Positions 1-30,243 of a stretch of 30,243 nucleotides of DNA are shown here, piece by piece. The stretch is taken from IMG/VR virus record IMGVR_UViG_3300037584_003167, positions 1-30,243 of that record, one strand, 5' to 3'. Each line of letters opens with the position of its first letter. Within the stretch, counting starts at the first letter, position 1. The position numbers were made by a program, and so were the translations under genes. The notes beneath the pieces are model-generated. The model was not told the origin of the DNA and made no database searches. It saw only the letters and a list, made by a program, of their open reading frames with translations. Source of the stretch: a virus.

Positions 1-311
1 AAGAAATAGCTGTTGTAATTACTGAGGCAGTACAAGAAATTGTAGCTGATGCACCTGAAGAGTTAAAAGCACAACTATTTAAGAAAACAAAATTGTCTAA
101 GACTAAAAGAAACACGAAGTCTAGAATAGAAATGGCAAAAGAAAAAATTGCTAGAATACAAAAAAGACAAGATCTAAAGACAAAAACAAATTCAGGGAAA
201 AGGTATGTACATAACCCTGAAGCAATAAGTAAAGAAAAACAAGAATTTAAAATTAGCGAAGGACGTGAAATGAACACTATGGATCGCATTTTAAATAAAT
301 TGTATAAATAA
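1..311 (+). CDS. Scaffold-like protein, C-terminal fragment cut by contig start
   Basis: This is the last ~102 residues of the gene that is complete at 29236-30237. The frame is open from base 3. It carries the basic C-terminal region and ends in the same NKLYK tail. Relative to the complete copy it has three amino-acid changes (Glu for Asp before MAKEK, Asp for Glu in KRQ-LK, Glu for Gln before FKIS) and otherwise silent differences. It is not a second gene; it is the other end of the same circular locus, apparently from a slightly different strain. The major capsid gene follows 27 bases later. Confidence 0.85.
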   Translation, partial: EIAVVITEAVQEIVADAPEELKAQLFKKTKLSKTKRNTKSRIEMAKEKIARIQKRQDLKTKTNSGKRYVHNPEAISKEKQEFKISEGREMNTMDRILNKLYK

Positions 312-317
312 TAATTA
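1..317. repeat. Contig-end overlap, left copy
   Basis: These bases recur at 29927-30243 in the same orientation. Positions 1-127 and 244-317 are identical between copies. Six substitutions lie between them, at 128, 131, 173, 203, 230 and 243. This is the closure of a circular or circularly permuted genome of about 29,926 bp. The overlap starts in the middle of a gene, so it is unlikely to be a physical terminal repeat. Confidence 0.9.
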
Positions 318-338
318 ATTTTTATAAACAAAAACAAG

Positions 339-1328
339 ATGAAAAAAAATTCATTAAACAAAAAAAGAAAAGTAAATCTTGCGACTACTACTGATATCAC
401 TACAACCTATGCTGGTGAATCGGCTGGTAAATATGTAAGTGCAATGCTTTTAACAGCAAACACTATCGAAAATGGTGGTGTTACAATTATGCCTAATGTA
501 AAATATAAGGCTACAATGAAAAAAGGATCATTTGATGATATTGTCAAAAATGCCGAATGCGATTTTACACCTACATCAGAACTAACTTTGACAGAACGTG
601 TACTAGAACCAAAGGAACTAGCTGTAAATCTAACTTTGTGTAAGAAAGATTTTCGGGACGACTGGGATGCAATTTCTATGGGATATTCAGCATACGACAA
701 TTTACCACCATCATTCCAAGAATGGATGATAGCGACAGTTTTGGGCAAAGTAGCACAACGTAATGAATTGTCTTTATGGCAAGGTAATGGTGCAACATCA
801 GGTCAATACAAAGGCTTAACGTCTCACATGTCAGATGGTATCGCATCAGGTGATATTCCAGCTGGAAATGTAGAAGCTGGTACTACGATAGATAGCAGTA
901 ACGTCATTGTGGAGCTAGGTAAAGTTGCCGATTTAATTAGCAATGAAGTATATGGTGCTGAAGGTCTTTCAATTTATGTTAGTCCATCAATCATGAGAGC
1001 ATACGTAAGAGCATTAGGTGGTTTTGGATCACAAGGTCTAGGTGGATCAGGTGTTGATTCAAAAGGATCACTTTGGTACAATAATCAGGCTTTGTCATTT
1101 GATGGCATTCCATTGTTTATGGCTAATGGTCTACCAGCTAATCAAATGGTAGCTACTACAAAAGACAATTTGTTTTTTGCGACTGGAATTTTAAATGATT
1201 CAAATGAAGTTCGTTTAATTGATACTTCTGAGAGTTTAGGCGACCAAAACGTAAGGGTGGTTTGTAGATTTACAGCTGGATGTAACTACGCCATTGGAAA
1301 AGATATCGTAACATACGGCATATCTTAA
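339..1328 (+). CDS. Major capsid protein (HK97-like fold expected)
   Basis: A 329-residue protein directly after the scaffold candidate. It has the composition and length of a phage major head protein: no membrane segment, no Cys cluster, alternating beta and glycine-rich loops, and a Gly/Ser-rich loop near residues 225-245. It resembles major capsid proteins of Bacteroidetes siphoviruses by general pattern; I cannot run a profile search. The N-terminus is short and basic, and residues 10-14 read RKVNL, a motif also seen near the N-termini of the paralogue array upstream, which may mark a maturation signal. A strong hairpin terminator follows 15 bases after the stop, which fits a highly expressed gene separated from the tail tube gene. 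The capsid role rests on position and general resemblance. Confidence 0.8.
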   Translation: MKKNSLNKKRKVNLATTTDITTTYAGESAGKYVSAMLLTANTIENGGVTIMPNVKYKATMKKGSFDDIVKNAECDFTPTSELTLTERVLEPKELAVNLTLCKKDFRDDWDAISMGYSAYDNLPPSFQEWMIATVLGKVAQRNELSLWQGNGATSGQYKGLTSHMSDGIASGDIPAGNVEAGTTIDSSNVIVELGKVADLISNEVYGAEGLSIYVSPSIMRAYVRALGGFGSQGLGGSGVDSKGSLWYNNQALSFDGIPLFMANGLPANQMVATTKDNLFFATGILNDSNEVRLIDTSESLGDQNVRVVCRFTAGCNYAIGKDIVTYGIS

Positions 1329-1342
1329 GATGAAATAAAGCG

Positions 1343-1367
1343 AAGGGGTATTAATTTACCCCTTTTT
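1343..1367 (+). terminator. Rho-independent terminator after capsid gene
   Basis: AAGGGGTA at 1343-1350 pairs perfectly with TACCCCTT at 1357-1364 across a six-base TTAATT loop, and the T-run continues to 1367. It sits between the capsid and tail tube genes and probably reduces readthrough between them. Confidence 0.85.
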
Positions 1368-1393
1368 AATAATAATTTTTAAAAACAATATAT

Positions 1394-1969
1394 ATGAGTT
1401 GTTTAATAGCAAATGGTAGAACGGAGCAATGCAAGGATTCAATTTCAGGAATTTCTGAAATTTATTTTGTGAATTATGATGATCTAGACATTGAAAATGT
1501 TACGTATGCTACTGGTGGTGATGATATCACATTGATTACTGGTGTAACAGATCTTTATAAGTACGAACTAAAGGGTGCTAATAGTTTTGAGCAGAACATC
1601 ATTTCGTCTCGCGAAAATGGTACGACATTTTTTGAACAAGTGTTGACCATCCAAATGAAAAGACAAGATGTCGCTACACATAAAAACGTGAAATTTTTGG
1701 CATATGGTAGACCTAAAATTGTAGTGCATACACGAAGCAATCAATGGTTTCTAATGGGCTTAAATGAAGGTGCTGATGTAAATGCTGGAAAAGTATCTAC
1801 TGGTAGTGCATATGGTGATTTTAATGGCTACGAATTGACGTTCCAATCTAATGAACGCATTCCAGCCAATTTCTTAACTGATGGATCAGGTGGTGATTTA
1901 GCTGATGAAGATGCATTAAAAGATCTTTTTAATAATGCTACAGATCCAGTTACAATACATACAAACTAA
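1394..1969 (+). CDS. Major tail tube protein
   Basis: A 191-residue protein between two terminators, immediately after the capsid gene. The N-terminal pattern (Cys3, then RTEQCKDSISGI and a YFVNYDD segment) is one I recognise from tail tube-like proteins of Bacteroidetes phages. The rest is beta-rich with a conserved-looking ELTFQSNERIPA segment, and the C-terminus is acidic. Isolation by terminators on both sides fits a protein made in many copies, as a tube subunit would be. No capsid-decoration or enzymatic motif is visible. The start is the first ATG after the terminator, in an A/T-rich leader. Confidence 0.65.
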   Translation: MSCLIANGRTEQCKDSISGISEIYFVNYDDLDIENVTYATGGDDITLITGVTDLYKYELKGANSFEQNIISSRENGTTFFEQVLTIQMKRQDVATHKNVKFLAYGRPKIVVHTRSNQWFLMGLNEGADVNAGKVSTGSAYGDFNGYELTFQSNERIPANFLTDGSGGDLADEDALKDLFNNATDPVTIHTN

Positions 1970-1999
1970 AAATATTTTTTGGGTTAGTAATAAGTGGAT

Positions 2000-2031
2000 A
2001 AAGGGATGGTAGAAATTACTATCCCTTTTTT
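2000..2031 (+). terminator. Rho-independent terminator after tail tube gene
   Basis: A 12-bp stem pairs 2000-2011 with 2017-2028, with one G-T pair, a GAAAT loop and a T-run to 2031. It ends two bases before the promoter-like element at 2033, so it separates the capsid/tube unit from the portal unit. Confidence 0.88.
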
Positions 2032-2032
2032 A

Positions 2033-2064
2033 GTACAAAACACTTATTTATTGTTATATAAGTA
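2033..2064 (+). promoter_or_regulatory. Candidate phage late promoter, copy 1
   Basis: GTACAAAA, seven bases, then TTATTGTTATATAAGTA. The same two blocks with the same spacing occur at 17289-17320, and related forms occur at 26161 and 27211. It follows a terminator directly and precedes the portal unit. The last A of the motif is the A of the next ATG (2064), so if this is a -10 region the transcript would be leaderless or start inside the gene. The promoter role is inferred. Confidence 0.55.
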
Positions 2065-2402
2065 TGACAATATTAGAACCGAATAGCACAAGTGATCAAA
2101 TAGTCAAATACATTCCATTTAAAAATGATACTATTACCAAAATAGAATTTTTAGATGAACAAAAAAACGTAACTACAGAAGCTACTTTTAACAGCCAAAC
2201 AACAGAAAGTTTTTACCATAAAATAAATGTTAATATAAGTTTAAATGATGGTTATATTTACATGATGGTTTTTTATAATGGTACTGATGTAATTTTTAGA
2301 GACAAATGTTTTTCTACATCACAACCAATAAGTACGTATAGTGTAAATAATGGTGTTTATGTAAATGCACCTAGTAGCACAAATGAATACATAATTTTAT
2401 AA
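2064..2402 (+). CDS. Hypothetical structural-region protein, beta-rich
   Basis: A 112-residue protein that looks mostly beta-sheet, with no signal peptide or membrane segment. It contains a GYIYMMVFYNGTDVIFRDK stretch and ends with a SVNNGVYV and TNEYIIL pattern. I associate this pattern with small proteins placed just upstream of portal genes in flavobacterial phages, but I know no function for it. It is the first gene of the portal unit, one base upstream of the portal start. The ATG is fused to the end of the repeated late-promoter-like element. A minor head or neck component is possible, by position only. Confidence 0.6.
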   Translation: MTILEPNSTSDQIVKYIPFKNDTITKIEFLDEQKNVTTEATFNSQTTESFYHKINVNISLNDGYIYMMVFYNGTDVIFRDKCFSTSQPISTYSVNNGVYVNAPSSTNEYIIL

Positions 2403-2403
2403 T

Positions 2404-4395
2404 ATGGACAATAGCAAATTTCATGTAATTAATTTAGTGGAATATGAACCACCTAGTATAACCGAATCTACTAAGGAAAATTGGGTTAGCTATGGTACTG
2501 ATAACGATTATTACGACTGGGTTATTGATCGTTATGTTAATTCACCTACTAATAATGCAGTAATAAACAACGTAGTAAAGCTAATTTATGGTAAAGGATT
2601 AAAAGCTACAGATAGTGCATCTAAGCCAAATGAATATGCACAAATGGTTTCTTTATTTAAAAAAGACGATTTAAGGCAGTTAATTATGGATCTGAAGATG
2701 TTAGGTCAATGTGCAATACAAGTCGTTTACAACGAAGATAGAAGCCGTATAATCGAATCCTACCATGTGCCTATACAATTATTAAGACCTGAAAAATGTA
2801 ATGAAGAAGGTCTAATAACTGGATACTATTTTAGTAATGACTGGTCAGATCCTAAAAAATATGTACCTGAACGTATAGAGGCATTTGGATATGGTACATC
2901 AGATACTCAAATTTATTGTGTAAAACCATATAGTCCAAATTTAAAATATTTTGCCTATCCTGATTATTTGGGTGGTTTACAATATGCTGTTTTAGAAGAA
3001 GAAATTGCAAATTATTTAGTAAATGAAGCACAAAATAGTTTTTCAGGTACTAAAATTTTAAACTTTAATAATGGTATACCTAGTGAAGAAGAAAGGGATG
3101 CAATATCTAGGGATGTAATTCGTAAATTAACTGGTACACAAGGGCAAAAATTGATAGTTGCATTTAACCATGATGAAGCCAACAAGACTACCATTGATGA
3201 TGTAAGTTTAGATGATGCACCTACACATTATGAGTATTTATCTGATGAAGCTATGCGAAAAATATTGTTATCGCATCATGTAGTAAGTCCATTAATTCTA
3301 GGAATAGCTACTAGCAATGGTTTTTCTAGCAATGCTGATGAATTAAAAAACAGCTTTATTTTGTATGAAAATATGACTTTAAAGCCATATAGAGAAATGC
3401 TAGTTGATGCCTTAGAAAACATTTTAGCATATAATGAAGTAAATCTAAATCTGTATTTTGAAACACTAAAACCTTTAGAATTTACAGATCCATTAGGTAA
3501 AGCTGTAGTAGAAGAAGAACTAAGCAAAAACGTAAACCTAAAAAGTGTAGTCGTAGATGATAATTTGGCTGTTATAGATGATAGATTAGCGTATTCTAGC
3601 AAAGAAAAAGCTGAAGAAATGGCTACAAATATAGGATGCGAAGGTGTACATGAACACGATTTTGAAGGTAAAACATGGTACATGCCATGTGCTACACATA
3701 ACGCTGGTGCTGAAGAACTGAGCCTACCTAAAAAATTTGATGCTAGTGAATATGGGCATACAAAGGAAAAAAACTGGGTACTCATAGATAGTTTTGATGT
3801 AGACTATGATAAAGAATCTGAAATAGATGAAGAAATATCATTAGCACAAGAAAAAGCGAATTTAGACATTGAAAAAGAAAAGCTAAGTAGACAAAAAAAG
3901 CCTACAAAATTACAGCAAATTCGTAAAATACTATTAGATGACATATCAGCAAATCCTGATGAAGTATCTGAATTAGACTGGGTTATTAATGGCTTTTATT
4001 TTATTACAAGATATAAGTATGAAGAGGCATCATCACCAAAAGCAAAAGGTGATAGTAGGGAATTTTGCAAAGAAATGATGAATGCTGATCTTTTATACAG
4101 AAAAGAAGATATTGATCGTATGAGTAGTGATGGCGTTAATGGTGAATTTGCACCAGCTGGAAAATCTAGTTACGACATTTTAAGGTGGAAAGGGGGAGTT
4201 TACTGCCATCATTCCTTTAAAAGACAAATTTTTATAGGTTTAGATACTGGTGAACCATTAGATCCTGATAGTCTTGAGGCACAACAAATTAGTATAAGTA
4301 GGGCTAGAAAATATGGTTATAACCTAAAAGATCCTAAAGGTACAGCTATAGCACCTATTAACACACAAGATAGAGGATCACTAAAAAATAAGTAA
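2404..4395 (+). CDS. Portal protein with C-terminal head-morphogenesis-like extension
   Basis: A 663-residue protein. Residues about 1-370 fit a phage portal: an N-terminal segment (WVSYGTDNDYYDWVIDRY), a helical stem-like region, and a SHHVVSPLILGI segment followed by a long helix (about residues 295-345), where portals contact DNA. Two further regions follow. One is a Cys/His patch at about 411-431 (GCEGVHEHDFEGKTWYMPC). The other is a C-terminal module at about 551-605 with SREFCKEMM and a VYCHHSF end, which recalls the extension seen on portals or Mu-F-like head proteins of Bacteroidetes phages and could bind metal. A charged coiled region (about 475-520) links them. The portal forms the DNA entry ring in the head. 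It sits far from the terminase genes, unlike the usual order. Confidence 0.75.
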   Translation: MDNSKFHVINLVEYEPPSITESTKENWVSYGTDNDYYDWVIDRYVNSPTNNAVINNVVKLIYGKGLKATDSASKPNEYAQMVSLFKKDDLRQLIMDLKMLGQCAIQVVYNEDRSRIIESYHVPIQLLRPEKCNEEGLITGYYFSNDWSDPKKYVPERIEAFGYGTSDTQIYCVKPYSPNLKYFAYPDYLGGLQYAVLEEEIANYLVNEAQNSFSGTKILNFNNGIPSEEERDAISRDVIRKLTGTQGQKLIVAFNHDEANKTTIDDVSLDDAPTHYEYLSDEAMRKILLSHHVVSPLILGIATSNGFSSNADELKNSFILYENMTLKPYREMLVDALENILAYNEVNLNLYFETLKPLEFTDPLGKAVVEEELSKNVNLKSVVVDDNLAVIDDRLAYSSKEKAEEMATNIGCEGVHEHDFEGKTWYMPCATHNAGAEELSLPKKFDASEYGHTKEKNWVLIDSFDVDYDKESEIDEEISLAQEKANLDIEKEKLSRQKKPTKLQQIRKILLDDISANPDEVSELDWVINGFYFITRYKYEEASSPKAKGDSREFCKEMMNADLLYRKEDIDRMSSDGVNGEFAPAGKSSYDILRWKGGVYCHHSFKRQIFIGLDTGEPLDPDSLEAQQISISRARKYGYNLKDPKGTAIAPINTQDRGSLKNK

Positions 4396-4396
4396 T

Positions 4397-4897
4397 ATGG
4401 CTGATGTTTTATTTGTAACTAAAGAAGATGTAGTAAGGTTTACTGGTCTTAACGGAAATACTGATGTAGATAGATTTTTGTATAAAGTTAAAATTGCACA
4501 AGATTTAGATGTACAAGTTTTATTAGGTACTAAGTTATTTGAAAAGCTAAAAAATGACATTATAGCTGGTACATTAGCTGATCCCTATTTGACTTTGTTA
4601 CAAGACAAAATAAAGCCTATTGTAATACATTTTGCAATGGTGCAATTTTTACCTGAAGCACCATATGTAGTAGGTAATAAAGGTGTATATAAAAGAACAT
4701 CAGAAAATGGTGAAACTATAAGTAGTGATGAACTAATAAAATTAATAGAAAATGAACGTAGTATAGCTGAACACTATGCACAACGATTTATTGATTACAT
4801 GTGTTATAATTCAGATCAATTTCCTGAATACTTAAATAACACGAATGATGATATTTATCCTAGTAGAAGGAACTATTTTAATGGTTTGTACATATGA
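4397..4897 (+). CDS. Head-tail connector / adaptor (DUF6712-like)
   Basis: A 166-residue, largely helical protein starting one base after the portal stop. Its pattern is familiar from connector proteins downstream of portals in Bacteroidetes phages: a VTKEDVVRFTGLNGNTDVD start, then KIAQDLDVQVLLGTKLFEKL, a long helix with IHFAMVQFLPEAPYVVGNKG, and a FIDYMCYN segment with a trailing Pro-Ser tail. Such proteins plug the portal and dock the tail. The family name is from memory of the sequence pattern; the position strongly supports an adaptor role. Confidence 0.65.
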   Translation: MADVLFVTKEDVVRFTGLNGNTDVDRFLYKVKIAQDLDVQVLLGTKLFEKLKNDIIAGTLADPYLTLLQDKIKPIVIHFAMVQFLPEAPYVVGNKGVYKRTSENGETISSDELIKLIENERSIAEHYAQRFIDYMCYNSDQFPEYLNNTNDDIYPSRRNYFNGLYI

Positions 4898-4980
4898 AAC
4901 AATACAAGCCTAAAAAAGTCAATATGCGAAAACTATTAACGTATTTAAAACGAAAAAATGCCATTAGTAAAAAAAATTAG
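4894..4980 (+). CDS. Possible 28-residue basic peptide
   Basis: An ATG that overlaps the connector's stop codon (ATGA) opens a 28-codon frame ending at 4980. The product is short and very basic: 10 Lys and 2 Arg in 28 residues. The only support is the start-stop overlap, which is common for real neighbours in this genome, and the 60-base gap it fills. It overlaps the first 23 bases of the next gene in another frame. It could equally be leader sequence of that gene. Confidence 0.25.
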   Translation: MKQYKPKKVNMRKLLTYLKRKNAISKKN

Positions 4981-5413
4981 TCAATTAACAGCAAAAGGTA
5001 GTAACATAGATACTACTGATCTATTGCCTATAGCTGAAGTAGATGGTAGTGGATATGCTACAAAACACATTACTGGTGAAGAAATACTAAATGCTGTACA
5101 ATTAATTACAACAAGAACCATTAGCAATACATCACATACATTAACATTAGCTGATGCTAATAAATTTATATTTTTTGATAATGCAAGTGCTATAGCTGTA
5201 ACAATACCCACAAATAGTTCTGTAGCATTTCCTACTGGTACACAAATACTATTTAGTCAATATGGTGCTGGTCAAGTTACAATAAGTGGTGATAGTGGTG
5301 TAACTTTAAATAACGCTGGTAGTAAAAACAAAACTAATGAACAGCATAGCGTAGGTACTATGATTAAGGTAGGTACTGATGAATGGTATTTAACTGGTGA
5401 TTTAACAACGTAA
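4958..5413 (+). CDS. Fibre-like or decoration structural protein
   Basis: A 151-residue protein with a KKISQLTAKGS start and a DTTDLLPIAEVDGSGYATKHI segment (about residues 5-43), a pattern seen at the N-termini of phage fibre and spike proteins. The rest is a beta-rich domain (about 55-150) of the type found in trimeric fibres, ending in DEWYLTGDL. No catalytic residues stand out. It lies two bases upstream of a LamG gene, suggesting that the pair forms a surface-exposed adsorption or decoration structure. The assignment is from general pattern and position. Confidence 0.55.
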   Translation: MPLVKKISQLTAKGSNIDTTDLLPIAEVDGSGYATKHITGEEILNAVQLITTRTISNTSHTLTLADANKFIFFDNASAIAVTIPTNSSVAFPTGTQILFSQYGAGQVTISGDSGVTLNNAGSKNKTNEQHSVGTMIKVGTDEWYLTGDLTT

Positions 5414-5414
5414 T

Positions 5415-6167
5415 ATGTATATATCTACACATGGAATATTAGCTACTAGAATGCATGGTACATCAGCACCATTTACGGATACAAAATCCATAGATTTTGA
5501 TGGTGTGGATGATTATGTAACTATGGGAACTGGAAATTTGGCTTTTAATAGAACTACTCCATTTAGTGTTAGCATGTGGGTTAAAATGCATCAAGCTGAA
5601 ACATCTATGATGATAGGCAAAGGTCATAATGGTGGTGATTTCTATGGATGGGTTATGTGGACTAGTCCAAGTGGTGCTAGAAACAAATTTAATTGTAGGG
5701 TACGAAAAAGCAGTTCACAACTTGTACAATTTCAAGGATCAACGGCATACGATAAAAATGCTTGGTATCATTTGGTAATGACTTATGATGGAACTGGTAT
5801 AAATACTGGTCTTAAATTGTATGTAGATGGTGTTAATCAATCAGGTACAAGAACTGGAACATTGACACAAGATATTGTTTATTCCCCTGATAGACCTTTT
5901 AACATTGGTTCTAGAAATAATGGCAATTTATGTTTTAATGGCTTAATAGATGAAGTAGGCATTTTTAATGCTGAACTTTCGTCAACTGATGTAACTGCTA
6001 TTTATAATAGTGGTACTCCTGATTCACTTGCAAGTTATTCAAGTTTGACAAATTGGTGGAGGTGTGGTGATGGGGATACAATTCCTACGTTAACAGATAA
6101 TAAAGGTAGTATTGATGGTACAATGACTAATTTTAGCTCATTCACATTTAGTTCGGATGTGCCATAA
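5415..6167 (+). CDS. LamG-domain (concanavalin-like) surface protein 1
   Basis: A 250-residue protein dominated by one laminin-G/concanavalin-like jelly roll (about residues 25-200). Hallmarks are SIDFDGVDDYVTMG, FSVSMWVKM, NAWYHLVMTYDG, LKLYVDGVNQ, FNIGSRNNG and FNGLIDEVGIFNAELS. These domains usually bind glycans, so a role in host-surface binding or head decoration is likely. The C-terminus ends in SSDVP, very like the SDVPS end of the second LamG protein at 17333-18196, which suggests a shared attachment or processing signal. There is no secretion signal. Confidence 0.8.
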   Translation: MYISTHGILATRMHGTSAPFTDTKSIDFDGVDDYVTMGTGNLAFNRTTPFSVSMWVKMHQAETSMMIGKGHNGGDFYGWVMWTSPSGARNKFNCRVRKSSSQLVQFQGSTAYDKNAWYHLVMTYDGTGINTGLKLYVDGVNQSGTRTGTLTQDIVYSPDRPFNIGSRNNGNLCFNGLIDEVGIFNAELSSTDVTAIYNSGTPDSLASYSSLTNWWRCGDGDTIPTLTDNKGSIDGTMTNFSSFTFSSDVP

Positions 6168-6178
6168 AAAACAAAATA

Positions 6179-6487
6179 ATGAAAGGATTTGAACAATTTA
6201 CAGATGTAATAGCTATTGGTGTAGGAATGGTAGGTGCTATGGCAAAAAGCATTAAAAAGAAACTACCAATACAAACGATAATTATTGGCATGTGTGTAGC
6301 TGGTATTTTAAGTTTTAGTCTAATTGGTGTTGTAGAATTATTCTATGATGAATTAACACCTAAATTAATAATCCTAGTAAGTTTTGTTGTAGGCTGGGTG
6401 GCAAATGAAATTACAGAAAAAATAGATTTAATTTTTGATGATCTATATGAATATGTAGAAAAGAAGATTAAAAAAATGTTAAAATAA
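6179..6487 (+). CDS. Holin-like membrane protein
   Basis: A 102-residue protein with two strongly hydrophobic stretches (about residues 33-53 and 62-78) separated by a short acidic loop, and a charged Lys-rich C-terminus. Size, topology and position two genes before an amidase fit a holin that releases the endolysin. An amphipathic N-terminal segment with a KSIKKK patch precedes the first membrane helix. Its stop overlaps the start of the next gene by one base. The family cannot be named from sequence alone. Confidence 0.6.
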   Translation: MKGFEQFTDVIAIGVGMVGAMAKSIKKKLPIQTIIIGMCVAGILSFSLIGVVELFYDELTPKLIILVSFVVGWVANEITEKIDLIFDDLYEYVEKKIKKMLK

Positions 6488-6714
6488 TGAAAACACATAC
6501 AGATACAATTATAGATGGAAAACATGTTTGTATAGATACTATGGTAAAAAATGATACTATATACATAGAAACTATCAAATATGATAAAGAATATGAAATA
6601 ATAGAAAAATTAATAGATCATAAAGACTTTGGAAAGGGTGTAACTGGTATATTAGTTTTAGTATTTGTAGCTTTTACTTTATATAAAAAATGGAATTGCA
6701 CAAAAAAGAATTAG
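6487..6714 (+). CDS. Small single-pass membrane protein in lysis cluster
   Basis: A 75-residue protein. The N-terminal ~50 residues are soluble and charged, and one hydrophobic helix (about 52-67, GVTGILVLVFVAFTLY) lies near the C-terminus, followed by a basic tail. It overlaps the amidase gene by 25 bases. It sits between the holin-like protein and the amidase, so a spanin or holin-accessory role is possible, but no diagnostic motif is visible. Confidence 0.6.
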   Translation: MKTHTDTIIDGKHVCIDTMVKNDTIYIETIKYDKEYEIIEKLIDHKDFGKGVTGILVLVFVAFTLYKKWNCTKKN

Positions 6715-7379
6715 ATCTAAGCAAAATTAATTTTGTTGGTATGGATCAGCGTGAATATGTACACGTAGAAACTGATAAAAAACAAATCTACCTACATCAT
6801 ACAGCTGGTAATTCATCAGGTGTAAATGTGATAAATGGCTGGAATAATGATAAACGTGGACGTGTAGCTACGTGTGTCACTATTTCAGGTAAAGATGCTA
6901 GAATGAGTAAAGATGGCGAAATTTGTCAAGCCTATAGCAGTAAGTATTGGGCGTATCATTTAGGAGTACGAACCGAAATATTTAAAGCATATGATGTACC
7001 ATACATGTTATTAGACAAAAATAGCATAGGAATAGAAATTTGTAACTGGGGATACTTAACAGAAAAAGATGGTGAGTTTTTTAACTATGTAGGTGGCAAA
7101 GTAGATGAAAATGATGTTACATGCTTAGACAAAGCATATAAAGGAAAAAGATATTTTCATAGCTATACAGATGCACAAATAGAATCTGTAAGGCAATTAT
7201 TAGTATTTTGGAATAAAAGGTATGGTATTAGTATTACGTATAATGATTGTGATATGTGGTCGGTATCTAAAAGAGCATTAAGAGGGGAAAATGGTTTATT
7301 TACACATAATTCGGTAAGACCTGATAAAATAGATATTTATCCATGTCCTAAAATGATTAACATGTTAAAACAATTATAA
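6690..7379 (+). CDS. N-acetylmuramoyl-L-alanine amidase (endolysin)
   Basis: A 229-residue Amidase_2/PGRP-type enzyme that cuts the bond between muramic acid and the stem peptide. Seen in the sequence: IYLHHTAG (about residues 33-40) with the first zinc-ligand His, a central WAYHLGV segment, NSIGIEICNWG (about 112-122), and a C-terminal THNSVRPDKIDIYPCP segment that should hold the remaining ligand His and Cys/Asp. No signal peptide is present, so it would rely on the holin-like neighbour for release. The first ATG overlaps the upstream gene; Met18 (6741) is an alternative start that keeps the whole domain. Confidence 0.85.
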   Translation: MELHKKELDLSKINFVGMDQREYVHVETDKKQIYLHHTAGNSSGVNVINGWNNDKRGRVATCVTISGKDARMSKDGEICQAYSSKYWAYHLGVRTEIFKAYDVPYMLLDKNSIGIEICNWGYLTEKDGEFFNYVGGKVDENDVTCLDKAYKGKRYFHSYTDAQIESVRQLLVFWNKRYGISITYNDCDMWSVSKRALRGENGLFTHNSVRPDKIDIYPCPKMINMLKQL

Positions 7380-7690
7380 TGGCAAAGAAAAAAGAAACAC
7401 GAAAAGAAGTCAAAGCTGAAAAAAAAGAGGCTAGAAAAGAAAAACGAGCAGTAAAAAAAGCTGAACGTAAAAAGAAAAATTTTGATATTTCAATAGATAC
7501 TAAAAATGTAGATATAGATATTGAACGTAAAGATGGTGTTTTTACAGCTGAACTAGATACTAAAAATTTTGATGTTTCAATACGCAAAGATGAAGATGGA
7601 GTTGTAGTAGATGTAGACAGCGAAAACAAGTTTGGTGAATGGGTTGGTAAAGTTATTGCTAGACGTGTACGTAGAAAGCATGGTAAATGA
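7379..7690 (+). CDS. Lys-rich protein with tandem Asp-rich repeat
   Basis: A 103-residue protein in two parts. Residues 1-34 are an extreme Lys/Arg/Glu/Ala helix. Residues about 35-85 contain two ~20-residue repeats beginning DTKN (DTKNVDIDIERKDGVF and DTKNFDVSIRKDEDGV) with alternating acidic and hydrophobic residues, which suggests a small beta structure. A basic RRVRRKHGK tail closes it. It overlaps the amidase stop by one base and the phosphoesterase start by four. The function is unknown; a nucleic-acid- or wall-binding role is conceivable. Confidence 0.65.
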   Translation: MAKKKETRKEVKAEKKEARKEKRAVKKAERKKKNFDISIDTKNVDIDIERKDGVFTAELDTKNFDVSIRKDEDGVVVDVDSENKFGEWVGKVIARRVRRKHGK

Positions 7691-8550
7691 AAGTAATACA
7701 GCACAAAAAAAACGTGCATGAAGTACAATTAGAAGGCAATAAATGTACTATAGCATTATTTTCAGATATACATTGGGATAACCCACAATGCGATAGGGAA
7801 CTATTAGAAAAGCATTTAAATTATTGTTTAGAAAATAGCATACCTATTTTTATTAATGGTGATCTTCTATGCATTATGCAAGGTCGATTTGATCGTAGGG
7901 CATCAAAAACAAAATTAAGACCTGAACACCAAACAGAACACTATTTTGATAGTATCGTAGAAACAGCATATGAATATTTTAAACCATATGCACATTTAAT
8001 TTGCGTTATAGGATATGGAAATCATGAAACATCTATTATTAAACATCATGAAACAGATTTATTACAAAGGCTGGTGGATTACATTAACCTACGTGAAGGT
8101 ACTCATATAAAAACTGGGGGTTATTCAGGCTGGATAGTGTTTAGATTGTTTCATGTCAATAATAAAGCATCATTCAATATGCATTATCATCATGGTTTAT
8201 CTAAAGGTGGATCACCAGTTACTAAAGGTGCTATAGATTTGACACGTGCAATGTCAATGTATGAAAACATGGATATATTTACACAAGGTCATATACACCA
8301 AACAATGACCAGAACTGATGTTAGGGATCAATTAGTGTATAAACAAGGCTACAAGGTAGAACCTAGAGTAATTACACATGTAATAACTGGTACATATAAA
8401 GATGAATATTTTAAGGCTCATGGCATGGGGTGGCATGTAGAAAGGGGTGCTGAACCTAGAAATATAGGTGGTAAACTATTACATTTATCCTCAAAAAAAG
8501 TACAATCTAAGACGAATAAACAAATAGATATTAGTAAATTTCCATTGTAA
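7687..8550 (+). CDS. Calcineurin-like metallophosphoesterase
   Basis: A 287-residue protein with the ordered metal-binding motifs of the family: SDIH (Asp27, His29), NGDL (Asp59), GYGNHE (Asn112, His113), a MHYHHG segment (about 163-168) and GHIH (about 195). These coordinate two metals to hydrolyse phosphomono- or diesters. The substrate is unknown; phage members have been linked to nucleotide or DNA processing. It overlaps the upstream gene by four bases (ATGA) and is the last gene before the 96-base gap that starts the early region. It is an isolated catalytic domain with an ~40-residue basic tail. Confidence 0.85.
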   Translation: MKVIQHKKNVHEVQLEGNKCTIALFSDIHWDNPQCDRELLEKHLNYCLENSIPIFINGDLLCIMQGRFDRRASKTKLRPEHQTEHYFDSIVETAYEYFKPYAHLICVIGYGNHETSIIKHHETDLLQRLVDYINLREGTHIKTGGYSGWIVFRLFHVNNKASFNMHYHHGLSKGGSPVTKGAIDLTRAMSMYENMDIFTQGHIHQTMTRTDVRDQLVYKQGYKVEPRVITHVITGTYKDEYFKAHGMGWHVERGAEPRNIGGKLLHLSSKKVQSKTNKQIDISKFPL

Positions 8551-8646
8551 TTTAAACACATGTTAAACATTTGTTAAGCAAAAATTAGGATTATTGGTTT
8601 ATTATGTTTATACTTGCATATAATTATTCACTTAATACTTAAAATT
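8551..8646 (+). promoter_or_regulatory. Late/early boundary with candidate promoter and operator
   Basis: This is the longest gene-free gap in the genome. The repeat ACATGTTAA / ACATTTGTTAA lies at about 8558-8578, including a small inverted element (AACA-TT-TGTT), and could be an operator. TATACTTG at 8609-8616 is one mismatch from the Bacteroidetes -7 box TAnnTTTG; no well-spaced -33 TTTG is visible. The gap precedes a gene that has its own terminator, so it should contain that gene's promoter. Confidence 0.45.
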
Positions 8647-8859
8647 ATGGCACAAGATACTAGATTTTTTAAACCCGATTTTTACTTTGGAAATCAGTAT
8701 AAATACGGAAGTTTAATAGAATTGACTAATTGTTCTGAAACGGACATTTACGATCAAAATGGTAACTATACGTTTACCATTGTTTCAGGAACTGATCAAA
8801 ATGGTGTAAAAACTTCAGCACCTACTACTATTGAAGTTACTAATCCAAAGGTGCAATAA
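8647..8859 (+). CDS. Hypothetical 70-residue protein in its own transcription unit
   Basis: A small, probably beta-rich soluble protein. It begins MAQDTRFFKPDFYFGNQ and has a DIYDQNGNYTFTIVSG central part. I chose the ATG at 8647, which is preceded by AAAATT, over a longer frame that would need a TTG at 8614 inside the likely promoter. A promoter-bearing gap lies upstream and a terminator overlaps its stop, so it can be transcribed alone, probably at high level. The function is unrecognised. An early host-takeover factor or an abundant structural protein are both possible. Confidence 0.65.
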   Translation: MAQDTRFFKPDFYFGNQYKYGSLIELTNCSETDIYDQNGNYTFTIVSGTDQNGVKTSAPTTIEVTNPKVQ

Positions 8860-8872
8860 TGTACCTTTTTTT
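8847..8872 (+). terminator. Terminator overlapping stop codon of the 70-residue protein gene
   Basis: AAAGGTGCA (8847-8855) pairs with TGTACCTTT (8860-8868) with one G-T pair and an ATAA loop. The TAA stop occupies loop positions 8857-8859, and a T-run continues to 8872. Ribosomes at the stop would cover the stem, so translation could affect termination. Confidence 0.75.
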
Positions 8873-8894
8873 ATTAATTATTAAAATATAAATT

Positions 8895-9083
8895 ATGAAA
8901 AGATTATCGGAAAAAATTGACCAAGCAATTAAAGAAGAAGATAAAAATTTATCAGTACATCTATTTGCTATTAGTATAGCTGAAGTATTGATAAATAGTT
9001 ATGGTACACATAACATAGAAGCATTTAACATGAGTTTAAAAGCTATGATAGAAATATATAAAGATCAGCAAAATGAAGTTTAG
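8895..9083 (+). CDS. Hypothetical 62-residue helical protein
   Basis: An all-helical-looking protein (MKRLSEKIDQAIKEEDKNL start) with no recognised motif. Its leader AAAATATAAATT-ATG is the sequence shared by several early genes. It overlaps the next gene by 11 bases, suggesting translational coupling. Early-region accessory protein; function not known. Confidence 0.6.
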   Translation: MKRLSEKIDQAIKEEDKNLSVHLFAISIAEVLINSYGTHNIEAFNMSLKAMIEIYKDQQNEV

Positions 9084-9609
9084 TTCTAAAAAACCTAAAA
9101 AAAGTAATGCGATTTGTAGGCACAATGCATTAGACATAATCAATGAAAAAAATTGTAAGGGCGAACTAAAGCAAAATGCACCGATTACGCTATTTATTCA
9201 ACAAGGTACTGAAATAATAGATACTCATGGGTGTAATAGAATAGATGATGCTGATTGTGTAAAACAAGCTGAATGGAGTTTAGGTAGACAAAAATTTCAT
9301 CCTGAAACACAAAAGACTATAGAACTATTTTTTGAAAAAACACCATATACATTTGATGTAAGTAAAATATTAGAACAAGGTGAAAAATTACCTATAGAAT
9401 TAAAGATAATAGGTCTATGTGAACTGGTTTACTGGTCTATGGAAGTAGCATTAAAGAAAAATAGATATATAACATTCTATTTTTACCAGCTAGAAAATGG
9501 TTTGCATCCATGTTATGAAACACGATTAGCAGAAATAGTTATACATTTTTATAAATATTCTGAAAAAAGATATGCAGAAAAGAAAAAGGAATTAGGAATA
9601 AATAAATAA
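9073..9609 (+). CDS. Hypothetical early protein, 178 residues
   Basis: A protein with a basic N-terminus (KFSSKKPKKSN), scattered Cys (residues about 15, 28, 54, 63, 115, 147) and a helical C-terminal half ending in a Lys-rich tail. I do not recognise the family. It lies in the early block between a small helical protein and a DUF3846-like protein. The start overlaps the upstream gene, and no better start is seen. Confidence 0.55.
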   Translation: MKFSSKKPKKSNAICRHNALDIINEKNCKGELKQNAPITLFIQQGTEIIDTHGCNRIDDADCVKQAEWSLGRQKFHPETQKTIELFFEKTPYTFDVSKILEQGEKLPIELKIIGLCELVYWSMEVALKKNRYITFYFYQLENGLHPCYETRLAEIVIHFYKYSEKRYAEKKKELGINK

Positions 9610-9610
9610 A

Positions 9611-9625
9611 TAAATATAAATTATG
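9611..9625 (+). promoter_or_regulatory. Recurrent early leader TAAATATAAATT-ATG
   Basis: The same leader, or one base different, precedes early genes at 8895, 9623, 9945 and 12779, and a shorter form (TAAATATAAATG) precedes 10598. It contains no Shine-Dalgarno sequence. It is A-rich upstream of the ATG, as expected for Bacteroidetes translation initiation. Confidence 0.5.
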
Positions 9626-9877
9626 GTACGATTATTAAAAACAAATGGTGAAATAGTGGAAAATTTTACAGCTGAAACACTAAAAGAAAAACAAGATGCT
9701 GTAGGTGGTTACATTGAATTAGTAAGATGTCCTGATAGTTCATTTTTAGTAGTAAATGAAGAGGGGATTTACAATGCATTACAATTAAATGAAGAGGCAT
9801 CACGAATAGCAAACATGCACATACTAGGTGATGCTATACATTTAACAGATAGTGATATAAATACATTTTTAATGTAA
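9623..9877 (+). CDS. DUF3846-like protein
   Basis: An 84-residue protein. The order GEIVENFTAETL, then VGGYIELVRCPDSSFLVVNEEG, then LNEEASRIA and LGDAIHLTD matches my recollection of DUF3846, a small family common in phages and mobile elements with no established biochemical role. It is followed 10 bases later by a strong terminator, so it ends an early transcription unit. Confidence 0.7.
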   Translation: MVRLLKTNGEIVENFTAETLKEKQDAVGGYIELVRCPDSSFLVVNEEGIYNALQLNEEASRIANMHILGDAIHLTDSDINTFLM

Positions 9878-9887
9878 TAAAGTAAAA

Positions 9888-9917
9888 AAGGCATAGAATA
9901 AACTATGCCTTCTTTTT
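9888..9917 (+). terminator. Rho-independent terminator in early region
   Basis: AAGGCATAG (9888-9896) pairs perfectly with CTATGCCTT (9903-9911) across an AATAAA loop and is followed by CTTTTTT. It closes the DUF3846-like gene unit and separates it from the zinc-protein gene. Confidence 0.88.
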
Positions 9918-9944
9918 TGAAAATCGGAAAATTAAATATAAATT

Positions 9945-10385
9945 ATGAGTAAATATACAAAAAAAAAGATGCAAACAAACATAGAATGCTGGGAATGTGA
10001 TGGTGAAGGTAATATAGAATCTTCATCACCAGTATGTTTTAAATCAGCTAGTGAATGTTGTGGTGGGTGTTATGAAAGCTATCCATGTGATTATTGTAAT
10101 GCTACTGGAAAAATAGAACCGATAGATGAATGGATGGAAAATGACATTATGATGTTAAAAAGCTATACAACAATGTTAGAAGGTTTTGATGAAATCATAA
10201 AGGAAATGAATCGAATTAAAAACGAGTTTTCAGAAGATGGAATAGCGACCTATAATATAATGGTAACAGAAAAAAATGATCATGATGTAGTAGCATTATA
10301 TGAACAAGTCAAACGTATAGAAGATCATACAGAAATATTAAAAATAGAAATTATTAATCAAATAGAACGAAATTGGGAAAAATAA
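9945..10385 (+). CDS. Zinc-finger (DnaJ-type CxxCxGxG) protein
   Basis: A 146-residue protein. The first 60 residues hold eight Cys. Two pairs are of DnaJ type, Cys15-x2-Cys18 followed by DGEG and Cys48-x2-Cys51 followed by NATG, with Cys31, 38, 39 and 42 between them. This should bind one or two zinc ions. Residues about 65-146 are predicted helical, probably coiled coil. There is no J domain, so a chaperone role is not implied; a DNA- or protein-binding early regulator is more likely. It overlaps the next open frame by 13 bases. Confidence 0.6.
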   Translation: MSKYTKKKMQTNIECWECDGEGNIESSSPVCFKSASECCGGCYESYPCDYCNATGKIEPIDEWMENDIMMLKSYTTMLEGFDEIIKEMNRIKNEFSEDGIATYNIMVTEKNDHDVVALYEQVKRIEDHTEILKIEIINQIERNWEK

Positions 10386-10591
10386 GAAAAGTATATGAAC
10401 AGCCTGAACCTACAGATAATGACAAAAGTCCTACACCTTTAAATAGATATAAAATATGTTACTTTGCATTTGATAGCAATAGAAAAATAATAAGGTGCTG
10501 TCAATTATTGTATGCACATGATCTAAGTGAAGCCAAAAAAAAGGCTGGTATAGATTTAGATTTAATCTATGAAACACAACAATTAAATTAA
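10373..10591 (+). CDS. Hypothetical 72-residue protein, non-ATG start
   Basis: The frame contains no ATG. The only usable start is the TTG at 10373 inside the upstream gene. The protein carries a RYKICYFAFDSNRKIIRCC segment and an AHDLSEAKKKAGIDLDLIYET tail that read like a real small alpha/beta domain. It fills the gap before the replisome-organiser-like gene. The alternative is expression by coupling from the zinc-protein gene. Confidence 0.45.
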   Translation: MGKIRKVYEQPEPTDNDKSPTPLNRYKICYFAFDSNRKIIRCCQLLYAHDLSEAKKKAGIDLDLIYETQQLN

Positions 10592-10597
10592 ATATAA

Positions 10598-11212
10598 ATG
10601 GATAAATTAACATGGTTTAAATTTAGTCCTAGCGACTGGATGATGGGAAAAATAAGCAAATTAGCTTTAAGGTATCAAGCTGAGTACGTACGTTTTATAT
10701 GTATATATTGGAATAAGCAATGCATAATGAAAGTAAGTGATGCAAAATTAGAGTTTACAAATTTAGCATGGCAAAAATTAGTAGATTATAAGATAGTAGA
10801 TGTAGTAGGTGATTACGTACACATTAAATTCTTAGATGAACAAATGACACAAATAGAAGATATAAGCATAAAACGTAGTATGGCTGGTAAAAAATCAGCA
10901 CAAGTGAGGGCAAAAAAGAACACTAGTAGAACAAGTGTTAAACAAATTCCAACAGATAAGATAAGAAAAGAAAAGAAAAGTATATATAGGGAATTTGATC
11001 ATTTAGAAATAAGTACGGATGATTTTGATAAACTGAATAAGGAGTACACGAAACAACAAATAGATGAATGCTTAGATAATATACAAAACTTTGCTAATAA
11101 CAAAAGGTACAAAAGTTTATATTTGACAGCTAGACAATGGTTAAAAAGAATGCCTAAAGAAAGCAATGATAATTTAGTAGCAAATGTAATGAAACAAATA
11201 AATGAAAGGTAG
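10598..11212 (+). CDS. Replisome organiser / helicase-loader-like protein
   Basis: A 204-residue protein. Residues 1-90 look like a winged-helix DNA-binding domain of the kind at the N-terminus of phage replication initiators: [20 protein letters not shown], then [23 protein letters not shown] basic linker follows (about 98-130). The C-terminal part (about 140-190) contains [13 protein letters not shown] and a [13 protein letters not shown] helix pattern like DnaD-type loader domains. The DnaB-type ATPase follows with an 11-base overlap, supporting an origin-binding or loading role. The DUF1376/DnaD relationship is inferred, not searched. Confidence 0.65.
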
Positions 11213-12077
11213 TCATTTAGAGTATTTGTATAATTTAAGGGATGGGAAAATAAAACAAGGTTTAGGTATAGGCATAGACTTAGACAAAAACCTAAAGTGG
11301 AAACGTGGTCAATTCAACGTGCTACTGGGAAATGATAATGTCGGAAAAACTATGTGGTTTAATTGGTATGCATTGTGTTTATCCATGCATCACAATATAT
11401 CATGGTGTATATACTCAGGTGAAAACAATACAGCACATATTTTAAGGGATATGATCGTAATGCTATCAGGATGTGATATGAATGAATTGTCATATGATCA
11501 GATAATGCATTACAATAATCGCATAGAACAATATTTTACGTTTATAGACAATACTAAAATGTATAAACCTGAAGATTTATTAAAACTATTTGCTAATCAT
11601 GATGCTGATAGCTTTTTGATTGATCCAGTAACGGCATTAGATCGTAAATTTCAGTATTCGGATACATATGAATTTTTAAATGAGGCTAGAAATTTTTGTA
11701 ATGTAACTAACAAGACATTGTATTTAACTACACATCCAGTTACAGAAGCTGGTAGAACTGGCAACCTATACCCTAAAGATCACATGTGGGCAAATCATAT
11801 AAAATTTCCATTAAAATCACATTGCGAAGGTGGTAAAGCCTATGCAAATAGATGTGATGATATGATTATTTGTCATAGATTAACAAGCCATCCTGAAATG
11901 AGATATTACACTATGATAGATGTGGCAAAAGTACGTGATACATCTACTGGTGGTGCTACTACTAATATGGATTCACCATTACTTTTTGAATATAACTATG
12001 GTAAAGGATTTTTAATGAATCATAAAGACAGCCTAAAAGATTATAGAAACGTAAAAACAAATACATTATGGAATTAA
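11202..12077 (+). CDS. DnaB-type RecA-fold ATPase / replicative helicase
   Basis: A 291-residue single ATPase domain. Walker A is GNDNVGKT at residues 43-50; the Walker B candidate is SFLIDP at about 135-140. A THPVTEAG segment (about 175-180) may be the sensor or loop region, and a [13 protein letters not shown] segment follows. It lacks the N-terminal domain of full DnaB, so it is a minimal phage helicase or RepA-like ATPase. It follows the loader-like gene and precedes recombination genes. Its product should unwind DNA at the fork with host polymerase, since no polymerase or primase is encoded here. Confidence 0.75.
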
Positions 12078-12364
12078 AACTATTACAAACAGATATAGCC
12101 TTAAAAAACCTTACACTAAAGCTAGAAAACAGCCTAAAAGAATTTAAAGAAAACACCCCACATAGAAAAGATATAATAGAATCTATGGAATCTAGTTTAG
12201 ATGATGTATATGATATAAATAGTATGTATGAGTATTTAAAAACGTATTACAATACAAACGAAATGGTACAATATTTACAAACGATAGAAATAGAAAAACT
12301 AAAACGTGATAATAAAAAACTAGAAGATAGTTTAGAAGCTATCAAAAGTAATCTAAGTATATGA
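12068..12364 (+). CDS. Hypothetical coiled-coil protein
   Basis: A 98-residue, highly helical Lys/Glu-rich protein with likely coiled coils at about 5-35 and 70-95. It overlaps the helicase gene by 10 bases and the HNH gene by four. No domain is recognised. The tight overlaps suggest co-translation with replication proteins. Confidence 0.6.
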   Translation: MELKLLQTDIALKNLTLKLENSLKEFKENTPHRKDIIESMESSLDDVYDINSMYEYLKTYYNTNEMVQYLQTIEIEKLKRDNKKLEDSLEAIKSNLSI

Positions 12365-12750
12365 AATCACCTAAACGTAGAATTAAAGATAAACTAGAAA
12401 AGCTAGTAAAAGGCATGGTTAAGCAAAGGGATAAAAACACATGTCAAAAATGTAACAAAGTAGTAGAAGGTGCTAATTGTCATGCATCACATGTCATACC
12501 AGTAAGTAGGGATGGTAGATTAGCATTTGATCCTATAAATTTAAAGGTGCTATGTTTTCATTGCCATATTAACTGGTGGCATAAACACCCTACAGAATCA
12601 GGTAAATGGTATGAATCAAAATTCCCTGATAGATTAGAGTATTTAAATAAAAAACATCAGGAAAATAGAACACTAGGTAGTATTACTTTGAATTGGTATA
12701 AAGAACATTATGAAAATTTATGCAATGATATTGATCATACTAAGATATAA
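12361..12750 (+). CDS. HNH nuclease, NinG-like
   Basis: A 129-residue protein with a treble-clef metal site: Cys28-x2-Cys31, ASHVIP (His44), Asn60 and CFHCHINWWHKHP (Cys65, Cys68, His69, His74). This order fits HNH endonucleases. The CHASHVIP and LCFHCHINWWHK spacing recalls phage NinG recombination nucleases, which act on recombination intermediates. An ERF protein and an exonuclease follow two genes downstream, so a recombination role fits better than homing. The N-terminal 25 residues are strongly basic and could bind DNA. Confidence 0.75.
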   Translation: MKSPKRRIKDKLEKLVKGMVKQRDKNTCQKCNKVVEGANCHASHVIPVSRDGRLAFDPINLKVLCFHCHINWWHKHPTESGKWYESKFPDRLEYLNKKHQENRTLGSITLNWYKEHYENLCNDIDHTKI

Positions 12751-12755
12751 TTTTG
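12748..12755 (+). promoter_or_regulatory. TAATTTTG box, candidate promoter for recombination genes
   Basis: TAATTTTG is a perfect match to the Bacteroidetes -7 consensus TAnnTTTG. It is 24 bases upstream of the 58-residue gene, overlapping the HNH gene stop. A TTG at 12731-12733 is the nearest -33-like element, but its spacing (14) is short. This is a candidate only. Confidence 0.4.
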
Positions 12756-12778
12756 TATATTAGAGTAAAATATAAATT

Positions 12779-12955
12779 ATGATATATAAAAATTTGTACG
12801 AAGTAGTACGCAAAAGGGAAAAAGAAGAATGGGAGCATTGCCAAAAAATGCATGAAAAATATGGTAGTGATGATAAATTATCACAACTAGCATTAACAAG
12901 ATGGGGACAATGGAATGAAATAAAAAACATTGTAGAAGGAAAAACAAATAAATAA
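12779..12955 (+). CDS. Small 58-residue charged protein
   Basis: A short gene starting after the shared early leader AAAATATAAATT. The product is helical and highly charged. It begins MIYKNLYEVVRKREKEEWEH, has a SQLALTRWGQWNEIKNIVEG middle and ends in KTNK. It fits between the HNH and ERF genes with small gaps on both sides, and its leader matches other early genes. The function is unknown. Confidence 0.6.
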   Translation: MIYKNLYEVVRKREKEEWEHCQKMHEKYGSDDKLSQLALTRWGQWNEIKNIVEGKTNK

Positions 12956-12961
12956 ATATAT

Positions 12962-13474
12962 ATGGAAAACGGAAAACAAAGCATTTATAGTGCAATAGTC
13001 AAATTTCAGAATGATGTACCGATATTAACACAAAATACTGAAGGGTATGGGTATACGTATGTAGATCTAGCTGAAATAATTAGAGTAATAACACCATTAC
13101 TAAAGAAACATGGTTTAGGTGTAATACAGCCATTAGAAACAGATGGTATTAAAACAATATTGTTTCATGAAAAATCAGGTGAATCTATAGAATCATTTTG
13201 TGCAATACCTAAAGATGTACAATTACGTGGAATGAATCCATTTCAATCATATGGATCAGCTATTACTTATTATAGAAGGTATAGTTTATCTAGTATGCTG
13301 GGATTAGTATCCGAAAAAGATACAGATGCATCAGGTAAACATGAAACACCCAAAAAAAAATTAAGTGATGCACATTTCAAAAGAGCATTAGAATCAATAG
13401 AACGTGGTGATTATACAAGCACCGAACTAAAAAACACGTATAGCTTAACGAATGATCAATTAAAACAGCTATGA
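12962..13474 (+). CDS. ERF-family single-strand annealing protein
   Basis: A 170-residue recombinase-like protein. The conserved ERF core is seen: YTYVDLAEIIRVITPLLKKHG (about 30-50), FCAIPKDVQLRG and PFQSYGSAITYYRRYSLSS (about 92-110), followed by MLGLVSEKDTDA. ERF proteins anneal complementary single strands in phage recombination and are commonly next to an exonuclease. Here the exonuclease gene overlaps by four bases and an SSB-tail protein follows. The C-terminal ~45 residues are a helical tail. Confidence 0.85.
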   Translation: MENGKQSIYSAIVKFQNDVPILTQNTEGYGYTYVDLAEIIRVITPLLKKHGLGVIQPLETDGIKTILFHEKSGESIESFCAIPKDVQLRGMNPFQSYGSAITYYRRYSLSSMLGLVSEKDTDASGKHETPKKKLSDAHFKRALESIERGDYTSTELKNTYSLTNDQLKQL

Positions 13475-14154
13475 AAATAAGATGCAGTCAAATAGGAAAA
13501 ATTATGACTAATTCAAGATCAAAAGACAGCCTATCTAAAACATGTAAATCCTATATACAAGAAATAGTTTTAGAAGAAAAATACGGAATCAAAAAAGAAT
13601 TTTGGAGTAGATATACAGATAAAGGCAATTTAGTAGAACAAGAAAGCATAAGTTTAGCTGATGAAGTTCTAAACTGGCAGTTGCCATTTGTAGCAGAAGG
13701 TTATCAACAATATTTTGAAAATGATTATATATGTGGTCATACAGATGTAAATACCGAAAACATATTAGCTGATGTTAAAAGTAGCTGGAGTGCTGATACA
13801 TTTCCTTTTTTTGAAACTACAATAGAAAAAAACTATATGTGGCAATTAATGGGTTACATGTGGCTAACTGGACATAAAAAAGCAAATTTAACATATTGCC
13901 TTATAAATACACCTGAAGAAATGGTATTAGATGAAATACGAAGGGAACATTGGAAACAAAATTCATTTTGGAATGGTGATGAAGATGATGAAATAGTATC
14001 GTATATAAGATCAAAACACAACTTTGATCACATACCAAAAGAAAAAAGGGTTAAGAATTACATCATAGAATATGATGAGAATCTAATCAAAGATCTAAAA
14101 GATCGTATAGAACAATGTAGAATTTATTATAATCAAATCAAATCAATAATTTAA
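13471..14154 (+). CDS. PD-(D/E)XK exonuclease (YqaJ/lambda-exonuclease-like)
   Basis: A 227-residue nuclease partner of the ERF protein. The catalytic signature is GHTD (Asp92) then ILADVKSSW (Asp101-x-Lys103), with Glu57 in GNLVEQ as the upstream acid. After it, a YMWQLMGYMWLTG helix (about 121-135) matches the Gln-motif helix of this fold. The enzyme should resect double-strand ends to give the single strands annealed by ERF. It overlaps the ERF gene by four bases and is one base from the SSB-like gene. Confidence 0.8.
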   Translation: MKIRCSQIGKIMTNSRSKDSLSKTCKSYIQEIVLEEKYGIKKEFWSRYTDKGNLVEQESISLADEVLNWQLPFVAEGYQQYFENDYICGHTDVNTENILADVKSSWSADTFPFFETTIEKNYMWQLMGYMWLTGHKKANLTYCLINTPEEMVLDEIRREHWKQNSFWNGDEDDEIVSYIRSKHNFDHIPKEKRVKNYIIEYDENLIKDLKDRIEQCRIYYNQIKSII

Positions 14155-14155
14155 A

Positions 14156-14377
14156 ATGGAAACAAAAATGAATGGTGGTGCAATTTTTAAAAACGTACAC
14201 AAGAAATCAGAAAAACACCCTGATTACAAAGGACAAATAAATGTAGATGGTATGGAAAAAGATATATCATTATGGGTAAACACTAGTAAAGCTGGTACAA
14301 AGTATTTTAGCGTACAAGTAAACGAACCATATAAACCAGTAGGTGAATCACAACAAGAAGATGATTTGCCTTTTTAA
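14156..14377 (+). CDS. Small DNA-metabolism protein with SSB-type acidic tail
   Basis: A 73-residue protein whose last residues are EDDLPF, the acidic tip used by single-stranded-DNA-binding proteins to recruit partners. The body contains GGAIFKNVHKKSEKHPDYKG and ISLWVNTSKAGTKYFSVQVN, a small beta domain similar to DUF736-like proteins. It follows ERF and the exonuclease, so a single-strand-binding or recruiting role is likely. It is much shorter than bacterial SSB, and the OB fold is not proven. Met5 (14168) is an alternative start. Confidence 0.7.
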   Translation: METKMNGGAIFKNVHKKSEKHPDYKGQINVDGMEKDISLWVNTSKAGTKYFSVQVNEPYKPVGESQQEDDLPF

Positions 14378-14388
14378 ATAAATACGAC

Positions 14389-14589
14389 ATGTCATATATA
14401 AAAGATGAAGAACTAAGACAGCAAATCATTAATGTATTAAAGTTTAAATCTAGAAATCAAATAGTTAAAAGCATACAAGAAACTGGTGCAAAATTTCATC
14501 AGTATCACATTGATAGATTTGTAGCTGGTGATAATGTCAGTTTAAATACATTAAAAAAACTTAATGATTATGTAGAAAAAAACAAATAA
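14389..14589 (+). CDS. Small HTH-type regulator candidate
   Basis: A 66-residue all-helical protein. Residues about 17-55 (FKSRNQIVKSIQETGAKFHQ then a RFVAGDNVSLNTLKKLNDYV segment) resemble a helix-turn-helix of Cro/XRE type, with a basic recognition-like helix and a closing helix. Its position just before the sigma-like gene suggests control of the early-to-late switch. The family is inferred from pattern only. Confidence 0.55.
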   Translation: MSYIKDEELRQQIINVLKFKSRNQIVKSIQETGAKFHQYHIDRFVAGDNVSLNTLKKLNDYVEKNK

Positions 14590-14657
14590 TATAAAAAACC
14601 CTATCTTTGATCTATAACACAAACATAACGAAACTATAAAAAGGTAGGGTTTTACTT
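14590..14657 (+). promoter_or_regulatory. Promoter and inverted repeat ahead of sigma-like gene
   Basis: TATCTTTG at 14602-14609 is a perfect TAnnTTTG box. AAAACCCTA (14595-14603) and TAGGGTTTT (14645-14653) form a perfect 9-base inverted repeat around it, with 41 bases between. A transcript starting at the box would lack the left arm, while a readthrough transcript would contain both arms and could fold over the region just upstream of the ATG. No clear -33 TTTG is seen. Confidence 0.55.
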
Positions 14658-15200
14658 ATGGCTAATTACATGGAAATAATCAGTAAGGATCATTTAGAGT
14701 GGATAGCTATAGTTAGAAGTTTTGGTGGTGGTATATACTCAGAAGATATAGTACAAGATACATATTTACGAATCCATAAAGCTGGTAGCAAAAAAAAAAT
14801 AGTAGTCAATGGAAAAGTAAACAAGGCTTTTATGTGGGTTACACTAAGAAATAACTACATTAATTTTGCTAGGAAAAATGCTAAAATGTATAAAGTAGAA
14901 CTAAAAGATTACCACATGAAAAATCGAATAGAACATGATCAAAAAAGATACATAGCAAATGATGTACTAGAATACAAAATCAATGAAGAAGTAAAAAAAT
15001 GGCATTGGTACGATAGGGATCTATTTGAACTAATAACATCAGGTGAAATTAGCATGAGAAAATTGGCAAGGGAATCTACAATTAGTTTATCTAGCATTGC
15101 AAACACCATGAATAAATGTAGAAGAAAATTACGTGAAGCTATAGGTGAAGATTATGAAGATTATATTAATGGTGATTACAAACAAATTATAGATGCTTAA
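14658..15200 (+). CDS. Sigma-70/ECF-like transcription factor
   Basis: A 180-residue protein built like an ECF sigma factor. Region 2.2 is SEDIVQDTYLRI (residues 28-39), region 2.3/2.4 is FMWVTLRNNYINFARKN (58-74), and region 4 is an ISMRKLARESTISLSSIAN-type helix-turn-helix (131-162) with a basic end. It should bind host RNA polymerase core and direct it to phage promoters, most plausibly late ones. It sits at the boundary between replication genes and terminase/structural genes, with its own promoter and inverted repeat upstream. The repeated ACAAAA-N12-GTTATATA element is a possible target. Confidence 0.75.
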   Translation: MANYMEIISKDHLEWIAIVRSFGGGIYSEDIVQDTYLRIHKAGSKKKIVVNGKVNKAFMWVTLRNNYINFARKNAKMYKVELKDYHMKNRIEHDQKRYIANDVLEYKINEEVKKWHWYDRDLFELITSGEISMRKLARESTISLSSIANTMNKCRRKLREAIGEDYEDYINGDYKQIIDA

Positions 15201-15268
15201 AAAAATACTTAAATTAAAGATATTTAGGTATCGCATATACATATACAAAAAAATAAAATTATAAAATA

Positions 15269-15403
15269 ATGAATGAATACATACATCATCTATTAGGTCT
15301 ATGTGGCGAACACAACCATCCTAATGCAATAAATGTTACATTGGTATTGATAGGCATAGCTTTAACAATAAAATACGTTTACACGAAAAAAAATGCGAAA
15401 TAA
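15269..15403 (+). CDS. Small membrane protein (44 residues)
   Basis: A short gene with one clear transmembrane helix (about residues 22-38, INVTLVLIGIALTIKYVY), a His/Cys-containing N-terminus (HHLLGLCGEHNHPN) and a basic tail. A leader of A/T sequence precedes the ATG. Its stop lies one base before the preferred start of the next gene. The function is unknown. Confidence 0.6.
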   Translation: MNEYIHHLLGLCGEHNHPNAINVTLVLIGIALTIKYVYTKKNAK

Positions 15404-15404
15404 A

Positions 15405-15815
15405 ATGAAAGAACCTAAAGACAAAAGAACGAAGGAATATAAAGAATGGAAAAAAATGCAAGGTGCTGGTGATCTAGTAGAAAAAGTATTAGATGTAACT
15501 GGTGTAGGCAAAGTGGCAAAATGGGTACTAGGTGAAGATTGTAATTGTGATAAACGAAAAGAATACCTTAATCGAGTAATGCCATTTAAAAACGTGCAAT
15601 GCCTTACTGAAGATGAATATAAATGGCTAGATGTCTATTTTGATCAAACACGAAATACAATATCTGTTAATACACAAGACGAATTTAATGTTATATATAA
15701 TAGAGTATTTAATAAAAAGGTTGGTAGGTCTTCATGTGGATCTTGTGTAGCACAAAGAATAAAAGAAATGCAAAAGCTATATAGAGAATACAAAAAAGAC
15801 TTTACAGCACAATAA
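15405..15815 (+). CDS. Cys-motif protein upstream of terminase
   Basis: A 136-residue protein (140 if started at 15393). Basic N-terminus KDKRTKEYKEWKK, then GDLVEKVLDVTGVGKVAKWV, then CNCDKRKEYLN, CLTEDEYKWL and near the C-terminus SSCGSC. The combination is one I associate with proteins just upstream of terminase genes in flavobacterial phages. The clustered Cys suggest metal binding. I prefer Met5 (15405) because it begins one base after the upstream stop. The function is unknown; a packaging or DNA-binding accessory is possible. Confidence 0.6.
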   Translation: MKEPKDKRTKEYKEWKKMQGAGDLVEKVLDVTGVGKVAKWVLGEDCNCDKRKEYLNRVMPFKNVQCLTEDEYKWLDVYFDQTRNTISVNTQDEFNVIYNRVFNKKVGRSSCGSCVAQRIKEMQKLYREYKKDFTAQ

Positions 15816-15825
15816 CAGCTAGTAT

Positions 15826-16164
15826 ATGGGTAAAGAAGATATTAAAAAACATGAGTTTAAAAAAGGTCAAAGTGGCAACCCAAAAGGTAGACCTAAAGGA
15901 TCTAGAAATAGAAGCACAATAGCTAAGAAATGGCTAACAGCAAATCACAAGGTAAAAAATTCATTGACTGGTAAAGATGAAGTTTTGTCTATAGAAGATG
16001 CTATAACACTATCACAAATTAGAAAGGCTATAGAAGATGGTGATGTACAAAGCTACAAGGCTTTAATGGATAGTGCATTTGGTGGGGTTATACAACAAAA
16101 CGACATGAATCTAAATATAGAAAAAGGCAACCTTCCCGACTGGCTAAATGAAAGCGAATCCTAA
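15826..16164 (+). CDS. Terminase small subunit candidate (DUF5681-like)
   Basis: A 112-residue protein. The N-terminus FKKGQSGNPKGRPKGSRNR (residues about 11-29) is the DUF5681 signature, a basic DNA-binding-like element common just upstream of large terminases. The remainder is helical. It overlaps the large terminase start by 17 bases. The role is to recognise the packaging site and recruit the large subunit; this is inferred from position and the basic motif. Confidence 0.65.
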   Translation: MGKEDIKKHEFKKGQSGNPKGRPKGSRNRSTIAKKWLTANHKVKNSLTGKDEVLSIEDAITLSQIRKAIEDGDVQSYKALMDSAFGGVIQQNDMNLNIEKGNLPDWLNESES

Positions 16165-17287
16165 TTATCTATACGTAAAAAAAAATGTACCTGATAAACG
16201 TGTAACACTATTACAAGGTGGTACAAGATCAGGCAAAACATGGTCTATTATCTACTGGATTATATGGCTATGTAAAGAACACGTAAACTCAGGCATGGAA
16301 ATAGATATCTGTAGGGATACATTTACAGCCTTAAAAAATACAGCGTGGAAAGACTTTAAAGATGTGCTAATGAAACACGATCTATACGATAGGACAGCAC
16401 ATAACATGACTAATGGAAAATACAATCTATTTGGAAATACTATTAGTTACTATGGTGCTGATAGCACAAATAAGATACATGGTAGAAGTAGGGATATTTT
16501 ATGGATAAACGAAGCACACCAATTCCCACAAGAAACAATAGATCAGTTATTCCCTAGAACAAGGTATAGAATAGTATGTGATTATAATCCAGCTTTACCA
16601 GTAGAACATTGGCTGGATCAATACATCTTAGACTATCCACCATTAGTAACTACATACAAAGATAACCCACATCTAACAAATGATCAGATACTAGACATTG
16701 AAAGCAAAATTAAAAATGATTACTGGTGGAAAGTCTATGGTACTGGAATTAGATCACAACCTACTGGTGCTGTATTTAGTAATTATAGTATAGCTAAATT
16801 TGAAGAACACGAAATAGTAGGGTTCGGTCAAGATTACGGATTTAGTAAAGATCCGAGTACCCTGATTAAATGCAGTATCAACAAAGCTAAAAAGAAGATC
16901 TATCTGTATGAATGCTATTTTGAAGCTGGATTATCTACTGGTCAAATATACGATCTAAACATAAAATACGCTGGTAAACATTTGATAGTAGGTGATAGTG
17001 CTGAACCTAGAATGATTCAGGAACTATTTGGTAGGGGTTTAAATATTGTAGAATGCACAAAAGGTGCTGGTAGTGTTACGGCTGGTATTAGCTTAATGCT
17101 AGAATATGATATAGTAATAGATCCTAGTAGCCATAACCTGATCAAAGAATTTAACAATTATTCATGGATAGATAAAACTAACAAATCAGTACCTGAAGAT
17201 AAATGGAATCATGGCATAGATGCATGTAGGTATTTTATATCGAAAATATTACAGAATCCACATAGGGCGAAATACTACATTAACTAA
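16148..17287 (+). CDS. terL: Terminase large subunit
   Basis: A 379-residue packaging motor. Walker A is GGTRSGKT (residues 24-31) and Walker B with the catalytic Glu is DILWINEAHQF (about 112-122). An SKPT-like coupling region and nuclease domain follow: GFGQDYGFSKDPSTL (about 220-235), IVGDSAEPRM (about 275-285) and the C-terminal HGIDACRYF (about 357-365), which supply the metal-binding acids. It pumps DNA through the portal using ATP and cuts concatemers. The length is toward the short end for the family, but all motifs are present. The portal is not adjacent. Confidence 0.9.
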   Translation: MKANPNYLYVKKNVPDKRVTLLQGGTRSGKTWSIIYWIIWLCKEHVNSGMEIDICRDTFTALKNTAWKDFKDVLMKHDLYDRTAHNMTNGKYNLFGNTISYYGADSTNKIHGRSRDILWINEAHQFPQETIDQLFPRTRYRIVCDYNPALPVEHWLDQYILDYPPLVTTYKDNPHLTNDQILDIESKIKNDYWWKVYGTGIRSQPTGAVFSNYSIAKFEEHEIVGFGQDYGFSKDPSTLIKCSINKAKKKIYLYECYFEAGLSTGQIYDLNIKYAGKHLIVGDSAEPRMIQELFGRGLNIVECTKGAGSVTAGISLMLEYDIVIDPSSHNLIKEFNNYSWIDKTNKSVPEDKWNHGIDACRYFISKILQNPHRAKYYIN

Positions 17288-17288
17288 G

Positions 17289-17320
17289 GTACAAAATGGC
17301 GAATTATTGTTATATAAGTA
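17289..17320 (+). promoter_or_regulatory. Candidate phage late promoter, copy 2
   Basis: GTACAAAA (17289-17296), seven bases, then TTATTGTTATATAAGTA (17304-17320). Both blocks and their spacing match 2033-2064 exactly. It is in the 45-base gap after the terminase, 13 bases before the LamG gene start, a normal promoter-to-gene distance. Confidence 0.6.
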
Positions 17321-17332
17321 AAGAAACAAATT

Positions 17333-18196
17333 ATGGCAAATAGTATAGGCTGGGGACAAGGATCAGTCAATAATAATAACGGCTGGGGGAAAGGAGCAAT
17401 TAATAATAATATTTCGTGGGGTGCAATACAATCATTAAGTTATTCACCTGAAACTAATTTAACTGGTGGATCAGAAGGATTTAGTGATACAACGTCATGG
17501 TCAGTATCAGTAGATGAATTTTTAAATAATTCAACCACGTTTGATACGATTCCAGCTGATGATGGTGCAAGTGGTGTTAAGTATACACTAAACGCATGGA
17601 TAAAATTAGATTCATTAAGTGGTACTCAAGTAATATATTATGTTAGTGAATCGGATGGAACATTGGTAGCCTATTTGTTGGTTACTTCATCTGGTAGATT
17701 ACAAGCATTTGTATCGGGTAGTGGTAGTAATTGGGCGAAGTCAGGTACTGGTACAATAGCCGTAGATACTTGGTATATGGTATCACTTAGATATAATTCA
17801 CCGAGTAGCAGTAGATATCATAGATTGAGTGTTTATGTAAATGGTGTTAAACCTACTGGTCATACTAGTAACTTTTTAATTGCTAATGCTGGATCAAGTG
17901 CAAACATTAATATTGGAAATACTTATTCTGATACAAATCATGTAAACGGACATATAAATGAGCCATCAATTTTCTATGGTCATGCTTTAAGTGGCTCTCA
18001 ATTAACAGATTTATATAATTCAGGAATGGCAACAGATTTAAATGAAAATACTCCCACACCTACACATTGGTTTAGGTCTGAAAATGCTAGTTGGGATGGA
18101 AGTAAATATACCATGAATGATGAAATGGAAACTAGTTTGACAATGGTAACTAATAATATGGAGCAAGACGATAAAGATTCAGACGTACCATCTTAA
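17333..18196 (+). CDS. LamG-domain surface protein 2 with GWG repeats
   Basis: A 287-residue protein. The N-terminus contains short repeats around GWG (IGWGQGSVNNNNGWGKG and a following SWG unit, residues 4-30), a pattern that recurs in phage adsorption proteins. Residues about 55-235 form a LamG/concanavalin-like domain (YTLNAWIKLDSLSG, DTWYMVSLRYNS, LSVYVNGVKPTG, INIGNTYSD, GHINEPSIFYGHALSGSQL). The C-terminal SDVPS matches the end of LamG protein 1. Likely a glycan-binding tail or head fibre, first gene of the tail II unit. Confidence 0.75.
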   Translation: MANSIGWGQGSVNNNNGWGKGAINNNISWGAIQSLSYSPETNLTGGSEGFSDTTSWSVSVDEFLNNSTTFDTIPADDGASGVKYTLNAWIKLDSLSGTQVIYYVSESDGTLVAYLLVTSSGRLQAFVSGSGSNWAKSGTGTIAVDTWYMVSLRYNSPSSSRYHRLSVYVNGVKPTGHTSNFLIANAGSSANINIGNTYSDTNHVNGHINEPSIFYGHALSGSQLTDLYNSGMATDLNENTPTPTHWFRSENASWDGSKYTMNDEMETSLTMVTNNMEQDDKDSDVPS

Positions 18197-18207
18197 TAAA
18201 TAACAAA

Positions 18208-18477
18208 ATGAAAGCAGCATTTATAACATACGCAATAATATCTACTAATGATTTAGATAAAATAGACTTTAAACAAGTAGGTGAAACGTCTCAAGATACG
18301 ATTCGCAAATCTATTGATCAAACACAATTTGTAATTAAATATAACACTATACCTACATTTATAGAAAGTGGTGAAGTATTGCCAGTATCTATTTTAACAC
18401 ATGCACAATGTGTAGAATTAATGGGTACTGATGCATGGTCTGAAGATATAGAAGATACAGAAGATATAGAAGAATAA
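18208..18477 (+). CDS. Hypothetical acidic-tail protein after LamG gene
   Basis: An 89-residue protein with QVGETSQDTIRKSIDQTQFVIKYN and THAQCVELMGTDAWSEDIED segments and an acidic C-terminus (EDTEDIEE). I recall similar proteins following fibre genes in flavobacterial phages, but I know no function. It lies three bases before the tail-chaperone gene. A fibre accessory or assembly role is possible. Confidence 0.55.
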   Translation: MKAAFITYAIISTNDLDKIDFKQVGETSQDTIRKSIDQTQFVIKYNTIPTFIESGEVLPVSILTHAQCVELMGTDAWSEDIEDTEDIEE

Positions 18478-18480
18478 CAT

Positions 18481-19230
18481 ATGAAGGTAAAATACCCTAC
18501 AAAACTTTCTGAAATCCCTTTGGTTAATTACCAGAAATGGATTAATACAGCAAAAAACACTAATGATGAAGAACTATTAGCACATAAATTTGTGCAAATA
18601 TTTTTAGGCTTAGAACTGAATGATGTACGTAGGATGAATGCTAAGGATGTTAATTTCTTTATAGAAAAGGTAATAGAGGTTTTAAACCATAAACCTAAAT
18701 TTCAGAAAAGGTGGAAATATGGACATGTAGAATTTGGTTTAATTCCTGATCTAGAAAACATGTCATGGGGTGAATACATAGATATTGAATCAAATATGCA
18801 TCAGGTGGAAAACTGGCATAAAGCAATGGCTGTATTATATAGACCTATTACCGAAACGTACAAAGATACGTATAACATAGGTGCATATACTGGTGATGAT
18901 CTATTACACGAACCAATGAAACATGCACCATTAGAAGTTGTTTTAGGTGTTCAGGTTTTTTTTTATCATTTAGAAAAAGAATTGTTAAGCAGTACCCTAT
19001 CATCTTTAGAGCATCAGATGAAGAGTCTGAAGAACGAAACAACGAATACAGCGAAGCAACCCAATTTAACAAGCAATGGGGATTCTATCACAGCATCTAT
19101 AAAGTCGCTAAAGGCGACATTACAAAATTTGACCTTGTTACAGCCCTACCATTACATAAAGCATTCACATTCCTCAGCTACGAAGTACAAAAAGATAGAA
19201 TCGAACATAACAGAATTAATAGACAATTAA
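18481..19230 (+). CDS. Tail assembly chaperone, frame-0 product (gpG-like)
   Basis: A 249-residue protein. The first ~160 residues look like a well-formed helical domain (KYPTKLSEIPLVNYQKW, then VEFGLIPDLENMSWGEYIDI). After the nine-T run at 18956-18964 the frame continues as a Ser/Thr/Asn-rich, helical tail. A second frame is open over the same bases and reads as a better-formed protein. This arrangement matches lambda G/GT-type tail chaperones, which keep tape-measure protein soluble during tail assembly. The position upstream of tail completion and tape-measure genes fits. Confidence 0.65.
   Translation: MKVKYPTKLSEIPLVNYQKWINTAKNTNDEELLAHKFVQIFLGLELNDVRRMNAKDVNFFIEKVIEVLNHKPKFQKRWKYGHVEFGLIPDLENMSWGEYIDIESNMHQVENWHKAMAVLYRPITETYKDTYNIGAYTGDDLLHEPMKHAPLEVVLGVQVFFYHLEKELLSSTLSSLEHQMKSLKNETTNTAKQPNLTSNGDSITASIKSLKATLQNLTLLQPYHYIKHSHSSATKYKKIESNITELIDN
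18956..18964 (+). promoter_or_regulatory. Candidate -1 frameshift slippery run (T9)
   Basis: Nine T residues. In frame 0 the codons are GTT TTT TTT TAT, so 18957-18963 is a T-TTT-TTT slippery heptamer. A -1 slip enters the frame that runs open from 18900 to the TGA at 19242. Transcriptional slippage or a homopolymer error are alternatives. Confidence 0.6.
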
Positions 19231-19244
19231 ATAGAACAAGATGA
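18963..19244 (+). CDS. Tail chaperone -1 frameshift extension (gpT-like), joined to 18481
   Basis: Read in the -1 frame after the slip site, this gives 93 residues and a predicted 254-residue fusion. The sequence QFNKQWGFYHSIYKVAKGD followed by ITKFDLVTALPLHKAFTFLS reads as a real domain, similar in pattern to second chaperone proteins of Bacteroidetes phages. Its TGA (19242-19244) overlaps the ATG of the next gene (19241) as ATGA, the normal coupling seen in this genome. The region 18964-19230 would thus be coded in two frames. Codons here are GC-richer than the surroundings, fitting double constraint. Confidence 0.6.
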   Translation, partial: LSFRKRIVKQYPIIFRASDEESEERNNEYSEATQFNKQWGFYHSIYKVAKGDITKFDLVTALPLHKAFTFLSYEVQKDRIEHNRINRQLNRTR

Positions 19245-19675
19245 ATGAAGGGTATGCATTATTATACACTAAATTAATAGATAATTTATCTAATAACCCA
19301 TTAGTAAATTTAGTTACTGAGGGATTAACGGATGAAATTGATCTTGGAAAACAAACCATTTTTCCATTAGCACATGTAGTAATTAATTCAGCTACATTCC
19401 AAAATAATGCAGTATCATTTCAGGTAGATATATATTGTATGGACATTGTAGATATATCAGATGATGGTATAGACAATAAAAAAGACGTTATGAATACGCA
19501 ATACAATATCCTTTTAAGACTATATGAAGATCTCAGAAGGGGTACACTATGGAATGATGATATAGAAATTGAAAGCATGTCAGTAACAGCCTTTGAACAA
19601 GCATACGAAAACTATTTAGCTGGATGGAGTGCTAGTCTAAGTATTTTAGTACCTAATCACATGACAATATGCTAA
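19241..19675 (+). CDS. Tail completion / terminator-like protein
   Basis: A 144-residue protein with DEIDLGKQTIFPLAHVVINS, a central FQVDIYCMDIVDISDDG and a C-terminal ENYLAGWSASLSILVPNHM. This pattern is familiar from the small protein that precedes the neck protein in Bacteroidetes tail clusters, probably the tail-terminator analogue that caps the tube. Its start overlaps the frameshift product's stop, and its end overlaps the next gene by seven bases. The role is inferred from position. Confidence 0.6.
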   Translation: MNEGYALLYTKLIDNLSNNPLVNLVTEGLTDEIDLGKQTIFPLAHVVINSATFQNNAVSFQVDIYCMDIVDISDDGIDNKKDVMNTQYNILLRLYEDLRRGTLWNDDIEIESMSVTAFEQAYENYLAGWSASLSILVPNHMTIC

Positions 19676-20199
19676 GGGTATTAAATAGTGTTGGTGAAGA
19701 ATTAGTACAAAATACTATAAAAAATTTACGTAGATCACCTAAAAAAATAGCTAGTGGTGTATTAAAGGATAGTATACGTTATGAAATAGTAGAACAAGGT
19801 GATAATGTCATACTGGAATTTTGGATGATGGAGTATGGCTATTACCAAGATGAAGGTGTACGTGGTGCTGATCCTAAATCAATATTTGTAAATGGAAAAA
19901 GAGGTGTACAAAAAGCACCAAATAGTAGGTTTAGGTTTGGATCAGGAAAAGGCAAAGGATCATTATTTAAAAGTATAGATAGCTGGATAGTACGCAAAAG
20001 ATTAGATGAACGAAAAAAAGGTAAATTCACTAGTAGAAAATCTATAAAATTTGCCATAACAAAAAGTATATATAATCAGGGTATAGAGCCTAGTAATTTT
20101 TTTACTGATGCATGGGAAAAAACATTAAAAAACGTAGATGAAAAACTAGCCGAAGACCTAGAAAATAACATTGAAAAACTTTATTTTGAATTAGTATGA
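19669..20199 (+). CDS. HK97 gp10-like neck / tail-joining protein
   Basis: A 176-residue protein. The central EFWMMEYGYYQDEGVRGADP segment (about 50-70), with the following basic Gly/Lys stretch, is characteristic of small neck or tail-completion proteins of the HK97 gp10 type. A helical basic C-terminal region (about 95-176) follows. It is placed between the terminator-like gene and the baseplate-type genes, as expected for a head-tail joining component. It overlaps the next gene by four bases. Confidence 0.6.
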   Translation: MLRVLNSVGEELVQNTIKNLRRSPKKIASGVLKDSIRYEIVEQGDNVILEFWMMEYGYYQDEGVRGADPKSIFVNGKRGVQKAPNSRFRFGSGKGKGSLFKSIDSWIVRKRLDERKKGKFTSRKSIKFAITKSIYNQGIEPSNFFTDAWEKTLKNVDEKLAEDLENNIEKLYFELV

Positions 20200-21326
20200 G
20201 CATAGTAAATTTACAAACAGAACCAATTTATTGTAGATCACCTTTTATGATAGAGGTGAACCAAACATCACCAGCTAATGTAGGTAGTAAAGTAGAACTA
20301 TATATATGGAATAATAGTGGTACATGCCCTAGTGTACCTACATATGTTTTAAGTAAGTTAATACCAGCACCTGATAAACTACAGATGCTGTACAATATAA
20401 GCCATTACATAAAAGAATATATATCATTTATAGGTAATGATCCAGCTGTACAAAATGTACCAGTAGATAGTAATTATGCTGAATGGTGCTATGTAAAAGT
20501 TATAAGATATGCTGAAGTACCAGCCGAAACATTTACAGAAATAGATACGAAAACTTATTATGCATTTGATGGGTATGGTTATTATGAACAAGGCTATAAC
20601 CCTGAACTAAGTATATATGGTTTAGAAACAGATAAAACATATACATACTGGTATGATCCTGATAATATACCATCAGGTACACAACCTTTTTTAAATAAAT
20701 ATGGTGATGTACGTATAATAGGTACAAATGGGCATCAAATAAAATACACCAATTTAGAAACTGGATCTACAAACACAATCACATTAGGTGGTTTAGGTGG
20801 TACATATAGCTACGTAATTAAAGTACCAGCTGTATTTGGTGGTACAATTGCTGTAGGTAACAAGCTAGAATATTTAGATGGTAGTGGTACGACATTAGCG
20901 ACATGGACATTTCTACCACAAAGTGAATGTAAATATACACCAGTAGTATGCGACTTTGTAAATAAGCTAGGTGCATGGCAAAGGGTGGTATTTTTTAAAT
21001 CTAGTAAAACTAAAATAGCTACTAGACAAAAAGATTACAGCTTATATAGTAGGGATGTAGTAAATTACGATCCTAGACTAGAACAAAAAAAGGTGTTTAA
21101 TGTAAATGCTACTGAAACAATAATAGTCAATACTGACTGGGTAGAAGATAGCTTTAATGAATCGGTTTTAAAACCATTAATGCTAAGCGAAGTAATTAGA
21201 ATTGACAATAAACCAGCAAAAATAAACACGAAGGCTACAGAACTATTTGAACACATAAACAAGAAGATGATAAACTATCAGCTAGAATTTGAATTTGCTA
21301 ATGCAGTTATTAACAATGTGGTATAA
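20196..21326 (+). CDS. Tail/baseplate protein, 376 residues
   Basis: A beta-rich protein beginning VNLQTEPIYCRSPFMIEVN. Its C-terminal half (CKYTPVVCDFVNKLGAWQRV, then FFKSSKTKIATRQKDYSLYS and VNTDWVEDSFNESVLKPLML) matches a tail-protein pattern I recognise from Bacteroidetes phages. No enzymatic motif is seen. It lies directly upstream of the 813-residue baseplate-type gene with a one-base overlap. A distal-tail or hub-connecting role is likely; the exact counterpart is unknown. Confidence 0.6.
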   Translation: MSIVNLQTEPIYCRSPFMIEVNQTSPANVGSKVELYIWNNSGTCPSVPTYVLSKLIPAPDKLQMLYNISHYIKEYISFIGNDPAVQNVPVDSNYAEWCYVKVIRYAEVPAETFTEIDTKTYYAFDGYGYYEQGYNPELSIYGLETDKTYTYWYDPDNIPSGTQPFLNKYGDVRIIGTNGHQIKYTNLETGSTNTITLGGLGGTYSYVIKVPAVFGGTIAVGNKLEYLDGSGTTLATWTFLPQSECKYTPVVCDFVNKLGAWQRVVFFKSSKTKIATRQKDYSLYSRDVVNYDPRLEQKKVFNVNATETIIVNTDWVEDSFNESVLKPLMLSEVIRIDNKPAKINTKATELFEHINKKMINYQLEFEFANAVINNVV

Positions 21327-23767
21327 TGGAACGTGTAGTACAAATATACATAGAGGGTGATCGTGTAGAATTATTTAAGGATGAAGAAATATCATTAAAT
21401 AGTAGCATACAAAACATTGCCGATATTAGTAAAATTTACACCGATTTTACACAAAGTTTTAGTGTTCCAGCATCACCTAGTAACAATGTTATTATGCGAC
21501 ATTTTTACAATAGTGAAGTTATACTATACGAAAACGAATTTACTAATCCATCACTAAGAAGAAATGCTACTATAGAAATAGATGGTACTTTTTTTAAACG
21601 TGGTCGCATACAGCTAGAAAACGCAAAAATAGAAAATGGCGAACCCTACAGCTATACATTAACTTTCTATGGTGAATTAGTAAGTCTAAAAGATACATTT
21701 GGTGAAGAAAAATTATCTGATTTAGACTGGTCTTCTTTATCACATGCATATACCTATAGTGATATAAAAGCCAGAATAGAAGATGGTGCTACAAATTATG
21801 ATGTAAGATACCCATTAATTAGTTCTAGTAGGTACTGGCAATATAACAATAGTACAACACCTGATGAAAACATAGACACAACACAAGGTGCTATAGTATG
21901 GACAGAATTATTTCCAGCTGTAAAAATAAAAGCAATATTTAATTTACTAGAAAGCATATACAATATCACATTACAAGGTAGTTTTTTAGATGATCCTAAA
22001 TTTACTAGTGCCTATACCTTTTTTAAAAATAGTGAGACTAGCAGTTTTGTAACACCAGCTATACCATTAGAATTTGTAGATGTGTATGCTGGGGGTGTCA
22101 CATATGCACCACCATTTCCATATACAAATAGTGATGATGGTGTAACATATGATGATACAGATAATAGCATCACATTAGCTTATACTACGTATGAACTAAT
22201 AGCTGGATCATTTACTGATGCTGGTATGCATACTATACAAGCTGAAATAACTAATATATCACCTAGTAACGTAACCTACTATATTGATGTGTATAGGTAT
22301 AATCAGTTACACAATACCATAACTATAGATGGTGGTGGGGATGCATCAGTTATTGTGTATGAAGAAGATAATACGAATAACCCTAATATAAATTCTAAAT
22401 TAACTTTTTTCTTTAGATCAGATGCACCAGTTACATGTGATATTAGATTAGTTTATTTTTTATCAGCACCCCTTTTAAACCAGCCAAACATTCCGATAAA
22501 TTTTAGATATGTAGGATGCAATAGTATAACGACAGCTACAGAACAAAATTTACAAACATCAGCACCTGATATGAAGGTATCAGATTATTTTGCTAATGTT
22601 TTAAAGCTATTTAATTTAACAGCGTATGGTTTAGAAAAAGACGTATACGAATTAGAAACTATAGAATCATGGTATAATAAAGGTGAAATTATAGACATTA
22701 CCGAATATACGGATATGAAGTCTATAGATGTTAAACGAATTAAACTATTTAAAAATATCACCTTTAAATATGCACAAAGTAAATCTGTAACTAATAGGTT
22801 TTTTTACAATACGTATATGCGAGAATATGGTGATCTAGCATCAGTATTTAATTATGAAGGTGGTGATTACAAAATAGAAATAGGTTTTGAAAACATACAA
22901 TTTAGCAAATTTACAGATACAAATTTACAAGTTGCGTATTGTATTGATCCTAGCCTTAATCCATATGTACCAGCACCAGTAACATTATATCAATACACGA
23001 ATCAATCAGTAAGTTTTTATTTAACAGATGAATTGACTAATACAGATGAAATTACATCTTATGTACCATTCGGTCAAGACATGATACAAAACAATGAAAA
23101 CTTTACATTAAACTGGGGATCAGAAAACAGCACTTTATTACAAACACAATTATTTGGTGGTTTGTATAACACGTATTACAAGGGGTACATAGAAAATTTG
23201 TACGATCCAAAAAATAGAGAAATTACCGTAAAAACACGTTTACCATTATCTATTTTAACATCATTAGATTTAAATGATCGTGTGGTAATTAGAGATAAAA
23301 GATACATTATTAATAATATAAAGGCATCCTTAACATCTGGTGAGACTACATTAGTTTTAATAAATGATTTTAGGCGAATGATAGCTGATGGGCATCCACC
23401 AATATATCCACCTATAAGACCTGATGATGATGCACAATGCATGAGTGTATTAATACCTTTTATAAAAAATGCTGTTAGCTGTACTATAGCTGAATGTACA
23501 ACACCTAGTGTATCAGGGGTTACAATTACACCTAGTACAATTACTAGTGAACAATTTGTAACTATATGTATTCCAGCATGGGATGGATCAAATACTAAAA
23601 TTATTACAGAAACTGGTGGTTTTATAATAGATACAGAAGAAGGTGAAGATTTTGTAACAGAAGAAAGCGAAGGAATAAGAACTATTGCTATATGCTTAAC
23701 ATACACAATGAATGATGGAAGTAGTGTAGCAAATCAAATATTTATACAACAAGGTGCAACGTATTAG
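21326..23767 (+). CDS. Large baseplate/hub-type tail protein
   Basis: An 813-residue protein, the largest in the genome. The N-terminal pattern IYIEGDRVELFKDEEISLNS, then ADISKIYTDFTQSFSVPASP and FFKRGRIQLENAKIENGEPY, is a strong signature of the tail hub-like proteins of Bacteroidetes siphoviruses. Middle parts are beta-rich. The C-terminal ~110 residues (Cys about 707, 722, 727 and later) look like an added Ig-like domain (TPSVSGVTITPSTITSEQFV). No lysozyme or peptidase motif is seen. It is upstream rather than downstream of the tape-measure gene. Confidence 0.7.
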   Translation: MERVVQIYIEGDRVELFKDEEISLNSSIQNIADISKIYTDFTQSFSVPASPSNNVIMRHFYNSEVILYENEFTNPSLRRNATIEIDGTFFKRGRIQLENAKIENGEPYSYTLTFYGELVSLKDTFGEEKLSDLDWSSLSHAYTYSDIKARIEDGATNYDVRYPLISSSRYWQYNNSTTPDENIDTTQGAIVWTELFPAVKIKAIFNLLESIYNITLQGSFLDDPKFTSAYTFFKNSETSSFVTPAIPLEFVDVYAGGVTYAPPFPYTNSDDGVTYDDTDNSITLAYTTYELIAGSFTDAGMHTIQAEITNISPSNVTYYIDVYRYNQLHNTITIDGGGDASVIVYEEDNTNNPNINSKLTFFFRSDAPVTCDIRLVYFLSAPLLNQPNIPINFRYVGCNSITTATEQNLQTSAPDMKVSDYFANVLKLFNLTAYGLEKDVYELETIESWYNKGEIIDITEYTDMKSIDVKRIKLFKNITFKYAQSKSVTNRFFYNTYMREYGDLASVFNYEGGDYKIEIGFENIQFSKFTDTNLQVAYCIDPSLNPYVPAPVTLYQYTNQSVSFYLTDELTNTDEITSYVPFGQDMIQNNENFTLNWGSENSTLLQTQLFGGLYNTYYKGYIENLYDPKNREITVKTRLPLSILTSLDLNDRVVIRDKRYIINNIKASLTSGETTLVLINDFRRMIADGHPPIYPPIRPDDDAQCMSVLIPFIKNAVSCTIAECTTPSVSGVTITPSTITSEQFVTICIPAWDGSNTKIITETGGFIIDTEEGEDFVTEESEGIRTIAICLTYTMNDGSSVANQIFIQQGATY

Positions 23768-23780
23768 AAACATAATAAAC

Positions 23781-23945
23781 ATGCTAGGTATTAGCAACGT
23801 AGAATTTAACGAGGCTATAGATACAGCAAAAGGTAAATACAAATATCCAATAACACTAAAAGACTTTTATAAGGTTCGCAAAAGGGAACTAAAATACAGA
23901 AAAAATGAGCAGAGAAAAGGTAGTAAAGCTGAAGGTAGAAAGTAA
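23781..23945 (+). CDS. Small basic protein before tape measure
   Basis: A 54-residue protein from the ATG at 23781, 13 bases after the baseplate gene (an upstream GTG at 23754 would lengthen it). Contents: SNVEFNEAIDTAKGKY then ITLKDFYKVRKREL, with a Lys/Arg-rich end. It overlaps the tape-measure start by 41 bases. It might be a tail-chaperone-like or tape-measure partner; its size and position are the only support. Confidence 0.5.
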   Translation: MLGISNVEFNEAIDTAKGKYKYPITLKDFYKVRKRELKYRKNEQRKGSKAEGRK

Positions 23946-26169
23946 TGTAAAAAACATTACAGATGAATACAAAGGCTTAAATGAAGAAATAAAAGAACAA
24001 GGTAAATTAGTTGATGAAACTAATACAAGTTTTGAAAAACTAGATGAAACTACTAGTAAATACACTAATAAAGCTAGTGAAGGTTTTAAAAAAGTTGCTG
24101 AACAAAGCAAAAAAATAAAACAAAACATAAAAGGTGGTACACAAGCATTTGAAGGTGGTGCTACGGCTGTACAATTTTATGGTGATAGTCTAAGTTTAGT
24201 GGGTGCTGAATCTGAAAAGCTAGATGATAGTTTAAAAAAGGTAGATCAGGCTATGCGATTATCTAAAGGTGTAGCTGGTGTAAGAAAAAGCATAACAGCG
24301 ATTAAAGGGTTTACAGCAACCAGCAAAACAGCTACAAAAGTTCAATTATTTTTTGGTAAAATAATGGGCAAATCTACTGGAATGCTAAAAGCCTTTAGAT
24401 TAGCTTTAATTTCTACTGGTATAGGTGCATTAGTAATTGGTGTGGGTTTACTAATAGCTAATTTTGAGAAACTACTAGATGTTTTTTCACCTATTACAGA
24501 TGGTCTAAAGTCTTTAGGTGATGCTATTGGGTTAACTAGCTTTGCTGAAGATGAACGAAAAGAAAAAATAAAATCACGATTAGAAGCACAACAGAAGGCG
24601 TATGAACAAGAAGTAAAAAATCACAATCAACGTATGGATGCGTATCGGCAAGAACAAGCTGAACAAGATAAACTTTTGGGCAAAGAAATTGAATTAGCAA
24701 AAGCACGTGGTGAAGATACTACTGATATGCAAAGACAACAGCTAGAACAAAGATTAGCAGATTTGAAAAAAAATCTAGCAAAAGAAGAGAAAGCATACAT
24801 GGATGCAGATGATGGCTGGTTACAAAGTCGACATGATGAAATTGTGGAGTCCAATGAAGCAATACTATTTTTACAAAAAAAAGGTGTTAAAGAATTTAGC
24901 CAATTAAATTTTGAAGCACAAGATGAATTTAGAAAAACTTTTAGGTTTGGTATGTCGCGATCTATTGAAGGTCTAAAAACACAAATAAAACAAGCTAATG
25001 AATCAATAACATACGAAGCTGAAGTAGTAAGAAAACGATTTGGTAAAACTACACAAGCACAAATAGATGAAGCACAAAAGAATATTGAAATATTTGAGGC
25101 AAGAAATACAGCCTCAGAAAAAGCAGAACAAAAAAAGAAAAACGACAATTATAAAACATATTTACAAAATAGATTAAATGCTGAAAGGCAAATGGAGGAT
25201 ATGAGAAATTCTCTATTAGAAGAAGGTATAGAAAAAGATCTAACTATAAATGAAACTAAATTTAAACGGCTACGTGAGGATGCCCTTAAAAACACCAATT
25301 TAACAAGAACTGAGAAAAAAGCATTAGAGGATCTTTACGATCAACAAGAAATACAAGCACGTGAAAAAATTAATCAAAAGTACGTTGATTTAGAGAAAGC
25401 GAAAAATGAAAAAATTGATAAAATTAATCAAAAAGAAAATGCTGATAGAATAGCACGTGAAGATGCACAATATCAATTAGAATTACAATTACAAGCTGAT
25501 AGGCAAGAAGCTGAAATAATACTATTAACCCAAAAATATGACAAACAATTTGAACTAGCTAGTGGTAATGCTGAACTTGAAAAGATGCTAACTGAACAAA
25601 TGAATTTAGATATAGCAAATATCAATCAAAAGTTTAGGGATGAAGAAGCAAAAAAAGAAGCTGATGCATTAAACCTACGAAAGCAAAACGAAATGTCTAA
25701 AGTAGAAATGGGGTTAAGTGCATTAACATTAATTAGTAATATAGCTGATAGTATGGCTGGTGAAGATGTAGAACGTCAAAAGAAAGCCTTCAATATTAAA
25801 AAGGCTGTAGACATTGCACAAGCTACAATGGATGGATATAAAGCTGTATTATCGGCATATGCACAAGCACCAGTAGGTTTTAAAATACCAGCATCTATTA
25901 TAGCTGGTGGGTTTAGTGCATTACAAATAGGAAATATTGCTAAACAAAAATTTCAATCACCTGAACCTGATGATCTAGCATCAGGTGGTGGTGGTGGTGG
26001 TGGTGAACCTAGTGTACCAGCTACACCTGAATTTAACATCATTAGTGGTGCTGAATTAACAGATACAGAAGGTGTAGGGCAACAGCCATTACAAGCATTT
26101 GTAGTCAGTACCGAAGTAACTACAGCACAAGGCTTAGATCGTAATAGAGTAGAAAATGCGACAATTTAA
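23905..26169 (+). CDS. Tape-measure protein
   Basis: A 754-residue protein with a long helical body, a hydrophobic segment (about residues 165-187, FRLALISTGIGALVIGVGLL) typical of tape-measure proteins, and a second semi-hydrophobic segment near 660-700 (AVLSAYAQAPVGFKIPASII then GGFSALQIGN). Between them are long Glu/Lys/Gln coiled coils. Near the C-terminus is a poly-Gly linker, followed by a QPLQAFVVSTEVTTAQGLDR tail shared with other Bacteroidetes tape measures. The length sets the tail tube length, so a siphovirus is expected. Confidence 0.8.
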   Translation: MSREKVVKLKVESNVKNITDEYKGLNEEIKEQGKLVDETNTSFEKLDETTSKYTNKASEGFKKVAEQSKKIKQNIKGGTQAFEGGATAVQFYGDSLSLVGAESEKLDDSLKKVDQAMRLSKGVAGVRKSITAIKGFTATSKTATKVQLFFGKIMGKSTGMLKAFRLALISTGIGALVIGVGLLIANFEKLLDVFSPITDGLKSLGDAIGLTSFAEDERKEKIKSRLEAQQKAYEQEVKNHNQRMDAYRQEQAEQDKLLGKEIELAKARGEDTTDMQRQQLEQRLADLKKNLAKEEKAYMDADDGWLQSRHDEIVESNEAILFLQKKGVKEFSQLNFEAQDEFRKTFRFGMSRSIEGLKTQIKQANESITYEAEVVRKRFGKTTQAQIDEAQKNIEIFEARNTASEKAEQKKKNDNYKTYLQNRLNAERQMEDMRNSLLEEGIEKDLTINETKFKRLREDALKNTNLTRTEKKALEDLYDQQEIQAREKINQKYVDLEKAKNEKIDKINQKENADRIAREDAQYQLELQLQADRQEAEIILLTQKYDKQFELASGNAELEKMLTEQMNLDIANINQKFRDEEAKKEADALNLRKQNEMSKVEMGLSALTLISNIADSMAGEDVERQKKAFNIKKAVDIAQATMDGYKAVLSAYAQAPVGFKIPASIIAGGFSALQIGNIAKQKFQSPEPDDLASGGGGGGGEPSVPATPEFNIISGAELTDTEGVGQQPLQAFVVSTEVTTAQGLDRNRVENATI
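25984..26004 (+). repeat. (GGT)7 microsatellite coding poly-Gly linker
   Basis: Seven GGT triplets in a row encode a seven-Gly linker near the tape-measure C-terminus, just before PSVPATPEFN. Slipped-strand changes here would only change linker length, so it may vary between strains. Confidence 0.75.
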
Positions 26170-26191
26170 AAATTAAAGTTATATAAATATG
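26161..26191 (+). promoter_or_regulatory. Candidate phage late promoter, weaker copy 3
   Basis: ACAATT at 26161-26166, 11 bases, then GTTATATAAATATG at 26178-26191. This is one base shorter in spacing than copies 1, 2 and 4. It overlaps the end of the tape-measure gene and ends at the protease ATG. Confidence 0.4.
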
Positions 26192-26770
26192 CAAGTTATT
26201 GAACTAGTAATAGATGAAGAATCAGATGAAGTAGGTGTACAAGCTATTTCAGTAGTCAATTCACCAGCTGTAGAAGTAGATTGGATAGCATTAAACAAAC
26301 AAGTAATGCTAAAAGCATCAGACGAAAAAAAACGTATTTTGACTGGTGTAGCCTTAATTCCCAGTAAACAGATTTATCGGTATGATGAACAAATGGGTGA
26401 ATACTATATATTTTTTAGTAAAGAAACTATTGAAAAAGCCTCACAATTATTTTTAAAGGAATCAAATCAAAAAAATGCTACGTATGAACATGCATACGAT
26501 TTTGATGGTGGTATTGTAGTAGAATCATGGCTAGTAAGTGATCCTGAAATGGATAAAGCCAAACACTATGGTTTCAATGTTCCTAAAGGTACATGGATGA
26601 TCAGTATGAAAATTGAGAATGACAAAGTATGGAATGATGTTTTAGATGAAAAAGTTAAGGGCTTTTCGATAGAAGGATTTTTTGCTGATAAACTACAGAT
26701 GAACAAGTTAAGCGAGGAAGAAATTTTAGTACAAAAAATTAAAGACATCATCAATGAAGAAAACACCTAG
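26189..26770 (+). CDS. XkdF-type prohead maturation protease
   Basis: A 193-residue protein with the XkdF-family order: ILTGVALIPSKQIYRYDEQM, YYIFFSKETI, NATYEHAYDFDGG (His101), VVESWLVSDPEMDKA (Ser113), GFNVPKGTWMISMKI and VKGFSIEGFF (Ser160). His101 and Ser113 are the probable catalytic pair of a serine protease that trims scaffold or capsid proteins during maturation. It is encoded after the tape measure and before the paralogue array and scaffold candidate, the natural set of substrates. Confidence 0.8.
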   Translation: MQVIELVIDEESDEVGVQAISVVNSPAVEVDWIALNKQVMLKASDEKKRILTGVALIPSKQIYRYDEQMGEYYIFFSKETIEKASQLFLKESNQKNATYEHAYDFDGGIVVESWLVSDPEMDKAKHYGFNVPKGTWMISMKIENDKVWNDVLDEKVKGFSIEGFFADKLQMNKLSEEEILVQKIKDIINEENT

Positions 26771-26945
26771 TAGAATAACGAAAACTAGCAGTAAAAAAGG
26801 CTGTTTATGTAAGGATGGATCATACCATACAGATTGTTGTGATGGATCAATATGGTCTGAAGGTATAGGAATTATTAAAGGTGGTCACGTAGGCATAAAA
26901 ACTAGGACATCTACAAGTAGAAATAAAAACAATTCACATGGATAA
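26754..26945 (+). CDS. Small Cys-rich protein
   Basis: A 63-residue basic protein with a compact Cys motif (GCLCKDGSYHTDCCDGS, residues about 16-32), four Cys and a His in 14 residues, likely a zinc knuckle or disulphide loop. Ser/Thr/Lys-rich flanks surround it. I recall close relatives next to head genes in other flavobacterial phages. It overlaps the protease by 17 bases and the next gene by eight. The function is unknown; a virion cement protein is possible. Confidence 0.6.
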   Translation: MKKTPSRITKTSSKKGCLCKDGSYHTDCCDGSIWSEGIGIIKGGHVGIKTRTSTSRNKNNSHG

Positions 26946-27228
26946 AATTTTAGAACAAGTCAAAGTAATATATGGTCATTATGTACTGGCTGTAGCACGT
27001 GCAAAAAAGATAGAAAAACTACAAATGGAAATAGAAAGCCTATTACATGAAAAAGCTGATGATCTAAAAGGTTATGAAAATGCATTGAAAAAGCTAAAAG
27101 ATAAATCTAGTCGCAAAGGCAAAGCATTAGACTTAATAAAAAAGGTTAAACAAATGCAAAAAATTAGTATTATTAAGCATTACGAATCAAAAACTGATTT
27201 GAAAAATGCGACAAAAGAACAAGATTAA
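26938..27228 (+). CDS. Coiled-coil protein before the paralogue array
   Basis: A 96-residue, nearly all-helical, Lys/Glu-rich protein. It begins MDKILEQVK, similar in shape to the MQKILDKLAK start of the array proteins, but lacks the KVxL segment and the LGxDxP motif. It may be a diverged member or a partner. It stands 11 bases before the array and ends just after the start of copy 4 of the promoter-like element. Confidence 0.55.
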   Translation: MDKILEQVKVIYGHYVLAVARAKKIEKLQMEIESLLHEKADDLKGYENALKKLKDKSSRKGKALDLIKKVKQMQKISIIKHYESKTDLKNATKEQD

Positions 27229-27242
27229 GTTATATATATATG
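27211..27242 (+). promoter_or_regulatory. Candidate phage late promoter, copy 4
   Basis: ACAAAA at 27211-27216, 12 bases, then GTTATATATATATG at 27229-27242, the same spacing as at 2035 and 17291. It leads into the paralogue array and, beyond it, the scaffold and capsid genes. The motif ends at the first ATG of the array. Confidence 0.5.
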
Positions 27243-27632
27243 AGCATTAATAAGATTAACGAAAAGTTACATAAATCTAAAAAAGTAGATTTAAAAACAC
27301 GTAAAGTAAGTTTAAACAAATTAGATGAACTATCTGAAGAAGCTAGTATATCAGCTGGTAATTATCAATATGCTGCAGAACAAGTTGCAGAAGCACATAA
27401 ATTTTTAATGACTGCATGGGATATAGTACGATTTGAAGTACCTAGACCTGATGATATTCAAGATGAATTAGATGTAATAACTGAAAATTTAGATAGTTTA
27501 GGTATAGACCATCCATCTGAAGTACAAGAAGTACAACAAAACATAAATTTCGCAAAAGAGCAATTTAATCAGGTGTTAAAAGATATGGAATGGTGGGAAA
27601 TTAATCATGGTTTAGATAGATATTCAATTTAA
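27240..27632 (+). CDS. Array paralogue 1 (helical, LGIDHP motif)
   Basis: A 130-residue helical protein. The N-terminus reads INKINEKLHK, followed by KKVDL and RKVSL. Two helical segments are separated by LDSLGIDHPSEVQ (about residues 85-97). It has the most diverged N-terminus of the five, with two KVxL segments instead of one. It is the first gene after promoter-like element 4. No family function is known to me; its place suggests an internal capsid or scaffold-associated protein. Confidence 0.6.
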   Translation: MSINKINEKLHKSKKVDLKTRKVSLNKLDELSEEASISAGNYQYAAEQVAEAHKFLMTAWDIVRFEVPRPDDIQDELDVITENLDSLGIDHPSEVQEVQQNINFAKEQFNQVLKDMEWWEINHGLDRYSI

Positions 27633-27638
27633 TAAGAT

Positions 27639-28064
27639 ATGCAAAAAATACTAGACAAATTAGCGAAGGATAAAAGAAGCGTAAATTTAAATACAGCTGA
27701 TGAAATACGATCTGAAATGGAACGGATTTCAGATGATTTAGGTCTAGCTAGTTATTATGCCTATGAAAGATTTGAAGAAATATCTGATAAAGTAGCTGAA
27801 TTTAAATCAGAAATAAGCATAGAAGTAGATAATCAAATAGTAAATAGTGAGGTTACCTATCCTGAAGATAAACTACAAGGTTTAAAAGAAATGCTAATGC
27901 CAGTAGAACATGTAGCTGAAAGTTTAGGTGTGAACCCTAATGAATTAATGCCTGAATTTGATGAAGCCTTAGAATTAATGAAACAATATGAAGAAGTATA
28001 TAATGATTATAGGGATGCCTATAATACATTAGTACGAGAATCAGGTTTTTTAGCACAATTTTAA
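27639..28064 (+). CDS. Array paralogue 2 (helical, LGVNPNE motif)
   Basis: A 141-residue protein starting MQKILDKLAKDKRSVNL, the clearest form of the shared N-terminus. RSVNLNT also resembles RKVNLAT near the start of the capsid protein. Helix-turn-helix layout with ESLGVNPNELMPEFD at about 94-108. Strongly acidic, with no Cys. Six bases separate it from paralogue 1 and one base from paralogue 3. The function is inferred only from context. Confidence 0.6.
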   Translation: MQKILDKLAKDKRSVNLNTADEIRSEMERISDDLGLASYYAYERFEEISDKVAEFKSEISIEVDNQIVNSEVTYPEDKLQGLKEMLMPVEHVAESLGVNPNELMPEFDEALELMKQYEEVYNDYRDAYNTLVRESGFLAQF

Positions 28065-28065
28065 T

Positions 28066-28446
28066 ATGAAAGATAGCAGACAAAGAGTATTAGACAAATT
28101 AGCAAAAGCTAACAAGCCGTCAACAAGTGTTAAACTAGGTGCTGTACAAGATTTACAAGAGGGTTTAGGTTATTCAGATGTAGCATTTAATGTAGCGTTA
28201 GAATGGAATGATGAATTAAGTAATGAAATATATGAAAAAGTTTCATTAGGGTATGCATCATTAGAATTAGGTATAGAAAAATTAGAACCAGCTATAGCCG
28301 AAATAAATCAATTTATGGATGATTTAGGTGTAGATCCATTAGAATCTGTAGAAGATTATGATAAAGCTGTTAGAATGCTAGACTATTTACAAAATGTAAA
28401 ATCAGAATATGAAAAATTATTAAATTCACTAGATTTTAGACTATAA
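28066..28446 (+). CDS. Array paralogue 3 (helical, LGVDP motif)
   Basis: A 126-residue protein with the shared N-terminus moved four residues inward: RQRVLDKLAK, then NKPSTSVKL. The turn motif is DDLGVDPLESVED (about 86-98). Bases 28094-28135 are nearly identical to the start of paralogue 4, so these two derive from a recent duplication or conversion limited to the N-terminal signal region; the rest has diverged. Confidence 0.6.
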   Translation: MKDSRQRVLDKLAKANKPSTSVKLGAVQDLQEGLGYSDVAFNVALEWNDELSNEIYEKVSLGYASLELGIEKLEPAIAEINQFMDDLGVDPLESVEDYDKAVRMLDYLQNVKSEYEKLLNSLDFRL

Positions 28447-28449
28447 AAT

Positions 28450-28866
28450 ATGCAAAAGATATTTAACAAATTAGCAAAAACTAACAAGCCTTCAACAAGT
28501 GTTAAACATAAGGTAGACCTATCTAATATTACTGAATTAGAAGATCATGTAGAATTTGTTTTGGATATTGTAGAATCTGAAAGTAGTAGAAGTATAGATT
28601 TATTAAATGAATTAGGTGAATCTATGGGTGCATTAGATGGTGCTATGTCATTAGTAAAAGAAGATTATGAACATGCACTAGAATTAATGAATGCTATAGA
28701 AGATTTAGGTATAGATACACCTGATAGTTTAATAAGGGTTTTAGATCAACTAATGAATTTAGTAGATATGCGAAAAGAAGTACAGCCAAGCTATGAAAAA
28801 ACACAATTAGCATTTGGTGTTGTAACAAGTATAAATGAATTATCTGATTATGCAAAAAATTTATAA
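28450..28866 (+). CDS. Array paralogue 4 (helical, LGIDTP motif)
   Basis: A 138-residue protein: MQKIFNKLAKTNKPSTSVKH followed by KVDL, then a helix, EDLGIDTPDSLIRVLD (about 87-102) and a second helix. The N-terminal 19 residues match paralogue 3 closely at base level, while the body does not, suggesting that the signal region is under separate constraint. Its last 17 bases overlap the preferred start of paralogue 5. Confidence 0.6.
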   Translation: MQKIFNKLAKTNKPSTSVKHKVDLSNITELEDHVEFVLDIVESESSRSIDLLNELGESMGALDGAMSLVKEDYEHALELMNAIEDLGIDTPDSLIRVLDQLMNLVDMRKEVQPSYEKTQLAFGVVTSINELSDYAKNL

Positions 28867-29233
28867 TAAACTAGCCAAAGAAACACCAGCTAAACGAAAA
28901 GTAAAGCTAAGTAAAGTAAATGATCTAATGGATCAGATTAAAGAATGTCGTGAAGAAATGAATCAAATAGCTTTACAAAGTGAAAATGCATTAACTGATG
29001 TGCAAAATGCATTAGGTGAATTAAGAATAATTCAAGAATCAAAAATACCATCATTATCATTTGATAAAGATGAATTATTAAATCAGGTACTAGATTTAGG
29101 TATTGATGTACCACAAGAATTAAACGAATTAGATCAAATGTTGGTAGATGCTGAAACTATAGATGCTGATGCCTTTGATTTAGTATCAAAAGTAGAAGAT
29201 CTAAGATCAGAACTAAGTAAATTTATGTTATAA
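28850..29233 (+). CDS. Array paralogue 5 (helical, LGIDVPQE motif)
   Basis: A 127-residue protein from the ATG at 28850, chosen because MQKIYNKLAKETPAKRKVKL then aligns with the other array members; an ATG 15 bases upstream would add five unrelated residues. The turn motif is LDLGIDVPQELNEL (about 80-93). Acidic helical body. It overlaps paralogue 4 by 17 bases and lies two bases before the scaffold candidate. Confidence 0.6.
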   Translation: MQKIYNKLAKETPAKRKVKLSKVNDLMDQIKECREEMNQIALQSENALTDVQNALGELRIIQESKIPSLSFDKDELLNQVLDLGIDVPQELNELDQMLVDAETIDADAFDLVSKVEDLRSELSKFML

Positions 29234-29235
29234 TT

Positions 29236-30237
29236 ATGAAAGCAAAAGAAACACTAGACAAAATAAGAACAGCTTTAAATATGAAAGTAGAATTAGAAAC
29301 AATGACATTAGAAGATGGTGTCACAATTTTAGAAGCCGAATCATTTACGGAAGGTGCTGAAGTCTTTATCGTAATGGATGAAGAACGTGTACCATTAGCA
29401 GTAGGTGAATATACCCTAGAAGATGGTAGATCTTTAGTAGTAGAAACAGAAGGTATTATTGCTATGGTAGGTGAACAAGTAGAAGGTGAAGAAGAAGAAG
29501 AAGTAAAGCCTGAAGTAGATGAAGAAATGGCAAATGACAAGCCTAAAATGATTTCTGAAACTAAAATTAAAGAAACATATTTTGAAGAAGAAACACCTGA
29601 AGAAGTAGCTGATACTATTAAAGAAGTAGAAGATGAAGTTTTAGGTGAAGTATCTACAATTATCGAAGAATTAACACCTGAAGCTGTAACTGAATCAGAT
29701 GCCTCAGAAATGGCTGTAGCAGTCGTAGAAGCTGTTACAGATACTTTAGAAGAAATGCCTGAAGATTTAAAAGACGTATATAAGAAAAAACGTAAAAAGT
29801 ACGGCAAAGCAAAACTAACAGATGAAGAAGCTGAAGTAGTTGCTGAAGCTGAAGGGCAAATAACAGAGGCTGTAGCTGAAGTAGTAAGTGCTGAAACACC
29901 TGAAGAAATTACACCTGAAATAGCTGAAGAAATAGCTGTTGTAATTACTGAGGCAGTACAAGAAATTGTAGCTGATGCACCTGAAGAGTTAAAAGCACAA
30001 CTATTTAAGAAAACAAAATTGTCTAAGACTAAAAGAAACACGAAGTCTAGAATTGATATGGCAAAAGAAAAAATTGCTAGAATACAAAAAAGACAAGAAC
30101 TAAAGACAAAAACAAATTCAGGGAAAAGATATGTACATAACCCTGAAGCAATAAGCAAAGAAAAACAACAATTTAAAATTAGCGAAGGACGTGAAATGAA
30201 CACTATGGATCGCATTTTAAATAAATTGTATAAATAA
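29236..30237 (+). CDS. Glu-rich scaffold / capsid-assembly candidate
   Basis: A 333-residue protein directly upstream of the capsid gene on the circle. N-terminus: TLDKIRTALNMKVEL, a variant of the array's N-terminal motif. Residues about 22-80 look like a small beta domain (EDGVTILEAESF, RVPLAVGEYTLEDGRSLVVE). The middle is extremely acidic, with two ~42-residue helical repeats (147-188 and 221-262, each TPE..., EAV, MPEDLK/APEELK) that end in basic patches. The C-terminal ~70 residues are basic and end in MDRILNKLYK. Position, charge and coiled-coil nature fit a scaffold trimmed by the XkdF-type protease. Confidence 0.65.
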   Translation: MKAKETLDKIRTALNMKVELETMTLEDGVTILEAESFTEGAEVFIVMDEERVPLAVGEYTLEDGRSLVVETEGIIAMVGEQVEGEEEEEVKPEVDEEMANDKPKMISETKIKETYFEEETPEEVADTIKEVEDEVLGEVSTIIEELTPEAVTESDASEMAVAVVEAVTDTLEEMPEDLKDVYKKKRKKYGKAKLTDEEAEVVAEAEGQITEAVAEVVSAETPEEITPEIAEEIAVVITEAVQEIVADAPEELKAQLFKKTKLSKTKRNTKSRIDMAKEKIARIQKRQELKTKTNSGKRYVHNPEAISKEKQQFKISEGREMNTMDRILNKLYK

Positions 30238-30243
30238 TAATTA
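29927..30243. repeat. Contig-end overlap, right copy
   Basis: Matches 1-317 except at six positions (30054, 30057, 30099, 30129, 30156, 30169). Three of these change amino acids in the scaffold C-terminus. It closes the circle. Confidence 0.9.

Follow-up and report, generated by a model that had tools for sequence, protein, structure and literature searches.

A candidate late promoter of a Bacteroidota-type phage, probably read by the phage's own ECF-like sigma factor

The window analysed here, a whole IMG/VR virus record of 30,243 bases, carries a two-box element repeated ahead of its structural genes, and it raises the question of what this element does and which factor reads it. The original prediction took it for a phage-specific late promoter recognized by a sigma-like protein of the phage itself. 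Bases 1-317 and 29927-30243 of the record are near-identical, not exact copies, as would fit a circular or permuted genome whose assembly drew on a mixed population. An Rfam search gave no match and a tRNA search found none. Host-type promoters and terminase matches at <60% identity suggest a host in the Bacteroidota; the best listed terminase matches were phages of Phocaeicola, Parabacteroides, Nonlabens and Flavobacterium, and the 1141 matching records include many other hosts. In the early region, TATAAATTATG was seen ahead of several genes (8887, 9615, 9937, 12771) as a possible shared start context. The features of the window are as follows.

2001-2031, plus strand: intrinsic terminator hairpin with a stem of 12 pairs and then T6 (fold -16.5 kcal/mol)
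2032-2038, plus strand: upstream (-35-like) box AGTACAA, preceding gene 2064 and the portal gene; conserved in L084, L085 and L243
2053-2058, plus strand: downstream (-10-like) box GTTATA; predicted transcription start at the ATG at 2064
14595-14653, plus strand: hairpin leader of the sigma gene (-16 kcal/mol), holding host-type box TATCTTTG at 14602-14609
14658-15200, plus strand: predicted phage ECF-like sigma factor of 180 aa, from family alignment A1, an AlphaFold model and structure matches
17288-17294, plus strand: upstream box GGTACAA, which immediately follows the stop codon of the terminase gene
17309-17314, plus strand: downstream box GTTATA; predicted start at 17320 and ATG at 17333, with a 13-nt leader that is absent in L164
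26161-26189, plus strand: weaker site ACAA-N13-GTTA-N7-ATG, ahead of a protease-like gene; the same position is used in L181, L173 and L194
27210-27242, plus strand: site GACAA-N14-GTTA-N7-ATG, ahead of gene 27240

Direct reading of the sequence bore out the two long copies that had been placed at 2033-2064 and 17289-17320, both of the form GTACAAAA-N7-TTATTGTTATATAAGTA. The shorter form ACAAAA-N12-GTTATATA was exact at 2035, 17291 and 27211, the last being the third copy of the original prediction, and all three lay on the plus (coding) strand with none on the minus strand. The looser form proposed for 26161-26188 proved real as well, with a box gap one base shorter than in the others. As had also been claimed, the four sites lie ahead of structural units, which begin at 2064 (followed by the portal gene), 17333 (a LamG-domain protein, then tail genes), 26189 (the protease-like gene) and 27240 (running to the capsid gene), and the first site stands directly 3' of a strong terminator hairpin. 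A one-mismatch copy at 15672 was intragenic and lacked a correctly placed ATG. The stretch 27240-29233, ahead of the capsid gene, holds a run of small genes (about 130 aa each) that start alike and appear to be paralogues.

Chance similarity in AT-rich DNA was scarcely credible as an explanation. It would fit the scan of the window with three mismatches, where 26 matches were found against 24.5 expected; this lack of excess means that the signal resides in the near-exact copies. For the exact form chance was already refuted, since three copies were found whereas 1000 dinucleotide shuffles gave a mean of 0.006 per strand and a maximum of 1. Moreover, the exact motif occurred nine times forward and never in reverse in 239 related loci, and its positions were conserved in relatives.

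The sigma, portal, terminase and capsid proteins served as queries in the scans that yielded these relatives (loci L004-L247). The bases after their terminase stop codon took the conserved form (GG)TACAA-N14-GTTA-N7-ATG, in which the ATG follows GTTA by 7 nt. With boxes and spacing conserved in this way, the late-promoter part of the original prediction was supported. Its consensus needed correction, to (GG)TACAA-N14-GTTATA, and it had missed that the ATG lies at a fixed distance. The spacing between TACAA and GTTATA peaked at 14, with 24 distinct forward and 0 reverse cases; other spacings gave 0-13 forward. When TACAA-N14-GTTA was scanned forward, the nearest downstream ATG lay exactly 7 nt on in 26/60 matches, no ATG was present within 60 nt in 14/60, and other distances occurred once or twice each; in reverse, the 7-nt distance was found in 3/23, and these three look like one homologous family. 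A weight matrix for which 17 of the 18 non-redundant copies were used, leaving out an antisense one, gave 18 forward and 0 reverse matches at score 22, all with the ATG in place; its seeds had been selected on the presence of the ATG, which leaves the TACAA-N14-GTTA scan as the source of unbiased counts.

The records obtained with terminase fell into group A, which carries the element after the terminase gene, and a sister group B without it there. Among the top de novo positional words of group A were GTTA at -11 and TACA at -30. Another top word, TTTGA at -38, was dropped when reading of the rows showed it to be the conserved end of a protein that precedes the next ATG. In distant lineages GTTA stays 7-8 nt from the ATG while the gap between the boxes drifts from 14 to 17; in other lineages the spacing between the boxes is 15 or 17, or the gap before the ATG is 8. 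In L191 CTTA replaces GTTA, and L192 and L193 have the same flank. Some relatives (L168, L175) also carry a terminator-like hairpin ahead of the element; such hairpins were found upstream of 8/50 element starts compared with 42/1689 other starts.

Counting the ATG as +1, GTTATA occupies -11 to -6 and GGTACAA -32 to -26, which are positions as expected of a promoter starting at the ATG. T was present at -1 in 35/37 element starts versus 713/1730 others. In a published survey, a TA-like signal about 10 bp upstream is taken as the mark of a leaderless gene (PMC3160421), and such a -10-like box, GTTATA at -11 to -6, was present at three of the four sites in the window, as well as in relatives. The same register was seen in sigma-less group B for the host-type box TANNTTTG, which stood at -12 to -5 of the ATG in 12/249 starts, no other listed position having more than 3; in the start-site data described for F. 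johnsoniae this box runs from T-12 to G-5 (PMC6847099). The ATG itself is thus the likely transcription start, so the late mRNAs are predicted to be leaderless. Two window sites count against this reading: at 26161 the spacing is 13, and at 17289 the ATG at +1 is missing.

The fixed distance to the ATG in nearly all cases might instead mark a translation signal in the mRNA leader, that is, a Bacteroidota start-site context; this phylum is described as lacking Shine-Dalgarno sequences and tuning its starts by upstream bases (PMC6847099). However, GTTA stood at -11 in only 61/1767 starts, and a translation signal would leave the box at about -30, with its clade-specific spacing of 14-17, unexplained, as it would the enrichment of sites after terminators. 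Window site 17289 keeps both boxes without the ATG at that distance, its predicted start being followed by the 13-nt leader, which argues for a DNA signal and not for a part of the translation start. We therefore consider a translation signal unlikely, and a late promoter is the reading followed below.

The claim that the phage encodes its own sigma-like factor was supported by structure prediction, the modelled protein having the two domains of an ECF sigma factor (pLDDT 89, pTM 0.49). Its best PDB matches were ECF sigma factors (Foldseek E 1.5e-3, probability 1.0), to which residues 1-77 and 96-172 were matched, and alignment with VIA-align gave Z up to 9.5. Region 2 superposed with RpoE at 2.7 A over 74 residues and region 4 with sigmaE bound to -35 DNA at 1.9 A over 69 residues; the model has regions 2 and 4 only with a short linker between them, the architecture of ECF (group 4) factors. 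By sequence, the window protein is at most suggestive of a sigma factor, falling below the Pfam cut-off (Sigma70_r2, E 0.015), and its family is more so: Sigma70_r2 was found in 8/26 members at E<=0.01 (best 1.6e-5), Sigma70_r4_2 in 2/26, and phrog_1740 'RNA polymerase sigma factor' in 17/26. A tblastn search of the cultured-phage collection with three family members gave no match, and a sigma-profile scan of genome contigs returned, among the matches listed, 20 weak ones on cellular contigs of several phyla and gave no host.

Residues 164-171 of the protein (window 15148-15171) form a tail, EDYEDYIN, that is invariant in the 26 members of A1 and absent in the sigma protein of L115; as EDYEDYIN was among the scan peptides, this invariance is partly selected. 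The tail is a possible partner contact. In-frame stops in some distant sigma genes were considered as stop recoding, which was rejected: in 21 sequences, opening TAG gave open reading frames that were hardly longer, if at all, and in L115, the one locus examined, the match overruns the natural stop.

The sigma gene itself is probably expressed from a host-type promoter. A host-type box TANNTTTG was present within 110 nt upstream in 42/54 sigma genes (related loci and window), most often at -23, which fits the order host sigma, phage sigma, late genes. In the window the leader hairpin resembles a terminator that would end the upstream unit and overlap the sigma promoter. In L042 (upstream of 9437) and similar relatives a GATTAG...CTAATC inverted repeat, possibly a repressor site, flanks the host-type box ahead of the sigma gene. 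An E. coli-type promoter scan gave fewer matches than shuffles (66 vs 103; 46 vs 81) and was not informative.

Presence of the element was compared with that of the sigma gene in 50 terminase records (25 of group A and 25 of group B) out of roughly 80 obtained. Sigma profile A1, an alignment of 26 sequences, matched 21/25 group A records and 0/25 of group B (Fisher 4e-10, without correction for relatedness), a contrast that may reflect one evolutionary split and not 50 independent events. A looser element pattern was found in 24/25 group A versus 5/25 group B records, four of the latter five being nearly identical; in group A, the sole match in G019 looks like chance. In a second set of 50 portal-linked records, from 80 portal loci plus L243, a diverged sigma was found in 20. 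Sites of the form [AG]CAA-N16-GTTA-N7-ATG were found in 12 of the 50 (G055, G056, G060, G065, G066, G069, G070, G071, G074, G076, G078 and G092), and most members of this distant spacing-16 lineage have three sites per genome. Four of the 12 (G056, G071, G076 and G092) gave no sigma match, and all four are <19 kb.

A late promoter could also be read by another factor, either a host alternative sigma or a phage activator working with the host sigma. A clear GTTA word was absent in some sigma-bearing lineages, as this would allow, several of them having GTAT variants or a gap of 8. Nevertheless, presence and absence of the element follow the phage sigma gene, its geometry is ECF-like, and the host -7 box TANNTTTG is carried by none of the four window sites. 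We regard another factor as improbable, if marginally less so than a translation signal.

Among the readings weighed, the best supported is that the phage's own sigma reads the element as a late promoter: boxes and spacing are kept ahead of the late genes of relatives, often after a terminator, and the element is strand-specific and accompanies the sigma gene. On these sequence comparisons the element is quite probably the late promoter of a Bacteroidota-type phage, read by the phage's ECF-like sigma and mostly giving leaderless mRNAs. Host polymerase with host sigma would produce the phage sigma from its host-type promoter, and the phage protein would then join host RNA polymerase, with region 4 recognizing (GG)TACAA and region 2 melting GTTATA, which lies 14 bp downstream. 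Transcription would start about 8 nt after GTTA, in nearly all cases at the A of the ATG, and three to four such promoters per genome would drive the structural genes. Recognition of the element by the sigma protein is what we infer, and binding, start site and timing are likewise predicted.

More broadly, there is an even prospect that a large group of uncultured Bacteroidota phages has late promoters locked onto the start codon, with leaderless late mRNAs irrespective of the sigma: some lineages would rely on a phage ECF sigma whose promoter co-evolves with it, others on the sigma of the host. If so, the late switch would be coupled to a changed translation start in hosts that lack Shine-Dalgarno sequences and are mostly leadered; in F. 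johnsoniae, 87% of predicted transcripts are described as having leaders >10 nt (PMC6847099), and for many Bacteroidetes the survey of PMC3160421 reports finding neither leaderless nor Shine-Dalgarno genes. The analysis yields a consensus promoter together with a candidate sigma for phages that are met repeatedly in metagenomes and were not found in the cultured-phage collection by these searches. It predicts a transcription start to the base, and would provide a natural sigma-promoter series with spacings from 14 to 17 for the study of specificity and a test of leaderless translation in Bacteroidota. In the library searched, literature on phage ECF sigma factors with their late promoters, on late phage mRNAs that lack leaders and on the late promoters of Bacteroidetes phages listed no description of this system.

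That a phage ECF sigma drives late genes is already known, and the present case would be a variant with a different promoter. In the published accounts of phiEco32 and 7-11, phage-encoded ECF sigma factors drive the late genes (PMC4331800; ECF assignment PMC7881722), and the likeness extends to a small phage ECF-type sigma, structural genes under phage-specific late promoters, and host promoters for earlier genes. Their published consensus TAATGTATA is not enriched here, with one exact copy, on the minus strand, and 34 matches with up to 1 mismatch against 43.5 expected. Unlike those described for phiEco32 and 7-11, the promoters here have two boxes and a fixed distance to the ATG, and the host phylum is different. 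The boxes reported for sigmaE, GGAACTTTT and GTCAAA (PMC1804206), resemble GGTACAA and GTTATA, and the sigma has two domains in both; unlike such a cellular ECF factor, the phage protein would serve a regulon of structural genes whose mRNA is predicted to be leaderless. The element shares with the leaderless genes of PMC3160421 a TA-rich box at -11 to -6 of the ATG; that survey, as published, sought boxes of the primary sigma, whereas the box here is tied to a phage sigma. The Bacteroidota primary-sigma promoter as described (TTTG / TANNTTTG, PMC6847099) is used by the sigma-less sister phages in the same ATG register and also occurs upstream of the phage sigma gene, whereas GTTATA does not match TANNTTTG.

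Follow-up and report, generated by a model that had tools for sequence, protein, structure and literature searches.

A conserved T9 run and two reading frames under selection in a candidate tail assembly chaperone gene of phages

Frameshifted tail chaperones are textbook knowledge, and such genes are usually recognised within the tail module by a −1 extension that follows a shared front. The locus studied here, part of a virus record of 30,243 bases (the whole stretch of DNA that was analysed, called the window below), raises a question about this scheme: after a run of nine T residues, both frame 0 and frame −1 stay open for a long distance, and the DNA could encode two alternative protein ends. 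We asked whether both ends are kept by selection, how the reading passes from one frame to the other, and what the two products might do. An earlier note on this DNA had proposed a programmed −1 frameshift in a tail chaperone gene with roughly 88 codons read in two frames.

Gene layout and the T run in relatives

The T9 run lies in the register GTT TTT TTT TAT and is the only run of at least eight T residues in the window. Inspection of the sequence bore out the elements that the earlier note had described, namely a T_TTT_TTT heptamer in the right register, a frame 0 that stays open to the end of the ORF, and a −1 frame with a stop-to-stop opening from 18900 to 19244 whose TGA shares bases with the next gene's ATG in the sequence ATGA (Table 1), coupling the −1 stop to that start codon. 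Beyond the run, frame 0 continues for 88 codons versus 93 in frame −1. The hand count of 69 G or C among the 180 bases at 19021–19200, given as above the surroundings, was likewise correct and corresponds to the 96.6th percentile among the window's 180-base stretches. In 96% of 233 relatives the overlap is richer in G+C than the upstream part of the gene, a rise that is consistent with codon constraint. Elsewhere in the window, a 330-aa antisense ORF (29223–30215, minus strand) lies over a 333-aa gene at 29236–30237.

Table 1. Features of the frameshift gene and its neighbourhood in the window
Feature	Position	Strand	Evidence
Terminase large subunit (TerL)	16148–17287	+	
Frame-0 ORF, 249 aa (shared N-terminal domain and frame-0 tail)	18481–19230	+	ORF list, translation, aligned relatives
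N-terminal domain of both predicted products, 161 aa	18481–18963	+	PHROG 32199 match (unknown function)
Putative T9 slip site, GTT TTT TTT T	18956–18964	+	T9/T10 in 369/369 distinct relative contexts
Dual-coded frame-0 tail, overlapping frame −1 (88 codons, then stop)	18964–19230	+	Selection tests, predicted structure
C-terminal domain in frame −1, 93 codons and TGA; entry by slippage at T9	18963–19244	+	
TAG closing the +1 frame directly after the T run (product of a T8 transcript)	18971–18973	+	269/275 relatives at same codon
Next tail-module gene; ATG overlaps the −1 stop as ATGA	19241–19675	+	
Probable tape measure protein, four genes downstream of the frameshift gene	23905–26169	+	

Relatives were sought with the N-terminal domain, with the −1 domain and with alignments built from distant members, giving 435 loci that represent 369 distinct 300-base contexts; the relatives are not independent of one another. 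The sources were IMG/VR contigs, two marine Nonlabens phages and one Bacteroidetes MAG contig. A scan of IMG/VR with the window's −1 frame alone returned no relatives. As a check on its length, the T run was followed across this set, and it proved to be uninterrupted at the frame transition in every context, with T9 in 340, T10 in 29 and a shorter run in none. The run occupies several codon registers, among them NTT TTT TTT T, TTT TTT TTT C and AGT TTT TTT TTT. The −1 domain could be located in 365 of the 369 contexts, 364 of which have it in frame −1, a conservation that upholds the reading of this frame as a genuine domain. Loci recovered through the −1 domain alone have the same T run and the same frame, and the pattern is therefore not an artefact of the search route.

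The sole exception is a locus (L170) in which a T10 run at 959–968 places the −1 domain in frame, producing one continuous fusion ORF (487–1239). Natural variation, a minority sequence or faulty assembly could each account for this T10, and the locus is the only in-frame fusion among those fetched. Five single predicted proteins in BFVD (A0A6J5N0W0, A0A516L5A8, A0A516L611, A0A6J7WJY4 and A0A6J7WDG4; 226–267 aa) match models of both the N-terminal and the −1 domain, which suggests that they may be in-frame fusions in other phages.

Possible routes into the −1 frame

An own start for the −1 frame was looked for as an ATG within its first 30 codons, and none was present at 255 of 258 loci. The proposal of a programmed −1 frameshift stands in so far as the transition to frame −1 at the T9 run is concerned (364/365); a ribosomal shift was not established as its cause, and slippage by RNA polymerase fits at least as well. 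Ribosomal −1 slippage at T_TTT_TTT without a strong stimulator is nonetheless quite possible, and the gene and its products would then be unchanged. The heptamer has the form X_XXY_YYZ and sits in the zero-frame register in the loci examined, the shift would have the same −1 direction as in lambda, and ribosomal recoding is the known mode for tail chaperone genes (PMC5009743).

Against a ribosomal shift stands the absence of a conserved downstream structure: an alignment of 26 sequences gave no consensus pairs, and single-sequence folds downstream of the slip were unremarkable (z from −1.3 to +1.0). A downstream stimulatory RNA structure is usual for programmed −1 ribosomal frameshifting, though not obligatory. 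The wobble position upstream shows little extra constraint, and the run itself is held more tightly than X_XXY_YYZ demands. Both Phe codons are TTT in all 275 sequences, versus a share of TTC of 21–28% among Phe codons elsewhere. A C at the second Phe wobble would be compatible with X_XXY_YYZ and silent in frame 0, and silent also in frame −1 for the 231 sequences with Leu, yet it occurs in 0 of 275.

Homopolymer runs are also avoided outside this site. Across 97 representative loci, coding DNA contains 5 T runs of at least eight versus ∼26 expected from synonymous shuffles, an approximately five-fold depletion, while the present gene retains its own run. In many bacterial genomes, signs of selection against slippage commonly start at runs of nine (PMC1088944). 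Given that no RNA structure is conserved, that the run is never shorter than nine and that T runs are depleted elsewhere, these sequence patterns tilt us towards RNA-polymerase slippage over unstimulated ribosomal slippage. Because several of the T residues are fixed by the amino acids of one or the other frame, and because the relatives are not independent, this is a lean and not proof. In the same representative loci, A runs of at least nine are likewise depleted in coding DNA. The window holds an A10 run at 14790–14799, inside an ORF at 14658–15200 (with a weak sigma-70 match), which is a possible second slippage site.

Polymerase slippage would place the gene beside the bacterial A9/T9 transcriptional-slippage genes, such as Thermus dnaX, IS transposases and type III secretion genes, with which it shares nine uninterrupted residues where the frame changes and the depletion of such runs elsewhere in coding DNA (PMC1088944, PMC5009743). 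Unlike those, it is a phage tail gene with a long dual-coded region under selection in two frames, and slippage is read here from sequence. In potyvirus P3N-PIPO and other overlapping ORFs accessed by slippage, too, two C-termini come from one stretch, one of them via slippage (PMC5009743), although these are RNA viruses of plants with different proteins and the analogy is one of layout only.

Predicted products and candidate role

With the standard reading, the gene would give a 249-residue form made of the common 161-residue front followed by two helices, the first of them extended. Slippage at the T9 run, either through one T gained in the mRNA or through a −1 ribosomal slip, would instead give a fusion of ∼254 residues ending in a different helical domain, which is encoded by the same DNA as the frame-0 tail. 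A transcript of eight T residues would yield a third product, a short one that stops at 18973; the loss of one T would likewise lead to a stop two codons later in 269 of 275 relatives. An AlphaFold2 model of the frame-0 form, built with 33 relatives, has a mean pLDDT of 77, with a helix at residues 151–189 that spans the slip point and a second helix at 198–217, while the last 24 residues are unconfident. The −1 domain is also modelled as helical (pLDDT 72). Sequence searches of Pfam, NCBIfam and the PDB, together with Foldseek and VIA-align comparisons against the PDB, returned generic helix pairs only.

By its position and its G/GT-like layout, the gene product is probably a tail assembly chaperone. 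In the window, the gene follows a LamG-like gene and precedes a neck/terminator-like gene, and the order TerL, frameshift gene and the genes starting at 19241, 19669, 20196 and 21326 is found in most of the 31 relatives checked. Two predicted products with a common N-terminal part, the second reached by a −1 transition, are a layout conserved in relatives. As in lambda gpG/gpGT, a common N-terminal part is followed at its end by a slip in the −1 direction to a second domain, within the tail module. Several features differ from lambda. The lambda G frame ends soon after the slip, whereas the frame-0 tail of the present gene roughly matches the −1 domain in length and is selected; the slip site is a homopolymer without conserved RNA structure; and lambda G/T adjoins the tape measure gene, to which the frameshift gene is not adjacent in the window. 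By analogy, the shared 161 residues would be the part that binds the tape measure protein, and recruitment of the tail tube protein would fall to the −1 domain; the frame-0 tail would be an addition with no counterpart in lambda.

The assignment as a tail chaperone made in the earlier note thus retains the support of the gene's position among the tail genes and of the layout with a shared front, and lacks a sequence or fold match that names it: Pfam, NCBIfam, PHROG and the PDB gave no match naming a chaperone, and the PHROG and BFVD matches were unnamed phage proteins only. The gene could alternatively encode another tail or connector protein that is made in two forms, which we regard as the less likely role. 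Such a role would agree with the place of the gene after TerL (with the LamG-like gene between them in the window) and before the neck/terminator-like gene, with the four-gene distance to the tape measure gene and with the failure to match known chaperones. The shared front with a −1 extension argues against it, and no other chaperone candidate was found in the module.

The closest annotated parallel to this candidate chaperone gene is in the Nonlabens (Persicivirga) phages P12024S and P12024L, where genes 38 and 39 share the gene order, an N-terminal domain of ∼24% identity, T9 at the equivalent codon and, with ∼36% identity to that of a relative, a homologous −1 domain. In contrast to the window, their frame-0 tail is only ∼25 codons long, and they are annotated as two hypothetical genes with no frameshift noted. 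Genes 38 and 39 of P12024S are probably one frameshifted gene. In P12024S (JQ823122.1, 23136–23830), a separate PHROG (38404) covers the −1 part.

Selection on the two frames of the overlap

Substitutions in the overlap were compared across 85 independent pairs, scoring by BLOSUM the changes that are silent in one frame against changes of the same type from the same sequence, with stops excluded. Substitutions silent in frame −1 scored +0.52 in frame 0 versus −0.50 expected (z 12.8), and the reverse test, in which changes silent in frame 0 were scored in frame −1, gave z 11.5. Fictitious frames upstream and past the frame-0 stop served as controls and gave no excess (z 1.0, 1.3 and −0.9). An earlier run on 57 pairs agrees, with the frame-0 constraint strongest at codons 0–15 and 45–62 and weakest at codons 15–45. 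Wobble rates were 0.04–0.10 in the overlap versus 0.15–0.20 upstream and 0.19 in the next gene, so that wobble variation is reduced 2- to 5-fold. Counting stop codons is circular within the overlap, and such counts were used only past the frame-0 stop, where codons able to make a stop (51 of 74 versus 50.3 expected) are at background, and for an estimate of chance. Under a null in which only the −1 codons are maintained, the chance of frame 0 staying open so long is ∼1e-4 for the window, with a median of 2e-5 over 55 representatives. These comparisons support purifying selection on both frames, and the proposed double reading of ∼88 codons, with conservation of both frames across relatives, was borne out by them. 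The frame-0 motif NGDGI was considered as a sign of frame-0 conservation and rejected, being a by-product of the −1 motif WGWY.

It is improbable that only the −1 fusion matters and that frame 0 is merely free of stops, for instance to carry most ribosomes towards the start of the next gene. Of the two frames, −1 does encode the domain with the stronger conservation, its stop is coupled to the start codon of the next gene, and frame-0 codons 15–45 showed little constraint in the first test of 57 pairs. But constraint on the amino acids of frame 0 persists when stops are excluded, and is strongest at codons 0–15, and in many relatives frame 0 ends ∼25 codons ahead of the −1 stop. The reading of T9 as a sequencing or assembly error in a single-frame gene, to which the in-frame T10 locus would lend itself, is refuted by the 364 distinct contexts, drawn from many samples, that combine a run of nine or ten with the −1 arrangement, by the same arrangement in isolated, completely sequenced Nonlabens phages and by selection on both frames.

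In most relatives the dual-coded length is at least 46 codons; a frame-0 stop within 46 codons is confined to 10 of 369 contexts, comprising 3 of the Nonlabens group, the pair L360/L361, 4 contigs with 39 codons and L091. After the slip, frame 0 runs for ∼25 codons in the isolated Nonlabens phages and for ∼15 in L360/L361; the long frame-0 tail is therefore not required across the wider family. In L091, a single TAG ∼19 codons past the T run shuts frame 0 and leaves the −1 frame intact, in a locus that is otherwise like L093.

Taken as a whole, the explanation of one G/GT-type chaperone gene with two selected C-terminal ends, the second reached when RNA polymerase, as the most likely slipping enzyme, adds a T, has in our judgement about an even chance of being right in all its parts. 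The layout, its conservation and the selection on both frames are observations; the synthesis of both products, slippage by the polymerase and a chaperone function are what we infer.

Two things are new in this gene: a frame-0 tail that is long and selected, and a homopolymer at the slip. Other tail chaperone genes usually close frame 0 shortly past the slip, at a mean distance of 26 nt for the SEA-PHAGES genes and 36 nt for those of the Xu set (PMC10885494), and here the distance is typically ∼140–270 nt. A literature search found no report of such an arrangement in Bacteroidota phages and none of polymerase slippage in a tail chaperone, which, with partial coverage, is weak evidence of absence in both cases. 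Genes of this kind would be prone to escape prediction tools that rely on the slip-to-stop distance, and the only annotated relative is split into two hypothetical genes. We tentatively propose that a large phage lineage may make its chaperone isoforms through polymerase slippage, obtaining two functional C-terminal domains of nearly equal length from one stretch of DNA. If polymerase slippage is confirmed, phages can set the stoichiometry of their chaperones at the level of transcription.

Follow-up and report, generated by a model that had tools for sequence, protein, structure and literature searches.

A shared and probably removable N-terminal segment on small proteins encoded between the prohead protease and scaffold genes of a phage

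The window, by which is meant the whole 30,243-nt viral stretch that was analysed, encodes an XkdF-type prohead protease, an array of five small proteins (P1–P5, spanning 27240–29233) about 0.5 kb downstream of it, a scaffold candidate and a major capsid protein. The protease contains a Peptidase_S78_2 (XkdF) domain at residues 41–164 (PF14550, 68.1 bits against a cut-off of 24). The capsid protein is assigned to the HK97 fold based on its AlphaFold2 model (pLDDT 79.8), for which Foldseek returned the DT57C and HK97 capsids (E 5e-13 to 3e-11, probability 1.00, TM 0.5–0.6). The features are as follows, with arrows marking predicted or candidate cuts.

339..1328, + strand: major capsid protein, HK97 fold, N-terminally extended
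339..380, + strand: capsid extension MKKNSLNKKRKVNL, followed by ATTT; site KVNL↓A, helix absent
26189..26770, + strand: XkdF-type prohead protease
26300..26314, + strand: weak candidate self-cut site QVML↓K before the catalytic domain (hand alignment with relatives)
26690..26704, + strand: weak candidate self-cut site KLQM↓N after the catalytic domain (KLEM↓S in relatives)
27240..27632, + strand: array protein P1 (ORF; lowest helix match among the five)
27240..27314, + strand: P1 tag MSINKINEKLHKSKKVDLKTRKVSL, helix INKINEKLHK, tandem sites KKVDL and RKVSL
27639..28064, + strand: array protein P2 (ORF; also present in contig L070)
27639..27689, + strand: P2 tag MQKILDKLAKDKRSVNL
28066..28446, + strand: array protein P3 (ORF)
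28066..28137, + strand: P3 tag MKDSRQRVLDKLAKANKPSTSVKL
28450..28866, + strand: array protein P4 (ORF)
28450..28521, + strand: P4 tag MQKIFNKLAKTNKPSTSVKHKVDL
28850..29233, + strand: array protein P5 (ORF listed from 28835; 28850 is the best start)
28850..28909, + strand: P5 tag MQKIYNKLAKETPAKRKVKL, with the cut predicted behind residue 20, where linker and hairpin meet
29236..30237, + strand: scaffold candidate, 333 aa, acidic (phrog_24921, E 5.8e-7)
29236..29295, + strand: scaffold N-terminal segment MKAKETLDKIRTALNMKVEL, LDKI helix, site MKVEL↓E (14.7 bits, array-derived site profile)
30010..30024, + strand: candidate second scaffold site KTKL↓S (9.7 bits, same profile)
30205..30234, + strand: scaffold C-terminal tail MDRILNKLYK, like the array tag helix (best non-array match in the window proteome)

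What a sequence-only reading had observed at this locus was confirmed: all five array proteins start with a KLAK-like helix (consensus [MR]Q[KR][IV][LFY][DN]KLAK) followed by [KS]VxL, the scaffold starts with an LDKI helix and MKVEL, and the XkdF-type protease lies upstream of the array. A further helix of the same type was found at the extreme C-terminus of the scaffold. In the capsid protein the site is present (RKVNL at residues 10–14) and the helix is absent; the capsid carries the cut site and no targeting sequence. When a 10-residue profile of the five array helices was run over 9,368 windows of 51 ORFs, the five array proteins came first, followed by the C-terminal ten residues of the scaffold at 20.4 bits, while the next real gene scored 12.1. 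Based on the AlphaFold2 model of P5 (helix at 2–10, low-confidence linker at 11–19, helices at 20–83 and 89–126), this protein is predicted to be a helical hairpin preceded by a loose tag at its N-terminus, with the hairpin starting at the predicted cut. The scanned array proteins had no convincing family in Pfam or PHROGs, a PDB fold search with the array hairpin returned nothing with E below 0.4, and a search for close relatives of P5 identified contig L070 only.

About 70 array proteins from several clades of relatives have the helix and K[VT]EL[A/S/G] in common, with divergent helical bodies. The proposed motif search in related phages found the strict motif K[VT]EL[AGSN] among the first 45 residues in 40 of 62 array proteins (shuffled expectation, about 0.1), a rate that is circular as the set was partly gathered using the motif. 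The specificity count is not circular: the motif occurs in 6 of 1072 other ORFs, comprising five previously untallied array proteins and one scaffold start. As the sequences are kin, these counts are not independent events. Chance was rejected as the origin of the motif on the basis of shuffles and proteome scans, and the relatives make it unlikely. Amongst 22 array proteins of the freshwater clade, mean pairwise identity is 82% at residues 2–13, 68% at 14–21 and 61% at 22–27, then drops beyond the tag to 18% and 14%. Identical residues are encoded with synonymous differences in 32% of codon comparisons in these proteins, which indicates selection on the protein and rules out conservation of the tag at the DNA level. 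The tag segment has a median length of 24 residues, sometimes has tandem sites, which are often seven residues apart, and occurs on proteins that fall into 18 body clusters (E 1e-3) at several genome positions. Many array bodies also have a weak LGID turn in common. A search for larger tagged proteins with the freshwater N-terminus pattern matched array proteins and otherwise unrelated chance hits, and the Mucilaginibacter and Sphingobacterium prophages in a genome scan have diverged scaffolds without the motif.

Residues 11–99 of the scaffold align with 199–288 of phrog_24921, and its N-terminal domain is homologous to the C-terminal half of a protease-scaffold fusion in Nonlabens phage P12024S. 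Scaffolds of relatives possess further sites toward the C-terminus (KVEM↓S, KTEL↓S or EVEL↓S). The C-terminal tail is proposed to be a putative capsid-binding tail, and its likeness to the array helix reaches significance in the window's clade and the freshwater clade but not in several other clades (45% of 56 pairs at p<0.05). The likeness in these two clades suggests recruitment by scaffold mimicry.

A site profile trained only on array proteins and compared with shuffles was enriched at scaffold N-termini (33 hits vs 6.8) and in the last 60 scaffold residues (41 vs 6.6), and unenriched in array bodies (4 vs 8.1), capsids (9 vs 12.1) and other proteins (47 vs 51.3). Array bodies contained one site above 8 bits in 5205 residues, while scaffolds contained several per protein.

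The window protease is 41–57% identical to the proteases of relatives, and H101 and S113, invariant across nine of these, are possible catalytic residues. The flanks of its catalytic domain score poorly against the site profile. Alignment by hand places KMDL↓A, KIEF↓A and EIKL↓A of relatives at the upstream QVML↓K. Amongst 68 distinct proteases, 48 have a best site at each catalytic-domain border that outscores all internal sites (3.3% in shuffles). In two relatives (L178 and L177), protease and array-type hairpin form a single protein in which the hairpin comes second and EKVELG or KIKLA marks the joint, and the P12024S fusion has a helix and AVKLG at its joint. We propose, from these comparisons, that the XkdF protease may be the cutter of [K/R/S/N]-[V/I/T]-x-L sites; a search of the literature on XkdF specificity found no published cut motif for any protease of this type. 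A T4-like cut after Glu was considered and rejected, as the residue preceding Leu in the window sites is N, K, D, S or E and the capsid extensions also often lack Glu.

Capsids possess the site alone, and site and helix are separable. KVNL↓A is the top site within the window capsid (11.9 bits; next, 6.7), and the reading frame from its preceding stop codon to ATTT contains no second ATG. Most capsids of relatives begin directly at (M)ATTT, the residue following the window's site. A scan pattern blind to the sequence upstream of ATTT identified 38 capsids, of which 17 have Met alone before ATTT and 21 carry an extension; all 21 extensions, comprising ten distinct peptides, end in [VI]xL directly before ATTT (a separate scan requiring KVxL had 37 hits). 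This pattern is consistent with the XkdF protease cutting on the C-terminal side of Leu. The extensions were rejected as targeting sequences, since the helix could not be accommodated in short ones such as MRNVEL or MKKVQL.

We interpret the shared N-terminus as a two-part, removable packaging tag, with cleavage by the XkdF protease and recruitment to the prohead, a reading to which we assign a probability of roughly 75%. The first part, a short amphipathic helix, would recruit the small array proteins to the prohead as it assembles, and probably uses the binding place of the similar C-terminal tail of the scaffold. The second is a flexible linker whose final [K/R/S]-[V/I/T]-x-L, sometimes doubled, would be cut after Leu. 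During maturation the protease would free itself, remove the array tags, trim the scaffold at both ends and trim extended capsids to start at Ala. The array bodies may then remain inside the head as internal proteins, as is suggested mainly by their lack of sites. The tag, its conservation at the protein level, its specificity, the presence of the site in four classes of protein and its coincidence with the capsid start can be read directly from the sequences. The targeting-and-cleavage system proposed in the sequence-only reading is supported, with KVxL at the cut, the cleavage half far better than the targeting half: scaffold ends, protease borders, capsid extensions and protease fusions provide independent comparative support, and cleavage itself, though inferred, is well supported. 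Recruitment, the binding partner and retention of the array bodies in the virion are suggested by the arrangement. A literature search for virion proteomics found none for any member of the tagged phages.

It is possible, though unlikely, that the array proteins are additional scaffold or core components (like T4 gp67/gp68) that are joined through the tag, cut and gone before DNA packaging. Array tags have the helix type and site of the scaffold, the genes adjoin the scaffold gene and the bodies are predicted helical hairpins, yet the bodies have essentially none of the multiple sites seen in scaffolds and diverge fast where the scaffold start does not, and many close relatives without array genes keep a full scaffold. 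Still less probable is that KVxL is a docking motif or a helix cap for hairpin folding, with the likeness reflecting a shared binding surface. The predicted hairpin helix of P5 does begin at the Leu, and the seven-residue spacing of tandem sites could equally be a coiled-coil register; however, the same site falls at the exact mature start of all 21 extended capsids, precedes a domain of another type in scaffolds and stands on both protease-domain borders, where neither a cap nor a docking role would be expected. Adjacent paralogues within arrays, along with the LGID turn, could hint at a functionless remnant of recent gene duplication, an explanation made barely credible by the fall in identity at the end of the tag (82% before, 14% beyond) despite varying synonymous sites and by the presence of the tag on many body clusters and at several genome positions.

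Returning to the packaging tag, its arrangement suggests a previously undescribed route for loading proteins into heads in a large group of Bacteroidota phages. If correct, the capsid-targeting principle would extend to phages with genomes of about 30 kb and to another protease, [VI]-x-L before A/S/G would supply a cut motif for XkdF-type proteases, and a class of unannotated phage proteins would become recognisable by sequence, also in uncultivated phages. The tag could also serve as a short natural handle to load proteins into heads. T4 IPI is a protein of the early host take-over or anti-defence type, and array proteins, if ejected, would be candidates for such factors. More tentatively, and with considerable doubt, a Bacteroidota cargo-loading code can be envisaged in which a portable N-terminal copy of the putative capsid-binding tail of the scaffold and a Val-x-Leu maturation site load fast-changing small proteins that are ejected into the host, possibly against its defences.

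Capsid-targeting sequences (CTSs) are best known from T4, where they have affinity for the core, and related propeptides occur in jumbo phages. Like the CTS of T4 IPI-III and Alt, the tag is a short common N-terminal segment on diverged small proteins with an adjoining prohead-protease site, a proposed one in the present case (PMC9026906), with tag identity of 61–82% against 14–18% in the bodies. T4 gp21 cuts after (L/I)-x-E, and the T4 scaffold and protease are cut too (PMC9026906). The T4 analogy drawn previously therefore applies to the mechanism, which resembles the CTS, and not to the system, as the cut motif here is [VI]-x-L and the protease matched, at E up to 1, only PF14550 (XkdF, S78_2) and not the gp21 family. 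Further, the scaffold-tail likeness suggests a capsid-side target, and packaging, experimentally proven in T4, is proposed here from sequence. In the jumbo phages SPN3US and phiKZ, the diverged paralogues gp53 and gp54 have identical N-termini (PMC5694885) and propeptides contain redundant cut sites. Those propeptides are mostly long (over 100 residues), the cut falls behind a short motif with Glu as its last residue, and substrates can include the portal and RNA polymerase subunits. Nonlabens phages P12024S/L (phrog_24921, phrog_11320) have a homologous protease, scaffold domain and capsid, but their protease and scaffold are fused, no array proteins lie between protease and capsid, and the capsid is unextended. 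A likeness to the proposed loading is seen in P22, where cargo enters the shell when it is linked to the scaffold part that holds the C-terminal coat-binding region (PMC9962691); the P22 system is engineered with a large scaffold fragment at the C-terminus of the cargo, while the tag is a natural, short N-terminal segment with a putative built-in cut site.

The window is an IMG/VR-type virus record of 30,243 bases. Its head genes run from 26189 to 30237 in the order listed here, and the capsid gene lies at 339-1328.

Head genes of the window
26189-26770, XkdF-type prohead protease, matching PF14550
26754-26945, small Cys-rich protein
26938-27228, untagged Lys-rich protein of 96 residues
27240-29233, five small tagged proteins (array proteins)
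29236-30237, scaffold candidate
339-1328, capsid

The scaffold 3' end is present twice (93-311 and 30018-30237) with a few amino-acid differences between the copies, and because of its recurrence at 93-311 the record looks like a circular or circularly permuted genome with strain variation, as if assembled from two strains. The capsid had no usable match in Pfam, and its AlphaFold2 model matches HK97-fold capsids. The Cys-rich protein, perhaps metal-binding, carries the motif CLCxDGxYSxxCCxG...QGIG (also at L005:5965-6150 in a relative), lacks a tag and comes after the protease in almost every relative. The 96-residue protein begins MDKILEQVKV, with no cut site seen close to the N-terminus. 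The pattern that the sequence-only reading had ascribed to the N-termini of the array proteins, the scaffold and, in part, the capsid, a KLAK-like stretch (below, the helix) followed by [K/S]VxL (the site), was borne out on the window ORFs as described.

The [VI]-x-L element of this tag is most readily explained as a maturation cut site, with a probability of roughly 0.85 (confidence here is a matter of judgement rather than a computed value). Relatives were collected by a protease scan (66 loci) and a capsid-alignment scan (at least 600 matched stretches, best 80 relatives retained), and nearly all of their capsids begin (M)A[TS]TT; in the loci examined, a stop codon lies a little upstream. 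The window capsid carries 14 additional residues that end in RKVNL, immediately followed by ATTT, and it lacks an ATG from which translation could begin at ATTT. Further capsids of this type came from a search in which KVxL was compulsory (e.g., MSLEKVNL|ATTT, MSNHKVDL|ATTT, and MKKVQL|ATTT). As that scan was biased, a second search used ATTTNIT with the upstream residues unspecified and returned 38 capsids, 17 with Met alone and 21 with an extension, which terminates in [VI]-x-L in every case (21/21; RNVNL, RNIKL, RNVAL, KNVEL, KVNL). A stricter expression, with K or R compulsory next to the V, matches just 1 of these 21. Met is usually removed before Ala; if so here, cut and uncut capsids would share the same mature N-terminus, placing the cut between Leu and Ala. 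Judged from sequence, site and helix are separate modules, because the short capsid extensions are too small to hold the helix.

A genome scan placed all eight of its loci in Bacteroidota. Within one group of relatives, the freshwater clade, loci carry 0-2 array genes, downstream of the gene for the Cys-rich protein and upstream of the scaffold gene (at least one in 20 of ~48), each beginning MNT[ED]KKVF[EN]KLFSxxK[VT]ELAS or a near variant. Array N-termini in other clades read MKPSVQKIITKLAKEKVELSS, MKKVEKVWAELSANKVELGELQKVELN, MSTLKSVGNKLFKTELATQKVELAN or MKTPQELDKIYNKLPKEKTELSKVELA. Array genes are also located 3' of the scaffold, two genes past the capsid, or 3' of the portal gene. Across 69 distinct array proteins (100-170 residues) the last site ends at a median of residue 24, and 25 contain more than one site, usually at a spacing of seven residues (exactly so in most tandem tags, including those of L143, L127 and L043; KTELATQKVELA), which may point to a coiled-coil register or to redundancy.

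Among 22 array proteins of the freshwater clade, identity is 61-82% in the tag versus 14-18% behind it, with synonymous differences at 32% of identical residues, and the conservation of the tag is accordingly best ascribed to selection at the protein level. The bodies fall into 18 clusters (E 1e-3). Many, in several clades, nevertheless have a weak LG[ILV][DN]xP turn in common (e.g., window 29094-29120), at the tip of a predicted hairpin, and therefore may be remote relatives, perhaps one fast-evolving superfamily. For the last array protein (28850-29233) AlphaFold2 predicts a short helix followed by a linker of low confidence and then a helical hairpin, which begins at the final residue of KVKL and had no structural match in the PDB. 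That the array proteins are ejected effectors is a possibility, though less likely than not.

A five-residue site profile (threshold 5 bits) was trained on array sites only, so enrichment at array N-termini is circular and the profile serves as a test only elsewhere. Scaffolds were enriched in the first 40 residues (33 versus 6.8 in shuffles) and last 60 (41 versus 6.6), and moderately in the middle (29 versus 12.7); array bodies, capsids and other proteins showed no enrichment at 5 bits. Freshwater scaffolds have EVKLA around residue 17 and often KVEMS ~45 residues from the C-terminal end. Of 68 distinct proteases, 48 have their best sites on either side of the catalytic domain (e.g., KMDLA before it, KLEMS after it), compared with 3.3% in shuffles, the window's own protease being a weak case.

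Additions at the protease C-terminus in relatives
L177, 3631-4620, + strand, protease fused to array-type hairpin
L178, 202-1110, + strand, protease fused to array-type hairpin
L179, 2389-3228, + strand, protease fused to array-type hairpin
L008:7895-8785, L025:10001-10891, L072:8007-9014, L094:517-1524 and others, protease with extra C-terminal domain

In L178 and L177 the joint holds EKVELG or KIKLA; that of L179 has no clear site. The protease-scaffold joint of Nonlabens phage P12024S holds KFEQFMQLFAEDKPEPAKAAVKLGEV, a helix-like stretch plus site, and scaffold homology to this fusion begins at that same joint in two relatives. Cleavage at such joints would release separate parts. Many proteases also have an extra domain of ~105 residues (NNAKRG..LN.KVNNKCAT..GK.RA..L), which has matches among the proteins encoded by Vibrio, haloarchaeal, cyano- and Roseobacter phages and looks like a mobile domain.

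The helix probably recruits proteins into the head. That it does so by mimicking the scaffold is a more tentative proposal. The best non-array match to the array-helix profile in the window is the final ten scaffold residues, and in the freshwater clade scaffold C-termini are the top matches behind two array proteins outside the set. Across clades, scaffold C-termini retain a pattern like [TS]x[DE][RS][VI][FYLM]x[KR][IL]. Pairwise array-scaffold scoring reached p<0.05 in only 45% of 56 pairs, nearly all freshwater. Mimicry is plausible because the C-terminal helix-turn-helix of the P22 scaffold is essential for capsid assembly and P22 scaffold fusions load cargo (PMC9962691).

Among known systems, cargo proteins are described in the structural study of crAss001, and the words protease, proteolytic and cleave are absent from its main text (PMC10172136). 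The T4 capsid-targeting sequence, of 10-19 residues, guides proteins to the core; gp21 cleaves it after (L/I)-x-E (PMC9026906). SPN3US gp53 and gp54 are identical over their first 15 residues at 34% identity overall (PMC5694885). The window's tag system would work like the T4 sequence and the SPN3US propeptides, but it departs from T4 in two defining respects, the cut motif and the protease family.
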